From Halococcus agarilyticus (GTDB taxonomy: Archaea; Halobacteriota; Halobacteria; Halobacteriales; Halococcaceae): a DNA stretch of 64,000 bases. Location of the stretch: the NCBI RefSeq assembly GCF_000334895.1, contig NZ_BAFM01000002.1:124001-188000 (forward strand), in the 5' to 3' direction. Position 1 is the stretch's first letter; each line of letters begins with the position of its first letter. Below the pieces are notes generated by a model. That model did not search any database. It was not told the DNA's origin and worked only from the letters and a program-made list of their open reading frames with translations. Below, one piece after another: positions 1-64,000 of this stretch. The translations under genes were made by a program, and so were the position numbers.

Positions 1-364
1 CCGTGGCCGTCGGTGTCTCCGTTGACGATGACGTCTCGGTGGCCGTCGCGGTCGTCGTGGCCGTGGTCGTCGCGGCCGTGGTCGTTCCGTTGGCGTCGTC
101 GGTGCTCGTGTTTCGCGGCGTCGTGGTCGTCAAGGAATCGTTCGATGACGAGTCGTTTGATGACGAGTCGGTCGTCGACGCGTTCATGATGGCGTCGATG
201 TCGATCGACTCGTTGTCGTCGGTCGGGTGAACATCCGTCGTCGGTGCCGACCCCTCGGTGGTCGCGTTGGCCGAGGCGTTCGCGTCGTTCGCGACGACGC
301 CGGCGACGCTGCCCTGGATCACGAGCAGTCCGACGAGGAGGACGAAGACGGTCGAGCGGTTCAT
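1..364 (-). CDS. Secreted Ser/Thr-rich glycoprotein-like protein, C-terminus outside the window
   Basis: The reading frame starts with ATG at 364 and runs open to the left edge, so about 121 N-terminal residues are visible. Residues 1-25 (MNRSTVFVLLVGLLVIQGSV...) form a Sec-type signal peptide or anchor. The rest is almost entirely Ser, Thr, Asn, Asp and Ala, with a poly-Thr/Ala tract near the edge. I count about eight N-x-S/T sequons (NAS, NAT, NES, NAS, NDS, NDS, NTS, NGT), as in haloarchaeal surface proteins that carry N-glycans and Thr-linked sugars. No catalytic domain is visible in this part. It could be a stalk or linker of a longer surface protein. The function is unknown. Confidence 0.6.
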   Translation of the reverse strand, partial: MNRSTVFVLLVGLLVIQGSVAGVVANDANASANATTEGSAPTTDVHPTDDNESIDIDAIMNASTTDSSSNDSSSNDSLTTTTPRNTSTDDANGTTTAATTTATTTATATETSSSTETPTAT

Positions 365-453
365 CTGAGTCCCCACCGCCGAGGCGGAGACGCGGTGTTG
401 GGTGGCATGTGTGGGCTGTTTCCGTCGAGTGCGACGTAGCGGCTGGCTCCCAT
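361..453 (-). CDS. Possible 30-residue leader ORF upstream of the secreted protein
   Basis: ATG at 453 opens a 30-codon frame whose TGA overlaps the ATG of the downstream secreted-protein gene (ATGA). An AT-rich element on the minus strand (TTAGTAGCAA, 471-480) lies about 27 nt upstream, where a haloarchaeal TATA box would sit for a leaderless start. The peptide matches no family I recognise. It may be a translated leader or chance. Confidence 0.25.
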   Translation of the reverse strand: MGASRYVALDGNSPHMPPNTASPPRRWGLR

Positions 454-562
454 GGAAGGCTTGTACTACTTTGCTACTAACAGCGATGAGGCATAACGGC
501 TTCGGTGTCGAACCACCCTGCGGACGGTGCACGCTTTTCCCGGTCGGGGGCGTCGGAGCGGT

Positions 563-1615
563 ATGACGCTGTACGACCGGATCGGCGATCTCGACGTGAC
601 GATCGACGGCTGGGATCTCGACCGCCGAGTCCGGGATACGTCGAGCGGGTTCGAGCGCGTGACGACGGTGATCTCGCTCCACGGCGACGGCGAGGTCGGG
701 CGCGGCGAGGACGTCACCTACGAGGCCGACGAGCACCACAGTTTGATCGACGCAGCACCCGACGTCGTGCCGACCGGGGCGACGACTCACCGCGAGTTCG
801 CCGCCCACGTCGGGGACACCGACCTCTTCTTCGGCCGCGACCTCGACCGCGACGCGTTCCGGGATTACCGCCGGTGGGCCTTCGAGAGCGCGGCGCTCGA
901 CCTCGCGCTCCGCCAGGCCGACACGGACCTCGCCAGCGCGCTCGATCGGGAGTACGACGAGGTCCGGTTCGTCGCCAGCACTCGCCTCGGCGACCCGCCG
1001 ACGTTCGATCGAGTCGAGGCGTTCCTCGACCGCGATCCGGCGCTGGAGTTCAAACTCGATCCGACATCGGACTGGTCGACGGATCTGATCGAACGCCTCG
1101 CCGACACCGGCCGGGTCCGGGTGCTCGATCTCAAGGGTCAGTACCGCGGAACGAGCGTGGACCAGGCGGCCGATCCCGACCTCTACGAGCGAGTGATCGA
1201 GGGGGTCCCCGACGCGACGATCGAGGACCCCGCGCTCACCGAGGAAACCCGCCCGCTGTTCGACGGACACGAAGAACGTGTCTCGTGGGACGCCCCGATC
1301 CACGGCGTCGAGACCGTCGAGAGCCTCCCGTGGGAGCCGAGCGTGCTCAACGTCAAACCCTCCCGGTTCGGCTCGGTCGAATCGCTGTTCGAGACCATCG
1401 AGTACTGCCGCGAACACGACATCGAGTGCTACGGCGGCGGCCAGTTCGAACTCGACGTCGGCCGCGAGCACCTCCACGCGCTCGCCTCGCTGTTCTACCC
1501 CGACGCTCCCAACGACGTCGCCCCGCGGGCGTACAACGATCCCGACCTCGCCGAGGATCTCCCGACGAGCCCGCTCGCCCCGCCGTCAACGCCTACTGGA
1601 CTCGGGTGGCGCTGA
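563..1615 (+). CDS. Enolase-superfamily (MLE-like) protein
   Basis: A 350-residue protein with features of the enolase superfamily, whose members abstract a proton next to a carboxylate using Lys bases and a Mg2+ site. Candidate catalytic segments appear in the expected order on the barrel: EFKLD (Lys near 163), VLDLKG (Asp near 190), IEDPA (acidic pair near 221) and NVKPSR (Lys near 264). I chose the ATG at 563 because upstream in-frame codons look non-coding and a TTTT-containing element lies about 27 nt upstream, as expected for a leaderless mRNA. It is not a glycolytic enolase, which is about 400 residues and has different motifs. The substrate is unknown; muconate cycloisomerase-like or epimerase-like activity is possible. 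The gene converges with the stress-protein gene 44 nt away. Confidence 0.7.
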   Translation: MTLYDRIGDLDVTIDGWDLDRRVRDTSSGFERVTTVISLHGDGEVGRGEDVTYEADEHHSLIDAAPDVVPTGATTHREFAAHVGDTDLFFGRDLDRDAFRDYRRWAFESAALDLALRQADTDLASALDREYDEVRFVASTRLGDPPTFDRVEAFLDRDPALEFKLDPTSDWSTDLIERLADTGRVRVLDLKGQYRGTSVDQAADPDLYERVIEGVPDATIEDPALTEETRPLFDGHEERVSWDAPIHGVETVESLPWEPSVLNVKPSRFGSVESLFETIEYCREHDIECYGGGQFELDVGREHLHALASLFYPDAPNDVAPRAYNDPDLAEDLPTSPLAPPSTPTGLGWR

Positions 1616-1659
1616 CTCGCGGCGTCCGTCGCGGCTCGACTCCGACCCGTTCGAACCGA

Positions 1660-2082
1660 TCAACCGATGATCGTGACCGGCACCGGGACGCCCCGCGCGA
1701 CCGTCTCGGCCACGCTCCCGAGCAGGAGCCGTTTCGGTCCCGATCGACCGTGGCTCCCGATGACGACGTGATCGACGTCGTGGCCCTCGACGTACGCGGC
1801 GATCGTCTCGCCAGGCACACCGTCCTCGATCGCCGTCGTCACCGTTCTTCCACGGGCGTCGGCCAGTTCGGTCGCCTCGGCACACACCGCCTCGCCCTCC
1901 TCGCGGGCCTCCTCGTACCAGCGCTTGCCGAGGCCGCCCTCGGTCGAGCCGTACCCCCACTCCGCGGGGTTCACCACGTGGAGCGCCGTGATCGTCGCGT
2001 CGGGGTACTCCCGGAGGGCGTACGCCAGCGCGTCCCGGGCCTGGTCCGAGCCGTCGAACGGGACGAGCAGGTGTTTCGCCAT
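1660..2082 (-). CDS. Universal stress protein, UspA family
   Basis: A 140-residue single-domain UspA protein. It begins with the family strand and Asp (KHLLVPFDGSD) and ends with the ATP-binding pattern G-2x-G-9x-G(S), visible as GSHGRSG...LLLGSV, so it probably binds ATP. The length is normal for one domain. The ATG at 2082 fits this N-terminus; the frame also stays open further upstream, but that part is unlike UspA. It is divergent from the HTH gene at 2212, with about 130 nt between them holding both promoters. Haloarchaea carry many paralogues, so a specific role cannot be assigned. Confidence 0.9.
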   Translation of the reverse strand: MAKHLLVPFDGSDQARDALAYALREYPDATITALHVVNPAEWGYGSTEGGLGKRWYEEAREEGEAVCAEATELADARGRTVTTAIEDGVPGETIAAYVEGHDVDHVVIGSHGRSGPKRLLLGSVAETVARGVPVPVTIIG

Positions 2083-2182
2083 GCAGGCCGTATGCCAAGG
2101 ACACCCAAGAATCTGCTGGCGAAGTTCGTGTTCGGCCACGGGGACGACCACCGGCCACGGTTTGGCGACAAAAGTGTATAGA

Positions 2183-2189
2183 GTTATTA
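2183..2189 (+). promoter_or_regulatory. TATA-like box for the winged-helix gene
   Basis: GTTATTA is centred about 26 nt upstream of the ATG at 2212. This is the spacing expected for a leaderless haloarchaeal transcript. Confidence 0.5.
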
Positions 2190-2211
2190 CCGGGTCGGTC
2201 CATCCCGGCGC

Positions 2212-2637
2212 ATGAACAAGCTCGACGAGGTCGACGCCGCGGCGCTGCGGCGCACCCTCGACGAGGTCACGGAGGCGAAGGCGGCGAAGCGGCTGATGGT
2301 GGGGCTGGCGTACAAGCAGGGCGTCCGGGTGGAGACCCTCGCGGAGTGGTACGGGATCCCACGCTCGACGGTGTACTCGTGGCTCGACCGGCTGGAGGAG
2401 CGTCCCATCGACGAGGCGATCGCGGACGAACAGCGGCCCGGCCGTCCCCCGAAGCTCGCCCCCGGCCAGCGCGCGGACCTCGAACGCACGCTCCGGCGCG
2501 CGCCCGGCGCGTTCGGGTTCGAGGGCTCGTCGTGGACGCCCGCCCTCCTCCAGAAGTACGTCGGGCAGCGCTTCGGCGTCGAGTACTCGCTCGGTCACGC
2601 GCGCCGGCTGCTTCGGGAGATCACGAACGACGGCTGA
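2212..2637 (+). CDS. Orphan winged-helix/HTH protein related to the IS630-type transposase N-terminus
   Basis: A 141-residue protein that is almost entirely DNA-binding. Residues about 30-65 form a helix-turn-helix (VETLAEWYGIPRSTVYSWLDRL). Residues about 80-140 resemble the second winged helix of IS630/Tc1-type transposases, ending WTPALLQKYVGQRFGVEYSL. There is no DDE catalytic domain after it and no terminal inverted repeat that I can see, so it is not a working transposase. Stand-alone versions occur widely in haloarchaea, either as domesticated regulators or as the first ORF of a split element. The next 200 nt hold no recognisable continuation. Confidence 0.7.
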   Translation: MNKLDEVDAAALRRTLDEVTEAKAAKRLMVGLAYKQGVRVETLAEWYGIPRSTVYSWLDRLEERPIDEAIADEQRPGRPPKLAPGQRADLERTLRRAPGAFGFEGSSWTPALLQKYVGQRFGVEYSLGHARRLLREITNDG

Positions 2638-2844
2638 CCCCGTCGAGCACCCCGTGCGAGCCATGACGAGACCGACCGACGACCGTCGGCTGGCCGAACA
2701 CTCTCCAGCTACTTCGATCACATCCGGAGAGCCGAATCCGATCGGTCGGCAGCACGACGCAGGTCGGCCCCGCCACGCTCGTCGGCAGGGTGGAGTGATG
2801 TTCCGGCCACGTCGTCCAACGACGCTGAGCGCGCGACTGGGACG

Positions 2845-3456
2845 CTATCGGAGGTCCTCGGTGAACCGCTCAGGGACGTGTTCGAGCAGCGTCGCCGGGA
2901 GAAGGTCCACGAGCCGCTCGGCGATCCACACCATCGGTTTGCGAAAGAGTGCGTAAACGGCCGAAATGCCGACGATGGCCGCGATCACGAGATCCATCGA
3001 GTTCGGATAGATCGCGAGACAGACGAGCCCCAGCCCCACCGCGAGCGCGAGGTCCTCGGGCGCGCCGTCGTAGCGGATCCACCGTCGAGGACGGAGCCAC
3101 CGGTCTCGATAGTGGTCGTACACCGCGCGCTCGGAGGTGGCGTGCCACGGTCTGAGTTCGAGCCCGCCGCCGAAGGCGTCCATCGCGGAGTGGAGCGCCG
3201 CGGCGACGAAGAACCACGCGAGGCCGACCGTGAGCGGCCCCGGGACGAGCAGCGCGACGACGGCGAAGGCGGCCGCGAGCACCGCGTAGTACGTCGGGAA
3301 GTGGAGGGTCTTGCGGTGGTCGGCGTAGAGATCGAGATCGGGGAACGCACCCCCGACGCCGGCGGCCGCCACGGCCACCGGGGCGTACGCCGGTGCGATC
3401 GCGACCGTCACGCCGGCGAGGGCCATCCCGGCGAGCGCGTGCGTGGTCGCCATCAT
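2845..3456 (-). CDS. Membrane-bound metal-dependent hydrolase, YdjM/DUF457 family
   Basis: A 203-residue integral membrane protein with about five hydrophobic segments. The N-terminus MATTHALAGMAL and the loop PDLDLYADHR, followed by TLHFPTYY and ALHSAMDAFGGG, carry the conserved His/Asp residues of the YdjM (LexA-binding inner-membrane hydrolase) family, which are thought to bind metal. Two adjacent ATGs (3456 and 3453) are possible starts. A minus-strand GGCTTATC centred about 27 nt upstream favours a leaderless start here. The biological substrate is not known for the family. Confidence 0.8.
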   Translation of the reverse strand: MMATTHALAGMALAGVTVAIAPAYAPVAVAAAGVGGAFPDLDLYADHRKTLHFPTYYAVLAAAFAVVALLVPGPLTVGLAWFFVAAALHSAMDAFGGGLELRPWHATSERAVYDHYRDRWLRPRRWIRYDGAPEDLALAVGLGLVCLAIYPNSMDLVIAAIVGISAVYALFRKPMVWIAERLVDLLPATLLEHVPERFTEDLR

Positions 3457-3621
3457 GGTTCAGGGTACGTGCCGAGTGGATAAGCCAGTATCGTCCGGCG
3501 GGGAGCCGACCGGTAGCGAGCGACGCTCTGTGGGGGACGTCCCGCCGGTCGACCGTGACCCACTCCGAGGGTATCTCCGCCCTCTACGGTTATGCTTCTG
3601 GAGGTCGTATCGCCGAAGAAC

Positions 3622-4950
3622 ATGGAGATCGCCGGCATCGAGATCACCGACCGTCACCAGCGGATCGCGAGTCGCGCGATGCAGGTCGCGATCGGACTCA
3701 TCTTGGTCGTGGGACTCCTCACGCGGAACGCGAGCGTGATCGTCAACGCCGCGCTCGCGCTCGGTGCGACCTTCCTCCCCGCGCTGTTGGCGCGGGACTA
3801 CCGCATCCCGCTCGACGCGGGGCTCACCCTCTGGATCACGAGCGCGCTCTTTCTCCACACGCTCGGGATGCTCGGACTGTACGACGACCTCTGGTGGTGG
3901 GATCACGTCACGCACACGCTGTCGGCGACCATCGTCGCGGCGGTCGGCTACGTCACCGCCCGCGCGATCGACGTCCACCGCGAGGACGTCTACCTCCCGC
4001 CGCGATTTCTCGGGGTGTTCGTCCTGATCTTCACCCTCGCGTTCGGCGTGTTCTGGGAGGTCCTGGAGTTCGTCTCGCGGATCGCCTCGGCGGCGCTCGG
4101 GCTCGACCCCGTCCTGGTGCAGTACGGGCTCGACGACTCGCTGCTCGATCTCGTCTTCGACACGGTAGGGGCCGTGCTCGTCGCCGCGTTCGGCACCGGC
4201 GCGGTGAGCGAGGTCGTCGACGCCTTGGTCGCGCGCCTCGATTCGACCGGAGGACCTCGCGACACGCCGCGCGGGCGTTCGACGCGACCCGCCGACCCCT
4301 CGCCCGCCGCGAGCGGCGACGATCCGCTCGACGGGCTCATCGAACGCGATCGCACGAACGCACGGCGATCGTGGGTCGTGCTCGCGGCGATCGGCCTCGT
4401 CACCGTCGGGCTCGCGGTCGCGGCCGACCCGCTGTGGGTCGCGTTCGGCGTGGCGGTCGTCGGCCTCGCGCTCGTGCCGGCGCTCGCCTCTCGTACGCCC
4501 GCGGTGATGCTGCCGTGGGGCCTCCTCGTCCTCGCCGGGCTCCCGCTCGCCGGCCGCGTGTTCGCCGAGGGTCCCCTCTCGAACGCGTTCGTCACCGCGC
4601 TCTCCTTCGCGGGGATCGCGCTGATCGTCGCGGCCGAACTCGACGCCTTCACCCCTGTGGAGATGACGCCGACGTTCGCGGTGGTGGTCGTCGTGATGAC
4701 CACCACGGCGGCCGCAGGCGTCTGGGCGGTCGGAAGCTGGGTCGCCGACCTCTGGCTCGGGACGGAGTTCCTGCTCGTCCCGGGCGTCTCGCCGTCACGG
4801 ATCGAGACCGAGATGCTCTGGGGGTTCGTCTACGCGACCGCCGCCGGGGTCGTCGCTGGCGTGCTCTTCGAGTTCGGGTTCAGACGGCGCGAACGGGCCG
4901 ACGACCGCCGATCGCGTCGACGACGAACGACGACCGAGGGCGATTCGTGA
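3622..4950 (+). CDS. Multi-pass membrane protein with an N-terminal YjdF (DUF2238)-like half
   Basis: A 442-residue protein. Residues about 15-210 resemble YjdF/DUF2238: six or so membrane segments with the charged motifs YDDLWWWDHVTHTLSA and FGVFWEVLEF. A hydrophilic Arg/Pro/Ser linker (about 210-245) follows, and then a second block of about six hydrophobic segments that I do not recognise. The family is usually about 200 residues, so this is a fusion or an extended haloarchaeal form. The start is uncertain. ATG at 3592 adds ten residues (MLLEVVSPKN); ATG at 3622 was chosen because EIAGIEITDRHQR reads as a normal cytoplasmic N-terminus. The function is unknown. Confidence 0.75.
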   Translation: MEIAGIEITDRHQRIASRAMQVAIGLILVVGLLTRNASVIVNAALALGATFLPALLARDYRIPLDAGLTLWITSALFLHTLGMLGLYDDLWWWDHVTHTLSATIVAAVGYVTARAIDVHREDVYLPPRFLGVFVLIFTLAFGVFWEVLEFVSRIASAALGLDPVLVQYGLDDSLLDLVFDTVGAVLVAAFGTGAVSEVVDALVARLDSTGGPRDTPRGRSTRPADPSPAASGDDPLDGLIERDRTNARRSWVVLAAIGLVTVGLAVAADPLWVAFGVAVVGLALVPALASRTPAVMLPWGLLVLAGLPLAGRVFAEGPLSNAFVTALSFAGIALIVAAELDAFTPVEMTPTFAVVVVVMTTTAAAGVWAVGSWVADLWLGTEFLLVPGVSPSRIETEMLWGFVYATAAGVVAGVLFEFGFRRRERADDRRSRRRRTTTEGDS

Positions 4951-5014
4951 CGCCACGCCGCAGTGTATCGGCGAATCTGAAGCCGTAAATGGGGCGGTCG
5001 AGTAGTCGGGGACA

Positions 5015-5149
5015 ATGAACGAGAGGGAGGGCGAACGGACTCGGAGCGGCCGGTCGAGACGGGCGGAACGGATCGCGGCTGCGGCGGGGCGGCGCAGACC
5101 GTCGGCCCGAAGCTGTCGGTCGTCGATCGCGTCGGTGCGTGTGATCTGA
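5015..5149 (+). CDS. Possible 44-residue leader ORF upstream of the MFS gene
   Basis: ATG at 5015 opens 44 codons ending in a TGA that overlaps the MFS start codon (TGATG). The peptide is Arg-rich, which is unusual for a haloarchaeal protein and argues against a stable product. A weak TATA-like GTAAAT lies about 27 nt upstream. It may act only as a coupled leader, or be chance. Confidence 0.2.
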   Translation: MNEREGERTRSGRSRRAERIAAAAGRRRPSARSCRSSIASVRVI

Positions 5150-6339
5150 TGGCGAGCGAGACCGTCCGTTCGACGCGGTTCGGGAGTGCGTGGCGATCGC
5201 CGACCGTGCTCGTGATCTTCGCGAGCACGCTGCTCACGGTGATGGGCGTCTCGCTCATCAGCCCCGCGCTGCCGACGATCCAGGCGGCGTGGGGGATCTC
5301 GGCTGCGGAGGCCAGCCTCCTGATCTCCGCGTACACGCTTCCCGGGGTGGTGCTCACGCCGTTCGTCGGGCTGCTCGCCGACCGGATCGGCCGCCGGTCG
5401 GTGCTGGTGCCGTCGCTGTTCGTCTTCGGGCTCGCCGGCGGTGCGATCGTCTTCGTGGGGGATTTCCGCGCGATTCTCGGGCTCCGGGCGCTCCAGGGCG
5501 TAGCGGGCAGCGCGGCGACGAGCCTCACGGTCACGCTGCTCGGCGACCTGTTCTCGGGTGGGACCCGGAACAGGCTGATCGGGCTCAACGCCGCGATCCT
5601 CGCGATCGGCGCGGCGGGCTACCCGATCGTCGGCGGCGCGCTCGCCGCGATCTCGTGGGCCGCGCCCTTTGCCTGCTTCGGGCTCGGCGTGATCGTCGCG
5701 ATCGCGGGAGCCGCCGTGCTCGACGAGCCGACGCTCGATCGGCGATCGATGGGGTTCGACTACGTTCTCGACGCGATCCGTGCCGTCCCGGGCCGGACGG
5801 TGCTCTCGCTGTACGTCGCGCTGTTCGGGATCTTCGTCGTGCTGTACGGCGCACAGCTCACCGCGATCCCGTTCGTGCTCGACGAGCGCTACGGGCTCTC
5901 GCCGGGACGGATCGGGCTCCTGATCGGGCTCCCCGCAGTAACGATGGGGATCACGTCCAGCCAGGCCGGGCGGCTGCTCCGTCACGCGTCGAGCATCCAG
6001 CTCGTTCCCTTAGGATTCGTGGTGTACGGCGTCGGGCTCGTGGCGGCCGGGCTCGCGGACTCGCTGGCCGTGATCGCAGTGGCGCTCCTCCTGTTCGGGG
6101 TGGGCCAGGGGCTCGCGGAGCCGATCACCGACACCGCGCTGAACGCGGTCACGCCCGACGAGTTCCGGGGCGGGATCATGTCGCTCCGGACGAGCGTCCT
6201 CCTCGGCGGGACGACGGTCGGCCCGCCGGTGTTCGTGGGTCTCGGGGCGATCGTGGGGTACGCCGAGACGCTTCGCTGGGCAGGGATCGCCGCGTTCTGC
6301 CTCGGCGTCGTCGCCGTCGCCGCGATCGCGCGGCGCTGA
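5149..6339 (+). CDS. Major facilitator superfamily transporter
   Basis: A 396-residue protein with about twelve hydrophobic segments, the usual MFS length. The first membrane segment (STLLTVMGVSLISPALPTI) and the loop 2-3 signature GLLADRIGRRS are typical of drug:proton antiporters (the DHA1-like group), and ERYGLSPGRIGLL marks the start of the second half. Such carriers export small molecules in exchange for protons. Substrate specificity cannot be read from the sequence. The ATG at 5149 overlaps the stop of a short upstream ORF. The gene converges with the ABC permease gene that ends at 6375. Confidence 0.85.
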   Translation: MASETVRSTRFGSAWRSPTVLVIFASTLLTVMGVSLISPALPTIQAAWGISAAEASLLISAYTLPGVVLTPFVGLLADRIGRRSVLVPSLFVFGLAGGAIVFVGDFRAILGLRALQGVAGSAATSLTVTLLGDLFSGGTRNRLIGLNAAILAIGAAGYPIVGGALAAISWAAPFACFGLGVIVAIAGAAVLDEPTLDRRSMGFDYVLDAIRAVPGRTVLSLYVALFGIFVVLYGAQLTAIPFVLDERYGLSPGRIGLLIGLPAVTMGITSSQAGRLLRHASSIQLVPLGFVVYGVGLVAAGLADSLAVIAVALLLFGVGQGLAEPITDTALNAVTPDEFRGGIMSLRTSVLLGGTTVGPPVFVGLGAIVGYAETLRWAGIAAFCLGVVAVAAIARR

Positions 6340-6374
6340 TCCGAAAGGAGAGACGACGCGAGTGCTGCGAGCGA

Positions 6375-8177
6375 TCAGGTAACCTCGTACGTCTCGAACC
6401 GGCGCGCCGCAGCGCGATACGCAACGAAACCGCCGACGCTCAGGAGCAGTATCGGGAGCGTGTAGCCGACCGCCCGCATCTCGATCGTCGCCAGGCCGCG
6501 GATCGCGGGACCGAGCCCCTCGAACCATCCTGCCGACGCGGCCACGAGCGGCACGCCGCGCTCGCCGAGCCACCGCAGCACGAAGGGGATCACACCGCTC
6601 CCCAGCGCGGCGAGGAAGCCACGCAAGAGTTCGGGAACGACCAGCGCGACCGCCGCGAGAACGCCCGGAACGACGAGGGTGACGGTGTAGACGATCCCGG
6701 CAGTGATGCTCGGCGGCACCACGTCGCGACTCCCGCGGACGCTGAACGTGCTGAATCGGGGGATTCGCATCCCGATCACGGGCGCGAGCCCGACCGCGGC
6801 GGCGACGAGAACGCAGCCGAGGCCGGCGAGGCCGGCGATTTCGGGCAGCGAATAGGGACTGAACCACCCGGCGGCGAGCGTGAGCGCGACCGTCAACGGG
6901 AGGCCGGCGACCAGGCCAGGCAGCGCGAGCCCGCGGACGAACGACTTCCCGGAGATCCCACCAGTCATTGTCGCCGGCAGGACCGCCCCCTCGTCGCCGA
7001 ACGGGTTCAGCCCGAACGTCGCGCCCGCGAGCCACGGGAGCAGGAGGACGATCGCGACCGGTGCGACCGCGAACGCCGCACCGAACTGTGTCGCGTTGAA
7101 CACCGAGACGACCGCGATCACGACCGGCGTGAGCAGGATCGTGAGCCGGCTCGGATTTCGCCACGTCCGGACCAAGGCCTTCGCCGCGACGCGACGGGTC
7201 GGCCGGCTCGCGCTCGCCGGGATCACCGACCCGAAGGGGCCGATCGCCGCCGTCAGCGGGCTCGCACCGCTCGCGGTCGGTCCGGTGTCGGCGCGAGCGT
7301 CGGTGTGGGAAGCGGCGTCGGAATCGTCGGCCTCGTCCCGCGTCGGCTCCACCGGATCCGCGAACCAGAGCGCGGTCGTCAGCCGTTCGATCGCCCAGCC
7401 GCCACCCCCGAGCACTGCAAGGGTGGCGACGAGCACGCCGGCCACTCGACCCATCGAGGGGGCGATCGGCGAGCCGATCGCGGCGAGATCGACGTACCAC
7501 CCCACCGGCAGCCACGCGAACTGGGCCGGTCCGATCCCGAGGTCGCCCGGCGCGAAGAACACGAACACGGCGTACCCGCCGAAGAAGACGAGCACGATCG
7601 CGCCGCCGATGATCGTCTTGTATCGCGCGACGAACCGCGACCGCGCCACCAGCAACGCGCCGGCGTAGCCGACCCCGCTGCCGACGAGGGTCGCGGTGAG
7701 CGCGAACAGTCCGGCGGCGAGCGGGATCGTGGCGACGCCGAGCGGTGTCCCGAAAATGTAGACCACGAGCCCGGTCACGACGAGCAGCGGAGCGAGGAGG
7801 TACGCCGCCGCCCGGAGGAGTTCGGCGATCACGAGGCCGGTCGCGACGCTCCGTGCCGAGACCGTGGTGAGCATTCCCGCTTCGGCATCGATGTGGCTGT
7901 ACTGGCTCAGGACGCGTTGGCCGACCACGTACACGCCGAACACCCACGCCAGCGCCGCCGCCCCGCGGACGGCCGCCGGCAGCGCGATCGGCGTGTCGAG
8001 CGTGCGGAGTGGCGCGGTGAACAGCACGGCCAGCCCGGCGATCGAGAGCGTCCAGAACCCGACCCCGAACACCAACAGCGCGAGTCGGCCCTTGTTCCGG
8101 CGCATGCCTCGGACCGTGCGCCGGAACTCCACGACGCCGATCCGGAGGCCGTGCCCGAGCCAGCCCGACTCACTCAT
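6375..8177 (-). CDS. ABC-2 type exporter, large permease subunit
   Basis: A 600-residue membrane protein with about twelve hydrophobic segments and a polar stretch near residues 280-310 (Asp/Ser/Thr-rich). The N-terminus is cytoplasmic and basic (RTVRGMRRNKGRL). Its ATG at 8177 overlaps the stop of the ATPase gene by 8 nt, so the two are one transcription unit and one transporter. The double-length permease suggests both halves of the channel are in one chain. ABC-2 systems export drugs, lipids, polysaccharides or peptides. The substrate is unknown. Confidence 0.8.
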   Translation of the reverse strand: MSESGWLGHGLRIGVVEFRRTVRGMRRNKGRLALLVFGVGFWTLSIAGLAVLFTAPLRTLDTPIALPAAVRGAAALAWVFGVYVVGQRVLSQYSHIDAEAGMLTTVSARSVATGLVIAELLRAAAYLLAPLLVVTGLVVYIFGTPLGVATIPLAAGLFALTATLVGSGVGYAGALLVARSRFVARYKTIIGGAIVLVFFGGYAVFVFFAPGDLGIGPAQFAWLPVGWYVDLAAIGSPIAPSMGRVAGVLVATLAVLGGGGWAIERLTTALWFADPVEPTRDEADDSDAASHTDARADTGPTASGASPLTAAIGPFGSVIPASASRPTRRVAAKALVRTWRNPSRLTILLTPVVIAVVSVFNATQFGAAFAVAPVAIVLLLPWLAGATFGLNPFGDEGAVLPATMTGGISGKSFVRGLALPGLVAGLPLTVALTLAAGWFSPYSLPEIAGLAGLGCVLVAAAVGLAPVIGMRIPRFSTFSVRGSRDVVPPSITAGIVYTVTLVVPGVLAAVALVVPELLRGFLAALGSGVIPFVLRWLGERGVPLVAASAGWFEGLGPAIRGLATIEMRAVGYTLPILLLSVGGFVAYRAAARRFETYEVT

Positions 8178-8928
8178 GGTCGGGAGTCGCCGCGCCCTCC
8201 CGTCCGCCGGTAACTTCGAGGAAGACGTCTTCGAGGGTGCTCTCCTCGCCGGTCTCCATCCGTTCGGTCAGCGCGTCGGGCGGCCCCTCGGCGACCAGGT
8301 CGCCCTCGTAAAGTACCCCCACTTCGTTCGCGAGCTCCTCCACCACGGGGAGGATGTGCGTCGAGAGGAACACGGTGGTGTCGCCAGCGACCAGCTCGGC
8401 GATCGTGTTTCGGACCGTTCGCGCGGCCCGCGGATCGAGTCCTGACGTGGGTTCGTCGAGGAACACCACGTCGGGATCGTGCAACAGCGCCTGGATGATC
8501 CCGGTCTTCTGTTTCATCCCCTTCGAGTACGTCGCGATCCGATCGTCGGCGTCGGCCGCGAGGTCGAACCGATCGAGCAGCGATCCGATCCGATTCTCAC
8601 TCTGCTCGGCGGGCACGTCCCGCAGCCCCGCGATGTAGTCGAGCTGTTCGCGGCCGGTGAGCTCGTCGTACAGCGGCGGTTCCTCCGGGAGGTAGCCGAT
8701 CCGACCCACCACGTCGTCGCGGCTCTCGACCGAGTGGCCCGCGATCCGCGCGGAGCCGCTCGTGGGTGTCGTCAGCGTCGTCAGCATCCGCATCGTGGTG
8801 GTCTTGCCCGCGCCGTTCGGGCCGAGGAAGCCGTACACGACCCCCTCGGGGATCGCGAGGTCGAGGCCCTCGACCGCGGTCGTCGAGCCGTAGCGTTTCG
8901 TCAGGTCGGTGGTTTCGATGGCGTGCAT
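8170..8928 (-). CDS. ABC exporter ATPase subunit
   Basis: A 252-residue nucleotide-binding domain. Walker A is GPNGAGKTT near residue 37, and Walker B is VVFLDEPTSGLD near 155. The usual LSGGQ signature is replaced by the divergent YSKGMKQK, common in the CcmA/ABC-2 subfamily. The switch His is in FLSTHILP. The C-terminus ends in an acidic/charged tail that overlaps the permease start by 8 nt. It powers export through the 600-residue partner. It is a paralogue of the ATPase at 10645-11712. Confidence 0.9.
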   Translation of the reverse strand: MHAIETTDLTKRYGSTTAVEGLDLAIPEGVVYGFLGPNGAGKTTTMRMLTTLTTPTSGSARIAGHSVESRDDVVGRIGYLPEEPPLYDELTGREQLDYIAGLRDVPAEQSENRIGSLLDRFDLAADADDRIATYSKGMKQKTGIIQALLHDPDVVFLDEPTSGLDPRAARTVRNTIAELVAGDTTVFLSTHILPVVEELANEVGVLYEGDLVAEGPPDALTERMETGEESTLEDVFLEVTGGREGAATPDHE

Positions 8929-9031
8929 CGTGATGTGGGTCGAAAACGGATCGTCGCTTGAGTGGGTTGTGGCCGGGTTCCGGGCCAGGCGATCGGTCAG
9001 GGCGTGGCGACGGGGTCGCGCGAACGGTGCG

Positions 9032-9694
9032 TCAGATGACCCACCCGTTCAGGAGGCTGTACAGGTTGAAGAGGACGAGCAGCCCGACGGGGATCCCGAC
9101 GGCGATCGCGGCCCTGCGGACCGAGAGGTTGCGGGCGTGTCGCGTCGCGTACACCCAGATGACGGCCTGCCAGATCGTGAGCAGGACGGCGAGCAGCGTG
9201 GCGATCCTGACCGCCGGTTGACTCTGGAGCGCCGACGTGAACTCCGCCAACGCCTGGGTGAACTGCTGTGCTGTCTCTTCGTTGAGGTTCTCGGGGAGAT
9301 CGGGGACGCCGACGCTCTGGAGCGCGACGAACTGGCCGATGGCGGTGACGATCCCCGCGACGATCGCGGGCACGAACCCCCACCCGTTCAGCTTGAACGT
9401 GTCGCCGAGCGATCCCTCGCCGCCGACCGCGAGCGAGAAGAGGTAGAACACGATCGCGAGCACGAGCCACGCGACGAACTGGACGAAAAAGGCAATGATG
9501 ATCCCGCCCGCCTGGCCGATCAGGGCGAGCGGGGGCGCACCCGCGCCGACGAACGCCTGATAGGTCACCAGCGGCGACAGGACGGCGGCGACGGCGGCGA
9601 GGAAGACCACGAGCAGCGGTCGGAGGAGCCCCGGGTTTTCGGCGCGATGCCGGAAGAACGCGTCCGGGTCGGTGAGGACGTCGGTGAGTGACAT
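9032..9694 (-). CDS. Yip1-family membrane protein
   Basis: A 220-residue protein with about five membrane segments, matching the Yip1 domain pattern: a short cytoplasmic DPDAFFRHRAENPGLLRP entry, then repeated hydrophobic helices. The start was placed at the ATG at 9694 (MSLTDVLTDPD); an upstream in-frame ATG at 9715 would add seven residues. It lies between two ABC-2 export units on the same strand, separated from them by 87 nt and 103 nt, so it may be co-expressed. Prokaryotic Yip1 proteins have no firmly established biochemical role. Confidence 0.75.
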   Translation of the reverse strand: MSLTDVLTDPDAFFRHRAENPGLLRPLLVVFLAAVAAVLSPLVTYQAFVGAGAPPLALIGQAGGIIIAFFVQFVAWLVLAIVFYLFSLAVGGEGSLGDTFKLNGWGFVPAIVAGIVTAIGQFVALQSVGVPDLPENLNEETAQQFTQALAEFTSALQSQPAVRIATLLAVLLTIWQAVIWVYATRHARNLSVRRAAIAVGIPVGLLVLFNLYSLLNGWVI

Positions 9695-9781
9695 TGGTTT
9701 CGCTCGGGACGACATTCACTCTCTCAATGAAAGTTTCGGTTTCCGAAACGACGGGCGAACGAAACCGTGCGGAGCGACGGA

Positions 9782-10648
9782 CTACAGATCGGTCGCGTCG
9801 AACCGGTAGTAGCCGAGCGCGAGCGGAACGACGATCCACGCCGCGAGGATCACGAACCCGAACGAGGGGGCGAGATAGAACGGCGCACCGCCGCCACCGT
9901 TCGCGAGATCGGGGATCAACACGCCGAGCACGTCCGAGTACGCGACCGTCGGATCGAGCTGGATGAAGAACTGCGCCCACTCGGGCTGGGTCGACAGATC
10001 GAGGGTCAGCGGGGTGTACTCGTCGAGTACGAACCGGACGAGCGTCGGGATGAGTGCCCAGAGAGAGCCGAGGAGCGGAATCGGGACGATGAACAGCACC
10101 GTGAGGATGCCCGCGCCGACGAGCGAGAGCGTCGAGGACTTCGTCGCCGCCGAGAAACTGACCGCCAGCGCCACGAACGCGAGCGCGAGCAGGAGGGTCG
10201 CCAGCACGAACAGGGCGTAGTCCGCGGCCGAGAGCGAGCCCGCCAGCACGACGACGACGCCGGCGGCGATCAGGAAGCCGACGACGGCGGAGACGAAGAC
10301 GACCCCCGTCCGACCGAGCACCTTCCCCAGAACCACGTCACGGCGGGTGTGGGGCAGCGAGAGCAGGAGCGCGATGCTGCCGCTCTCGCGCTCGGCGATG
10401 ATCGACTTGTACCCGACGATCAGCCCGATCAGCGGGATGAAGAACGCGGTCAGCGCCGAGAGGAAACTGATGAGGGCGGTCGAGGAGATGCTCTCGCCGG
10501 TGGCGGGACCGCCGACGAACGCCCCGAGCGCGATGTAGATGTAAGCAGCACCGGCCGCGAAGACGACGAACACCGCTGTCAGTCCGAGCAACAGCCACGA
10601 TCGGATCGCGTCCTGGAAGTCCTTCCGCGCGACCGTGAGCGTGCTCAC
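9782..10648 (-). CDS. ABC-2 type exporter permease
   Basis: A 288-residue integral membrane protein with six predicted helices and the ABC2_membrane layout: cytoplasmic MSTLTVARKDFQDAIRSW, a first helix, an extracellular loop, then SIIAERESGSIALLLSLPHTRRDVVLGK, the cytoplasmic coupling region typical of NosY-like permeases. Its start overlaps the ATPase gene stop by 4 nt. Together with the upstream ATPase it makes a complete exporter of unknown substrate. Confidence 0.85.
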   Translation of the reverse strand: MSTLTVARKDFQDAIRSWLLLGLTAVFVVFAAGAAYIYIALGAFVGGPATGESISSTALISFLSALTAFFIPLIGLIVGYKSIIAERESGSIALLLSLPHTRRDVVLGKVLGRTGVVFVSAVVGFLIAAGVVVVLAGSLSAADYALFVLATLLLALAFVALAVSFSAATKSSTLSLVGAGILTVLFIVPIPLLGSLWALIPTLVRFVLDEYTPLTLDLSTQPEWAQFFIQLDPTVAYSDVLGVLIPDLANGGGGAPFYLAPSFGFVILAAWIVVPLALGYYRFDATDL

Positions 10649-11712
10649 GTCCGGACCTCCTCGGTCTCGCCTTCCGTCTCGGTACTGTCGGTCTCCGTCC
10701 CGGTACTGTCGGCCGACTCGTCAGTATCGTCTCGTGATCGATCGGTCTCGTCGTCGGATCGATCCATGTCGACGGCCGATGAGTCGGCTCCGTCGTTCGA
10801 CTGGGGGGAGCCCTCGGTGGTGTAGGAGGCGAACAGGTCCTCCAGGGAGGCGTCGTCGGTCGTGAAGTCCTCGACGGTCGCGCCGGCGTCCTCGATCGTT
10901 CCCAACACCTCGGTCTTCGAGGAGTCGTCACACGACGCCCGGATCGTGGTGCCTTCGACGCTCGCCTCCGACACCGCCGGGAGCGCGCGGACCTCCTCCA
11001 CGAGGCCGTCGGGCACGCGATCGACCTCGACGACGAGGATCGCTTCCGCGCTGGTGGCGTCGCGCAGCCCCTCGACGGTGTCCTCGGCGACGAGTTCGCC
11101 CTCGCGGAGGATCCCCACCCGGTCGCAGACCGCCTCGACCTGACCGAGGATATGACTCGAGAAGAACACCGTCGCGCCGCGGTCGCACTCGGCGCGGATG
11201 ATCTCGCGCATCTCGCGCGCACCGTTGGGGTCCAGCCCCGTGGAGGGCTCGTCGAGGATCAACAGGTCTGGCTGGCCGACGAGCGCCATCCCGAGCACGA
11301 GGCGCTGGGCCATCCCCTTCGAGTAGCCGCCGGCCTTCCGGTCGATCGCGTCGGGGATGCCCACCCGCTCGGCGAGCGCGTCGGGGTCGTCGCCGCTGTT
11401 CTTCGAGTCGATGGCGAACTGGAGATGCTGGCGACCGCTCAGGCGATCGTAGACGTCGAACCCCTCGGGGAGGACGCCGACGCGCTCGCGGATCCGCTGG
11501 CTCTCGACCTGGGCGTCGTGGCCGAGCACCCGCGCGGTGCCGCCGGTCGGCCGGATGAAATCGAGCAGGACGTTGATCGTGGTCGATTTCCCCGCGCCGT
11601 TCGGCCCGAGAAAGCCGTAGATCTCGCCCTCGTGGACGTCGAGATCGCAGTTCCGCAGCGCCGTGACGTCGCCGAAGCGCTTCGTGACATTGTCGAGTTC
11701 GATCGCCGACAT
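10645..11712 (-). CDS. ABC exporter ATPase with an acidic C-terminal tail
   Basis: A 355-residue ATPase. Walker A is GPNGAGKST near residue 40, the signature-like YSKGMAQR sits near 130, Walker B is LLILDEPSTGLD, and the switch is FFSSHILG. A C-terminal accessory domain (about 215-300) is followed by about 50 residues made mainly of Ser, Asp, Glu and Thr, a salt-adapted tail absent from the paralogue at 8170. ATG at 11712 gives MSAIELDNVTKRFG; a GTG three codons upstream is an alternative. The ATG overlaps the stop of a 52-codon ORF (TGATG). Confidence 0.9.
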   Translation of the reverse strand: MSAIELDNVTKRFGDVTALRNCDLDVHEGEIYGFLGPNGAGKSTTINVLLDFIRPTGGTARVLGHDAQVESQRIRERVGVLPEGFDVYDRLSGRQHLQFAIDSKNSGDDPDALAERVGIPDAIDRKAGGYSKGMAQRLVLGMALVGQPDLLILDEPSTGLDPNGAREMREIIRAECDRGATVFFSSHILGQVEAVCDRVGILREGELVAEDTVEGLRDATSAEAILVVEVDRVPDGLVEEVRALPAVSEASVEGTTIRASCDDSSKTEVLGTIEDAGATVEDFTTDDASLEDLFASYTTEGSPQSNDGADSSAVDMDRSDDETDRSRDDTDESADSTGTETDSTETEGETEEVRT

Positions 11713-11870
11713 CACTGCCACCCCGCGGCAGCGATCCCGGTCGGTCGGCGGTCCGGCCCGCGCTCGGGACGGTCCGTGTGCGTTCCGTCCCGCCCTCTCG
11801 CAACGGACCCGTTCGCGCCGACGCCGGCACGGTCGCCCGTCGCCGATGTCGGATCGCGGTGTCGCATCAT
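11712..11870 (-). CDS. Possible 52-residue leader ORF upstream of the ABC ATPase
   Basis: ATGATG at 11870 opens 52 codons. The final TGA overlaps the ATPase ATG. A strong TATA-like TTTTATTT on the minus strand is centred about 29 nt upstream, so the mRNA would begin at or near this start codon, and the ATPase would otherwise carry a leader of about 160 nt. The peptide is rich in Arg, Gly, Asp and Pro and resembles no family known to me. Confidence 0.35.
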   Translation of the reverse strand: MMRHRDPTSATGDRAGVGANGSVARGRDGTHTDRPERGPDRRPTGIAAAGWQ

Positions 11871-11895
11871 TCAGCCTGAAACATCACCGCTTGTG

Positions 11896-11903
11896 AAATA
11901 AAA
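11896..11903 (-). promoter_or_regulatory. TATA box of the ABC exporter unit
   Basis: The minus strand reads TTTTATTT, a near-ideal haloarchaeal TATA box. It lies about 29 nt from the ATG of the 52-codon leader ORF. No similarly placed box is evident close to the ATPase start. Confidence 0.55.
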
Positions 11904-11988
11904 CGTTCGGCTCCGCCACCGGCACGTGACGCCTCGCCAGCCCGAAAACTTATGCCACGCTCGTCGCGAGTACCGCGAGAACCAACTC

Positions 11989-12150
11989 ATGTCGGCGGAC
12001 GGGCGGACCGATCTCGGCGGCCTCGACATGGCTATCGGGGGCGAGTTCGGCACTGGCGGACGACGGGTCGGACGAGAGGGCACGCCGGTGCCGACCGTTC
12101 CGGCTCCGACGGAACGTTCAACAGTACCGGGAACCGGTGTCAGAGTGTGA
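11989..12150 (+). CDS. Possible 53-residue ORF coupled to the DUF4129 gene
   Basis: ATG at 11989 gives 53 codons that end GTG-TGA; the TGA overlaps the GTG start of the DUF4129 gene by 2 nt. A TATA-like ACTTATG (11948-11954) lies about 38 nt upstream. The peptide is Gly-rich in the middle (DMAIGGEFGTGGRR) and Pro/Thr-rich at the end. It has no recognisable domain and may be a leader or a real small protein. Confidence 0.35.
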   Translation: MSADGRTDLGGLDMAIGGEFGTGGRRVGREGTPVPTVPAPTERSTVPGTGVRV

Positions 12151-13052
12151 ACCGCGACGCGTTCGGGCCCGTCCTGATCGCCGTCCTCGCCGTGGTGGCG
12201 CTCGGCGTCGGCGCGGCGACGCTCGACCAGATCGACGCGGGCGGCGAGGGAGTGGGCATCAGCGACGGCGACGACACCGGCCCCGGCAGCGGCGAGGCGG
12301 TCGACTTCGGTCAGCCAGGGCCGATCGAGATGGAGAACCCGCTGTCGATCCCCCCGGTCGCCGTCCGCCTGCTCGCCGCGTTGTTCATCATCGGGCTGCT
12401 CGTCGGCCTCTATGCGTGGCGCGACGACCTCCGCGAGCTCGCCGCCGTCTTCGGATTCACCGCCATCGCGGTGTTGCTGTTGTACCTCCTCTACAACTGG
12501 ATCGGCTCGGGCAGTCAGGGCGGGAAGCAGGGGTTCAGCGGTGACCGAGAGTTCGAACTCCCGGGCGGTGGGACCGTCAGCGACGGCGCGCAAACGGTCA
12601 CGACCGACCCAACGGCACTCACCGTGATCGTGGGGGTCGTGCTCCTCGTGGCCATCGTCGTGCTACTCCTGTTCGTCCGGGGCAGCGGGAGGACGGAAGC
12701 CGACGCCGAGACCGCTGCCGAGGACCCCGAAGCGGACGTCACCGCCAGCGTGGGCCGCGCCGCCGGCCGCGCGGCCGATCGGATCGCCGACGAGGGCGAG
12801 GCGAGAAACGAGGTGTACCGCGCGTGGGAGGAGATGACCGACCACCTCGACGTCGCCAATCCCGGATCGAGTACACCGGGGGAGTTCGCCCGCGCCGCGA
12901 CCGACGCCGGGATGACACGGGGCGACGTCGACGAGCTCACCGACCTGTTTCGGACCGTTCGCTACGGCGGCCGGCGCGTCACCGACGACCGCGAGAGTCG
13001 AGCGGTGACCGCGCTCCGGCGGATCGAACGCGAGTACGCGGAGGAGCCGTGA
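12147..13052 (+). CDS. DUF4129-domain membrane protein
   Basis: A 301-residue protein. A signal-anchor helix occupies residues about 7-24. An acidic extracellular loop with Gly/Asp follows, then helices near 72-90, 95-115 and 160-178, and a cytoplasmic C-terminal DUF4129 domain (about 210-301) with the hallmark VYRAWEEM...TPGEFARAATDAG...LTDLFRTVRYGG. In other prokaryotes DUF4129 proteins are encoded with transglutaminase-like and DUF58 proteins and a MoxR ATPase, and are thought to act in cell-envelope assembly or protein maturation. GTG at 12147 was chosen because upstream in-frame codons look non-coding. Its stop overlaps the next gene's GTG. Confidence 0.75.
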   Translation: MNRDAFGPVLIAVLAVVALGVGAATLDQIDAGGEGVGISDGDDTGPGSGEAVDFGQPGPIEMENPLSIPPVAVRLLAALFIIGLLVGLYAWRDDLRELAAVFGFTAIAVLLLYLLYNWIGSGSQGGKQGFSGDREFELPGGGTVSDGAQTVTTDPTALTVIVGVVLLVAIVVLLLFVRGSGRTEADAETAAEDPEADVTASVGRAAGRAADRIADEGEARNEVYRAWEEMTDHLDVANPGSSTPGEFARAATDAGMTRGDVDELTDLFRTVRYGGRRVTDDRESRAVTALRRIEREYAEEP

Positions 13053-14932
13053 GCCGGGGTCGACGGCTCGGTCTCGCCCTCGGACTCGTGCTGGTCGCCG
13101 GCGGGCTCGCGGTCGCGATCGCCCCCGGGCTGGGGAGCGGGATCCAGCCGAACGCCGCGATCCTCACGGGCGTCGGGGTCACCGCGCTCGTCCTCGCCGG
13201 GCTGGCGGTCCGGGCGCGGTTCAACGCGACCGAGAGCCGTCCCGAACTCCCGGCAGTCGAACGGCCACAGTCGTACGCGACGCCGGGCGACGGGCTCGAC
13301 CGCCAGCTCGCGGCGGTCGGGGCGGCGCGTCCGTCGCGGGGTGCGCGCGAACGCCGCGCGATCCGCGAGCGACTCGAAGCGACCGCGGTCGCGGTGCTCG
13401 TCCGCGACGGCCTCTCGGAGGGGGCAGCCCGGGAGGCGCTCGCCGGCGGAACGTGGACCGACGATCCCCACGCCGCAGCCTTCTTCGCCGACGATCCCGG
13501 CGAGGACGTGTCGCTCGCGACCCAGCTCCGGCTGTCGTTCAGCGTCGAGCCGACGATGAGACGGCGGGCGCGCCACGCGATCGACGCGCTCGCGCGACGG
13601 GCGGGGCGAGCGGTGATGCGTGGCTCGTCCAGCGCACGCGACGCCTACGAGGAGCTCGACCCGAACGAGACGGTCACCCGCCGGACCGAGCGGTGGCGGG
13701 GCGTGAGCGCGCTCGCGCTGGTGGCGGGCGCGGCGGGCGTCCTCGCCAACCAGCCGGCGCTCGTGGTGGCCGGAACCGTTGGCGTGGCGTTCGCCGCGCT
13801 CGCGCGCGCCGCGAGCCCCCCCGACGTCGCGCTCGCGCTCGAACGGTCGGTGAGCGACGCCGATCCCGAGCCCGACGACTCGGTGACGGTCACAGTCGAA
13901 GTGACGAACGTCGGCGAGTCGACCCTCCCGGATCTCCGGCTGATCGACGGCGTCCCGCCGGGGCTCGCCGTCGAGTCCGGCTCGCCGCGGCTCGGAACCG
14001 CGCTCCGATCCGGCGAGTCGGCGACGTTCTCCTACGACGTGACCGCCACCCGCGGGGCACACGCCTTCGAGCCGGCGCTCGCGGTGGCCCGCGACGTGAG
14101 CGGGACGGCCGAGTGCGCGCGCCGAATCCGTGCCGACGCCACGCCGATCACCTGCGTGCCCACCCTGGCAGCCGCCGGCGAACTCCCGCTCCGGGCGCAA
14201 ACCACCGGCCAGCCGGGGCGCGTGCTGACTGAGATCGGCGGGAGCGGCGTCGCCTTCCACACCACCCGGGAGTACCGCCCCGGCGATCCCCTCTCGCGGA
14301 TCGACTGGAACGGGCTGGCGAAGACCGGCGAGCTCGCCACCGTCGACTTCCGGGAGGAGCGCGCCGCGTCGATCGTCCTCCTGATCGACGCCCGCGAGGA
14401 GGCCTATCGGGCACCGAGCCCCGACGCCGAGAGCGCGGTCGAGCGGAGCGTTCGAGCCGTGAGGTCGCTGTACGACGCACTCACGAGCGAGGAGAACCGG
14501 GTCGGGATCGCGGCGCTGTCGCCGGAGCCGTGCTGGCTCGCCCCTGGCGTCGGGACCGCCCACCGCGCTCGAGTGCAGGAACTGCTGGCGACCCATCCCG
14601 CGCTCGCGCCCACGCCGCCCGACAGACCGTTCTACCCGTCGATCCGGACGCGACGCCTCCGCCGCCGGCTGCCCGAGGACGCCCAGCTCGTGGTCTGTTC
14701 GCCGCTGTGTGACGACAGCGTGGTCCGCCTGCTCCAACGACTCGACGCCGCCGGCCACCGCGTGACGGTCGTGAGTCCCGATCCGACGGGACGGGAGACG
14801 TCGGGTCGACGACTCGCTGCGGTCGAACGCCGGCTCCGGCTGTCGAGGCTGCGGAGCGCGTCGATCCCGGCGCTCGACTGGCGCGACGAGCCGCTCGCGA
14901 CGGCGCTCGCCCGCGCGGGAGGGTCGGGGTGA
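13049..14932 (+). CDS. DUF58 (vWA-like) protein
   Basis: A 627-residue protein. Two membrane helices lie near residues 5-50. A basic/acidic region and another helix pair follow near 215-255, then a CARF-type extracellular beta domain (VTVEVTNVGESTLPDLRLIDG), and then the DUF58 core at about 400-440 with the signature YRPGDPLSRIDWNGLAKTGEL, followed by the vWA-like strand IVLLIDAREE. DUF58 proteins are MoxR partners whose vWA fold may bind metal. GTG at 13049 overlaps the preceding stop, and the gene's own stop overlaps the next GTG, so three genes form a tight operon. The partner MoxR is encoded 1.8 kb away on the other strand. Confidence 0.85.
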   Translation: MSRGRRLGLALGLVLVAGGLAVAIAPGLGSGIQPNAAILTGVGVTALVLAGLAVRARFNATESRPELPAVERPQSYATPGDGLDRQLAAVGAARPSRGARERRAIRERLEATAVAVLVRDGLSEGAAREALAGGTWTDDPHAAAFFADDPGEDVSLATQLRLSFSVEPTMRRRARHAIDALARRAGRAVMRGSSSARDAYEELDPNETVTRRTERWRGVSALALVAGAAGVLANQPALVVAGTVGVAFAALARAASPPDVALALERSVSDADPEPDDSVTVTVEVTNVGESTLPDLRLIDGVPPGLAVESGSPRLGTALRSGESATFSYDVTATRGAHAFEPALAVARDVSGTAECARRIRADATPITCVPTLAAAGELPLRAQTTGQPGRVLTEIGGSGVAFHTTREYRPGDPLSRIDWNGLAKTGELATVDFREERAASIVLLIDAREEAYRAPSPDAESAVERSVRAVRSLYDALTSEENRVGIAALSPEPCWLAPGVGTAHRARVQELLATHPALAPTPPDRPFYPSIRTRRLRRRLPEDAQLVVCSPLCDDSVVRLLQRLDAAGHRVTVVSPDPTGRETSGRRLAAVERRLRLSRLRSASIPALDWRDEPLATALARAGGSG

Positions 14933-15435
14933 CCGCGACCGCCACGCCGCCGATCGACGACGCGCCCGCGCGGGCGAGCATCGCGATCGCGCTCGCTGCG
15001 AGCCTCGCGGGGGCGCTCGCGCTCGCCGTCAGCACGCCGTCGCTCACGGCCGGCGTACTCGGGTTCGTGCTCGTGGCGCTCGGGCTCGCCCGCGGGTGGC
15101 GGACCGCCGTGACGCTCGGCGGCGCGGGGCTGTTCTGCGGCGTCGTCCTCGCGGGACTCGTGGGCGCGCCCGCGAGCGTGGTGGTGTTCGCCACCGCCGC
15201 CACGGTGGTCGCGTGGGACGTCGCCACCTTCGGGATCGAGGTCGGCGAGGAGCTCGGCCGCGAGGCCGACACCCGGCGGCTCGAACTCGTCCACGCGGGG
15301 GCGAGTAGCGTGGTGGCGGCGATCCCGGCCGGGATCGGCCTGGCGCTCTTTCGGACCGCGAGCGGCGGGACGGCGCTCGTCCCGATCGCGCTGCTGTGTG
15401 GGGCGGTGGTGCTGGTGGTCGTGCTCCGGCCATGA
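14929..15435 (+). CDS. Membrane protein of the DUF58/DUF4129 operon (DUF7519-like)
   Basis: A 168-residue, highly hydrophobic protein with five or six membrane segments rich in Ala, Val and Leu. It has one conserved-looking cytoplasmic loop, WDVATFGIEVGEELGREADTRR. It starts at GTG and overlaps the DUF58 stop by 4 nt. Similar small membrane proteins follow DUF58 in haloarchaeal MoxR loci. The exact Pfam number is from memory and uncertain. It probably acts in the same membrane complex. Confidence 0.65.
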   Translation: MTATATPPIDDAPARASIAIALAASLAGALALAVSTPSLTAGVLGFVLVALGLARGWRTAVTLGGAGLFCGVVLAGLVGAPASVVVFATAATVVAWDVATFGIEVGEELGREADTRRLELVHAGASSVVAAIPAGIGLALFRTASGGTALVPIALLCGAVVLVVVLRP

Positions 15436-15494
15436 TTCGCCACTGGAGAAGGGGTCGGGTGTCGCCGAGCCGTCTGCGGGAGTCGAGACCGCAA

Positions 15495-15773
15495 TCAGTC
15501 CCTCGCTCGGCGTTCCAACAGCACCGTAACCGCCCGTACGGTGGCATACGGAACCACCACCGGCAGGGTCGTGAGGAGCGCGTACGCCACGATCATCGCG
15601 ATCAGTACGGGCGCGGTGCTGAGCAGCGTCCCGGCCCACGCGAGGCCGACCAGCGCGACCACGAGCGTCAGCGCTGCTTCGAGCAGCGACCGTCGATCCA
15701 CTCGCAAGCGGTCAGCCGTCGTGCCGGCCAGGTAGTTCTCGTCAAGCGATCGCCGTCTGCGCAGTCGTTTCAT
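15495..15773 (-). CDS. Small two-helix membrane protein
   Basis: A 92-residue protein with a very basic N-terminus (MKRLRRRRSLDENYL) followed by two long hydrophobic helices (about 36-57 and 60-80) and a basic tail (LLERRARD). The frame is open upstream, but that part has no coding character, so the ATG at 15773 was chosen. No family is recognised. It converges with the DUF58 operon. Confidence 0.55.
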   Translation of the reverse strand: MKRLRRRRSLDENYLAGTTADRLRVDRRSLLEAALTLVVALVGLAWAGTLLSTAPVLIAMIVAYALLTTLPVVVPYATVRAVTVLLERRARD

Positions 15774-16727
15774 CGGTGTATCCTCGTTCGTTGGTTCGGC
15801 TGTTTGCCGCGGTTGGGTAGCGATGCGATCGGTGCCGCAGCACGCGGACGACCCACAGCAATGCCTCTCACGAGGCCTCGTGGTTCCCGGTGTGGCGGTC
15901 GAGTGCCGCGTTGGCAGCGACTCGGCCAACGGGAGCGTGGGCCCCGACATCGGGACCTCACACCTCACTTAGCCACGCCGAACGTGCTGGGCCGACCTGC
16001 GTGCGAAGCCCGCCGACACACGAACGCCGCCCCAGGCGGGTCGGACGCCGACCTCGCCGGCGTCTGCTGCGCGAACGGCAAAGCGCGGACAGCGTCGTCC
16101 GCGTCAGCCGGTCGTGCTCTCGTGTGCTGGGGGCTGGTCCGTCATCGATCGTCGCTCAGTCTCGCCCGGTGCTCGCTGGGACACGAATCGAACCCACTCG
16201 ACGAACGGTACCGTCGAAAAGAACCACGCCAGTTCTCCCTGACGTCCCGCCCACACCGAACCCGCTCGACGGTGAGCACCGAGAGCGGGTTCGAATCGAG
16301 GGGTCGAAGACGAGTGCCCTACGCGATCCGGGCAGGGACGAACTGAGCGTGTGGGAGAGTGGCGACCGAAGAGTCACTCATTCCTACCACGCCCCGTGTC
16401 CCCGGTATCGCGGCTGGGGAAGTTCCGGAGCACCTCGGCAGGCACTCCGGACGCGAGCGCAGTGCTGTCGGGTTCGACAGCATGCGGTGGGTGTGGTAGT
16501 CGAGTCATCTTCGGTCCCAGTCACCCGGTGGTCTCGGCGGCCGCAGCCGAGCGGATGACGTAAACCGAACAATCGGAACGAGGATAATAAATCTGTCGTG
16601 ACGTTCGATAGCACGCCACGGAGCGATCCGGACGATGGGCGTTCTTTCCGAGGCTTCCGAAGGATGTGGACTCCAGACGCGCTGTGACGGCGGATCGACA
16701 GTCACGTGTTCCGCTGCTCGTCGCCTC
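15774..16727. other. 954-nt stretch without a recognisable gene
   Basis: ORFs in all frames here are short or Arg/Ser/Pro-rich and look like random frames. An AT-rich patch at about 16561-16610 contains GATAATAAATC, a good TATA-like sequence on either strand. No ATG sits about 27 nt away in a plausible frame, so it could drive an untranslated RNA. No tRNA, rRNA or repeat was seen. It could also be the remains of a deleted gene from the adjacent MoxR/DUF58 locus. Confidence 0.4.
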
Positions 16728-17690
16728 TCAGACCGTCGGGACCGGCACCGCATCGAGCACGTCGTCGATCACGCTTCGCTTGTCGACGCCCTCGACCGCG
16801 GCGTCGGGCGTGAGTACGAGCCGGTGGGCGAGCACCGGCCGCGCGACCCGTTTCACGTCCTCGGGGGTGACGTACTCGCGGCCAGAGAGCACCGCCCGGA
16901 CGCGGGTGGCCTCGAACAGCCGCTGGGTCCCGCGGGGCGACACGCCGACGTCACACGCCGAACGGTCGCGAGTCGCCCGTGACAGCGCGACCAGGTAATC
17001 GAGGAGGTCCTCCTCGACCCGGACCGACTCGGGGACGGCCTGGAGTGCGCGCACCGACTCCGCCGAGAGCACCTCCTCGGCGGTCGGACTCCGACGATCC
17101 CGGTCGGCCCGGCGGCGGAGGAGCTCGGTCTCGCCCGCCGCGTCGGGATAGCCGATGGCGGTCTTGACGAGGAAGCGGTCGACCTGGGCCTCGGGGAGTT
17201 CGAACGTCCCGGCCATCTCGACGGGGTTCTGCGTAGCCAAGACGAAGAAGGGCTCGGGGAGGTCGTGGGTCTCGCCGTCGGCGGTGACCTGGCGTTCCTC
17301 CATCGCTTCGAGAAGGGCGGCCTGGGTTTTGGGTGGTGCACGGTTGATCTCGTCGGCGAGTACGACGTTCGCGAAAACGGGACCGGGCGAGAACTCGAAC
17401 TCCCCAGTGCCCTCGTTGTAGACGTGGGTGCCGGTCACGTCGGCGGGCAGGAGATCGGGGGTGAACTGCACGCGCGAGAAGCTGAGCCCGAGCGTGCGGG
17501 CGACGCTCCGGGCGATCAGGGTCTTCCCGGTGCCGGGGACGTCCTCCAGCAGGACGTGACCGCGGGCGAGCACGCCGAGCAGCACGGTTTCCAAGAGCTC
17601 GCGGTCGGCGATGACGGTCGCCGAAAGCGCGTCGAGCACCGCGTCGATCTCCTCGCCCGCCTCGGCGACGTCGGCGTCCGTGGCGTCCAT
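16728..17690 (-). CDS. MoxR-family AAA+ ATPase
   Basis: A 320-residue AAA+ chaperone-like ATPase. Walker A is EDVPGTGKT near residue 55 and Walker B is VLADEINRAPPKTQAALLEAMEE. Sensor 1 is FFVLATQNPVEMAGTFELPEAQ, and the MoxR C-terminal lid contains VSPRGTQRLFEATR. MoxR proteins assist metal insertion or maturation of vWA partners, most often DUF58 proteins. Here the DUF58 operon lies 1.3 kb away on the other strand instead of directly downstream. A minus-strand CGATAAGC about 27 nt before the ATG indicates a leaderless mRNA. Confidence 0.9.
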   Translation of the reverse strand: MDATDADVAEAGEEIDAVLDALSATVIADRELLETVLLGVLARGHVLLEDVPGTGKTLIARSVARTLGLSFSRVQFTPDLLPADVTGTHVYNEGTGEFEFSPGPVFANVVLADEINRAPPKTQAALLEAMEERQVTADGETHDLPEPFFVLATQNPVEMAGTFELPEAQVDRFLVKTAIGYPDAAGETELLRRRADRDRRSPTAEEVLSAESVRALQAVPESVRVEEDLLDYLVALSRATRDRSACDVGVSPRGTQRLFEATRVRAVLSGREYVTPEDVKRVARPVLAHRLVLTPDAAVEGVDKRSVIDDVLDAVPVPTV

Positions 17691-17712
17691 GCTCGTACCC
17701 CGGAATCGAGGC

Positions 17713-17720
17713 GCTTATCG
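17713..17720 (-). promoter_or_regulatory. TATA-like box of moxR
   Basis: The minus strand reads CGATAAGC, centred about 27 nt from the moxR ATG at 17690. Confidence 0.5.
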
Positions 17721-17746
17721 GTGGCGATGCGCGCGAGACCGAAACC

Positions 17747-17753
17747 GATAAAG
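17747..17753 (+). promoter_or_regulatory. TATA-like box of tRNA-Ser
   Basis: GATAAAG is centred about 29 nt upstream of the first base of tRNA-Ser, a normal archaeal tRNA promoter position. Confidence 0.5.
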
Positions 17754-17778
17754 TGGCGTCGGGCGAACGGTCGATGGA

Positions 17779-17863
17779 GCCGGGGTAGCCTAGCCTGGCC
17801 AAGGCGGTTGCCTCGAAAGCAACTGTCCTCACGGACTCGTGAGTTCAAATCTCACCCCCGGCG
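17779..17863 (+). tRNA. tRNA-Ser (anticodon CGA)
   Basis: An 85-nt cloverleaf. The acceptor GCCGGGG pairs with CCCCGGC and is followed by discriminator G. The D arm is GCCTAGCCTGGCCAAGGC. The anticodon arm GTTGC-CTCGAAA-GCAAC gives anticodon CGA (reads UCG). A long variable arm with CCTCACGGACTC marks a class II serine tRNA. The T arm is GTGAG-TTCAAAT-CTCAC. CCA is not encoded and no intron is present. The last 20 nt are repeated twice downstream. Confidence 0.95.
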
Positions 17864-17930
17864 TCATCCTGCGAACAACGACGCGAGAGACCTCCGTGTC
17901 TCTCGCAACCGTGAGCAGGTGACGGCAAGC

Positions 17931-18022
17931 GTGAGATTTGAATGAGACTGGCCGCAGCCCGCACAGCGAGCGAAGCGAGCGAGCAGGAACGTCCGGGCGT
18001 AGTTCAAATCTCACCCCCGGCG
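17931..18022 (+). repeat. tRNA-Ser 3'-end repeat, copy A, with internal inverted repeat
   Basis: Positions 18001-18022 repeat the last 22 nt of tRNA-Ser exactly (AG plus TTCAAATCTCACCCCCGGCG). Upstream at 17931-17942 is GTGAGATTTGAA, the exact reverse complement of the T-arm sequence TTCAAATCTCAC at 18003-18014, so the unit can fold into a hairpin with a 12-bp stem and a 60-nt loop. The loop contains GCGAGCGAAGCGAGCGAGC. It is not a functional tRNA because there is no 5' half. Confidence 0.8.
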
Positions 18023-18088
18023 CTTCTCACGAACCCATCCGCGAGCGCGTTTCATCGCGCTCGCATCCGTGAGTGAGTCGCGCCGCAC

Positions 18089-18168
18089 GAGATTTGAAGT
18101 AGGCCAGTCGCAGCCGGCGAGCGCAGCGAGCCGGACCGTCTGGACGTGGTTCAAATCTCACCCCCGGC
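18089..18168 (+). repeat. tRNA-Ser 3'-end repeat, copy B, with internal inverted repeat
   Basis: TTCAAATCTCACCCCCGGC at 18150-18168 repeats 19 nt of the tRNA 3' end. GAGATTTGAA at 18089-18098 pairs with TTCAAATCTC at 18150-18159. The interior (GGCCAGTCGCAGCCGGCGAGCGCAGCGAG) is similar to but diverged from copy A, and both are followed by a CTTCTC sequence. The two units are therefore tandem, divergent duplicates of one element of about 90-100 nt. Confidence 0.75.
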
Positions 18169-18216
18169 ACTTCTCCGACGAAACAGTTCGACAGCACCGC
18201 ATCCGCGCCGAGAGAG

Positions 18217-18426
18217 TTATCGCTCCGTGAACCCGCTGCGGAAGGCGATCCACGCGAGCACACAGATGAAGAGGATCGGGGGCAGGATGGCGAACCCCCA
18301 CAGCGGCCGGACGCCCATCTGGAGGATGAGAACGACGTCCGCCACTCCGATCGCGAGGAAGGGGAGGACGGCGAGGGCCGCGCGTTTCCGGTTCATCACC
18401 GGATCCCCGTTCGTGGTCTCGGCCAT
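18217..18426 (-). CDS. Small two-helix membrane protein
   Basis: A 69-residue protein. A short polar N-terminus (MAETTNGDPVMNRKR) is followed by two hydrophobic helices (about 17-35 and 42-60) separated by MGVRPLWG. Proteins of this size and layout are conserved in haloarchaea, but I know of no function. A second ATG at residue 11 is an alternative start. It lies just beyond the tRNA-derived repeats. Confidence 0.65.
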   Translation of the reverse strand: MAETTNGDPVMNRKRAALAVLPFLAIGVADVVLILQMGVRPLWGFAILPPILFICVLAWIAFRSGFTER

Positions 18427-18477
18427 GCCCGACGTTCGCGCTACGGGGGCAAAAGCGTCGTGTTCGTCGCGTTCGGC

Positions 18478-18750
18478 TCACGCGCCGTCGAGTGATGCCT
18501 GGCGACCCGCCTCGGCCAGGGAACCACGCGTCCGCCGACCACCGACGAGGTAGCCGTCGATCGGGCTCGGATCGTGGGGCGCGGCGTCCTGCACCCAGAC
18601 AGGGGTGTCGGCGCTCGCCGTCCGCGCCCACTCGCGCGCGAGCGCCTTCGAGGCGAACGCGCGGCGCGGACCGAACTCGTTGACCCACTCGCCAGCGTCA
18701 CGACTCGCCCGCCGCGCGGAGGGTTTGATCTCGACGACGTACCCGGTCAC
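18478..18750 (-). CDS. Conserved haloarchaeal small protein
   Basis: A 90-residue soluble protein beginning MTGYVVEIKPS, then RRAFASKALAREWARTAS, a pattern seen in many haloarchaeal small proteins in which a beta strand is followed by a helix that shadows sequence edges. There is no enzyme motif. It ends 51 nt before the small membrane protein gene on the same strand and may be co-transcribed with it. Confidence 0.65.
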   Translation of the reverse strand: MTGYVVEIKPSARRASRDAGEWVNEFGPRRAFASKALAREWARTASADTPVWVQDAAPHDPSPIDGYLVGGRRTRGSLAEAGRQASLDGA

Positions 18751-18848
18751 GACTGGATCGAAGGGCCCCGCCGTCTTCGGTGTGGGGGTTGTGAGCCGAC
18801 GACGCCCGAGCGCGAACGGGCTAAGCGGATGGGAGAAGAAGACGAGTC

Positions 18849-19184
18849 ATGGATCGCCGGAGATTCCTGGCGGGCGTCGGTGTGGTTCCCGTCGTCGGGA
18901 TTTCGGGTTGTCTCGGTGGCCTGGTCGGCGACCGAGACGCGGGCTCCGACGCGGCGAGCACGTCCGAGACGAGGACCGATTCGGACGAGGCGCGGACCAC
19001 CGTGGCAGCCGCGTCCACCGAGGAGGTGTCCATCGATTCGCTGGCCGAGGAGGGATCGGGTTGCGGTCCTGGCGGATCGAGGGCGAAGGCGCGCGGCCGT
19101 CGGGAGCGCGCCGAGGGCTCGGGCGGTGCAGTTGCGGTCGTGGAAAGCGCCAGCGATCGTACCGTGAACGACCGAACGAAGTGA
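18849..19184 (+). pseudogene. Decayed Tat lipoprotein gene
   Basis: The start is intact: MDRRRFLAGVG is a twin-arginine signal and GISGC is a lipobox, so residue 21 would be lipidated. A CTAAG-containing element lies about 27 nt upstream. After about residue 65 the frame loses coding character. Plausible continuations lie in the other two frames (VAVL, then LRSWRIEGEGARP near 19060-19100), before returning to this frame at VVESASDRTVND. This suggests at least two frameshifts. The remnant ends at 19184, where the intergenic repeat module begins; haloarchaeal lipoproteins of this kind are normally longer. Confidence 0.55.
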
Positions 19185-19445
19185 GGGAGCGAGCGGGAGT
19201 TTTTGGGGCAGATTTTTACGAGGAGTGGTGCGCGAGCGGTGCGAGGCGCGAACGGAGTGAGCGTGGTTCGAGACGCCTTTGGCGTCTCGTCATCTCGGAA
19301 GACCGGCGGTCTTCCGACGACTCGTCGAAGTGCCGAAGGCACTTCGAGATCCCGAGGGAGCGAAGCTCTCTCGGGCGACCTCGAATGCGAACGGGGAGCG
19401 TAGCGACCCGTGAGCGAAGCGAGCGCACCCGACGAAGTAAAAAGG
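19182..19445. repeat. Intergenic repeat module, long form with hairpin array
   Basis: One end (19189-19230, plus strand) reads GCGAGCGGGAG, TTTTT, eight bases, TTTTT, then ACGAGGAGTGGTG. The other end (19412-19443) carries a 24-nt block identical to 31643-31666 followed by A5. A shorter copy of the same module lies at 31632-31718 in the opposite orientation. The two T5 tracts follow the lipoprotein remnant and, read from the other strand, a T5 follows engB, so the module may terminate transcription from both sides. Confidence 0.65.
19269..19375. repeat. Array of four consecutive hairpins
   Basis: Four palindromes stand in a row. 19269-19289 is CGAGACGCC-TTT-GGCGTCTCG. 19296-19316 is CGGAAGACC-GGC-GGTCTTCCG. 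19325-19347 has a 10-bp stem around GAA (core AAGTGCC-GAA-GGCACTT). 19351-19375 has a 10-bp stem with one G-T pair around CGAAG. The stems differ in sequence, so this is not a simple repeat. The array lies inside the long form of the intergenic module and is absent from the short form. Confidence 0.8.
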
Positions 19446-19449
19446 TGCG

Positions 19450-20067
19450 TCAGAAGAACTTCAGGAGGTCGTCGCGTTGCTGGTCGTGGAGATGCGTGCG
19501 GATCGCGTCGGTCAGCGGCCCGACCGAGCCGCGTTTCGCGCTTACCGGCGCGATCGTCTCTTGCCACTGCTGCCACGGGGAGGGAAGACCGAGCCGTTCG
19601 CAGATGGCGTCCAGCCGCTCGTCGCGGTCGTCGACCTTGTCCATCTTGTTGATCGCGACCACGGTGGGGATCCCGACGTCGCGCAGGAAGCCGAACAGTT
19701 CGACGTCGTGGGGGATGTCGCCGCGCTCCGTGTGGCGATCGATGATGTCGACGGCGCTCTTGCCGTCGATCACGAGCACCCCCACGAGGATTGCGTCGGC
19801 GTTGGTCTCGATGTACCGGACGACGTCGGTCTTGATTTCCTCTCTGCGGTCGTCGGCGACGCCCGACATGAACCCGAATCCCGGGAGATCGGTGAGCACG
19901 AAGTCCTCGGGATTCCAGTCGTAGTGACCAGGCGAGCGCGTGACGCCAGGCTTCTTTCCAGTCTGGAAATCGTGGCCCGTGAGCTCGCGGAGCAGGGTGG
20001 ACTTGCCGACGTTCGACCGACCACAGAAGACGATCTCCGCGCCGCGATTCGGGCGTCCCTCGAACAT
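19450..20067 (-). CDS. engB: GTP-binding protein EngB (YsxC/YihA family)
   Basis: A 205-residue TRAFAC GTPase. G1 is GRSNVGKST (about residues 16-24), G2 is in [12 protein letters not shown]3 is [10 protein letters not shown], and G4 is NKMDKVDD. Bacterial EngB acts in large-subunit ribosome assembly; archaeal members are presumed similar. The length is normal. AGTTAACC on the minus strand, about 27 nt upstream of the ATG at 20067, suggests a leaderless transcript. The gene ends within 10 nt of the intergenic repeat module. Confidence 0.9.
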
Positions 20068-20385
20068 GACTGGCGTACCGGTTGCGATCGGTTAACTCTC
20101 CCTACCGAGTGTCGCGTTCGTTCGGCCAGAGCTTCGGACAGCGCCGTCTCGAATTCAAAGACGGTAGCCAACTCGTCTGTGACAAATCACGACGCAAATG
20201 AGAGACCGCAGGCCACTCCCTCCCCAACCGATTCCTTCGCTCGCTCACTCCGTTCGCTTGCTCAGTCATCCCTCGCGCGAGTCGTGCGCCTCCAGCGCAC
20301 TCCCGCGCGCCGCCGCAACTGAAAGTCCAACATCCGAGCGACAGCACATCCACGGATATTTGACCATCCGCCGAGAGCACCGCGT
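20068..20385. other. 318-nt divergent intergenic region
   Basis: It separates engB from the DUF389 gene and holds both promoters at its ends. The middle (about 20225-20315) carries CGCTCACTCCGTTCGC, a 16-nt block also present in the long intergenic module at 19248-19263, followed by short GC-rich inverted repeats (GTGCGCCTCCAGCGCAC). No gene was seen. Confidence 0.5.
20355..20361 (+). promoter_or_regulatory. TATA-like box of the DUF389 gene
   Basis: GATATTT is centred about 28 nt upstream of the GTG at 20386. The position decides that start codon and implies a leaderless mRNA. Confidence 0.6.
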
Positions 20386-21708
20386 GTGCGACTGGTCCAG
20401 GTGACGATCCCGGCGGGCAAGCGCGAGGCGGTGCTGCGGACCCTCGACGACGAGGGGATCGACTACGTGCTGACCGAGGAGACGAGCGGCCGGGAGTTCA
20501 CCGGGGTGGTCTCCTTCCCGTTGCCGACGACCGCGGTCGAACCCGTGCTCGACGAGCTCCGTGAGACCGGGATCGACGAGGACGCCTACACGGTCGTCGT
20601 CGCCGCCGAGACCGTGGTGTCGCGCCGGTTCGACCAGTTAACGGAGCGCTACGAGGAGGAGGACACCGACAAGCGGATCGCGCGCGAGGAGCTCCACGCC
20701 CGCGCCGAGGAGCTCGTCCCCACCACCGGAACCTACCTCGTCATGACGGTGGTGAGCGCGGTGGTCGCCACCGCCGGCCTCCTGCTCGATTCGCCGGCAG
20801 TCGTGGTGGGCTCGATGGTGATCGCCCCGCTGATCGGGCCGGCGATGTCGACCGCCGTCGGGACCGTGGTCGACGACCGCGGGATGTTCCGCGAGGGACT
20901 CACGCTCCAGGCTGTGGGGCTCGGCATCGCGATCGTCGCCGCGACCGTGTTCGCCGGCCTCGCCAGGCTGACGAACGTGATCCCGCCGGGCACCGACGTG
21001 CTCGCGATCAGCCAGGTCAGGGGCCGGCTCACGCCGGACTTCCTCTCGCTCGCGGTCGCGCTCGGGGCAGGCGTGGCGGGCGCGGCGAGCCTCGCCTCCG
21101 GCGTGTCGGCCGCGATCGTCGGCGTGATGATCGCGGCCGCGCTCGTCCCGCCGCTCGGCGTGATCGGGATCGGGATCGCGTGGGGGCTGCCCGGGACCGT
21201 GCTCGGGTCGACAGTGTTAGTGCTCGTGAACGTGCTCTCGATCAACGTGACCGCGCTCGCGGTGCTCTGGTATCGGGGCTACCGACCGGATCACTGGTTC
21301 AAGGAGGACACCGCGCGGCGCGCCACCCGCGAGCGCGTCGGTGCGCTGGTGGCCGCGATCCTCGTTCTATCGCTGTTTCTCGGCGTCGTGACTTACGACT
21401 CCTACCGCACCGCGACGTTCGAGGAGGAGGTCCGGGGCGAGGTCGAGGAACTCCTCGGGCAACCCGAATACGGCCAGCTCAGCCTGTTGGAGGTGCGATT
21501 CGGGTACGACGATCCCGTGCCGCCGCGCCAGCCGACGAACGTCACCGTCGTCGTCGGCCAACCGCCCGACACCGAAACGGCGTCCCTCGCCGCACCGCTC
21601 GACCGGCGGATCGACGGCGCGCTCGGAACCCTCGACCTCCCGGGCTCGATCGTCGATCCCGGCCCGGTCGACGTGCAGGTGCGGTACGTCGAGATCGAGT
21701 CGACGTAG
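20386..21708 (+). CDS. DUF389 (TIGR00341 family) membrane protein
   Basis: A 440-residue protein. Residues 1-90 are a soluble alpha/beta domain starting RLVQVTIPAGKREAVLRTLDDEGIDY. Helices begin near 122 with the DUF389 signature VVGSMVIAPLIGPAMSTAVGTVV, then further helices up to about 340, including VGVMIAAALVPPLGVIGIG. A soluble C-terminal domain (about 340-440) follows. The family is widespread and its transport or sensory role is unproven. The GTG start is supported by a TATA-like box 28 nt upstream. Confidence 0.85.
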   Translation: MRLVQVTIPAGKREAVLRTLDDEGIDYVLTEETSGREFTGVVSFPLPTTAVEPVLDELRETGIDEDAYTVVVAAETVVSRRFDQLTERYEEEDTDKRIAREELHARAEELVPTTGTYLVMTVVSAVVATAGLLLDSPAVVVGSMVIAPLIGPAMSTAVGTVVDDRGMFREGLTLQAVGLGIAIVAATVFAGLARLTNVIPPGTDVLAISQVRGRLTPDFLSLAVALGAGVAGAASLASGVSAAIVGVMIAAALVPPLGVIGIGIAWGLPGTVLGSTVLVLVNVLSINVTALAVLWYRGYRPDHWFKEDTARRATRERVGALVAAILVLSLFLGVVTYDSYRTATFEEEVRGEVEELLGQPEYGQLSLLEVRFGYDDPVPPRQPTNVTVVVGQPPDTETASLAAPLDRRIDGALGTLDLPGSIVDPGPVDVQVRYVEIEST

Positions 21709-21753
21709 CTCGCGCTCGGCGAGTCGGCGACCGGGGAAGAGCAAGTCCTCGGA

Positions 21754-21900
21754 TCAGTCGTCCGCCGGAGCGGGGCCGGCGTTCGATCCCGTCGCCGTGG
21801 GTTCGTCCGTCGCCGCTGCTGCCGTCGATTCCCCCTCGTCCGGTTCGTCGGTCGGCAGTGTCGCGTAGAGGATTCCTCGTGACGTGCTTCGCGGTGTCAT
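21754..21900 (-). CDS. Possible 48-residue acidic small protein
   Basis: ATG at 21900 opens 48 codons (start MTPRSTSRGILYATLPTD) ending TGA at 21754. The composition, rich in Asp, Glu, Ala, Thr and Pro with a low pI, is typical of haloarchaeal proteins, unlike most random frames here, which are Arg-rich. A weak TATA-like GATTGATAGG lies about 27 nt upstream. No family is recognised. Confidence 0.4.
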   Translation of the reverse strand: MTPRSTSRGILYATLPTDEPDEGESTAAAATDEPTATGSNAGPAPADD

Positions 21901-21953
21901 GGACCTGTGCCTCGCCAGCGGAAGCCTATCAATCTACGCCTAAAAGCGATAAT

Positions 21954-21964
21954 GTTATATAAAC
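21954..21964. promoter_or_regulatory. TATA element upstream of the PrsW-family gene
   Basis: GTTATATAAAC is the strongest AT-rich box in this spacer. For the plus-strand gene it predicts a transcript start near 21986 and a leader of about 34 nt before the ATG at 22020. Being nearly palindromic, it could serve the minus strand as well. Confidence 0.5.
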
Positions 21965-22019
21965 ACATACCGCTCCGGTGCGGGGACAACGGTTAGGAAC
22001 CGCGGGCCGAGAAGCGGGT

Positions 22020-23021
22020 ATGGTGGACGGACACGATCCGGTGCAGGCGCGCGACGACGGGACGCGCGACCTCTACGACGTGACGGCGTGGGAGGTGCGA
22101 TCGCCGCTCGACGGCATCGCGGTCACGCTGTATCGCGTGCTGCGTGTGACCGGCAAGTGGCTGCTGGTGCTCGCGTCGGTCGGCATCCTCCTGTGGCTGG
22201 CGTCGCGGACCGACCTCAGTCGAGTGACGAACCCCGTCGTCGCTGGATTCACGCTGCTGTCGATCCTGCCGGCGCTCGCACTCGTGGTGTTCGTCTGGCG
22301 CTCGGACGTGACCTCGGCGGAGCCGATCTCGTTGCTCGCCGCGACGTTCGCACTCGGCACGCTGTTCGCGGGGTTCGCCGCGCTGGTCAACTCCGCGCTC
22401 GGCGGCGTGTTCGGCCTGGTGCCGGTGGTGGGGACGATCTGGTTTTTCTACCTCGTGGTGGGGCCGGTCGAGGAGACGGTGAAGTGGCTCGCCGTCCGGA
22501 TCTACGCCTACCGGAGTTCGCGCTTCGACGCGGTGATCGACGGCGCGGTGTACGGCGCGGTCGCCGGCCTCGGCTTCGCGACCATCGAGAACGCCCTCTA
22601 CATCACCGACGCGGTCGGGACGCCGGTGATCGGCAACGTGCTCGGTGCGGGCGGCGGGGTCACGCCCCTCCGGGCGATCGCCGGACCAGGTCACGTGATC
22701 TATTCGGCCTTCGCGGGCTACTACCTCGGCCTCGCGAAGTTCAACCGGGATCGCGCCGGTCCGATCGTGATCAAGGGGCTCCTGATCGCGGCGCTGATCC
22801 ACGCGACCTACAACACCCTCACGTTCGTCCCGCAGGTCGCGGCCGCGGTGCTCGGCGTCCCGACCTTCGTGGCGCTGCTCGGGTTCGTGGTGCTCTACGA
22901 CGGGTTCTTCGGCTACTTCCTCTACCGGAAGCTCGCGCGGTATCGGGCGACCTACCGCGCGTTCTACGCCGACCGCGCCGAACCGACCCCCACGACCGAG
23001 CGCACCGAGTTCGAGGATTGA
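22020..23021 (+). CDS. PrsW-family intramembrane metalloprotease
   Basis: A 333-residue protein with eight or nine helices. Family motifs are visible in order: GPVEETVKWLAVRIYA (the Glu-Glu pair), FDAVIDGAVYGAVAGLGFATIENALY (Asp and Glu), and GHVIYSAFAGYYLG plus ALIHATYN (candidate zinc His residues). Bacterial PrsW cleaves the anti-sigma factor RsiW. Archaea lack such anti-sigma factors, so the substrate here is unknown. ATG at 22020 was preferred over the upstream GC-rich frame because MVDGHDPVQARDDGTRD is acidic and cytoplasmic. Confidence 0.85.
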   Translation: MVDGHDPVQARDDGTRDLYDVTAWEVRSPLDGIAVTLYRVLRVTGKWLLVLASVGILLWLASRTDLSRVTNPVVAGFTLLSILPALALVVFVWRSDVTSAEPISLLAATFALGTLFAGFAALVNSALGGVFGLVPVVGTIWFFYLVVGPVEETVKWLAVRIYAYRSSRFDAVIDGAVYGAVAGLGFATIENALYITDAVGTPVIGNVLGAGGGVTPLRAIAGPGHVIYSAFAGYYLGLAKFNRDRAGPIVIKGLLIAALIHATYNTLTFVPQVAAAVLGVPTFVALLGFVVLYDGFFGYFLYRKLARYRATYRAFYADRAEPTPTTERTEFED

Positions 23022-23063
23022 GCCGAATCGCGAGCGTGGGCTGACTGCCGACGTGACCGCCCG

Positions 23064-24128
23064 TCAGGCAAGTACGGCCAGGCCGCGCGGCGTCTGTGAT
23101 TCAAATGTCGTGGGCCACTCGACCTCAAGGGAAGTCCACGAATCGCCGGCGTCGGTCGTCGAAAAGAGGCCACGGTTGTTGACCGCGTAGAACTCGCCAG
23201 CGGCCGTGCCCCGCGCGAGCACCGCGCGCACGACTCCTTCGCCAGTCGGGAGGCCGCTGTCGTCGAGGCGCTTCCACGATTCGGCATCCCCCTCCGAGCC
23301 GTCGACACGCTTGCGGTAGACGTAGCTCTCGGCGGTGTCGGCGTTGTGCGCCGATCGAGGGCCGCTCGCGCTCGACAGAAGGACGGTGTCGGGATCGGCA
23401 GGGTCAACCGCGACGCTCCAGCAGTAGCGGTGATCGAGGCCCTCTTGAGGGTGGGTCCACGTCTCGCCGGCGTCGTGGGTCTCGGCGTAGCCGTCGCCCG
23501 CCGCCGACCACGCGCGGTCGGGCACGTCGGGGTGCGTGGCGAGGGAGTGGTTGTCGACGCGCGCGCTCTCGACGCGATCCTCCCACGTCTCGCCGGCGTC
23601 GTGGGTTTCGACCAGCGCGCCCGCCTCGATCCCGACGTAGAGATGGTCCGGGCTGTGGGGATCGGGTTCGATCCACCGGACGTGGTGGGTGTCGGGCCGA
23701 GGCGGGAACGACCACTCCGACGAGGACGGCAGATCGGTGAGCCCGTCGCGGCGCTCCCACGAGTTGCCGCCGTCGGTCGAACGGTAGACCGCGCTCGGCT
23801 CGGTCCCGGCCCAGACCGTTGCCGGATCGTGGGGATGGACCGCGAGCGACATCACGTGCTCGCCGATGGTGTCCCGCCCGACGCGCTCGAAGTTCTCGCC
23901 GCCGTCCTCGCTCCGGTGGAGCCCCGCATCGAACGTCCCGACGAAAGCTCGATGGGGCGCGTCGGGATGAACCGCGACGCATTCGAGGTCGTGCTCTCCG
24001 AGGCGGCGTCTCGTTCGCCAGGCGTCGTCGGCCGCTGCGCCATCGGACGCCGCGCCGTCGTGCTCCGCAATATCGTCGCGCTCGGCGGTGAGCAACCCGT
24101 TCCGCATCGCGACGTGGATCGTGGGCAT
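23064..24128 (-). CDS. BNR/Asp-box repeat beta-propeller protein
   Basis: A 354-residue protein made of repeated blades with Asp-box motifs (S/T-x-D-x-G-x-x-W/F): SEDGGENF, STDGGNSW, THDAGETW (twice) and TTDAGDSW. Each repeat is preceded by a PDxP-type turn (HPDAPHRAFVGT, DPHSPDHLYVG, DPADPDTVLLS). This is the fold of sialidases, sortilins and photosystem assembly factors such as Ycf48. No sialidase active-site Arg triad is apparent, and no signal peptide is visible from the ATG at 24128 (MPTIHVAMRNG), so it is likely cytoplasmic. It is divergent from trkA with 134 nt between them. Confidence 0.85.
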   Translation of the reverse strand: MPTIHVAMRNGLLTAERDDIAEHDGAASDGAAADDAWRTRRRLGEHDLECVAVHPDAPHRAFVGTFDAGLHRSEDGGENFERVGRDTIGEHVMSLAVHPHDPATVWAGTEPSAVYRSTDGGNSWERRDGLTDLPSSSEWSFPPRPDTHHVRWIEPDPHSPDHLYVGIEAGALVETHDAGETWEDRVESARVDNHSLATHPDVPDRAWSAAGDGYAETHDAGETWTHPQEGLDHRYCWSVAVDPADPDTVLLSSASGPRSAHNADTAESYVYRKRVDGSEGDAESWKRLDDSGLPTGEGVVRAVLARGTAAGEFYAVNNRGLFSTTDAGDSWTSLEVEWPTTFESQTPRGLAVLA

Positions 24129-24262
24129 GGCGAGAGCTACACGGTGGGAGGTGAAAACGTTCGTCCCCGCGGCCAACACCGAACGCTTCGGTCGGAGCCA
24201 TTGGATGGCAATTCACTTCCGACGGCACGGACCACTTTCCGTATGGATCGAGGGACGAGCGG

Positions 24263-25597
24263 ATGAACGTCGTGATCGTGGGGGCGGGCGAGGTGGGCTC
24301 CTCGATCGCCGCGAGCCTCGACGAGGACCACGAGGTCGTGGTGATCGACAACGACGCCGAGCGGGTCGAGAACCTCACCTACTCGCTCGACGTACTCCCC
24401 GTCGAGGGCGACGGTGCGTCGTTATCGACGCTACAGGAAGCCGACGTCGAGGCGGCGGATCTCCTGATCGCGAGCACCGACGACGACGAGACCAACATCG
24501 TGGCATGTGCCACCGCGAAGACCGTCGGCGACGCGTTCACGATCGCGCGGGTGAAGCGCTCGGACTACCGCGACACGTGGCAGCAGTTCGGCGGGGCGTT
24601 CGACGTCGATTTCATGGTGTCGAGCAACCTCCGGGCCGCCGAAACGATCGTCCGGGTCATCGGCCTGCCGGCCGCCCGGGACGTCGACGTGTTCGCCGAG
24701 GGCCGCGTGGTAATGGCGGAGTTCCGCGTTCCCGAGGGGAGTCCCGTGGCGGGGCAGACGGTGACCGAAACCGATCGGTTCCCCGACCTGCGGGTCGCCG
24801 CGGTCATTCGTGACGACGACATCGTGATTCCAGAGGGAGAAACGACGATCGAGGTCGGCGACGAGCTGGTCGTGATCGGGAGTCCCGACGACACGCGCAC
24901 GTTTGCGGGCGACCTCGCGCCGGATCGCACCATGGACGATCGCGACATCGTGATCCTCGGCGGCAGCGAGATCGCGGTCGAGACCGCACGAATGCTGGAA
25001 GAGCGTGGCCACCGCCCGCGACTCGTCGAGCGCGATCCCGACCGCGCCCGCGAACTCGCGGAGACGCTCGACACGGCCACGGTGATGGAGAACGACCCTA
25101 CCGACCGCGAGTTCCTCGACAGGGAGAACGTCGGCGACGCCGACGTGGTGATCGCCGCGCTCGAAACCGACGGGAAGAACCTGCTCGCCAGCCTGCTTGC
25201 CTCGCGCATCGGCGTCGGCCAGACAGTCTCACTGGTCGAGACCGCCGAGGACACGCGGCTGTTCGAGGAAGTGGGTGTCAACGCGGCGGTCAACCCGCGC
25301 GACGTGACCGCCGAGGAGATCATCCGGTTCACCCAGACCGGCCGGCCAGAGAACGTCGCCCTCGTCGACCACGACCGCGCGGAGATCCTCGAAATCGAGG
25401 TCGACGAGGACAGCGTGCTCGCCGGCCGGCCGATCCGCGAGTCCGCCGCCGACCTCCCGGCCGGGACGACCGTCGGGGCGATCACCCGTGACAGGACGCT
25501 CGTCACCCCGCAGGGCGATACGGTGGTGGAAGTCGGCGATCACGTCGTCGCGTTCGCCGAGACCGACTCCGTCGATACCGTGGCGAACCGCATCTGA
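24263..25597 (+). CDS. trkA: Trk potassium uptake regulatory subunit TrkA
   Basis: A 444-residue protein with two tandem RCK modules. The first starts with the NAD(H)-binding MNVVIVGAGEVGSSIAASL and carries the acidic VIDNDAERV, followed by a TrkA-C domain at about 140-215. The second begins near 225 (RDIVILGGSEIAVETARML), with another TrkA-C at about 370-444. The second glycine motif is less canonical. It gates TrkH in response to nucleotides. Potassium uptake is essential for salt-in halophiles. trkH follows 151 nt downstream. Confidence 0.93.
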   Translation: MNVVIVGAGEVGSSIAASLDEDHEVVVIDNDAERVENLTYSLDVLPVEGDGASLSTLQEADVEAADLLIASTDDDETNIVACATAKTVGDAFTIARVKRSDYRDTWQQFGGAFDVDFMVSSNLRAAETIVRVIGLPAARDVDVFAEGRVVMAEFRVPEGSPVAGQTVTETDRFPDLRVAAVIRDDDIVIPEGETTIEVGDELVVIGSPDDTRTFAGDLAPDRTMDDRDIVILGGSEIAVETARMLEERGHRPRLVERDPDRARELAETLDTATVMENDPTDREFLDRENVGDADVVIAALETDGKNLLASLLASRIGVGQTVSLVETAEDTRLFEEVGVNAAVNPRDVTAEEIIRFTQTGRPENVALVDHDRAEILEIEVDEDSVLAGRPIRESAADLPAGTTVGAITRDRTLVTPQGDTVVEVGDHVVAFAETDSVDTVANRI

Positions 25598-25748
25598 GTG
25601 GCCTCGATCGGTGGTTCGTTCCCTCCCGCCGAACCGCACGGCAGACCGGCAACGGCGCTTGAGAGGAGCGTCGAAACGCTCGCTGCCACGCGGTTCGCGT
25701 TCCGTGTTTCGAGTCCCTTATCCGTCGGACGAGCGCCCACACAATCGC

Positions 25749-27329
25749 ATGAGCACCGACCGGCTGAGTAAAGTGACGGACGCTCTCCGCCTCGATTTCG
25801 ATATCTACACCGACTACAAATCGAGTCTCGGGTTCGTCGGGCTGGTGCTCAAGTACATGGCGCTCGCGCCGCTCGTGCCGGCGGCGGTCGCGCTCTACTA
25901 CGGCGAGGACCCACTCCCCTTTCTCGTGACGATCATCGTGATGGGCGGGCTGGGCGTCGCCCTCGATCGACTCCGATCGGACGCCCAGCTCGGCCACCGC
26001 GAGGCGTTCCTCTTCGTGAGCCTCACGTGGTTGGTCGTGCCGTTGGTCGGCATGCTGCCGTACCTGCTCGCGGGACAGGGCACGATCGCCCACCCGGCGA
26101 ACGCGTTCTTCGAGAGCATGAGCGGGTTCACCACGACGGGGTCGACCGTCCTCGCGGAGATCTCCTTCGAGCAGCACTCCCGATCGATCCTGCTGTGGCG
26201 ACAGCTCTCCCAGTGGATCGGGGGGATGGGAATCCTGGTGCTCATGGTGGCCATCCTGCCAGAGCTCTCGGTCGGTGGCGCACAGGTCATCGGCGAGGAA
26301 GCGCCCGGGCTGTCGATCGAGAAGCTCACTCCGCGGATTCAGGACACCGCTCGGGCGCTCTGGGGCATCTACGTCGGGTTCACGGCGCTCGCGGTCGTGG
26401 TGTACTACGCCCTCCATCTCGTCGGCATGGCCCCCGAGATGGACTTCTACGGCGCGGTCGCGCACGCATTGACCACGCTCCCCACAGGTGGATTCTCGCC
26501 GCAAGCGCGGAGCATCGAGGCGTTCTCGCCGGCGATCCAGTGGGCGGTGATCGTCTTCATGATCGTCGCCGGCACCAACTTCGCGCTGTTTTGGTACGCC
26601 ATGCGCGGCGAACCCGGACGGTTGGTACGCAACGTCGAGTTCCGGTCGTACCTCCTCGCGATGGGCGTCGTCGGGGGTTTCCTCGCCGTCCTGCTGTTCG
26701 CCGGCGTCGGCCTCGATGAGATTCCCTCCGGAGTCGCGACGATCCCCGGTGACATCGAACACTCGGTGCGTCAGGCGCTCTTCCAGACCGCCGCGATCGT
26801 GACCACGACAGGCTATGCGAGCATGGATTTCAATACCTGGGACCAGTCGAGCCAGGTCGTGCTCCTGTTCGCGATGTTTTTGGGGGGGTCGGCCGGCTCC
26901 GCGGCGGGCTCGATCAAGATCATTCGGTGGTATCTCGTGCAGAAGGCGATGGCTAGAGAACTTTTCACCTCGATCCACCCCGAAGCGGTGCGGCCGATCG
27001 AGCTCCCCTCGGGGCCGACCGACGAGGACACGATCCGGAGCGTGTTCGTGTTTGTGGTGCTCTTCATCGTGATCTTCGCGGTTTCGACGGTGGTGCTCTA
27101 CATCGACAGCCACCTGACCGGCCTCGAACTCTCCGGCATCGAGGCGGTGAGCGCGGCGATCGCGACGCTCGGCAACGTCGGACCCGGGGTCGGCGTCGTG
27201 GGGCCGATGAACAACTTCCTGCCGTTCTCGGGGGTTGCGAAGGTCTACATGGCGCTGTTGATGTGGATCGGCCGCCTCGAGATCCTCTCGGTTCTCATCG
27301 TGTTCACCCCCTCGTACTGGCGGGTCTGA
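25749..27329 (+). CDS. trkH: Trk potassium uptake channel subunit TrkH
   Basis: A 526-residue membrane protein. Its four pore loops are recognisable: SGFTTTGSTVL, TLPTGGFSP, VTTTGYASMDF and LGNVGPGVG, each with the filter Gly of the SKT superfamily. The C-terminal VYMALLMWIGRLEILSVLI is a classic TrkH end. The start is the ATG at 25749, with a CCTTATCC element about 30 nt upstream, so it probably has its own promoter in addition to read-through from trkA. Confidence 0.93.
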   Translation: MSTDRLSKVTDALRLDFDIYTDYKSSLGFVGLVLKYMALAPLVPAAVALYYGEDPLPFLVTIIVMGGLGVALDRLRSDAQLGHREAFLFVSLTWLVVPLVGMLPYLLAGQGTIAHPANAFFESMSGFTTTGSTVLAEISFEQHSRSILLWRQLSQWIGGMGILVLMVAILPELSVGGAQVIGEEAPGLSIEKLTPRIQDTARALWGIYVGFTALAVVVYYALHLVGMAPEMDFYGAVAHALTTLPTGGFSPQARSIEAFSPAIQWAVIVFMIVAGTNFALFWYAMRGEPGRLVRNVEFRSYLLAMGVVGGFLAVLLFAGVGLDEIPSGVATIPGDIEHSVRQALFQTAAIVTTTGYASMDFNTWDQSSQVVLLFAMFLGGSAGSAAGSIKIIRWYLVQKAMARELFTSIHPEAVRPIELPSGPTDEDTIRSVFVFVVLFIVIFAVSTVVLYIDSHLTGLELSGIEAVSAAIATLGNVGPGVGVVGPMNNFLPFSGVAKVYMALLMWIGRLEILSVLIVFTPSYWRV

Positions 27330-27436
27330 GTGCCGAATCACCGCTTCACCGGCGTTCACAGGGGGACGAGCGGACGGAGCGGGCGAGGCGGGCAGGACGG
27401 CGAGACGGGCGGAACCACGGCGCGGCATCGGTCCAG

Positions 27437-27443
27437 TTTTATC
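27437..27443 (+). promoter_or_regulatory. TATA box of the potassium channel gene
   Basis: TTTTATC is centred 27 nt upstream of the GTG at 27467, which supports that start and a leaderless mRNA. Confidence 0.6.
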
Positions 27444-27466
27444 GATGTGGGTAGGTAGCAACGCGG

Positions 27467-28627
27467 GTGGACAGCACGTGGGTTCGTTCGTACTGGCAGC
27501 GCCACGGCGGCCGGCTCACGGTCCTCCTCGCCGCGACCGTCGCCGCGCTGTCGGTAGCGACCGGAGTCGCGAACATCGGTGCGCGGAGCGTCGTCGGCCC
27601 GCTCGGGCAGTTCGTTCCGGAGTGGGTACAGCGAACCGCCGGTTTCACGGGCGCACTCACCGGCTTTCTGCTCGTCGTGAGCGCGCTCGGGCTCCGGCGG
27701 CGGCTGCGGGTCGCGTGGTACGCGACGACGATACTCCTCCCGATGGGTGCGCTCCAGGGACTGCTCCAGTCGAGTTCGCTGTCGGTACCGCTCGTCGTGC
27801 TCTCGGTCGTGACGCTCCCGGTGGTGCTCACGAACGCCGCACGGTTCGACCGGGACCTTTCAGTTTCGACGTCACAGCTGGCGGCTGGGGCCGCGCTCGT
27901 CGCCACCCAGGTTTATGGGACGGTGGGCGCGTACACGCTTCGTGATGAGTTCACCACCATCGAAACACCCGTCGACGCGTTCTACTACGCGATCGCGACC
28001 GCGAGCACCGTGGGCTACGGCGACGCGGTGCCGACGAGTCAGGCCGCGCGGCTGTTCGGTATCTCGGTCGTGCTCCTCGGAGCCAGCAGTTTCGCGCTCG
28101 CGCTCGGGACGCTGCTTGGCCCCGCGATCGAGGCGCGGTTCTCGCGGGCGCTCGGGCGCATGACCGGGAGCCAGCTCGAACTCCTCGAAGATCACGTGCT
28201 CGTGCTCGGCTACGGCGATCTCACCGAACCCGTGGTCGCGGAGCTCACGGATGCTGCCGATTTCCTCGTCGTGACGCCCGATCCGGATCGAGCCTCGACG
28301 CTGGCCGATCACGACGTCGACGTCCTCACCGCGGATCCGAGTGACGAGGAGACCCTCCGACGCGCTCGGATCGACGACGCGCGGGCAGTCGTGGTCGCGA
28401 CCGACGACGACGCCCAGGACGCACTCGCGGTGCTGACGGCGCGAGATCTGAACAGCGAGGTGTACATCGTCGCGGCCGCGACCGACCGTGAGAACGTCCC
28501 GAAGCTCGAACGCGCGGGGGCCGACACCGTCATCAGCCCGGCGAGCATCGGCGGTCGGCTGCTCGTGCGCTCCGCGCTGGATCGGAGCGACGTCTACGAC
28601 GCCGTGGCGCGGCTCGTCGAGGAGTGA
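27467..28627 (+). CDS. Potassium channel with cytoplasmic TrkA-N (RCK) domain
   Basis: A 386-residue protein. The N-terminal half has about six membrane helices, the last two enclosing a pore loop with the potassium selectivity filter TASTVGYGDAVPT (near residue 180). From about 235 a Rossmann RCK domain follows: HVLVLGYGDLTEPVVAEL, then VVTPDPDR, ARAVVVATDDDAQD. It resembles Kch-type voltage-gated-like channels; Arg-bearing S4 character is weak (LRRRLRV). It sits directly after trkA-trkH, forming a potassium homeostasis locus. Confidence 0.9.
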   Translation: MDSTWVRSYWQRHGGRLTVLLAATVAALSVATGVANIGARSVVGPLGQFVPEWVQRTAGFTGALTGFLLVVSALGLRRRLRVAWYATTILLPMGALQGLLQSSSLSVPLVVLSVVTLPVVLTNAARFDRDLSVSTSQLAAGAALVATQVYGTVGAYTLRDEFTTIETPVDAFYYAIATASTVGYGDAVPTSQAARLFGISVVLLGASSFALALGTLLGPAIEARFSRALGRMTGSQLELLEDHVLVLGYGDLTEPVVAELTDAADFLVVTPDPDRASTLADHDVDVLTADPSDEETLRRARIDDARAVVVATDDDAQDALAVLTARDLNSEVYIVAAATDRENVPKLERAGADTVISPASIGGRLLVRSALDRSDVYDAVARLVEE

Positions 28628-28648
28628 TCGGCGGCAGAACCCAGAACT

Positions 28649-31591
<2,943 letters not shown>

Positions 31592-31631
31592 TGGGTTTCG
31601 GTGCGGGCGCGGAGGGTGAAACCCTGTCGGT

Positions 31632-31718
31632 CCACTTTTTCCTCGTCGGGTGCGCTCGCTTCGCTCGCCCACCACTCCTCGCAAAAACCTGGACTAAAAA
31701 GCCCCGCTCGCTCCCTGC
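31632..31718. repeat. Intergenic repeat module, short form
   Basis: Read on the minus strand, after the HIT gene: AGGGAGCGAGCGGGGC, TTTTT, eight bases (AGTCCAGG), TTTTT, GCGAGGAGTGGTG, then a 24-nt block (31643-31666 on the plus strand) identical to 19412-19435, ending near an A5/T5 tract at 31636-31640. It is the same order and spacing as the long copy near 19.2-19.4 kb but lacks the 170-nt hairpin insert. The twin T5 tracts may terminate the AbrB-PIN-HIT operon. Confidence 0.65.
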
Positions 31719-31784
31719 GGTCGCTCGCGGTGAACCGCGCTCGCTTCGCTCGCGCGGATGCCGAAAATCCAATACATCCCGGTG

Positions 31785-32198
31785 CTACAGCAGTTCCGCG
31801 AGAAGGGCCGTTAGCTTGTCTGCCCGTTCTTCATCGAGTTCGGTCGATTCGAAATCGATAGTTACGCCATCTTCTTCGTATCGTGGGACGATATGAACGT
31901 GGACGTGGAACACCTCCTGACCCGCGGCCGCGCCGTTCGACTGAATGATGTTCACTCCCGCCGGGTCCAGTGCGTCCTCGATAGTCGCCGTTGCAGTTCG
32001 CACCGTGTCGAACAGCGCTGCCGTCTGCTCCGGATCGAGATCCGTGAGTCCCGTGGCGTGATCTCTCGGTGCGACCAGCGTGTGGCCGTCGGTCGCCGGG
32101 TTCGCGTCCAGAAACGCCACAATGTCCTCGTCTTCGAGGATTTTGAACGACGGCACGCCACCGTTGGCGATTCGACAGAAGGTACAGTCATCCTGCAT
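31785..32198 (-). CDS. HIT-family nucleotide hydrolase/transferase
   Basis: A 137-residue histidine-triad protein. The N-terminal CTFCRI resembles the zinc pair found in Hint proteins, and the triad is HVHVHIVPR near residue 100. The acidic C-terminus (ELDEERADKLTALLAELL) is typical. HIT proteins hydrolyse nucleoside phosphoramidates or dinucleoside polyphosphates. It starts only 2 nt after the PIN gene stop, so it is the third gene of an AbrB-PIN-HIT operon. Confidence 0.93.
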   Translation of the reverse strand: MQDDCTFCRIANGGVPSFKILEDEDIVAFLDANPATDGHTLVAPRDHATGLTDLDPEQTAALFDTVRTATATIEDALDPAGVNIIQSNGAAAGQEVFHVHVHIVPRYEEDGVTIDFESTELDEERADKLTALLAELL

Positions 32199-32200
32199 CC

Positions 32201-32680
32201 TCAGTTCACACTCAGTAGTTCCACGTCGAAGTAGCTACTGAACAATCCCTCGTCGAAGGTGAGCAGCCGATCGGCCTGCTCGGTTGCGTGCGCGCCGATG
32301 ACGAAATCCGCGGCGACGTGCTGGCGGGGTGCGAGTCTCGTCCCACAGGCGGGACAGGTAACAGTCGTGTGTTCGCCACACGCCGGACACTGGAGTTTCT
32401 CCCCACGCCGGTCGAGATACGTCTCGAACGCCGTTCCAGCGGTGAAGGAGGCTTCACACGACGGTCGTTCGACACCGATACCGGTGTCGTCGAGGAACCC
32501 ATCGAGGGCCGCAGCGTCACCGAAGTACGGGTCGGCGGCGAGTTCGGTATAGACGACGTCGTTGATGACTGTCGCGCCGTCGGTGGACGCCTCGTGGAGC
32601 GCGGCGGCGGCCCGGCGGTTGTGGTCGTCGTCGGGATACAGCAGCGCGATGAGGGCACTCGTATCGATGACTGTCTTCAT
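32201..32680 (-). CDS. PIN-domain RNase (VapC-like) with an internal zinc ribbon
   Basis: A 159-residue protein. PIN acidic residues are visible: Asp6 (VIDTSAL), Glu46 (YTELA), Asp125 (AADFVIGAHA) and Asp143 (TFDEG). Between the second and third acids is an insertion with CPACG at 98-102 and CPACG at 109-113, a four-Cys zinc ribbon. Simple VapC toxins are about 130 residues and lack this. Its start overlaps the AbrB gene by 4 nt (ATGA), the usual antitoxin-toxin arrangement. It should cleave RNA with Mg2+. The ribbon may set target choice or stability. Confidence 0.85.
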   Translation of the reverse strand: MKTVIDTSALIALLYPDDDHNRRAAAALHEASTDGATVINDVVYTELAADPYFGDAAALDGFLDDTGIGVERPSCEASFTAGTAFETYLDRRGEKLQCPACGEHTTVTCPACGTRLAPRQHVAADFVIGAHATEQADRLLTFDEGLFSSYFDVELLSVN

Positions 32681-32898
32681 TCGCGCTCGCCGCGGAGGTC
32701 GGCCATGCGCTCCTCGACGCTTTCGCTGGTGTCGGCGACGCCACGCCACTTCTCGAAGGGGTTCTCATCCACCCGTTTTTCGATGGCGTACCCCCGTTCC
32801 GTTTCGACGAACTCGATCTCGTCGCCCGGGTCGATGCCCAACTCCTCCCTGATCGGCTTCGGGATCGTGACTTGACCCTTGCTCGTCACCTTGCTCAT
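32677..32898 (-). CDS. AbrB/MazE-type (SpoVT-AbrB) antitoxin
   Basis: A 73-residue protein with the swapped-hairpin DNA-binding domain MSKVTSKGQVTIPKPIREELGI followed by DPGDEIEFVETERGYAIEKR. The C-terminal helix (NPFEKWRGVADTSESVEERMADLRGE) resembles segments that bind PIN toxins. It is the first gene of the operon and probably autoregulates it. ATG at 32898 was chosen because SKVTSKGQ is the standard N-terminus. Confidence 0.9.
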   Translation of the reverse strand: MSKVTSKGQVTIPKPIREELGIDPGDEIEFVETERGYAIEKRVDENPFEKWRGVADTSESVEERMADLRGERE

Positions 32899-32959
32899 GG
32901 TTGCACTTGGCCGTAATACCACAAAAGTATTACCCGGTCGCGTAACTGACCGTCCCGTC

Positions 32960-33697
32960 TCAGACCCGCTCGGGCCGCCACCCGCCGTCGACAGCGACGT
33001 TCTGGCCGCTCAGGTAGTCGCTGTCCGCCTCCAGAAAGAAGAGCATCGCCTGGCACATGTCCTCGAATTTCGCTGGTCGACCACGAGGCAGGCTGTCGGG
33101 GAACACCTCGGAGTTCTCGACCACGTACGGCGAGATCGCGTTCACGGTGATTCCGTCGTCCTGGGTGTCAGCGGCGAGCATCCGGGTGAACATCAACACA
33201 CCGGCCTTCGCCACGAAATAGGGGAAGTTCTGCGGGCTGACGAGCAGTCGATCGGCGCTCGCGTAGCCGACGTTGACGATCCGGCCCCACTCGGTCTCGC
33301 GCATCCCATCCAGCGCGCGCTTCGAGCAGAGATAGGTGGCGGTGAAGTTGGTGTCCATCACCGCGTTCCACGTCGCGAAGTCGATTGCCTCCCAGTGAGT
33401 CGGCGCGAACCGTCCCACGTTGTTCACGAGCACGTCCACGCTTCCTAAACAACCCTCGACGGTCGCGAAGAGCTCGTCGACGGCGTCGGGGTCGGTCACG
33501 TCGGCCTGGACGGTCGTGACGTCGACACCGTGCTCGCGCGCGAGGTCGGCTACGTCGGCGGCGGCGTCGGCGCTGGTGTTGTAGTGGACGGCGACCGACG
33601 CGCCACGCTCGGCGAGCGCGAGCAGGAGCTCGCGGCCGATACCCTTCGCGCTGCCGGTGACGAGCGCTGTACGCCCGGTGAGGTCGGGATCGATCAC
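32960..33697 (-). CDS. Short-chain dehydrogenase/reductase
   Basis: A 245-residue SDR. The cofactor motif is TGSAKGIG (residues 14-21), with NNVG near 90. The catalytic residues read as Asn (DTNF), Ser (NVGYASA) and Tyr-Lys (PYFVAKAG). The C-terminal LSGQNVAVDGGW closes the fold. The residues after beta2 (VHYNTSADAA) resemble FabG-type, NADP-preferring enzymes. The substrate is unknown. The start is GTG at 33697. Confidence 0.92.
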   Translation of the reverse strand: MIDPDLTGRTALVTGSAKGIGRELLLALAERGASVAVHYNTSADAAADVADLAREHGVDVTTVQADVTDPDAVDELFATVEGCLGSVDVLVNNVGRFAPTHWEAIDFATWNAVMDTNFTATYLCSKRALDGMRETEWGRIVNVGYASADRLLVSPQNFPYFVAKAGVLMFTRMLAADTQDDGITVNAISPYVVENSEVFPDSLPRGRPAKFEDMCQAMLFFLEADSDYLSGQNVAVDGGWRPERV

Positions 33698-33775
33698 ACC
33701 CCGTGTCCGCGCTCGGCGAGCATATGCCGCCCGGACGGGGAAACGCTCTTGTCGGATCGCTATGAGAAGGAGACG

Positions 33776-34036
33776 ATGGCGACTGACGGCCCAAACGAGG
33801 AGCTGTATCCGGTCGTGTACCGCGCGGTGAACGACGCGCTGTGGAACGTCGTCGGCACCGTGGCGCTGTCGCTGGTGCTCGTCGCGGTGTTTTTCGTCGG
33901 GCTGTCGGTGTTCCTGTCGTCGGTGACGACGATGGGGTCGTCGCTTTCCGTTCTGGGGATCGTTCTCGGTACGGCGATCGCCGTGGCCGCCGCTCTCGGG
34001 TTCGCCCTGCTGTTCGACCTCCTCCCGTGGTCCTGA
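33776..34036 (+). CDS. Small two-helix membrane protein
   Basis: An 86-residue protein. An acidic N-terminus (MATDGPNEELYPVVYRAVNDALW) is followed by a helix at about 25-47 and a second at about 57-80. The AAGGAGA six bases upstream of the ATG is a clear Shine-Dalgarno sequence, rarer here than leaderless starts, and it fixes the start. The layout is common among haloarchaeal small membrane proteins of unknown role. Confidence 0.75.
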   Translation: MATDGPNEELYPVVYRAVNDALWNVVGTVALSLVLVAVFFVGLSVFLSSVTTMGSSLSVLGIVLGTAIAVAAALGFALLFDLLPWS

Positions 34037-34099
34037 CAGCTCGACTGGTCACGCCACCGAACCACGAGGAACTAAGTCGGCGAGCGCGACCACCAACGT

Positions 34100-35071
34100 A
34101 TGGCGAGGTACGCCGGCGTCGATCTCGGCGGGACGAACGTCCGTGCGGTCGTCGCCGACGCCGACGGCGAGATCCGTGGCAGCGACAAGCGGCCGGTCCC
34201 GCCCGACCTCTCGACGGGACTCCCGGTCACCGACACGATACTCGACTGTCTCCGCGAGGCGTGCGTGGCGGCGGACACGTCCCCGGGAGCGATCGAGGCG
34301 GTCGGGGTGGCCGCCGCTGGTCGGCTCGACCCCACCGAAGGGATCGTCGAGCCGACCAACATCGCGGTCGACACCGTTCCGCTCACGGGACCGATCGCGA
34401 ACCTCGTGGACTCGGATCGAATCCATCTCCACAAGGACGTCGCCGCGGGCGTGATCGGCGAGCGGTACCACGCCGAGCGCAACCCCGACGACATGGTCTA
34501 CCTCACGATCTCCAGTGGAATCGGTGCGGGCGTCACCGTCGACGGCTCCGTGCTCCGCGGCTGGGACAGCAACGCGGGCGAGGTCGGTCACTACGCCGTC
34601 GATCCCGCGGGACGGCTGACCTGTGGCTGTGGCCACGACGGTCACTGGGAGGCGTACTGCTCGGGCGCGAACATCCCGGCGTACGCGCGACTGCTCTGGA
34701 ACGACGCCGACCGACCCGCGACCGCCCTCCCGATCGACGAGGAGGCGTTCGACGCCGTCGACGTGTTCGCCCACGCCCGCGAGGACGCGTTCGCGGGGCG
34801 GGTCGTCGAGCGCCTCGCGGAGTGGAACGCGATGGGCGTGGCGGGCGTGGTCCACGCCTACGCGCCGCTCGTGATCTCCGTGGGTGGGGCGGTCGCGCTC
34901 AACAACGAGGCGCTCGTGGTCGATCCGATCCGCGACCGGCTCGACGACCTCGTGATGACCAACGTCCCCGAGGTCAAACTCACCGAGTTCGGCGACGACG
35001 TGGTGGTTCGAGGGGCGCTCGCGAGCGCACTCACCGGCGGCACCGGCGATCCGGCCGATCGCCGCGGGTGA
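34100..35071 (+). CDS. glk: ROK-family glucokinase
   Basis: A 323-residue sugar kinase of the ROK group. The phosphate-1 loop is MARYAGVDLGGTNVRAVVAD, and LTISSGIGAGVTVDGSVLRG follows. The ROK zinc motif reads GHYAV...CGCGHDGHWEAYCSG, with His in place of one of the usual Cys ligands. The C-terminal phosphate-binding segment is ISVGGAVALNN. It should phosphorylate glucose for the semi-phosphorylative or catabolic pathways. CTAAGTC about 27 nt upstream suggests a leaderless start. Confidence 0.88.
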   Translation: MARYAGVDLGGTNVRAVVADADGEIRGSDKRPVPPDLSTGLPVTDTILDCLREACVAADTSPGAIEAVGVAAAGRLDPTEGIVEPTNIAVDTVPLTGPIANLVDSDRIHLHKDVAAGVIGERYHAERNPDDMVYLTISSGIGAGVTVDGSVLRGWDSNAGEVGHYAVDPAGRLTCGCGHDGHWEAYCSGANIPAYARLLWNDADRPATALPIDEEAFDAVDVFAHAREDAFAGRVVERLAEWNAMGVAGVVHAYAPLVISVGGAVALNNEALVVDPIRDRLDDLVMTNVPEVKLTEFGDDVVVRGALASALTGGTGDPADRRG

Positions 35072-35099
35072 GGACAGCAGCCGGGCCAATCGATGTGGC

Positions 35100-35579
35100 T
35101 CAGACCTCAGCGTCGATCGCCGCGCCGCACTCGGGGCATTCGAGCCCCATCCCGTCGTCGGTCATCGTGATCGCGAGCACGTCGCTCTCGTCGCACTCGG
35201 GGCAGGGCTGGGGCACGCGCCCCTCGGTCGAGTCCTTCGGCGCGCCGAGCGCCAGCGCGACCACGCGCTCGTCGCTCTCGTTGCGTCCCTGCTGGAACTC
35301 GCCGGGCGCGAACCGGATCGTCTCGCCGGCCGCCACCTTGACGAGATCGCTGTCGGCGGTGGCCTCGGGCTTGGTCTCGAACGTCGCGGTCCCCTCCTGG
35401 ACGTAGAACACCTCCTCCTGATCGAGGTGGGCGTGGAGCCCGCCCGAGAACGCCTCGCCCGGCTCCAGCGCGTAGTGGTTCATGGCGAGATCCGCGGTGT
35501 CGAGCGGCTCCGACAGGCTGCGCCGATCGGCGTCGCCCATCTCGCTCTGCGCCGCCTCGTCGATGGCAGTCTTCTCCAT
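35100..35579 (-). CDS. Cupin-domain protein with C-terminal zinc ribbon
   Basis: A 159-residue protein. The cupin core spans about 35-115, with motif 1 GLHAHLDQEEVFYVQEG (metal ligands His49, His51 and Glu55/56) and motif 2 FAPGEFQQGRN. A four-Cys ribbon follows: Cys126-Cys129 (CPEC) and Cys148-Cys151 (CPEC). The ribbon is probably structural or nucleic-acid binding. The fusion suggests a metal-binding regulator or sensor more than a metabolic enzyme. The substrate is unknown. Confidence 0.85.
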   Translation of the reverse strand: MEKTAIDEAAQSEMGDADRRSLSEPLDTADLAMNHYALEPGEAFSGGLHAHLDQEEVFYVQEGTATFETKPEATADSDLVKVAAGETIRFAPGEFQQGRNESDERVVALALGAPKDSTEGRVPQPCPECDESDVLAITMTDDGMGLECPECGAAIDAEV

Positions 35580-35686
35580 GCGAACCCACTACCGTCGGGA
35601 CGAACAAAAGCCCTCTCAGGGGTTCGAAAAGGGCCGACGGGCCACCGGAACCACAACCCATACCCGTTCCGGACCGAACACCGCGT

Positions 35687-37174
35687 ATGCGACGCCGGGA
35701 TCTACTGTGCGCTGCGGCCGGGACGCTCTCGCTGCCGGCCGTCACTCGGCGAACGACCGCCCAACCGGCGTACGAACCGCTCGGGCGCGTCCCGCTCGAC
35801 GGCGCGACCGAGGTCGTCGTGAGCGACGACGGCCGGACGGCGTTTCTCGCCGCCACGACCGGGTTCGGCACGGTGGATCTGAGCGATCCCCGAAATCCAC
35901 GAGTGCTCGCCGACCGACGGAACCTGCTCGCCGGCCACGAGAACGGTCCTCTCCGCGATATCCGAGACGTCAAGCTCGCTGGCGACCGGCTGGCCGTCGT
36001 CGGCCCCGCGAACCCGAACGCGGGGATCGACGCGATGGTACTCTACGACGTGAGCGATCCCGCCGATCCCGAACGGGTCGCGGTCCACGAGACCGACTAC
36101 GCCATCCACAACGCCTTCCTGACAGATGGCCGGGCGTACCTCTCGCAGTTCGACGGCGAGACGGTGGGCATGACGATCGTCGACGTCGCGAACGACGAGC
36201 CCGAGCGCGTCGGGCGGTGGTCGATCCTCGACGAGCCCGACTGGGGAGAGATTCCCTTGTTTCCCGCGACGGTCCACGACATCTGGGTACAAAACGGGAT
36301 GGCCTACATCGCCCACTGGGACGCCGGGACGTGGCTGATCGACGTGCGCGACCCGTCGAATCCGACCGCGATCACCAGGATCGGGGGGCTCGCACCCGAC
36401 GAGCTCGCGTCGCTGTCGGGCGAGGCGCTCCGGCGCGCACAGCTCGTTCCGCCGGGCAACTCCCACTACGTCACCGTCGACGACGACGCCGCGATCATGG
36501 GCGTCGGCGTCGAGTCGTGGGCCGTCGAGGGCGAGGGCGGCCCGGGCGGGATCACGCTCTGGGACATCGCATCGCCACAGAACCCCGAGGAACTCGCCAC
36601 GATCGACGCGCCGCCGACACCGGCCCCGAGCTACGGCGGGCTCTGGACCACCGCGCACAACTTCGATCTCAAGGAGGGCCGGCTCTACTCGTCGTGGTAT
36701 CGCGGCGGGGTGAAGATCCACGACGTGAGCGATCCAGCGAACCCAGAGGAGATCGCTCGGTGGCGACGAACCGAGAACACGAGTTTCTGGGCGACCGTGC
36801 TCGCGGTCCCCGGGGAGTTCTTCGTGGGCTGTAGCTGGAACCAGTACGGCGAACTTCCCCAAGCGTATCTCTACACGTTCCCCGACCGCGCCGGCCCGGC
36901 ACCGGAATCGACCACGCTTGCGACCGACCGCAACGCAACGGCCCGCAACGAACCGACGGCCCGCAGCACAACGACGAACCGTGACGCGACGACCGCGAAC
37001 GGCTCCGTGCCGACGACCGGCTCGACGGGCGGGACCGAAGCGACGAGCAACGGAACGGGTGGTGGGGGCAGTGCGGGCGCAGGACCAGGGTTCGGCGTGC
37101 CCGCGGCGCTCGGTGGCGTCGGCCTCGCAGCGTGGCGATATCTCCGCCGGAACGACGAGTCGAAAAGGCGGTAG
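35687..37174 (+). CDS. Secreted LVIVD-repeat beta-propeller with PGF-CTERM anchor
   Basis: A 495-residue protein. The N-terminus (MRRRDLLCAAAGTLSLPAVTRR) is a twin-arginine signal peptide. Repeats of the LVIVD type follow: TVDLSDPRNPRVLA, LYDVSDPADPERVA, LIDVRDPSNPTAI, LWDIASPQNPEELA, IHDVSDPANPEEIA. A Thr/Asn/Ser-rich stalk (about 405-460) precedes GPGFGVPAALGGVGLAAWRYLRR, a PGF-CTERM signal processed by the archaeosortase ArtA and replaced by a lipid anchor. The protein is therefore Tat-exported, glycosylated on its stalk and fixed to the cell surface. Its ligand is unknown. Confidence 0.88.
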   Translation: MRRRDLLCAAAGTLSLPAVTRRTTAQPAYEPLGRVPLDGATEVVVSDDGRTAFLAATTGFGTVDLSDPRNPRVLADRRNLLAGHENGPLRDIRDVKLAGDRLAVVGPANPNAGIDAMVLYDVSDPADPERVAVHETDYAIHNAFLTDGRAYLSQFDGETVGMTIVDVANDEPERVGRWSILDEPDWGEIPLFPATVHDIWVQNGMAYIAHWDAGTWLIDVRDPSNPTAITRIGGLAPDELASLSGEALRRAQLVPPGNSHYVTVDDDAAIMGVGVESWAVEGEGGPGGITLWDIASPQNPEELATIDAPPTPAPSYGGLWTTAHNFDLKEGRLYSSWYRGGVKIHDVSDPANPEEIARWRRTENTSFWATVLAVPGEFFVGCSWNQYGELPQAYLYTFPDRAGPAPESTTLATDRNATARNEPTARSTTTNRDATTANGSVPTTGSTGGTEATSNGTGGGGSAGAGPGFGVPAALGGVGLAAWRYLRRNDESKRR

Positions 37175-37191
37175 CGAAGCGGCGTGGTCGT

Positions 37192-37569
37192 CTACCGCAG
37201 CGCGTCGCGGTCGGCCGCAAATCGCACTCGATCGTGGACCGTCGGGCCGAGCGAGAGTTCGACCACGTCCTCGGTGAGCACGCGCCCGCCCTCGACCGGG
37301 ACGCCCCACGTCCCAAACCGGAGATAGCCCCGAATGTCGTCGGCGTGAGTGAACAGATCGAGGTACTCGACACCGTGTTCGGGAAACTCGCTCGCGCTGT
37401 GGGCCCGGTCCATGTCGGAGTAGACCGTATCGAGACCATCGAAGAAGGCTTCGAGCTCGTCGGCAGCGTCGTTCGTGGCCGCGACGACCGACTCGCTCGC
37501 CGCACGAATCTCGTCCGAGGAGAGTCCCGCGTCGGCGAGCGCGCGCTGGGTGCGCTGATCGAAGTGCAT
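37192..37569 (-). CDS. Conserved haloarchaeal protein of unknown function
   Basis: A 125-residue acidic soluble protein. The first half is helical (QRTQRALADAGLSSDEIRAASESVV), then DTVYSDMDRAHS, and the second half is beta-rich (YLRFGTWGVPVEGGRVL). It has no enzyme motif. It is similar in size and composition to haloarchaea-specific DUF families. It lies 50 nt downstream of the NOG1-type GTPase gene on the same strand. Confidence 0.7.
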   Translation of the reverse strand: MHFDQRTQRALADAGLSSDEIRAASESVVAATNDAADELEAFFDGLDTVYSDMDRAHSASEFPEHGVEYLDLFTHADDIRGYLRFGTWGVPVEGGRVLTEDVVELSLGPTVHDRVRFAADRDALR

Positions 37570-37618
37570 GGCGGTAGTTCGGGTGCGAGCGGTGAAAGCG
37601 TCGTGGTTGGAGCCGACG

Positions 37619-38566
37619 TCAGGGCAGCTCGGGTTCGTAGCCGATCGCGTCGACCGCCGCGTCGATCAGCTCCTCGATCCCCTCGCTCTCCTCGACGCTC
37701 AAGTAGTGATCGGCGTCGAGATCGCGCGAGCGGTCGGCCTTCGAGCACACCGTGAGCACCGGCACGTCGAAACGCTCGCGGACGGCGGTTTCGAGCGCAC
37801 GCTGGTCGGCGAGCGGGTAGCCACACGACTCGCTCGCGTCGACGAACACCACCACGCAGTCGGCGGCGTGGGTGAGCGCGCTCTCGGCCTGGAGTTCGAT
37901 GTCGTTGCGTTCGCCGGAGTCGCGATCGAGCAGCCCCGGAGTGTCGACGAGCTGGTAGCGGATGTGATCGCGAGTGAGGTGTCCGACGCCGACTCGGGTG
38001 GTGGTGAACGGGTACGACGCGATCTCGTGGCGCGCGTTCGTGACGTTGTTGACGAATGAGGACTTGCCGACGTTCGGGAAGCCCGCGACCACGATCGTGG
38101 GCTCGTCGGGGCGGATGTCGGGGAGCGCGCGGAGATCGTTGCGCGCTTCGCCGAGGCGATCGAGATCGTCGGCGACCTCCTCCACCACGTCCGCGAGCCG
38201 CGCGAACGCCTGCTTTCTGAGCTTGCGCGCGGTCTCGATGTCGCCGCGGAGCCGGCTCTGATATTCGTCCTTGATCTCGTCGGTTTTCCGGCTCGCCCAC
38301 CCGACCTCCGAGAGGCTCTTCCGCACTTCGTCGACCGCGACGAGCGAATCGGCGAGTTCGTAGTAAAAGGGGTCGACGGTGTCGAAGTCAGGCCAGCTCG
38401 TCACGACGTGTTCGAGGTTGTCCGAGAGCACGTTCGCCGCGGTCTGGAGCATCGACTGCTGGGCTTCGGTCCCGGATTTCGCCCGGCCCGCCCGCGTCGC
38501 CCGCGAGAACGCCCGGTCGATCAGCTCCTCCGCGGTGGGCGTCGTCGGCAGATCCTCGAAAATCAT
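37619..38566 (-). CDS. NOG1-type ribosome-biogenesis GTPase
   Basis: A 315-residue OBG-HflX-superfamily GTPase. A helical N-terminal NOGCT-like bundle (1-150) precedes G1 GFPNVGKSS (about 162-170), G2 YPFTTTRVGVG, G3 DTPGLLDRD and G4 SKADRSRD. Eukaryotic Nog1 acts in 60S assembly; archaeal homologues bind the large subunit. GCGTTTTTA about 27 nt before the ATG suggests a leaderless transcript. Confidence 0.9.
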   Translation of the reverse strand: MIFEDLPTTPTAEELIDRAFSRATRAGRAKSGTEAQQSMLQTAANVLSDNLEHVVTSWPDFDTVDPFYYELADSLVAVDEVRKSLSEVGWASRKTDEIKDEYQSRLRGDIETARKLRKQAFARLADVVEEVADDLDRLGEARNDLRALPDIRPDEPTIVVAGFPNVGKSSFVNNVTNARHEIASYPFTTTRVGVGHLTRDHIRYQLVDTPGLLDRDSGERNDIELQAESALTHAADCVVVFVDASESCGYPLADQRALETAVRERFDVPVLTVCSKADRSRDLDADHYLSVEESEGIEELIDAAVDAIGYEPELP

Positions 38567-38658
38567 GCCTGCTGTAGATCGTACGGACGTAAAAACGCGT
38601 CAGTCGGCGGCGAACGGACGAGGAACGTCTATGTCGTCGATTCCAGCGCCGCCGATAC

Positions 38659-38666
38659 ACATATAC
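38659..38666 (+). promoter_or_regulatory. TATA box of the Gly-rich membrane protein gene
   Basis: ACATATAC is centred 27 nt upstream of the ATG at 38690, which it supports as the start. Confidence 0.6.
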
Positions 38667-38689
38667 TATCACGTGGACTACCCGTGGAT

Positions 38690-39043
38690 ATGACGAACTG
38701 GCGTGCGGTCGGGATCGGGTTCCTCGTCCACATCGTACTCGGGATCGTCGGCGCGCCGATCGGGATCGGTCCGCTCGCCGCCGGGATCGTCTCCGGGTTC
38801 GTCGCGGGCTACGTCGCCGGTGGCGGTATCGGGAGCGGTGCGTGGCACGGCCTGCTCGCGGGGTCGATCGGCGGGATCGTGCTCGCGATCGTCCTCGGGA
38901 TCGCGATCACGATCGGGGCCGGCATCGCCGGTGGTCCGCTCGGTGGACTGCTCGGCGGCGGCGCGCTCGTCGTCGGTGTGCTCGTGGCGATCGTGTCGGG
39001 GTTCGAAAGCGCGATCGGCGGGGCGATCGCCGGACTGCTCTGA
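38690..39043 (+). CDS. Gly-rich small membrane protein (DUF5518-like)
   Basis: A 117-residue, almost wholly hydrophobic protein of four Gly/Ile/Ala-rich helices (GIGPLAAGIVSGFVAGYVAGGG, GGPLGGLLGGG). The short N-terminus MTNWRAVG and repeated GIGxLxxGxxxGFxAGYVAG pattern resemble haloarchaeal DUF5518 membrane proteins. The function is unknown. It converges with hisE, with 6 nt between the two stop codons. Confidence 0.7.
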   Translation: MTNWRAVGIGFLVHIVLGIVGAPIGIGPLAAGIVSGFVAGYVAGGGIGSGAWHGLLAGSIGGIVLAIVLGIAITIGAGIAGGPLGGLLGGGALVVGVLVAIVSGFESAIGGAIAGLL

Positions 39044-39049
39044 GCAGGC

Positions 39050-39373
39050 CTATCGCCGTTCACGAAGCTCAGCGCGCAGGTCGTCCACGTCCGCGCCGTT
39101 CATCGCGAGCAGCACGAGCAGGTGATAGACGATGTCGGCGCTCTCGTGGAGGAGTTCCTCTCGGTCGTCGTCCTTCGCCGCGAGCACGAGCTCCGTACTC
39201 TCTTCCCCCAGCTTTTCGAGCACGGCGTTCTCGCCCTTCTCGTGGGTGAACAGCGACGCCGTGTACGATCCCTCGGGGAGGGTGTCCCGGCGCTCCTCGA
39301 TCACGGCGAACAGCTCGTCGAGCACCGGTTCTTCGGCCGTTTTCGTGCCGGCGGTAGTGCGATCGTCGCTCAC
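39050..39373 (-). CDS. hisE: Phosphoribosyl-ATP pyrophosphatase HisE
   Basis: A 107-residue all-alpha pyrophosphatase, second step of histidine synthesis (PR-ATP to PR-AMP). Family segments are visible: LDELFAVIEERRDTLPEGSYTASLF, then KLGEESTELVLAAK and LLHESADIVYHLLVLLA, which hold the Glu/Asp metal ligands. The stand-alone form is usual in haloarchaea. The GTG at 39373 overlaps the stop of the bifunctional nuclease gene by 4 nt. Confidence 0.93.
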   Translation of the reverse strand: MSDDRTTAGTKTAEEPVLDELFAVIEERRDTLPEGSYTASLFTHEKGENAVLEKLGEESTELVLAAKDDDREELLHESADIVYHLLVLLAMNGADVDDLRAELRERR

Positions 39374-39831
39374 AGCTCGTCCACCTCGCGGATGTCCTGG
39401 AGCTCCTCGAACGTCTCGCGTGGCCGGCCACCCTCGTCGAACACGCCCGGATCGACCTCGATGTCGGCACCGGTCCGTGCGGCGAGCGCGAGCGAATCGC
39501 TCGGCCTGGCGTCGATCACGGCGTCCGCGCGCGGCGTGTCGAGGTGGAGGTTCGCGGTGTAGGTCCCGCCGCCCTCCTCGCTCTCCTCGATGGCGTCGAC
39601 CACCACGCGATCCACCCGACCACCCAGTTCCTCGACCACGTCGAGCAGGAGATCGTGGGTCAGCGGTCGGCCGATGTCGACCGCATCCATCCCGCGGGCG
39701 ATCGCGGTCGCCTCGTTGAACCCGATGAAGATCGGCAGGAGGTCGGGCTCGCCGTCGCTCGCGAGGAGCACGACGGGGACCGGCCCGGAGGGCGTGCCCG
39801 CGACACGGACCGCGTCGATGTGGGCGTGCAT
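39370..39831 (-). CDS. Bifunctional nuclease family (DUF151) protein
   Basis: A 153-residue protein with the BFN core: PVVLLASDGEPDLLPIFIGFNEATAI, RPLTHDLLLDVVEELGGRVDRVVV, and the substrate/DNA region DAVIDARPSDSLALAARTGADIEV. Plant BFN has RNase and DNase activity; in prokaryotes the role is unclear. It is co-transcribed with hisE through an ATGA-type overlap. Confidence 0.9.
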   Translation of the reverse strand: MHAHIDAVRVAGTPSGPVPVVLLASDGEPDLLPIFIGFNEATAIARGMDAVDIGRPLTHDLLLDVVEELGGRVDRVVVDAIEESEEGGGTYTANLHLDTPRADAVIDARPSDSLALAARTGADIEVDPGVFDEGGRPRETFEELQDIREVDEL

Positions 39832-39931
39832 GGCTCCCGGACGGGGCGCGCGATGAAAAGTCTGTCACTGCCGGCGGTGGAATTTCGTCGTTCGATCGGT
39901 ACCCGACTGTCGCCGCTCGTCGCGATTGCGC

Positions 39932-40522
39932 TCAAACCGTGACTGTCTCGAAGAAGGCGAGTCCGTGAACCCGCGCGTCGTCGGTGAGTTCGGGGTGGAA
40001 CGCGGTCCCGACCACCGGCCCGTCACGGACCGCGACGGGGTGGCCGTCGAACGACGCGAGCACCTCTGTGTCGCCGACCGACGCGACCCGCGGCGCACGG
40101 ATGAACACCGCCGGGAACGGCTCGTCCAATCCGGTGACGTCGAGGTGGGTCTCGAAGCTGTCGCGCTGGCGGCCGAAGGCGTTGCGATCGACGGTTGCGT
40201 CGATCAGGCCGAGCGTGTCGACCCGGTCGTCGCCCGCATCGGCGGCAGCGACGATCAGTCCCGCACACGTCGCGAGCAACGGCTTGCCCGCCGCGACGTG
40301 AGATGCGATCTCCGCCGCGATCCCCTCGCGGTGGAGGTGCGCCGAGATGGCGGTGGATTCGCCGCCGGGAAGGAGGAGGAGGTCACAGTCGGGCACCGTG
40401 CCCGCGGTGTGGATCTCGACCGTCTCGACGCGCTCGCCGTGGGCGCGCGCCGCGCGCTCGATCGCGGCAGCGTGCTCACGGAAGTCGCCCTGGACCGCGA
40501 TCACGCCGGCTGTGAGAGTCAT
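39932..40522 (-). CDS. pdxT: Pyridoxal 5'-phosphate synthase glutaminase subunit PdxT
   Basis: A 196-residue class I-like glutaminase that feeds ammonia to PdxS for PLP synthesis. It shows AGVIAVQGDFREH, the oxyanion loop LPGGEST, nucleophile Cys86 (ATCAGLIV) and the His176-x-Glu178 pair (FHPEL). The length is normal. pdxS is not in this window. Confidence 0.94.
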   Translation of the reverse strand: MTLTAGVIAVQGDFREHAAAIERAARAHGERVETVEIHTAGTVPDCDLLLLPGGESTAISAHLHREGIAAEIASHVAAGKPLLATCAGLIVAAADAGDDRVDTLGLIDATVDRNAFGRQRDSFETHLDVTGLDEPFPAVFIRAPRVASVGDTEVLASFDGHPVAVRDGPVVGTAFHPELTDDARVHGLAFFETVTV

Positions 40523-40558
40523 GGAAACAGTTTGGAAGGCAGAAAGGACGGTGCCGTG

Positions 40559-40717
40559 TTACAGCACGTTCAAAACGAGGATCAGCACCCCGAACGCCAC
40601 GCCGAACGCCACCACGGTCTTGGGATCGATCCGGATCGCGTTTCGGTCCTCGGCATCGAAGTACCTGACCAGGCCCGCACTCGACATCAGTCCGCCGGAG
40701 TTCTCGCCGCTGCTCAT
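40559..40717 (-). CDS. secG: Preprotein translocase subunit Sec61beta (SecG)
   Basis: A 52-residue tail-anchored protein. The conserved cytoplasmic segment [18 protein letters not shown] is followed by [16 protein letters not shown] and a single C-terminal helix. It is the small beta subunit of the SecYEbeta channel. GGCTTAGG about 27 nt before the ATG at 40717 indicates a leaderless mRNA. Confidence 0.95.
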
Positions 40718-40844
40718 ACCCACCCTCCGCGAGCCGCGGGCCTAAGCCTTTCGTCGTGTTTCCCGATGGCTGGAAGGTGTTGCAGACGGAGCGCACGGGT
40801 GGGAAACCCTTATGCGCGCGGCGCGGGTAGTTTCGGTGGAACAC

Positions 40845-41114
40845 ATGACTGTCCGGTTGAAAGACTTTTACGCGGACTGGTGTGGCCCCTGCAAGACCCA
40901 GGATCCGATCCTCGAGGAGATGGAGGAGGACCTGAACGGCGACGTCGAGTTCGAGAAGATCGACGTCGAGGCCGATCAGGAGGTCGCCAACGAGTATCAG
41001 GTGCGCTCGCTGCCGACGCTCGTGATCGAGAACGACGACGGCGTCGTCGAGCGGTTCATCGGCGTGACCCAGCGCGACGAGCTCGAAAGCGCGATCGAGA
41101 AAGCCGGCGCGTAG
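40845..41114 (+). CDS. Thioredoxin-family protein
   Basis: An 89-residue short thioredoxin. The active site WCGPC is at residues 12-16, unusually close to the N-terminus, so the first beta strand and helix of the fold are trimmed. The cis-Pro region is RSLPTLVIE. It is a general disulfide reductase or a component of a specific redox pair. ATG at 40845 (MTVRLKDFYADW) was chosen. An upstream CCCTTATG box predicts a transcript start about 7 nt before it, with GGTGGA as a weak ribosome site. Confidence 0.93.
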   Translation: MTVRLKDFYADWCGPCKTQDPILEEMEEDLNGDVEFEKIDVEADQEVANEYQVRSLPTLVIENDDGVVERFIGVTQRDELESAIEKAGA

Positions 41115-41196
41115 AGCGGTGGCGCTCGACGACCACTGAGTCGTCGCGAATCACTCCTGTTCTATCGACCAGTTGGAGAACGAGCGACGCGTGTGG

Positions 41197-41400
41197 CTAT
41201 CGGAGCCGCTGGTACGCCCGGATCAGGATCTCCGCGATCGCTCCGACGAAGCTCCAGCGGTACGCGAGTGCGGCCGCGCCGAGCAGTAGCGCTGCGATCT
41301 TCGTGTCGCCGCGGTACAGCGCGAGGCCGGCCTCGACGACCATCGAAATCGCGCTGACGAGGCCCGATCGTTTCGACGTGAACAGGTCCGAGAGTCCCAT
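41197..41400 (-). CDS. Small membrane-associated protein
   Basis: A 67-residue protein. A polar N-terminus (MGLSDLFTSKRSG) is followed by an amphipathic/hydrophobic stretch (VSAISMVVEAGLALYRG), a second helix (AALLLGAAALAYRWSFVGA) and a basic end (IRAYQRLR). It is conserved-looking and haloarchaeal in style. No function is known. Confidence 0.65.
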   Translation of the reverse strand: MGLSDLFTSKRSGLVSAISMVVEAGLALYRGDTKIAALLLGAAALAYRWSFVGAIAEILIRAYQRLR

Positions 41401-41472
41401 GTGTCTTCGTACCGGCCGCCAGAGCCATAAGTCCTTAGTCGGCGTGTGCCGGGAGAGGATTGGCGAGCGATG

Positions 41473-41859
41473 TCAATAGGAGTCGATGTCGAGGGCGTCG
41501 ATACGTCCGAACTCGTCGACGTTGCGCGTGAGGACTCCTTCGTCGCGTTCGACGGCGGTCCCGGCGATCAGCACGTCGACCTCGCCGATCCGCTCGCCCC
41601 GATCGACGAGTTTGCGCTGGGTGGCTGTGGCGTGGCGGGCAGCAGCGGCTGTGAACGGGACGACGTCGATCTCGTCGACGACGCCATCGAAGCGCTCCCG
41701 GTGCCGTTCGGCTTCGCCACGGAGACCGACCCCGACCTCGAAAACGGTGAGCGTCGAGAGCGCGATTGGTGTTCCCGTGTCGATCAGTTCTGCAAGCTTG
41801 TCGGTCGCGACTGGCTGCTGTCGGACGAGATCGTTGATGAACGTCGAGTCGAGGATCAC
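41473..41859 (-). CDS. PIN-domain toxin (VapC-like)
   Basis: A 128-residue PIN RNase of standard length. The acidic residues are Asp4 (ILDSTFIND), Glu41 (VFEVGVGL), Asp95 (GEVDVLIAGTA) and Asp115 (TRNVDEF). The GTG start at 41859 overlaps the stop of the upstream HTH gene, so the pair forms a toxin-antitoxin unit. The closest style is VapC that cleaves tRNA or rRNA. The target is unknown. Confidence 0.88.
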   Translation of the reverse strand: MILDSTFINDLVRQQPVATDKLAELIDTGTPIALSTLTVFEVGVGLRGEAERHRERFDGVVDEIDVVPFTAAAARHATATQRKLVDRGERIGEVDVLIAGTAVERDEGVLTRNVDEFGRIDALDIDSY

Positions 41860-42218
41860 GCGTCGGGATCGTCGCTCCGTATCTCGCGGTCGAACCCTTC
41901 GCGCCACTCCCGCTGGCGCTGCTCGGCGCGATCGGCCGCCTCGTCGTCGAGCAGCCCGACGAGCCGCTTGAGCGGGGCTGCGGGGGCCGCCTCGTCGTCG
42001 GGAATCCACCATACTCGGGATCGCCCGCCGACCTTCTTCGACGCCAGCTCACCGCGGTCGTGCAGATCGTCGAGCCGGTTGAAAACCGTCCGCCGCGAGG
42101 CTCCGAGCGCCTCGGCGACCTCGGGAGCGGTGAGCGGCTCGGCGGCGTCATCACGGTCGTCGAACACCGCGAGGACGTCCTCGGGCAGGACACTCCGCGT
42201 CGATCCAGGCGCACCCAT
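41856..42218 (-). CDS. Winged-HTH antitoxin/regulator paired with PIN toxin
   Basis: A 120-residue protein. The HTH at about 10-60 reads LPEDVLAVFDDRDDAAEPLTAPEVAEALGASRRTVFNRLDDLHDRGELASKKVGGRSRVWW, an ArsR/IclR-like winged helix. The Glu/Asp/Arg-rich C-terminal helix (ADRAEQRQREWREGFDREIRSDD) probably neutralises the PIN partner. ATG at 42218 was chosen; another ATG nine codons upstream is possible. ACTATGA about 25 nt upstream may be the TATA box. Confidence 0.82.
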   Translation of the reverse strand: MGAPGSTRSVLPEDVLAVFDDRDDAAEPLTAPEVAEALGASRRTVFNRLDDLHDRGELASKKVGGRSRVWWIPDDEAAPAAPLKRLVGLLDDEAADRAEQRQREWREGFDREIRSDDPDA

Positions 42219-42452
42219 GTTCCCACGAAGGAACGCAGGAATCATAGTTCTGTCGGGGTCAGCGGAGCGGCGAAGCACCATCCCCAGCTGCGCCAGCTTA
42301 GGTCCGCGCTCGCTTGATCGTCACCAACCGGCGTTGCTCGGCCTGCCGTCGTGGGCAGAAACGAAACGAGCCGATCCCGTGAGCGACGTGTTTCCGCTCG
42401 GCTACGTGTCGGTGCTCGACCGCGGTGACGCCGGGGGTTCCAGCGGTTCGTC

Positions 42453-43319
42453 CTAGGGGGACGATCGGTCGAGTGCGGCGAGTCCCTCGGTACGGAACCA
42501 GTCGAGCAGCCGCTCGACCGCCGGTGGGTCGTCGATCCGGTAGTCCGCCGCGGTGTCCTCGCCCGCACCGACGTGGATCCCGACACCCCGTTCGCCGAGC
42601 GCGCGAAAGGCCGCCTCGTCGGTGGTGTCGTCACCGACGTACACCGAGAGCCACTCCTCGAAATCGGCGGTCAACAGCGAGAGCGCCGCACCCTTGTCCC
42701 ACGCGACCGCCGGCGTGAGTTCGACGATCTCCTTGCCGATCGAGCGCTCGAACCCATCGGGCGCGATCCGCTCGACGGCCTCCGCGACCGCTTCGTGGAC
42801 CGCCTCCCGTCGATCGGGGGCCGCACGGTAGTGGATCGTCGCGCTCACCGACTTGTCCTCGACGAAACAGTCGGTGTCCGAGAGCCGATCGTCGAGATCG
42901 TCGACGATGTGTTCGAGATCGCGCTGTCGTTTCTTCGCCACCGGATGCACAGTGATTTCGCCGTCCCGGAAGACTTCGAGCCCGTGGTTGCCGGCGTACG
43001 CGATTCCCTCGACCCCCACGCGCGGCCGGAGGTCGGCGAGCTCCCGGCCGCTGATGACCGCTACCCGGACCCGATCGTGATCGCGGAGCGTCCGGAGCGC
43101 TTCGCGGTTGTCGGGCGCGATCTCGGGTGCGTCGGGGTCCGCTTCGATGGCCGAGAGCGTGCCGTCGAAGTCCGTACAGAAGTAGAGTCCGTCGGCGGCG
43201 GCGAGCCGGTCAGCGATCGTCGCGAGCGGCTCGTCGGTGCCGTCGAACAGCGCCGGCGGTCGGTCGGTGCCGTCCTCACTGGCTGTCCCCCTGTTACCGC
43301 CGGTCGGCTCACCCGCCAT
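42453..43319 (-). CDS. otsB: Trehalose-6-phosphate phosphatase OtsB
   Basis: A 288-residue HAD phosphatase. The nucleophile motif is DFDGTLS (Asp50, Asp52), motif II is VISGRELADL, and motif IV is YVGDDTTDEAAFRAL. The cap contains NHGLEV and KSVSATIHYR. It dephosphorylates trehalose-6-phosphate to trehalose, an osmolyte. Its start overlaps the otsA stop by 11 nt. Confidence 0.93.
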   Translation of the reverse strand: MAGEPTGGNRGTASEDGTDRPPALFDGTDEPLATIADRLAAADGLYFCTDFDGTLSAIEADPDAPEIAPDNREALRTLRDHDRVRVAVISGRELADLRPRVGVEGIAYAGNHGLEVFRDGEITVHPVAKKRQRDLEHIVDDLDDRLSDTDCFVEDKSVSATIHYRAAPDRREAVHEAVAEAVERIAPDGFERSIGKEIVELTPAVAWDKGAALSLLTADFEEWLSVYVGDDTTDEAAFRALGERGVGIHVGAGEDTAADYRIDDPPAVERLLDWFRTEGLAALDRSSP

Positions 43320-44811
43320 CGTGATCGCGTTGCTCGCGGAGGTCACGGGCGGTCTCGAACACGTCGTCCATCCACGCGTAGAGGTCGTGGGCGGCGACCT
43401 GTTCGCGCAGCGCGGCCATCCGATCGCGGCGCTCGTCAGGGTCCATCGCGAGCGCCTGTTGGATGGTGTCGGCGAACGACTCGGTGTCGTAGGGGTTGAT
43501 CGTGAGCGCGTACTCGCCGAGCTCCTCGTGCGCACCGGCCTGATCCGAGAGCACCAACACGCCGTCGTCGTCGACCTGCGCCGCGACGTACTCCTTCGCG
43601 ACGAGGTTCATCCCGTCGCGGACCGCGCTCACCAACATGACGTCGGAGTAGCGGTACAGCCCGCAGAGCTCGGACTGGGGGATGAACTCGTCGATGTAGA
43701 CCACGGGCTGCCAGTCGTCGGTGCCGAAGCGGTCGTTGATCCGCTCGATCGTCTCCCGGACGTTCTGCTGGAGGTCCTGGTAGTCCGGGATCAGCGAGCG
43801 GCTCTCGCTCGCCTTCTGGATGTAGGTCACCGAGCCCTGGTAGTCGGGTTCGGTCTCCCAGAGCCGTTCGAGCGCTTCGAGGCGCTCGACGATCCCCTTG
43901 GTGTAATCCAACCTGTCGACGCCGACGACCATCGTCGTGTCGGCACCGATGTCGTACGTCGAGCGGATGTCGGCCTCGAACGACGCGTCGGCGGCCGCGC
44001 TCTCCTCGTGGATCGATTCGGCGTCGATTCCGAGCGGGAACGCTCGAACAGTCGTAGTGTGACCCTCGTAGTTGATCCGCCCACCGTCCTCGTCGATGAA
44101 GGCGTCCTCCAAGGCCCGATCCACGCAGTCGAGGAAGTTCTCGCAGTAGCGCTCGACGTGAAACCCCAGCAGATCGTTGCCGAGGAGTCCCTCAAGCAGT
44201 TGCTTGCCCTGCGGGCACGCCCGGAAGGTGTCCCAGCCGGGCCACGTGATGTGCCAGAAGTGCATGATGAAGGGGTCGTCGAGCGCGTCGCGCACGGCGC
44301 GTGGCGCGAGCGTGAAGTGGTAATCCTGAAACCACACGAGGGGGTCGTCGCTCGCCGATTCCGCGACGGCCTCGGCGAAGCGGTCGTTGACCTGCTGGTA
44401 GCGCTGCCAGTAGCGCTCGACGTACTCGGTCTTCATCGTGCCGCCGTGACACAGCGGCCAGAGCACGCGATTGCTGTACCCGTAGTAGTACCCCTCGACC
44501 TCCTCCTCGGAGAGCCAGAGGCGTTTGAGGGTGTAGGCTTCGGACTCGGGCGGCATCCGGACCTCGCCGTTTTCGTCGGTGACGTCGGCGTCGGCCTCGC
44601 CGTCGCCCCACGCGACCCACGTCCCGTCGGTCTCCTGCATCACCGGATCGAGCCCGGCCGTGAGCCCGCCGGCGGGCCGGTTGACGCTGATGGTCCGCTC
44701 GCCCGCGTCGTCGTGCTCGTAGCTGTGTGTGTACGGTTGGCGGTTCGAGACGAGGATCAGGTCGTCGGTGACGGGCGGGGTCCCGTCCGTCCCGCCAGCG
44801 TCAGCCGCCAT
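43309..44811 (-). CDS. otsA: Trehalose-6-phosphate synthase OtsA (GT20)
   Basis: A 500-residue retaining glycosyltransferase that makes trehalose-6-phosphate from NDP-glucose and glucose-6-phosphate. Typical segments are LILVSNRQPYTH, SVNRPAGGLTAGLDPVM, WFQDYHFTLAPR, MVVGVDRLDYTKGI and VRDGMNLVAKEYVAAQ. A CTATAAGC box on the minus strand near 44863-44871 predicts a short leader. The otsA-otsB order and overlap give coupled expression of the whole pathway. Confidence 0.95.
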   Translation of the reverse strand: MAADAGGTDGTPPVTDDLILVSNRQPYTHSYEHDDAGERTISVNRPAGGLTAGLDPVMQETDGTWVAWGDGEADADVTDENGEVRMPPESEAYTLKRLWLSEEEVEGYYYGYSNRVLWPLCHGGTMKTEYVERYWQRYQQVNDRFAEAVAESASDDPLVWFQDYHFTLAPRAVRDALDDPFIMHFWHITWPGWDTFRACPQGKQLLEGLLGNDLLGFHVERYCENFLDCVDRALEDAFIDEDGGRINYEGHTTTVRAFPLGIDAESIHEESAAADASFEADIRSTYDIGADTTMVVGVDRLDYTKGIVERLEALERLWETEPDYQGSVTYIQKASESRSLIPDYQDLQQNVRETIERINDRFGTDDWQPVVYIDEFIPQSELCGLYRYSDVMLVSAVRDGMNLVAKEYVAAQVDDDGVLVLSDQAGAHEELGEYALTINPYDTESFADTIQQALAMDPDERRDRMAALREQVAAHDLYAWMDDVFETARDLREQRDHDGG

Positions 44812-44976
44812 GCGATGTGACCACTCCCGTTCGCATTCGTGCCCCTCCCTTCGGTCGCATTGCTTATAGGTTCACGGGCCACGCGGTTGGGTCCGGGGGT
44901 TGCATGTGCCGGGCCACTACCCGCGGGGCCGTCGCGTCACGCCGCCATCGGGGAGCGATCATGAACCGAACGAGCG

Positions 44977-45594
44977 TCAGTCGCTGGCGGGGCGGTCGGC
45001 GCGCGAGGGCGGTGGCACTTCGTCGGGGCGGTCAAGGTTCGGGGTCGGGAGCACACACCGGTCGGCCTCGCTGTTGACGTGACCGTACTGATCGGGGGCG
45101 TTGGCGAGCGGGTGAGCGGGGTTCCGTGCGCTCGGAACCCGCGCCACGCGACACTCGCCGAACTCCCGGAGGCGCGCACGGATCCCGCGCCAGTGGTGGC
45201 GCGAATCGGCGGGGACCGACACCGGGTGGGTGCGCCAGTCCGAGCGGGCGGCGAGAACAGTCCGGTTGGCGTTCGCCGCGAGCGCGTCGTGATCCACGAG
45301 GACGCCGACGCGGGTCTCCGGGGGTGTGCGCGCGGCGAGCACGTCGAGGCCGAGGTGGAGCGCGCGGTACTCGGCGACGTTGTTGTCCGGCGGGTCGTCG
45401 GGCAGGGAGAGCCGCGCGACGCGCTCGCCGTCGCGGGTCTCGATCACGACGCCGAGACCCCCGCCCCGCGCCCGAAAGGAGCCGTCGGTAGCGACGTAGA
45501 ACTCCCGGTGGTGGGTCCGCGGGGGGTGGGCGATGTGGGGGGTGGGCGAGTCATCGAACAGATCCCGGAGGGTCGGCCGGCCGTAGGCGGCCAT
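44977..45594 (-). CDS. Ribonuclease HI-like protein
   Basis: A 205-residue protein. The RNase H fold spans about 33-140: Asp37 in YVATDGSFRARGGGLGVVIE, Glu75 in NNVAEYRALHLGL and Asp101 in VLVDHDAL form the catalytic carboxylates. An N-terminal extension (1-30) and a C-terminal part (ARVPSARNPAHPLANAPDQYGH) match the haloarchaeal type 1 RNase H, known from Halobacterium to cut RNA:DNA hybrids. CGTTAAG about 27 nt before the ATG at 45594 suggests a leaderless start. Confidence 0.85.
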   Translation of the reverse strand: MAAYGRPTLRDLFDDSPTPHIAHPPRTHHREFYVATDGSFRARGGGLGVVIETRDGERVARLSLPDDPPDNNVAEYRALHLGLDVLAARTPPETRVGVLVDHDALAANANRTVLAARSDWRTHPVSVPADSRHHWRGIRARLREFGECRVARVPSARNPAHPLANAPDQYGHVNSEADRCVLPTPNLDRPDEVPPPSRADRPASD

Positions 45595-45881
45595 GCCAAC
45601 GCTATCACACACGCGGACTTAACGGTACGGGCTGCTGGGGCCGGTCGACACCCGGGTACGTGGGGGACCGACGCGTCGAAGGTGGTTGTAGTGTGTTTCG
45701 GTTCGCCCGGTCGTCGGGTTTCACAGGGTGGATCGTCAACGGTGTTCGACGCGGACGACGGATCGAACTCTCGGGCGGCAGTCGTCTCATGTTTGTCGAT
45801 ACAGCTCCGATCAGAGGGGACGAATCGAGGAGAAGAGGACCGTCAGCGATCACCCGGACCCGTTCTGTCGACGTGTAGTGG

Positions 45882-47408
45882 TCAGTCGTCAGCCGGGATG
45901 AACCGCCGAATAACCGGAATCGCGACGTCGAGACGGTTCTCGACGAGCTCGACCGGGATTTCGTCTTCGGGTTGCAGGCAGCCCGTGAGAGCGACGACGC
46001 CCAGCGTTGCGAGCCCTGCGAGGACGCCCGAAAGGGGAAACAGGACGAGCGACAGCGTCACCGTCCGTGAAACGAGGAGTACGGGAGGAATCAGGACGAG
46101 CGGCAGGAGCACGAACGTTCGGGTCGACCACCGGGAGAACGGGGTGATCCCGAACGAGTTCCACAGGATGGCGAACGCCAGACCGTTGAGCGTCGCGAAC
46201 GAGAGCGCCGTCGCCATCGCAGCCCCGAGAAAGCCGTATCGAGGGATCAGAACGGCGTTCAGCAGGACGTTGAGAACGGCAGCGATCACGTTGATCCAGA
46301 GGATGACCCTGGTGTGGCCGAACGCTGCGAGCGTGTCCTGCGCACGGCCGTAGGCAGCACTGACGAAGAATCCCGTCGCGATGATCCACAGCGCCGTCCC
46401 GCCCTCGGCGTAGGTTTCGCCGAAGAACAGGGCGACGACGTCGGCCGAAAACCCGACGAAGACGAGGAAGATCGGGAACCCCGCGATGTAGACCCACTTC
46501 GTGGTGACCTTGTAGATCGAGTTGATCTCCTCGTGATTGCCTTCGGCGTCGAGCCGCGACGTGAGCGGCATGTAGAGGAACCCGAACGAACTCATCAGCG
46601 CGGGCAACCCGGCCGCGAGCTGGTAGGCAGCGTCGTAAACCCCGACCTCGGCTGTCGTCCTGAAGTACCCGAGCATGAGCGTGTCTACCTCCCCGAGCAG
46701 CTTCGACGTCATCGCCGAGAGCACCAACGGGATCGAGAACAGCAGCAACTGCTTGGGCCTGATGGTGATTTCGCCACGGAGCGAAAGCAACCGATTCAGG
46801 AGGAGGTGCGCGAGGACGAACGTCGCAACGCCGGCGAACAGATAGGCGTATCCCGCCGACGACACACCGACCCCGGCGAGCAACAGCGCAACGATCAGCC
46901 CGAGACGCACGCCGTTGTAGAACAGGTCGCGCGCGTAGGTGCGGTAGATCGTGTTTTCGAGTCCCCGGATCGCTCCGATGGCGATGCGAAAGCCGACGCC
47001 GAACGGGATCGCGAGAACGAACAGCGTCAGCAGTTCTCGAGAGCCAGGTTGCTCGAAGAGGAGACCCACGATCCATGATCCGCCCACGAGAAGGAGCGCA
47101 GCGAGGACTACGGACACGACGAGAGAGATGATCAGGCCGGTGACCCAGACGCCTCGCACCTCCCGGCTCGTCTTCAGCCGCGACATGTACCGGGCGATCC
47201 CCGTGTCCAGGCCGACGAGCGCGACCGTCGTGCTGAGGCTCATCACCGAGATCCCCAGCGCAACCTCCCCGTACGCACTCTGGGACAGCACGCGTGCGAT
47301 GACGACCCGCTCGACGAGCTTCGACGAAGAACCCAGCGTCCCACCCACCAACATCAGACTCGCACTCGAAACGAGCGACGAGAGGTCCGATTCGTTCGCT
47401 CCGGACAA
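45882..47408 (-). CDS. Polysaccharide/lipid-oligosaccharide flippase (MVF/Wzx-like)
   Basis: A 508-residue protein with fourteen helices and the Polysacc_synt pattern: SSASLMLVGGTLGSSSKLVERVVIARVLSQSAYGEVAL at the start, GLLFEQPGS, ETYAEGGTALWII, and YGFLGAAMATALSFATLNG near the end. Such proteins flip lipid-linked glycans to the outer face. The only plausible start is TTG at 47408, because an in-frame TAA lies just upstream and the next ATG (47354) would cut into the conserved N-terminus. A TCATAAGT box precedes it. Base composition looks lower in G+C than neighbouring core genes. Confidence 0.85.
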   Translation of the reverse strand: MSGANESDLSSLVSSASLMLVGGTLGSSSKLVERVVIARVLSQSAYGEVALGISVMSLSTTVALVGLDTGIARYMSRLKTSREVRGVWVTGLIISLVVSVVLAALLLVGGSWIVGLLFEQPGSRELLTLFVLAIPFGVGFRIAIGAIRGLENTIYRTYARDLFYNGVRLGLIVALLLAGVGVSSAGYAYLFAGVATFVLAHLLLNRLLSLRGEITIRPKQLLLFSIPLVLSAMTSKLLGEVDTLMLGYFRTTAEVGVYDAAYQLAAGLPALMSSFGFLYMPLTSRLDAEGNHEEINSIYKVTTKWVYIAGFPIFLVFVGFSADVVALFFGETYAEGGTALWIIATGFFVSAAYGRAQDTLAAFGHTRVILWINVIAAVLNVLLNAVLIPRYGFLGAAMATALSFATLNGLAFAILWNSFGITPFSRWSTRTFVLLPLVLIPPVLLVSRTVTLSLVLFPLSGVLAGLATLGVVALTGCLQPEDEIPVELVENRLDVAIPVIRRFIPADD

Positions 47409-47609
47409 GACTATCGACTCACCTTCCGTCGACCACCGAGGACGGTCGACTTATGAAACGCGGTTCGAGCGTGACGCCTCCTTTTTCCAGTACGAAATCG
47501 TTCTGTCGTTGTTCTCGTATTGATTGGATTTTCTGCTGATTTCCCGATTTAGAGTGGGATACTCCGTTGTGCTGCTCAGTAGCGATCTGTTAGCGTATGT
47601 ACCACACAG

Positions 47610-47616
47610 TTTATTG
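47610..47616 (+). promoter_or_regulatory. TATA box before the amidotransferase leader ORF
   Basis: TTTATTG is centred about 27 nt upstream of the ATG at 47640. That makes the 31-codon ORF, and not the amidotransferase itself (47732), the predicted leaderless start. Confidence 0.55.
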
Positions 47617-47639
47617 ACGTCTGGCGTGTCGCCTCGGTA

Positions 47640-47735
47640 ATGGTTGGTCCATCCCTCCACGGACTGATTGGGGCGTCGTGTCCGCGAACGCCGGGGCCAC
47701 GGGACGCTACCGAGTCACACCACGACCTCCGATGA
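47640..47735 (+). CDS. 31-residue ORF coupled to the asparagine-synthetase-like gene
   Basis: ATG at 47640 begins MVGPSLHGLIGASC and ends ...ATESHHDLR. Its TGA overlaps the ATG of the amidotransferase gene (ATGA), and a TATA box sits 27 nt upstream, so it is placed to be translated first. The peptide has one Cys, an RTPGPRD segment with Thr two residues before a Gly, and a Glu seven residues into the following stretch. That pattern superficially resembles lasso-peptide precursors, but no lasso protease or recognition protein is encoded nearby. It could be only a leader. Confidence 0.35.
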   Translation: MVGPSLHGLIGASCPRTPGPRDATESHHDLR

Positions 47736-49537
47736 CCGGTTTCGTCGGCGGGACTGTTGTCGGCTCCACCCTCGATTCGTTGGTCGACGAACTCCACCAC
47801 GAGCCGTGGTACGAGCGCGAGCGCTTCGAGGAGGGAACCACGGGTCTCGGATTTCTCCATCACGGCGCGAAAGATCCGGCGGGCCATACAACGTGGCAAG
47901 GCGACGGCCGTGCCGGCATCGTCCACGGCGCGATCTCGAACGTCGACCGACTGGGAGTGTGCCCGGACGAGGTGTTCGAACGCGTTCTCGATGACACGTC
48001 GTTTCTCGCGGAACTCGACGGTCCGTTCGTCATCGCGTGTCTCGATGCACACGCCGGGAGACTCGTCGTCGCGACCGACAAGCTCGGAACGCGACCGTGC
48101 TACTACGCACACGACGATGGGGTGGTTCTCGGCTCCTCTCTCGCTGCCCTGCTCCCGGCGATCGATGCGCCAGCCGTCGACGAACATGCAGTAAGTGACA
48201 TGCTGCTCCTCGGGAACGTCTGGGGAGAACGGACGCTCGTCGAGGGTGTCAGTGCGCTCGGACCGGCGACGGTCTTGGAATACGATGATGCGGGCGTGGA
48301 CCTCGCTCGGTACTGGAAACCGGACTACGACTCCGCACCACGCCGCGGGTACGTCGCCGAACTCGTCCGGCAGTATCGCCAGGCGATGGCCGACGTTTCG
48401 ACGACAGTCGACGGGGAGCTCGGGCTGTGGCTCTCCGGCGGACTCGACAGCCGATCGATGGCCGCCGAGCTGCGCCAGCACGCCGGTCGAACGTTCGATT
48501 CGCTGACGACCTACACGTACGATGCGAACCCCAAAGGAGGGGGGAACCCGGAGATCGCAGCCCGGGTGGCATCGGTGCTCGATGTGGACAACACCGAAGT
48601 CGAGCTCGATCCGGACACGTTCCTCGACATCATCGAGGAGAGTGTCGACCTCGTCGACGGAATGTTGCGATGGTCGTCGCTGCTGAACCTCTCGACGGTG
48701 TTTTCGCTCCCGAACGACGGGACGAACGTCCTCATGGAAGCCTCCGGTCAGGGCGAACTGATCGGCCAGCACCCGCGGCAGTACCATTTCACACACACGG
48801 ATTCCGTCGTGGAGGGACTCATGATGAGCGAAGCGATGGTGGATGCATCGGCGGTCGACGCGCTGCTGACGGCGAACGTCGATCCGAAGCGCTCGCTCCG
48901 GGAATCGGGGCGGCGAAGCGCGGAACGAACCACCGAGAAGCGCCTCCTCGACGTGAACTACACCAACTACTACTCGCGAATGGCGTTCGCGAGCAACGAG
49001 ATCATGCGCAGCCAGGTGGGAACACGGGTCCCGTTCGCACACGGGGATTTCCTCGAGCACACGGCTCGGTTGCCGATCGAGTACCGAATGGGGACGTTCC
49101 CGCTCACGAAGGGCGCGATCCCGTACGGGATGACCCGACCGAAGCACGCGCTCGCCAGATCTCACGTCGGGGAGCTGAGTCGGATCCCGTACGAACGGAC
49201 GGGCTTGGGACCGGTGTGGCCGTACCCGGCACAGCTGGCTGGCTTCGTCTGCAAAACCGGCGTCTCCCGCCTCCGCTCGAACATCGCCTACGGTGGCGGG
49301 AAGACTCCGGACGAGTGGTACCGACAGCACCCCGCGTTTCGGGCGTACATCGACGAACTGCTCGACGACGCCTGTCAGCGATCGCTGTTTCGCGCGGAGG
49401 CGATCAGACGTCTTCAGCGCCAGCATCACCAGCGGGAGGCCAACCACGTGACAACGCTCGTTGCTGCGATCACGACGGTCGAACTCTGGTTGCAGCGCAA
49501 CCTCGATCCACAGCGGAAACCGCAGCAGCCGGCTTGA
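47732..49537 (+). CDS. Asparagine-synthetase-like protein with Thr at the nucleophile position
   Basis: A 601-residue protein. The N-terminal Ntn-amidotransferase-like domain (1-215) begins MTGFVGG where active AsnB begins MCGIVG, so Cys2 is Thr2. DGPFVIACLDAHAGRLVVATDKLGTRPCYY follows. The synthetase domain carries the ATP pyrophosphatase loop LSGGLDSR at residues 235-241. Glutamine-dependent activity is therefore doubtful, unless Thr2 works as in proteasomes; AMP-forming amide ligation may remain. A GTG at 47678 is an alternative start. Homologues occur in surface-polysaccharide and peptide-cyclising loci. It lies between a flippase and an ATP-grasp ligase. Confidence 0.8.
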   Translation: MTGFVGGTVVGSTLDSLVDELHHEPWYERERFEEGTTGLGFLHHGAKDPAGHTTWQGDGRAGIVHGAISNVDRLGVCPDEVFERVLDDTSFLAELDGPFVIACLDAHAGRLVVATDKLGTRPCYYAHDDGVVLGSSLAALLPAIDAPAVDEHAVSDMLLLGNVWGERTLVEGVSALGPATVLEYDDAGVDLARYWKPDYDSAPRRGYVAELVRQYRQAMADVSTTVDGELGLWLSGGLDSRSMAAELRQHAGRTFDSLTTYTYDANPKGGGNPEIAARVASVLDVDNTEVELDPDTFLDIIEESVDLVDGMLRWSSLLNLSTVFSLPNDGTNVLMEASGQGELIGQHPRQYHFTHTDSVVEGLMMSEAMVDASAVDALLTANVDPKRSLRESGRRSAERTTEKRLLDVNYTNYYSRMAFASNEIMRSQVGTRVPFAHGDFLEHTARLPIEYRMGTFPLTKGAIPYGMTRPKHALARSHVGELSRIPYERTGLGPVWPYPAQLAGFVCKTGVSRLRSNIAYGGGKTPDEWYRQHPAFRAYIDELLDDACQRSLFRAEAIRRLQRQHHQREANHVTTLVAAITTVELWLQRNLDPQRKPQQPA

Positions 49538-49643
49538 TCGAACCCGTGACGGGAATACGATTCAGTACTGTGCCAGAAGCGATGGACGGTTCGAAAACGA
49601 TGTGTCGAAGGAAGCCACACCGCAGCGGGGGTGTCACTCGACG

Positions 49644-50792
49644 ATGAACGGACGCGCGCTCGTGTTCGATGCCGAGCGGCGACAGGCGCTGGTGGCGATC
49701 CGCTCGCTCGGTCGTCGAGGGATCGACGTGACCGCTGCATCGGGATTGCGGCTGAACGCCGGTGGCGCGTCGAAGTACGTCGATCGGCGGGTTCGATATC
49801 CGCGTCCCCAGGATGATCCGGCAGCGTTCGTCGATCGGATCGAGCGAGAGGTCCGTACTCACGACTACGACGTACTGCTCCCGATCGCCGATCCCACCGT
49901 CGCCCCCGTCGTGGAAGCCAGACATCGACTCGAACCGTACGCGGCGATCCCGTTTCCCGAGGCGGACACACTGCGCATCGGGACGGACAAGAAACGGACG
50001 ATCGAAGCCGCACGCGAGGCGGGAGTGCCCCATCCGAAAACACTCGCGCCAGCGGAGCTCGACGTCGAGGAAGTGGCGGACGAGATCGGGTACCCCGTGG
50101 TCGTCAAGCCGCGGCAGGGAGCCGGTCGGCTCGGTGTTTCCGTCTGTCACACACCAGGCGAACTCGAGGCCGCCTACGCGAACACGCCCGATCACCACCA
50201 CCCGCTGCTTCTCCAGGAGTTCGTTCCGAACGGGGGCGAGCGTGGTGTCTACACGCTCTACAACTGGTCGTCCGAACTCAAAGCGGTGACCGTACAGCAG
50301 CGGATTCGGACGGACCCACCCGGGGGTGGGACGAGCACGTTGCGTGAAACCGTCGACGATCCGGGCCTGATCTCGGTGACCGACGACCTCCTCTCCGGGC
50401 TCGGTTGGCAAGGGGTGGCGATGGCCGAGTTCCGTATCGACTCGCGCGATGGCGAACCGAAGCTCATCGAAATCAACCCTCGTCTCTGGGGAAGCCTCGC
50501 GCTCTCCGTCGGGGCGGGTGTGGACTTCCCCGCGCTGCTGTACGAGCTGGCGACCACGGGAGACTGCGAAACGGTACTCGACTATCGATCTGGCGTCCAG
50601 GCACGTCGGCTGCTGGGCGACATCGCTCACGTGATCGCCCGGAAGGACAGGAAGGCCGCTCTCAGGGAGTTCCTTCGTCCGGCCGATGGTCCACGTCACC
50701 ACGACGTTCTCTCTGCTGATGATCCGGGTGCAACTGCAGCGTACTTCGCCGCCGAAATCGGCAAGTTCGCCCAGCGCCGACTGTTTTCGTAG
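49644..50792 (+). CDS. ATP-grasp ligase (carbamoyl-phosphate synthase-like)
   Basis: A 382-residue protein. The N-terminal strand is ALVFDAERRQALVAIRSLGRRGIDVTAASG. The ATP-grasp core has TDKKRTIEAAREAGVPHPKT, PVVVKPRQGAGRLGVSV, LLQEFVPNGGERGVYTLYN, and the metal motif LIEINPRLWGS near residues 274-283. Such enzymes join a carboxylate to an amine or thiol through an acyl phosphate. Many of this subgroup lie in surface-glycan loci. It starts 106 nt after the AsnB-like gene on the same strand. The substrate is unknown. Confidence 0.85.
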   Translation: MNGRALVFDAERRQALVAIRSLGRRGIDVTAASGLRLNAGGASKYVDRRVRYPRPQDDPAAFVDRIEREVRTHDYDVLLPIADPTVAPVVEARHRLEPYAAIPFPEADTLRIGTDKKRTIEAAREAGVPHPKTLAPAELDVEEVADEIGYPVVVKPRQGAGRLGVSVCHTPGELEAAYANTPDHHHPLLLQEFVPNGGERGVYTLYNWSSELKAVTVQQRIRTDPPGGGTSTLRETVDDPGLISVTDDLLSGLGWQGVAMAEFRIDSRDGEPKLIEINPRLWGSLALSVGAGVDFPALLYELATTGDCETVLDYRSGVQARRLLGDIAHVIARKDRKAALREFLRPADGPRHHDVLSADDPGATAAYFAAEIGKFAQRRLFS

Positions 50793-51212
50793 GTTCACTG
50801 GATGTGACTGGAGAGATCGCGTTCGTTCCCCTCCATCGGTCATGTCGTGAAATCGAACAGGGCTTCTCCTTCGTTGAGCGGTCGAGCTGTCCTTCGCTGG
50901 CCGATGAGCGGGATGGTCTCACGCAGCAGGCTCCGAACACATCGTCCCGGAGAGCGCGGGGTCGGTGTGTCGTCGGCGATCGCCGCCCGTTTCGGCTCGC
51001 CTGGTCGCCGGATCTTGCCCATCGGTTCGTCGAAGCCTCAGGGCGGGATTCTCTCGCTGTCGAAAGATAGCCTTCCGAGCGTCGCAGACGGACGCTGATC
51101 CCCCGAAGATTCGTCTCAGGACGCTTTTGCAGCGCCCTGATGGCTGTTTTGAACAGCGCCCGAAACTACCGAACGCCACCATTCATATGCAAGCAAGTCA
51201 TGGATACATCTC
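50793..51212. other. 420-nt stretch without a recognisable gene
   Basis: Short frames on both strands (for example 50804-51070 and 50840-51022) show no family and have the mixed Arg/Ser/Cys composition of non-coding DNA. The right end holds the promoter of the Bat-type regulator. The region may be the worn border of the flippase/ligase island. No inverted repeats or direct target duplications were found by eye. Confidence 0.4.
51183..51189 (+). promoter_or_regulatory. TATA-like box of the Bat-type regulator
   Basis: TCATATG is centred 27 nt upstream of the GTG at 51213. This supports the GTG and a leaderless mRNA. Confidence 0.5.
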
Positions 51213-51872
51213 GTGTCGGTAATCGCGGAGTTCAGTATCCCGGCGGAGGAGTTCGCGCTCTACGAGACGCTCGAACGCCGGCCGGAGCTGACGTTCAACA
51301 TCGATCGCGTGGTCGCCCACAACACGACCCAGGTGGTGCCGTTCGTGCGGATGACGCAGGGGAAGCTCGAGGGGTTGACCGAGATACTCGAAGCCGATTC
51401 CAGCGTCGAGGAGGTCGAACTGTTCGGCGAGACGGACGACGAGTGCTTCTACCGACTGGTGTGGAACGACACCGCCCAGGTCATCGGGTACATGGTCAAC
51501 GGCCACGGCGCGACCGTCCAGGAGGCCACCGCGACCGACGGCGAGTGGCACCTCCGCGTGCTCTTTCCCGAGCGGAACGGTCTCTCGGCCACGAACGAGT
51601 ACGCCGAAGAAAGCGAGTTCACGCTCGACGTGAAGCGTATCTATGGAGTTGACGGGTTCGAGAAGGCACAGTACGATCTCACGGAGGCACAACACGACGC
51701 GCTCACCGCGGCTGTCGAGCAGGGCTACTACGAGATCCCGCGTGAAGTGAACGCCAAGGAACTCGCCGCCGAGTTCGGCGTCTCCCACCAGGCGCTCTCC
51801 GAGCGATTCCGTCGGGCGACGAAGAGCCTCGTCACGAGTACGCTGCTCGTCGATGAGGACGAAGGAAACTGA
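51213..51872 (+). CDS. Bat-type (HTH_10) transcriptional regulator
   Basis: A 219-residue protein. Residues 1-150 form the beta-rich bacterioopsin-activator-like domain (IAEFSIPAEEFALYETLERRP; WHLRVLFPERNGLS). The C-terminal HTH_10 domain is at about 155-210: YDLTEAQHDALTAAVEQGYYEIPREVNAKELAAEFGVSHQALSERFRRA. Haloarchaea have many such regulators, usually without a known ligand. It lies 226 nt upstream of, and in the same direction as, the peptide ABC transporter operon, which it may control. The GTG start is supported by a TATA box. Confidence 0.9.
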   Translation: MSVIAEFSIPAEEFALYETLERRPELTFNIDRVVAHNTTQVVPFVRMTQGKLEGLTEILEADSSVEEVELFGETDDECFYRLVWNDTAQVIGYMVNGHGATVQEATATDGEWHLRVLFPERNGLSATNEYAEESEFTLDVKRIYGVDGFEKAQYDLTEAQHDALTAAVEQGYYEIPREVNAKELAAEFGVSHQALSERFRRATKSLVTSTLLVDEDEGN

Positions 51873-52067
51873 GGCTACGGAGCGCACCTCGCCACGAGAA
51901 ACGCCGTGAGTCCCGATGTTCCCATCTCGGTCGAGAGGAGGCAGTATCAGCCGAACAGTTTCCGAACATATCCGCGCTAGGAGCGCCGGAACTGCCTTTC
52001 GTTCGGCACGCCACTCGACGTTGGAGGGAGAAGGTGGATCAATGGGACTGGTAACTCCTACCGTAGC

Positions 52068-52074
52068 ATATATA
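52068..52074 (+). promoter_or_regulatory. TATA box of the peptide ABC transporter operon
   Basis: ATATATA is centred 28 nt upstream of the ATG at 52099. This favours that codon over the in-frame GTG at 52090 and indicates a leaderless operon transcript. Confidence 0.65.
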
Positions 52075-52098
52075 CCACGATGAACCAATGTGCGGGAC

Positions 52099-53820
52099 AT
52101 GACCGACCCTCACGATCGTTCGACGAGCCGGCGGCGCTTTCTCGCGCTCGCCGGGAGTGCGGCAGCGACCACGGCGCTCGCCGGCTGTTCCGGTGGTGGC
52201 GGCGACGGCGGCGAGAACGGTTCGGGCGGCGACAACGCGAGCGGTGGCGAGGCGACCGAGGGGGCCGACACCACCGCGGGGGATCAGGCGACCACCAGCG
52301 GCGGGACCGAAGGCGGAGAGAGCACCGAGACCGAAGCCGGCAACGAGAGCGGAGACGGATCGGGCACGGGCGGGTTCGGGGTGACGATCACCCAGGGTCA
52401 GCCGCCGTCGACGCTCGACCCGCAGAACCACCGCGAGACGCCGACCGACAACGTGGTGCTCCACGCCTACGAGGGCGTGCTCGCGCGCGATGCGGAGGGC
52501 AAGATCATCCAGAAGCTCGCCACCGACTACGAGCGCGTCGAGGAGGGCCGGGTGCGCTTCACGCTCCAGGAGGGCGTCACCTTTCATAATGGCGACGATC
52601 TCACCCCCGAGGATGTCGCCTTCAGCATCAACCGGATCGTGAAAGAGGACGTCGGGTTCACCAGCCCGCAGGCCGACCAGCTCGCTGGCGTGACCGGCGC
52701 GGAAGTCGTCGACGGCGAGCGCGCGGTCGACGTGATGTCGGACGGGTTCAACCCGATCGTGTTCGCCTCCTTCGCCACGTACTGTGACGTCATGCAGCAG
52801 TCGTGGGTCGAGGAGCGCTCCGGGGAGGAGATCGCCCAAAACATGAACGGCACCGGGCCGTTCCAGCTCGAGTCCTACGAGCAGGGCGTCCGGGTGGTGC
52901 TCTCGCGGTACGAGGACTACTGGCGCGAACCGGCCGACATCTCACAGCTCACGTTCAACGCCGCCCAGGAGTCGAGCACTCGGGTCAACCAGCTGCTCGA
53001 AGGCGAGACCGACGTCGCGGTTAACGTCCCACCCCAGGACGCTCAGCGGGTTCGCTCCAGTAACAGCGCGGGGCTGAGCGCGGTCCCGAGCACGCGGGTC
53101 ATCTACAACGCGATGCGCTACGACGTCGAGCCGTTTTCGAGTCCGCAGTTCCGCCGGGCGATGAACTACGCCGTGAACCTCTCCGGGATCGTCGAGAACG
53201 TGCTCTCGGGCTTTGCGGACCCCACGGGACAGCCGACGCTCGAAGGCTTTTTCGGGTACAACGGCGACGTCGATCCCTACCCCCAGGACCAGGCCCAGGC
53301 CGAGTCCCTCGTGGAGGAGAGCGGCTTCGCGGGCGCGGAGATCACGCTCCACACGCCGGTCGGGCGCTACCTCAAGGACGTCGAGATCGCCCAGGCGGTC
53401 GTGAGCCAGATCGACTCGCTGTCGAACGTCTCGTGTGGGATCAGCCAGCGCGAGTTCACCTCGCTCGCGGGCGAACTCACCGATGGCGACATCACGACCG
53501 GCCCGGACTTCTACCTGATCGGGTGGGGCAACGCCACGTTCGACGCGAGCCAGACCATCATCCCGCTGCTGACGAGCGACGGTGCGCTCACCTCCTACAG
53601 CAACGAGGAGCTCGACTCGCTCGTCGCGGACGCCCAGTCCACGAGCGACGAGGACCAGCGCGAGTCGCTGCTTCAGGAGGCGAACGCGCTGATCAACGAG
53701 CAGGCTCCGTGGATCTTCCTGAATCGCCAGTACAGCGTCTACGGCGTGAGCAACCGGGTGGAGTGGAGCGCGCGCCGCGACGAGCGCATCAACGCCTACG
53801 CGATGGGCGAGACGAGCTGA
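52099..53820 (+). CDS. Extracellular substrate-binding lipoprotein, family 5
   Basis: A 573-residue SBP_bac_5 protein. A Tat signal (TSRRRFLALAGSAAAT) ends in the lipobox ALAGC, with lipidation near Cys31. A Gly/Asn/Thr/Glu-rich linker of about 60 residues follows, and then the binding fold with PPSTLDPQNHRETPTDNVVLHAYEGVL and VTFHNGDDLTPEDVAFSINR. Family members bind peptides, nickel or sugars outside the membrane. It is the first gene of a complete dpp/opp-type operon. Confidence 0.93.
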   Translation: MTDPHDRSTSRRRFLALAGSAAATTALAGCSGGGGDGGENGSGGDNASGGEATEGADTTAGDQATTSGGTEGGESTETEAGNESGDGSGTGGFGVTITQGQPPSTLDPQNHRETPTDNVVLHAYEGVLARDAEGKIIQKLATDYERVEEGRVRFTLQEGVTFHNGDDLTPEDVAFSINRIVKEDVGFTSPQADQLAGVTGAEVVDGERAVDVMSDGFNPIVFASFATYCDVMQQSWVEERSGEEIAQNMNGTGPFQLESYEQGVRVVLSRYEDYWREPADISQLTFNAAQESSTRVNQLLEGETDVAVNVPPQDAQRVRSSNSAGLSAVPSTRVIYNAMRYDVEPFSSPQFRRAMNYAVNLSGIVENVLSGFADPTGQPTLEGFFGYNGDVDPYPQDQAQAESLVEESGFAGAEITLHTPVGRYLKDVEIAQAVVSQIDSLSNVSCGISQREFTSLAGELTDGDITTGPDFYLIGWGNATFDASQTIIPLLTSDGALTSYSNEELDSLVADAQSTSDEDQRESLLQEANALINEQAPWIFLNRQYSVYGVSNRVEWSARRDERINAYAMGETS

Positions 53821-53899
53821 CCACCCGGATGGAGTCACCTCGCCAGCGACCCTGCACGGTCGGCGATCGGGCGGTGTCGACGGCGGGAGGCTCGACCTG

Positions 53900-54889
53900 A
53901 TGGCGACCGGTCGATTCCTCCTCAAGCGAGCCCTGCAAGGCGTGTTCGTGATCTGGGGAGTCGTGACCGTGGTCTTCCTGCTGCGCTTCGTCACGCCGGG
54001 CAACCCGATCACGTTCGTCGCGCCGCTCGACGCGAGCCAGGCGCTCCGCCAGCAGATCGCGGCCGAGCTCGGGTTGAACCGCCCGATATACGTCCAGTAC
54101 GTCGACTATCTCGCCTCCCTCCTCCAGGGCGACATGGGCTACTCGTACATCTCGGGCACCGCGGCGAGCACCCGCATCTTCAACCGGCTGCCCGCGACGC
54201 TCGAACTCGCGATCGCCGCGACCGTCGTCGCCGTCTGCCTCTCGATCCCGCTCGGCGTGGTCAGCGCGACCCATCGCCACCAGCCCGCCGACTACGGCGC
54301 GACGGGGTTCTCGCTGGCCGGGATCAGCACGCCCAACTTCTGGCTCGGCATCATGCTGGTGCTCGTGTTCGCGGTGCAGTTCGGGCTGTTCCCGACGAGT
54401 CGGCGAGTCGTCGGCTTTCTCCCCGCGATCGAGATGCTCTTCACCGAGGGGAGTGTCGACGGTCTCGTGACGTGGCTCGCCCACATCACGCTCCCGGCGA
54501 TCACGCTCGGCACGTACTTCACCGCGCTCATCACTCGCCTCACGAGAAGCGGCATGCTCGACGAACTCGGCAAGACCTATATCCGAGCCTCGCGCGCGAA
54601 GGGGCTGCCGGAGACGCTGGTGCGGTACAAACACGCCCTCCGGAACACGCTGATCCCCGTCATCACGGTGGTCGGCCTGCAGCTGGGAACGCTGATCGGC
54701 GGGGCGGTCATCACCGAGGCGGTGTTCGCGTGGCCCGGGCTCGGTACCTTGGTGATCAACGCGATCAACGCGCGTGACTGGCCGATGATCCAGGGCTCGC
54801 TGATCGTGATCGGGGCCGGGTTCGTGATCGTCAACCTCCTCGTGGACGCACTCTACGCCTCGCTCAACCCGCAGGTGGCCAACGAATGA
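53900..54889 (+). CDS. Dipeptide/oligopeptide ABC permease, DppB type
   Basis: A 329-residue permease with six helices. It has the DppB-type N-terminus FLLKRALQGVFVIWGVVTVVFLLRFVTPGNP and the EAA coupling motif near 230 (ASRAKGLPETLVRYKHALRNTLIPVITVVG). It begins 79 nt after the binding-protein gene. The ATGA-type overlap with the next gene shows an operon. Confidence 0.93.
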   Translation: MATGRFLLKRALQGVFVIWGVVTVVFLLRFVTPGNPITFVAPLDASQALRQQIAAELGLNRPIYVQYVDYLASLLQGDMGYSYISGTAASTRIFNRLPATLELAIAATVVAVCLSIPLGVVSATHRHQPADYGATGFSLAGISTPNFWLGIMLVLVFAVQFGLFPTSRRVVGFLPAIEMLFTEGSVDGLVTWLAHITLPAITLGTYFTALITRLTRSGMLDELGKTYIRASRAKGLPETLVRYKHALRNTLIPVITVVGLQLGTLIGGAVITEAVFAWPGLGTLVINAINARDWPMIQGSLIVIGAGFVIVNLLVDALYASLNPQVANE

Positions 54890-55902
54890 TCCGACCACGC
54901 ACCCTCCGGAACCTCCGGCGCGAACTCCGATCGAGCGCGCTGGCGAAAGTCGGGATCGTGCTCGTGGTCGCGGTCGTGCTGGTGGCGGTGTTCGCACCCG
55001 TGCTCGCCCCGCAGAACCCCTTCGACCAGGACCTCAACAACTCGTCGCTGCCACCCCTCGGGTTCAGCGCCCAGACCAACGAGACCACCTCGCAGATGGT
55101 CGACGGCGAGATCGAGATCGTGAACGAGACCACGAACATCAGCGCGACCGCCGCCCATCCTCTGGGTACTGACTCGCTCGGTCGCGACATGCTCTCGCGG
55201 GTGCTCTACGGCGCGCGGACCTCGTTGCTCGTCGGCGTTCTGGGGACGGCGATCGCCACCGTGCTCGGCGTCACCGTGGGACTGTCGGCGGGCTATTATG
55301 GAGGCAAGGTCGACGACGCGCTGATGCGGGGCGCGGACGTCATGCTCGCCTTCCCCTCGCTCGTGCTCGCGGTCGCGCTCGTGGGGCTGTTCGGCGGCGC
55401 GACGGTCAGCGTGCCCGATCCGATCGTGGCGCTCGGGTTCGCTCCCGGGATGCCCGACTCGTTCGCGCTGCCCGGAACCGTGATCCTCGTGGTCGCGCTG
55501 GTCAACTGGGTCTGGTTCGCCCGCGTCGCGCGGGGCGAGGCGCTCTCGATCACCGACGCCGAGTACGTCAAGGCCGCACGGTCGGTCGGCGCGAGCGACG
55601 GGTTCATCCTCCGGAAACACGTGCTGCCGAACAGCATCACCCCCATTCTGGTGCTCGCGACCATCCAGATCGCGGCGATCATCCTCCTCGAAAGCTCGCT
55701 GTCGTATCTCGGGTTCTCGGGCGCGAACCTCTCGTGGGGCTTCGACATCGCGCAGGGCCGTGACTACCTCGCCACCGCGTGGTGGATCTCGACCATGCCA
55801 GGCGTCGCGATCGTGCTGACCGTGATCGGCGTCAACCTGATCGGCGACTGGCTCCGCGACGCCCTCGATCCGGGCATCGAGGGCGAGGGAGGTGGGGCGT
55901 GA
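54886..55902 (+). CDS. Dipeptide/oligopeptide ABC permease, DppC type
   Basis: A 338-residue permease. The first helix (VGIVLVVAVVLVAVFAPVLAP) is followed by an extracellular insert of about 45 residues with Asn/Thr sequons (NETT, NETT, NIS) before HPLGTDSLGRDMLSRVLYGARTSL, the DppC hallmark. The EAA motif is KAARSVGASDGFILRKHVLPNSITP. The start overlaps dppB by 4 nt. The stop overlaps the ATPase start (TGATG). Confidence 0.93.
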   Translation: MIRPRTLRNLRRELRSSALAKVGIVLVVAVVLVAVFAPVLAPQNPFDQDLNNSSLPPLGFSAQTNETTSQMVDGEIEIVNETTNISATAAHPLGTDSLGRDMLSRVLYGARTSLLVGVLGTAIATVLGVTVGLSAGYYGGKVDDALMRGADVMLAFPSLVLAVALVGLFGGATVSVPDPIVALGFAPGMPDSFALPGTVILVVALVNWVWFARVARGEALSITDAEYVKAARSVGASDGFILRKHVLPNSITPILVLATIQIAAIILLESSLSYLGFSGANLSWGFDIAQGRDYLATAWWISTMPGVAIVLTVIGVNLIGDWLRDALDPGIEGEGGGA

Positions 55903-57188
55903 TGGCCGGCAGAGGGAGTTCCGAGCCCCTGCTCGACGTTCGGAACCTCACGACCCGCTTTTTCACCGAGGAAGGGCAGGTCAACGCGGTCGAGTCGGTC
56001 GACTTCACGGTGCGCGACGGCGAGGTGTTCGGCGTGGTCGGGGAGAGCGGTTCCGGGAAGTCGGTCACGGCGCTCTCGATCATCGATCTCGTGGAGTCGC
56101 CCGGCGAGATCGTCTCGGGCGAGGTGTGGTATCGCGACGCCGACCTCGCCGATGAGATGGGAGAATCGCATCCGGACGCCGTCGACGGGGACGCTGTGGA
56201 TCTCCGGTGCGTCCCCCCCGAGGTCCGGCGCTCGCTCCGTGGCTCGTCGGTGAGCATGATCTTCCAGGATCCGATGAGCAGCTTCAACCCCTCGATCACG
56301 GTGGGCGAGCAGATCGCCGAGGCGGTCGAGGTCCAGCGCCGCGCGAGCGCGAACCCGCGCTCGACGCGCTCGCGCACTCAGGGGTTCGGCCTCGGATCGA
56401 TGCTGGCGAGCACGGTCGTTCCGACGCGGGATTACGTCGGCGAGGAGAGCCACGACCGCGCGATCGAGCTGCTCGGACAGGTCGGAATCCCCGATCCGGA
56501 AGCGCGCGCCGCGGAGTACCCCCACCAGTATTCGGGGGGGATGCTCCAGCGCGCGATGGTCGCGCAGGCGCTTGCGGGCGAGCCCGATCTCCTGATCGCG
56601 GACGAGCCGACCACCGCACTCGACGTCACCATCGAGGCCCAGATCCTGAATCTGCTGGCGGACCTCCAGGACGAACTCGACATGGCGATCGTGCTGATCA
56701 CCCACGATCTCGGGGTGATCGCGCGGACCTGCGACCGACTCGGGGTGATGTACGCCGGTGAGATCGTCGAACACGGCAGTCTGGCGGACGTGTTCGATAG
56801 CCCGGTGCATCCCTACACCCAGGGACTCCTCGGATCGATCCCGGACCTCGACGACCCCGCCCCGCGGCTCGATCCCATCGAGGGCAACGTCCCGAGCCTG
56901 CTCGCGGCGGAGATGGACGACCGGTGTTACTTCGCCGATCGGTGTCCGAAGGCGATGGAGGAGTGTCTCGACAAGCCGCCCGCGTTCGCGGTCGACGGTG
57001 CGGGCGTCGCTGAGGAGGCGGACAGGGCGGGAGCGGATGCAGCAGGGGCGGCTGCGGCAGGAAACGACGCGCCAGGTGACACGACCGCCCACAGCGCGAA
57101 GTGCTATCTCGCCGATCACGAGTTCGACGAGGCACGCGCCCTGCCGGAAGGGTTCTTCGACGAATCCGACGGAGGGACTGACACATGA
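55902..57188 (+). CDS. Dipeptide/oligopeptide ABC ATPase, DppD type
   Basis: A 428-residue ATPase. Walker A is GESGSGKSV, the Q-loop region is [13 protein letters not shown], the signature is [15 protein letters not shown], Walker B is [12 protein letters not shown], and the switch is [10 protein letters not shown]. An insert (about 145-185) separates the Q-loop from the signature. The C-terminal oligopeptide domain has [14 protein letters not shown], the Cys cluster reported to bind iron-sulfur in some Dpp ATPases. An Ala/Gly-rich spacer then leads to the end. The length exceeds the usual 330 because of insert and tail. Confidence 0.92.
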
Positions 57189-58336
57189 GCGAACGACTCG
57201 ATCACGACGGGACCGATGTGGACGAGACGCGGGCCGGAGATTCGGACGAGCCGCTGGTGACCGTCGATGGTCTCGAAAAGCACTACTACGAGAACGACTC
57301 GCTGTTCGACCGGCTGCTGGGACGGGACCCGACGGCCGTCAGGGCGGTCGACGGCGTGGAGTTCGCGGTCGAGCGGGGCGAGACGCTCGGCCTGGTCGGC
57401 GAATCGGGCTGTGGGAAGTCGACCACCGGCGAGACGCTGCTTGGGCTGCGGGAGGCGACCGCCGGGACCGTGCGCTTCGATGGCGAACCCGTGGCGGGGC
57501 TGTCCGGCGACGACGAGAAGGCGTTTCGTCGGCGTGCGGGGATCGTGTTTCAGGACCCCTTCTCCAGTCTCGACCCCCGTCAGACCGTCGGCGAGATCGT
57601 GCGCGAACCGCTCGACGTCCACGGGATCGATACGCGCGAGGAGCGCGACGAGCGCGTCGCCGACCTCTTGGATCGAGTGGGCCTCTCGGCGGCCCAGCGC
57701 GAGCGCTACCCCCACGAGTTCTCGGGGGGGCAGCGCCAGCGCGTCGGGATCGCCCGCGCGCTCGCGCTCGATCCCGAGTTCGTGGTGCTCGACGAACCCG
57801 TGAGCGCGCTCGACGTCTCGGTTCAGGCCCAGATCCTCAATCTCCTAGGGGATCTTCAAGAGGAGTTCGACCTGACCTACCTCTTCATCGCCCACGATCT
57901 CTCGGTGGTACGGCACATCTCGGATCGCGTCGCGGTGATGTATCTCGGCGAGATCGCCGAGATCGGCCCGGTCAAGGAGATCTTCGAGCGCCCGAGTCAT
58001 CCCTACACCGAGGCACTGCTCGAAAGCGTCCCGCGCGCGAACACCGCCGAGCGCGATCGGGAGGTCGAGGCGCTCGCGGGCGACGTGCCCTCGCCGCGCG
58101 ATCCCCCCGCCGGCTGTCGGTTCCACACCAGGTGTCCCCACGCCCGCGAGGCGTGTCGCGAGGAGGATCCCCGGCGCTTTGACGCCGGATCGAGCCACGA
58201 AGCGGCGTGCTTCCGGGCGGTCGACGGGCACGCCTACTGGGAGAGTACGCCGCTCGAACCACCCGAAGAGCGGGCCCAGGCCACGGAATCCGATCTGGGA
58301 GAACGCGACGAACCGGCGGACGAGCCGAGTGCGTAA
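57185..58336 (+). CDS. Dipeptide/oligopeptide ABC ATPase, DppF type
   Basis: A 383-residue ATPase. Walker A is GESGCGKST, the Q-loop is [16 protein letters not shown], the signature is [15 protein letters not shown], Walker B is [14 protein letters not shown], and the switch is [13 protein letters not shown]-terminal [14 protein letters not shown] repeats the four-Cys cluster. The N-terminus carries an acidic extension and [14 protein letters not shown], usual for DppF. It overlaps dppD by 4 nt and completes the importer. Confidence 0.93.
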
Positions 58337-58368
58337 CGTTCAGGTCGTCGCCTCGCGGAGATCAAGTG

Positions 58369-59289
58369 GTGCGCTATCGCAACCTGCTCGCGTTTCTCGC
58401 CCTCGCCGGGCTGTGGGGGACTGCGTTCATGGCGATCAAGGCGGGACTCGCGTACTTTCCGCCCGTTCTCTTCGCGGCGTTCCGGTACGACATCGCCGGC
58501 CTCCTCATGCTCGGCTACGCGCTCTACGCGACCGATCGCTGGCGGCCCCGTGGGAGAGCGGAGTGGGCGCTCGTCGGCGTCGGCGCGGTCTTTCTTATCG
58601 CCGCGTACCACGCCTTCCTGTTCGTCGGCGAGCAGGGGACGACTAGCGCGGCGGCGGCGGTCGTCGTCAGCCTCTCGCCGGTGCTGACGACCGCGTTCGC
58701 GCGCGTGTTCCTCCCCAGCGAACGCCTCACGACCGCGGGGATCGCCGGCATCCTGCTCGGGCTCGTCGGCGTCGTCGTCCTCACCAGTCCGGACCCGACG
58801 AACCTCCTGAACGGGGAGCTGCTCGCGGAGGGGCTCGTGTTCGCGGCGGCGCTGTCCTTTGCGCTCGGGAGCGTCCTGACCCGCCGGATCCCCGCACAGC
58901 TCCCGATCGAGACGATGGAGGCGTGGTCGATGGTCGGCGGCGCACTCCTGATGCACGGCGTGAGCGTCCTCCTCGGCGAATCGGTCGCGACCGTCGAGGT
59001 GACGCCCGCCGGGATCGCGGCGCTCGCGTACCTCTCGATCGCGGCGAGTGCGGTCGGCTTCCTCATCTACTTCGACCTGCTCGACCGGCTCGGCCCGATC
59101 GAGATCAACCTCGTCTCGTACGTCGCGCCGGTGTTCGCGGCGATCTCGGGCGCACTCCTCCTCGACGAGTCGATCGACGCCGCGACCGTCGCGGGGTTCG
59201 TCCTGATCTTCGCGGGGTTCGTGCTGCTCAAGCGCCGCGCGCTCGCCGCGGAGTGGCCGCGGCTCCGGGCGGCGCTCTCCGGCGAGTGA
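58369..59289 (+). CDS. DMT-superfamily (EamA) transporter
   Basis: A 306-residue protein with ten helices and two EamA repeats. It starts NLLAFLALAGLWGTAFMAIKAGLAYFPPVLFAAFRY and the second repeat begins near residue 155. RhaT/YdcZ-like carriers of this type export amino acids or other small metabolites. GTG at 58369 or the adjacent GTG at 58366 is the start. It follows the peptide importer operon by 32 nt and may be co-transcribed, balancing import with metabolite efflux. Confidence 0.88.
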   Translation: MRYRNLLAFLALAGLWGTAFMAIKAGLAYFPPVLFAAFRYDIAGLLMLGYALYATDRWRPRGRAEWALVGVGAVFLIAAYHAFLFVGEQGTTSAAAAVVVSLSPVLTTAFARVFLPSERLTTAGIAGILLGLVGVVVLTSPDPTNLLNGELLAEGLVFAAALSFALGSVLTRRIPAQLPIETMEAWSMVGGALLMHGVSVLLGESVATVEVTPAGIAALAYLSIAASAVGFLIYFDLLDRLGPIEINLVSYVAPVFAAISGALLLDESIDAATVAGFVLIFAGFVLLKRRALAAEWPRLRAALSGE

Positions 59290-59299
59290 GTGGCGAAAT

Positions 59300-59572
59300 T
59301 CAGGCGCGGTGGGCGTGGCCGGCGACGATCGCGACGGCGTTCAGTCCCAACAGCCCGACGAACAGCGCCGTCTCCGTTCCGTTCGACAGGCCGGTCGCGA
59401 GCAGCGAGAGGTGGACGACCGGGAGGACGACCGCCAGCCAGAACGCGATCGCCTGAATCGGTTCGGTCCGGGGATCGTCCCGGTAGTTCGCGTACGCGGA
59501 CGCGAGCGTTGCGCCGATCCCGTCGGTCTCGCCGCCCCCGCCGGCGAGCACTCGTTCGGTTCTTCGTGACAT
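59300..59572 (-). CDS. Small two-helix membrane protein
   Basis: A 90-residue protein. A polar N-terminus (MSRRTERVLAGGGGETDG) and acidic loop (YRDDPRTEP) precede two helices (about 42-62 and 68-87), ending in GHAHRA. An AGTATAAGT box on the minus strand near 59608-59616 gives a transcript start about 11 nt before the ATG. Unknown role. It converges with the EamA gene. Confidence 0.65.
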   Translation of the reverse strand: MSRRTERVLAGGGGETDGIGATLASAYANYRDDPRTEPIQAIAFWLAVVLPVVHLSLLATGLSNGTETALFVGLLGLNAVAIVAGHAHRA

Positions 59573-59768
59573 ACTGACGGCCCCGAACGATTCATCGTGC
59601 TGGAGCGACTTATACTGTGGTGAGCGTTGACGCGCATTGGTGACGGATCGTCGTCAAGTAATGGAGCGTTTCTCGTCGATCAATCGATGTCGAGGGGTCT
59701 TCTCCGCAGCGTTTTGCCGTGTTTCGGGATCAGTTGTGGTTCGCGTCGGGAGCGGTATATAGCGTCGG

Positions 59769-60026
59769 TCACTCCGCGAGCGCGTCCCGGAGCGCCGCGC
59801 GGCGTTCCGGATCGAGGTCCGCGGCGAGGTCGGCGGCGAACGGGCTGGCGTCGAGGGTGGCGAACGCACGCTCGGTCTTCTCCCGGATGCGGTCGATCGA
59901 CGCCTCGATCGCGGCGATCGAGGCGTCGCGTTCGTCGGCGATGGTCACCGGGTCGCGCCCCTCGGTGAGCGCGGCCGCGATCGCCGCCTCCTCGTGACTC
60001 AGGATCGACGGAGTGTCGTCGGTCAT
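59769..60026 (-). CDS. Small acidic helical protein, haloarchaeal
   Basis: An 85-residue soluble protein, mostly alpha-helical: MTDDTPSILSHEEAAIAAAL, then DERDASIAAIEASIDRIREKTERAFATLDASPFA and DPERRAALRDALAE. The first third resembles a short HTH-like region followed by a coiled coil. No family name can be given. The frame is open far upstream, but that part is Arg-rich and non-coding in character, so ATG 60026 was chosen. Confidence 0.65.
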   Translation of the reverse strand: MTDDTPSILSHEEAAIAAALTEGRDPVTIADERDASIAAIEASIDRIREKTERAFATLDASPFAADLAADLDPERRAALRDALAE

Positions 60027-60070
60027 ACCGAACAATATCCCCGCCCGCGGGATAAACCGGACGAGACGCT

Positions 60071-60505
60071 TCAGCCGAGAACGGTGACCTCGACGCGGTG
60101 GGGACCGCCCGTGCCGTCGAGCGTGACCGACTCGACGATCGATGCGGCGAGCGCCTCGCGCCACGCCGCCACCGCCGTCGTGTGGCGTTCGTGGTGGGTC
60201 TCGACCGAATAGGTCGCTGCGGGGTCGGCGCGGAGTCGGTCTCCGGTCCCGTCCGGGGTCGGCCGGGTCGGTGGGTCCGCGACGAGCCGTGAAGGTGGAA
60301 TATGAATCGGTGTCTGGCCGTCGCCCTCGGCGTACTCGCCCTCGTGTTCGACGTGGAGGCGCGCGCGCATCCGGCCGTCGAACGGCGGCGTCACCCGGAG
60401 CACAGTCCGCGGCCCGTCGGAGCGATTGGCCTCGATCGCGCTCACCACGTCCTCGGCGTGGACTGCGATCGAGCGAACGTCGTGGTAGTCCCCGGCGGGC
60501 GACAT
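60071..60505 (-). CDS. Conserved haloarchaeal protein of unknown function
   Basis: A 144-residue protein. Its N-terminus (DVRSIAVHAEDVVSAIEANRSDGPRTVLRVTPPFDGRMRARLHVE) and a His-rich centre (ETHHERHTTAVAAWREAL) recur in haloarchaeal proteins of unknown function. There is no signal peptide or membrane segment. It lies on the same strand between the gas-vesicle genes and the small acidic protein, 132 nt downstream of gvpM. Confidence 0.65.
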   Translation of the reverse strand: MSPAGDYHDVRSIAVHAEDVVSAIEANRSDGPRTVLRVTPPFDGRMRARLHVEHEGEYAEGDGQTPIHIPPSRLVADPPTRPTPDGTGDRLRADPAATYSVETHHERHTTAVAAWREALAASIVESVTLDGTGGPHRVEVTVLG

Positions 60506-60637
60506 CGATCGACGGTTGCCGCCGGACGTTCCTAAACGATGCGCCGGGCGTGGTCCGGTCGTACCGTCGTGCGCACGTCCGGACGGGCGGTCGACTCGGG
60601 GACAGCCGAGAGGGCCACACTGCCGGCGAACGCGCCG

Positions 60638-60934
60638 TCATTCCTCGTTTTCCGTGTCCGCTTGCTCGTCGTCGGTCGCGTCCTCGGCCTCGACGGAGAG
60701 CGGCTGTCCGGCGTCGTCGTCGAGCGCCCGACGTCGATGGGTCCGGTCCCAGTCCTCGAAGATGCCGTACTCGGTCATCGTGTCCATCCCCGCGAGCGCC
60801 GCTCTGAGTTTGAGGCCGATCAGTGGGACGTCGGCGACCGAGATGATGACGTCAGCCTGGAGCACGACCCCGTCGCGGAGGATCGCGTCCACGAGGTCGA
60901 CCACCGCGCCCTCTTCCGGTTTCGATGGTTCCAT
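60638..60934 (-). CDS. gvpM: Gas vesicle protein GvpM (GvpA/J family)
   Basis: A 98-residue protein with the GvpA/J/M core: VVDLVDAILRDGVVLQADVIISVADVPLIGLKLRAALAGMDTM (about 12-55). This helix-beta-beta-helix element is shared with the shell protein GvpA. An acidic C-terminus (about 70-98) follows. In Halobacterium gvpM is an essential minor component in vesicle nucleation and the last gene of the F-to-M operon, as here. ATG at 60934 is 7 nt after the gvpL stop. Confidence 0.88.
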   Translation of the reverse strand: MEPSKPEEGAVVDLVDAILRDGVVLQADVIISVADVPLIGLKLRAALAGMDTMTEYGIFEDWDRTHRRRALDDDAGQPLSVEAEDATDDEQADTENEE

Positions 60935-60941
60935 CAGTGAG

Positions 60942-61811
60942 TCACTCGTCGAACGTCGGCGCGAACGTGTAGGGTGGCCACGGGCCGGTGAAGCGGACCT
61001 CGACGCCGGGCTCGGCCGCCACCGCGTCGAGCTCCTCGCCGATCGCGTCCGTATCGGACTCGTGAGCCAGCACCGAGACGCGCGCCTGAGTGGTCGCGCT
61101 CTCGCGGTCGTCGTCTCCCGCTGCGGTGTCGTCCTCACGGTCGCCGTTGGCTCCCGTTGCGGTGTCGTCCTCGTCGTCGAGCGTCGTCGTGCGCTCGGGC
61201 GAGAGCTCCCGGACCTCGCGGGCCAGCGGTTCGAGTCGCTCGGCCAGCTCGTGGGTGCGCTCGGCGCGGCGCTCGTGGCGGAGCTCGTCGCGGCGCTGCT
61301 CGTACTGGGTTTCGAGGAGGTGGGCGGTTCCCTCGCCCGCGGTCTCGATCCGGTCGGCGAGGTCGGCGAGCTGGTCGTCGCTCGCGAGTCCCTCGTCGAG
61401 GGTCGCGTCGTCCTCGGCGACCTCGATCCGGTACTCCCAGTGGCCGGCGAGTTCGTCGAGATGCGCCGAAAGCGTTCCCGCCTCCTCGGTGAGCCACTCG
61501 CGCACGCGCTCGTCGCCGCCGGTCAGGATGGTGTCGAACCGGAAGGGGAGGGGCGTGCCGAAGCGCTCGCCCGCCGCGTCGATGGTCGCCTGGTGTTCGA
61601 GAAGCCACTTGCGCACCACGTCGGGATTGGCGGCGTCGTAGAGCGCCTCGCACTCGTGAACCACCGCACCGAGGCCCTCCTCGACCACGAGAAACACTGG
61701 CTCGTCGTCGACGCCCGTCCGGTCGAACGCCTCGTCCACACGGGTTTCGTCGACGCTCACGACACAGTAGAGATAGCGGCCGGTCGCGAACTCGCTCTCG
61801 GAATCACTCAT
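60942..61811 (-). CDS. gvpL: Gas vesicle protein GvpL (GvpL/GvpF family)
   Basis: A 289-residue protein. The opening GRYLYCVVSVDE and PLPFRFDTIL...VREWL are the GvpL/F landmarks, with a coiled-coil centre rich in Glu/Arg (YEQRRDELRHERRAERTHELAERL) and the C-terminal FTGPWPPYTFAP. An acidic insert of about 35 residues (DDEDDTATGANGDREDD) enlarges it. GvpL interacts with several Gvp proteins in nucleation complexes. The start overlaps the gvpK stop by 8 nt. Confidence 0.92.
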   Translation of the reverse strand: MSDSESEFATGRYLYCVVSVDETRVDEAFDRTGVDDEPVFLVVEEGLGAVVHECEALYDAANPDVVRKWLLEHQATIDAAGERFGTPLPFRFDTILTGGDERVREWLTEEAGTLSAHLDELAGHWEYRIEVAEDDATLDEGLASDDQLADLADRIETAGEGTAHLLETQYEQRRDELRHERRAERTHELAERLEPLAREVRELSPERTTTLDDEDDTATGANGDREDDTAAGDDDRESATTQARVSVLAHESDTDAIGEELDAVAAEPGVEVRFTGPWPPYTFAPTFDE

Positions 61812-62127
61812 CCCCGATCACGCCCCGCTCGGCCCGGTCGGAGTCGTTAGCCCGGTGGACGAGATCGGTGACAAGCCCGTCGAGCTCGCCCCGGAGATCG
61901 TCGACGGGTTCGGAGACCCCGGCTTCGGCTTCGAGTCGATCGATCTCCGCCTCGACCGACGCGAGCTGCGCGCCGAGGCGTTCGACCTCCTCGTCGGAGA
62001 GGTCGCCCGACTCCATTCGCCGGATCGCCTCGCGTTCCAGCGCGTCGACGAGGATCTCGATGACCGCGAGCACCAGCGTCATCAGCCCGTCGGCGGCGTC
62101 GTCGCCGTCGAGATCAATCTTCGTCAT
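61804..62127 (-). CDS. gvpK: Gas vesicle protein GvpK
   Basis: A 107-residue protein with the GvpK pattern: LDGDDAADGLMTLVLAVIEILVDALEREAIRRMESGDLSDEEVERLGAQL, followed by a coiled coil (EAEIDRLEAEAGV). The length is normal. The start overlaps the gvpJ gene by 14 nt. It is an essential accessory factor of vesicle formation. Confidence 0.92.
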   Translation of the reverse strand: MTKIDLDGDDAADGLMTLVLAVIEILVDALEREAIRRMESGDLSDEEVERLGAQLASVEAEIDRLEAEAGVSEPVDDLRGELDGLVTDLVHRANDSDRAERGVIGDE

Positions 62128-62650
62128 CGCTCTCCCCGTCGGTCGTTGCCTCCGGTTCAGTGTCGTCGGTATCCTCGGCCGCGTTCTCGCTTTCCTCCCT
62201 GTCCTCGCTTCCGTCGGCTTCGTCGCCCTCCCGTCTCGATCGCCCGCCGATCCGCGGTCTGGCCCCGATTCCCGGTTCCGAGGCGGGACTCTCGTCGTCG
62301 TAGTCGGTGTCCGAATCGCTTTCGTCGCTCGTGATCGGCGGTTCGGCGAGCCACGACCCGCTTTCGTTGATCGGCGGCGGGTCGTCCTCGTCGTCGACCT
62401 CCTCGATCGGGGTCCGGTCGGAGGCCGCCTCGACCCGGCGCATGTCGGTGCCGTCGGGGAACTCGAGGCCGTACTCCGCGGCGGTCTCGAAGGAGGCGAG
62501 CGCCGCTCGGAGCTGGATCCCGAGGAGTTCGGTGTCACCCACCGAGACCGCGATGTCGGCGTTGATGACCACGCCCTTGTCGAGCAACATCTCGACCACG
62601 TCCGCGAGACTGTCGCTTCGCCGCGTCGGACCGCCGCCGCGCTCACTCAT
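62114..62650 (-). CDS. gvpJ: Gas vesicle protein GvpJ with long acidic tail
   Basis: A 178-residue protein. The GvpA/J core is at about 14-60 (LADVVEMLLDKGVVINADIAVSVGDTELLGIQLRAALASFETA). The remaining 110 residues are Asp/Glu/Ser-rich and low-complexity, with a short basic patch (RPRIGGRSRR). Known GvpJ proteins are about 110-115 residues, so this tail is unusually long. Its start overlaps the upstream gene by 8 nt. Confidence 0.9.
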   Translation of the reverse strand: MSERGGGPTRRSDSLADVVEMLLDKGVVINADIAVSVGDTELLGIQLRAALASFETAAEYGLEFPDGTDMRRVEAASDRTPIEEVDDEDDPPPINESGSWLAEPPITSDESDSDTDYDDESPASEPGIGARPRIGGRSRREGDEADGSEDREESENAAEDTDDTEPEATTDGESDDED

Positions 62651-63665
62651 CGTCGCCCTCCGCCGTCCGGTCGAGGCGTGATCCGTAGAGCCGTGGCCGG
62701 TTCGGGGCCGACGAGTAGCGCGTCTCCTCGGGCACCGTCGAGAACGCCGCTCGGCCGCTCATGTCGTTCCGCGAGGTCGGGATCGAGGAGTACGCCGTCG
62801 GGTTCCGCGACTCCGGCTGTTCGACGTCCTCGGTCCGTGCTTCGTTTTCCTCCTTGAGCTCCTTGACGCGCTCTCTCGTGTCGAGCAGGCTCTCCCTGAA
62901 CTCCTCGACCGCGTCGCTGAGCTTCGACTGGACCCGCTGCTGGATGGTCTCGGTCGGGACGTCGATATCGTCGCGCTCGCTCCCGCCCTCGGCGTCGGCG
63001 TTGACGTCGGCTGTACCGCTGGCACCCCCACCCTCGATACTGCCGGCGTCGTCGCCGTCGGCATCGTCGTCGCCCACGAGCTCGCGGAGTTTCGCCATCG
63101 GCCCTTTCTCGTCGTCCTCGTCGTCGGTCAGTTCGTCGGTCGCGTCGTCGAACTCGCGCTTGTTCCGCCAGAACTCCCGGACGTCGACCGTATCCCAGAG
63201 TTTCCCGAGTTCGACGACCTGGAGGAGCTTTCGGTACTTCACGGCCTCGCCGGGGTCGCCCTCCGCGATCGCCTCGGGGACCTCGCTCGCGTCGATCGCG
63301 TCCGGCAGCTCCGAGAGGTCGACGGCGTCCGGGAGGTCGGTGAGATCGATGGTTTCGAGGAGCTCCTCGATCTCCTCGACGACCGCGATGAGGTCCTCGA
63401 CGTCCTCCTGTACCTCCTCGAACGGGTGGTCGCTCTCGTGGGCGGTGAGCAGCGCGTCGACGTCGCCCATCGCGCGGTCGAGCAGGTCGTCGAGATCGCG
63501 GTCGGGTACGTTCCCGTCGTCGGTCGACGGCTCGTCAGCTTCGTCGGCCACCTCGTCGCCCCCGGTGCTCCCTTCATCCGTTTCCTCGACCGTCTCGGAC
63601 AGATCGTCGAGCGTCTCCGCGACGTCCTCGACGTCCTCGCGACCCTCGACCGACTGGTCGCTCAC
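62643..63665 (-). CDS. Gas-vesicle-cluster acidic protein at the gvpI position
   Basis: A 340-residue protein. The N-terminal 60 residues are very acidic. A central helical part follows (MGDVDALLTAHESDHPFEEVQEDVEDL), then repeated short motifs LTDLPDAVDLSELPDAIDASEVPEAI, and KYRKLLQVVELGKLWDTVDVREFWRNKR. Residues about 240-285 form a coiled coil (QQRVQSKLSDAVEEFRESLLDTRERVKELKEE). The last 50 residues are Ser/Arg/Pro-rich (SSIPTSRNDMSGRAAFSTVPEETRYSS). It occupies the place of gvpI but is more than twice as long. Whether it is GvpI is unproven. Confidence 0.6.
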   Translation of the reverse strand: MSDQSVEGREDVEDVAETLDDLSETVEETDEGSTGGDEVADEADEPSTDDGNVPDRDLDDLLDRAMGDVDALLTAHESDHPFEEVQEDVEDLIAVVEEIEELLETIDLTDLPDAVDLSELPDAIDASEVPEAIAEGDPGEAVKYRKLLQVVELGKLWDTVDVREFWRNKREFDDATDELTDDEDDEKGPMAKLRELVGDDDADGDDAGSIEGGGASGTADVNADAEGGSERDDIDVPTETIQQRVQSKLSDAVEEFRESLLDTRERVKELKEENEARTEDVEQPESRNPTAYSSIPTSRNDMSGRAAFSTVPEETRYSSAPNRPRLYGSRLDRTAEGDDE

Positions 63666-63669
63666 GGCA

Positions 63670-64000
63670 TCACCCGTCCTCCGAGCGCTCCTCGAGTTCG
63701 GTCATCAATTGATCGGCGAGCGACTGGAGCTCGTCGGTCGACATCTCGTCGAGGTCCTCGGGCGGCTCGGACGAGGTGTTCTCCGCGTCCTCGTCGGCCG
63801 TATCGCCGGTGTCGTCGCCACCGGTCGTCCCGCTCACGAGACTCTCGGCGGCCCCCTCGATGTCGGTCGTCTCGAGATAGCTCACCAGCAGCGTGACCAT
63901 CCGTTCGTCGAGGTCGACGTTCCGGCCGAGGATCTCGCCCAGCCGCCGGCCGACGAGGCCACCGAGCGTCCGGCCGAGCGACTCGCCGACCTCGGGGAGA
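63670..64000 (-). CDS. Gas-vesicle-cluster protein, N-terminus outside the window
   Basis: The frame is open at the right edge and ends at 63670, so the 109 C-terminal residues are visible. The visible start is LPEVGESLGRTLGGLVGRRLGEILGRNVDLDERMVTLLVSYLETTDIEGAAESLVSG, a helical segment. An acidic Ser/Thr stretch and a helix (STDELQSLADQLMTELEERSEDG) follow. The stop lies 4 nt before the next ATG. By position it could correspond to gvpH, but no Hsp20-like domain is visible in this part. Confidence 0.55.
   Translation of the reverse strand, partial: LPEVGESLGRTLGGLVGRRLGEILGRNVDLDERMVTLLVSYLETTDIEGAAESLVSGTTGGDDTGDTADEDAENTSSEPPEDLDEMSTDELQSLADQLMTELEERSEDG

Follow-up and report, generated by a model that had tools for sequence, protein, structure and literature searches.

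What is a polysaccharide-type flippase gene doing beside two genes for ATP-dependent ligases in the haloarchaeon Halococcus agarilyticus, do the three belong together, and what might they make? A sequence-only reading of this stretch of DNA, hereafter the window, had proposed that they form an undescribed locus which builds an amide-modified surface molecule exported by the flippase, with a threonine possibly standing in for the catalytic cysteine of an AsnB-like enzyme. The gene layout that it described is confirmed, namely a minus-strand flippase gene with a TTG start and, divergently, an AsnB-like gene with MTGFVGG and SGGLDS motifs followed by an ATP-grasp gene:

Window: 64,000 nt, assembly GCF_000334895.1, contig NZ_BAFM01000002.1, 124,001-188,000, forward strand
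45650-50945: cassette insertion with the three genes, delimited by homology to the empty site of the relative G005
45882-47408, minus: flippase, Polysacc_synt_3/MATE-like, 508 aa, TTG start
47409-47731: divergent intergenic region, 323 bp, 55% GC, putatively carrying the promoters
47732-49537, plus: AsnB-fold PP-loop protein, 601 aa, MTG start, degenerate glutaminase domain
49644-50792, plus: ATP-grasp carboxylate-amine-ligase-like protein, 382 aa from ATG

The last protein is counted from its ATG; the TTG at 49461 is only the earliest start codon that the open frame offers. The flippase scores above the cut-offs of Polysacc_synt_3 (PF13440, E 9.7e-21) and PF01943 (E 1.5e-17), and its matches in relatives begin at query residues 1-7. 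Conservation thus extends upstream of the internal Met, which makes the TTG or a nearby start plausible.

A three-gene insertion and its empty site

On both flanks of the locus, gene order in G005, a close relative, follows that of the window (83-99% protein identity), yet none of the three genes is present there. The blastn match between the two ends at 45649 (91%) and returns at 50946-51035 (78%, E 8.6e-14), and these two homology blocks lie only about 5 bp apart in G005. The three are the only recognised genes in the missing stretch (approximately 45650-50945, 5.3 kb), which supports their behaving as one unit. Their base composition is also distinct. The GC content of the cassette genes is 0.636-0.652, against a mean of 0.685 for the longer genes of the window, and the GC3 values of the AsnB-like (0.789) and ATP-grasp (0.739) genes are the lowest among 39 such genes (mean 0.883). 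This deviant GC3 favours a gain in the window over a loss in G005. The spacers are AT-richer, as first noted, with 0.55-0.62 GC. Beyond 51035 the window and G005 diverge again, and so the site is variable. A BAT-type regulator at 51213, though also absent from G005, falls outside the homology-defined insertion and was not counted in the cassette. The cassette itself contains no glycosyltransferase or other sugar genes, in agreement with the sequence-only reading, and a GT20 trehalose-phosphate-synthase-type gene 1 kb away is part of the conserved backbone.

Some further features were observed in the window. A perfect 22-nt inverted repeat has one arm inside the flippase gene (46854-46875) and the other just past the right edge of the insertion (50957-50978); the whole genome holds no other copy of this sequence, even with two mismatches permitted. 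Upstream of the AsnB-like gene lies a 31-codon open frame (47640-47735) whose TGA overlaps the AsnB ATG, and short frames also end at the start of the AsnB-like gene in genomes G006 and G001. This overlap is dictated by the ATG-ACN start and may be due to chance. Finally, short, acidic minus-strand genes run from 60638 to 64000 and, by their sequences, resemble a portion of a gas-vesicle (gvp) cluster.

An AsnB-fold protein with an altered glutaminase site

The AsnB-like protein was modelled (pLDDT 92) as a full-length, two-domain Ntn plus PP-loop fold, and structural comparison returned full-length matches to TsnB9, AsnB and beta-lactam synthetase. The best is the hydroxyamidotransferase TsnB9 (PDB 7ylz; Z 27.6, rmsd 3.2 over 515 residues), which is also the best PDB sequence match, but the two share only 17% identity and the TsnB9 motif LSGEAADE is not kept. 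E. coli AsnB follows (PDB 1ct9; Z 25.9, rmsd 3.2 over 441 residues), sharing the PP-loop SGGLDS. The beta-lactam and carbapenam synthetases (PDB 1jgt, 1m1z, 1q15) also match over the full length (Z 22-25, with 24.9 for beta-lactam synthetase; 15-17% identity), although they act on natural-product substrates and reside in a different genomic context. These synthetases use the AsnB fold with a glutaminase-dead N-domain. At the profile level the cassette protein exceeds the cut-off of Pfam Asn_synthase (PF00733, E 4e-20), scores weakly against a lasso-cyclase family and reaches only 111 bits with TIGR01536, whose cut-off is 267. Canonical asparagine synthesis was rejected, since no protein of its own genome attains that cut-off.

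The N-terminal half departs from AsnB in the glutaminase site. Among 39 aligned haloarchaeal relatives the second residue is T in 23, P in seven, V in four, S in four and R in one; Cys occurs in none. The Thr2 motif is invariant across ten Halococcus-group proteins, and together with the missing Cys this rules out a sequencing or assembly error, an outcome that the sequence-only reading had named as refuting it. Asn74 and Glu76 are glutamine-binding residues of the AsnB glutaminase site, and in the profile alignment their positions are occupied by His or Tyr and by Ala or Val, respectively. The proposal that Thr2 replaces Cys as the nucleophile, so that the N-domain still frees an amine from glutamine or another amide, could draw on the invariant Thr of the Halococcus group, on T or S in 27 of the 28 rows of one subclade and on the superposition of residue 2 on residue 1 of mature AsnB, but with the glutamine-binding positions also lost, P, V or R at position 2 in 12 of the 39 relatives, where a Thr-type Ntn hydrolase would conserve its nucleophile, and the start motif absent altogether from the Halobellus rarus protein (L068), which is paired with an ATP-grasp gene, it is unsupported, and glutaminase action through Thr2 appears very unlikely. 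Thr, Ser, Pro and Val at this position all permit removal of the initiator Met, which may be the reason why they are tolerated.

The synthetase half is altered as well. The ATP loop SGGLDS is invariant among the 39 relatives and always followed by Arg (SGGLDSR, residues 235-241 of the cassette protein). In contrast, sequence-profile alignment indicates substitutions at all the positions corresponding to AsnB E348, D351 and the EARVPF Glu, with Gly in place of the last. Amide formation, as put forward in the sequence-only reading, thus stays an inference, and the chemistry may differ from amide synthesis. With residues changed in the glutaminase site as well as at several positions of the synthetase half, the protein could be a pseudoenzyme, its fold and ATP loop kept as a scaffold or as an ATP-responsive regulator of glycan assembly. 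We consider this unlikely, given the invariant loop and a new polar set (E336, R432, K471 and Y487, which together with W529 are 97-100% conserved) of the kind expected of an active site.

The second ligase looks like a working carboxylate-activating enzyme, judging from its residues and predicted structure. It matches ATP-grasp Pfam families (E 1.8e-9 to 3.1e-9), retains the catalytic Lys, Glu and Asn among its invariant residues (K155, R157, E276, N278), and its model (pLDDT 89) has an ATP-grasp fold, with Z near 30, that resembles 2pn1, biotin carboxylase and PylC. Of these, the carbamoyl-phosphate-synthase-like 2pn1 (PRK12767) is recognised both by sequence (E 2.1e-12) and by structure (Z 29.7, rmsd 2.5 over 292 residues); the cassette protein falls below all curated cut-offs.

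Distribution and genomic surroundings of the family

A scan of genome contigs with the single AsnB-like protein returned nothing, while an alignment-based scan retrieved 47 loci, which were taken with their surroundings; all but one are haloarchaeal. Of 292 genomes sampled from the class, 41 contain the family, and identity to most relatives found is 39-63%. In the tree all 39 relatives fall on one side of a branch with 100/100 support, and the 16 Cys-bearing proteins of the phylum form a separate 100/100 group; the position of two sequences (L159 and L152) may reflect a long-branch effect. Pro-type relatives with SGGLDSR also occur outside haloarchaea. The genome of H. agarilyticus itself encodes two more paralogues, L032 and L035 (55% and 48% identity), at G000:C7:143349-145136 and G000:C11:61949-63745. 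The C7 copy lies near a formyltransferase-type gene and two members of the family of large, uncharacterised proteins described below.

The sequence-only reading called the locus undescribed. This is only partly true, as databases widely annotate the family as "asparagine synthase-related protein", with its function uncharacterised. Asparagine synthesis should not be read from that annotation. What is new is the recognition that these proteins constitute a single clade, glutaminase-dead and with a modified synthetase site, which is associated with surface-glycan loci and, in the window, with a compact variable cassette. Our literature search found nothing usable on amidating O-antigen enzymes or on haloarchaeal AsnB in polysaccharide synthesis; a match to a Haloferax "asparagine synthase" was discarded, since it concerns an Lrp/AsnC regulator.

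Do the three genes travel together elsewhere? The three orthologues are found within 11 kb in G001, in another order (74% identity for the ATP-grasp protein, 62% for AsnB, 63% for the flippase). In Halobellus rarus the AsnB and ATP-grasp genes overlap by 8 bp, the latter encoding a protein 55-58% identical to P0003. In G006 a GNAT gene accompanies AsnB and the flippase, and the genome has no close relative of the ATP-grasp gene; G007 likewise pairs an AsnB-like gene with a flippase. The same flippase subfamily recurs near AsnB homologues in G001, G006, G007 and Halegenticoccus. In Halapricum, Haloferax marinum and H. mediterranei the AsnB homologues have ATP-grasp genes of a more distant kind in their vicinity. 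Considering loci of at least 18 kb (n=45), an ATP-grasp gene is nearby in six. The linkage of the three is thus recurrent but not strict, and the compact cassette is confined to few loci.

A flippase, glycosyltransferase, UDP-sugar dehydrogenase or UDP-GlcNAc epimerase was recognised at 31 of these 45 loci and none of them at the remaining 14, though many Haloferax loci are near copies and the independent cases are fewer. A flippase alone is found at 23, against six flippase matches in the whole H. agarilyticus genome. The homologues of H. mediterranei and H. gibbonsii sit amid nucleotide-sugar dehydrogenase, Gfo/Idh oxidoreductase, DegT aminotransferase, acyltransferase and wecB genes, a set that fits acetamido-uronic acid synthesis. 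A glycan cluster common to the congeners G007 and G003 has the AsnB-like gene in only one of them, with the same flanking genes in both, indicating that this gene provides an accessory step.

A family of large proteins (median 660 aa) was also observed within 8 kb of 25 of the 45 loci (L032, L033, L047, L056 and L079, among others), more commonly than any single glycan gene tested. Some members have a twin-arginine-like signal, and the one member scanned gave no Pfam match.

Possible products of the cassette

The predominance of surface-sugar clusters around AsnB relatives suggests an optional kit that decorates a cell-surface glycan. We put forward, at about an even chance, that the window carries an accessory, probably horizontally moving cassette for surface-glycan tailoring, in which an ATP-dependent, amide-type modification would be followed by export through the flippase. 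The amide-modified surface molecule of the sequence-only reading survives here in its surface-glycan part, whereas what is ligated, which bond results, in which order the steps run and whether the product is exported are all inferred. The AsnB-fold protein, having lost glutamine hydrolysis, would activate a carboxylate through its ATP loop, most probably that of a uronic acid in a glycan precursor or else of a small acid, and would then join it to an amine or to free ammonia. The ATP-grasp enzyme might perform a second carboxylate-amine ligation or prepare the amine partner, and the flippase would take the finished lipid-linked saccharide across the membrane. If surface polymers are indeed modified in this way at their uronic acids or amino sugars, this would account for amide-type substituents on haloarchaeal glycans, and the three genes offer a small testable unit. 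In a bolder version, which we regard as rather unlikely, the family would comprise PP-loop ligases with both AsnB sites rebuilt (SGGLDSR together with E336, K471 and Y487), creating acyl links, amides or others, on surface polysaccharides without glutamine, and a flippase-ligase-ligase cassette passing from strain to strain would alter the glycan.

In an alternative scenario the product might be a small molecule or a modified peptide of the beta-lactam or lasso type. The presence of beta-lactam and carbapenam synthetases among the closest folds and the weak lasso-cyclase score point in this direction, but the neighbours of the family are polysaccharide genes, the flippase is of the polysaccharide type, and no gene for a precursor peptide or a lasso protease was recognised in those neighbourhoods that were inspected. 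We deem this scenario quite improbable.

The cell wall of the genus provides another candidate, as the Halococcus wall polymer contains glycine and lysine, with N-glycyl-glucosamine as a cited constituent (PMC4187196). That the cassette makes this compound is nonetheless highly doubtful. The AsnB family is missing from four of the ten congeneric genomes, so that the AsnB-like protein is not a general Halococcus wall enzyme; close ATP-grasp relatives occur in only two congeners, and AsnB-like proteins of this kind are frequent in Haloferax and others. Among three congeners (L037, L038 and L039), a more distant ATP-grasp gene was observed in a conserved cluster with polysaccharide deacetylase-, glycosyltransferase-, FemAB- and flippase-like genes, apparently another surface-polymer locus.
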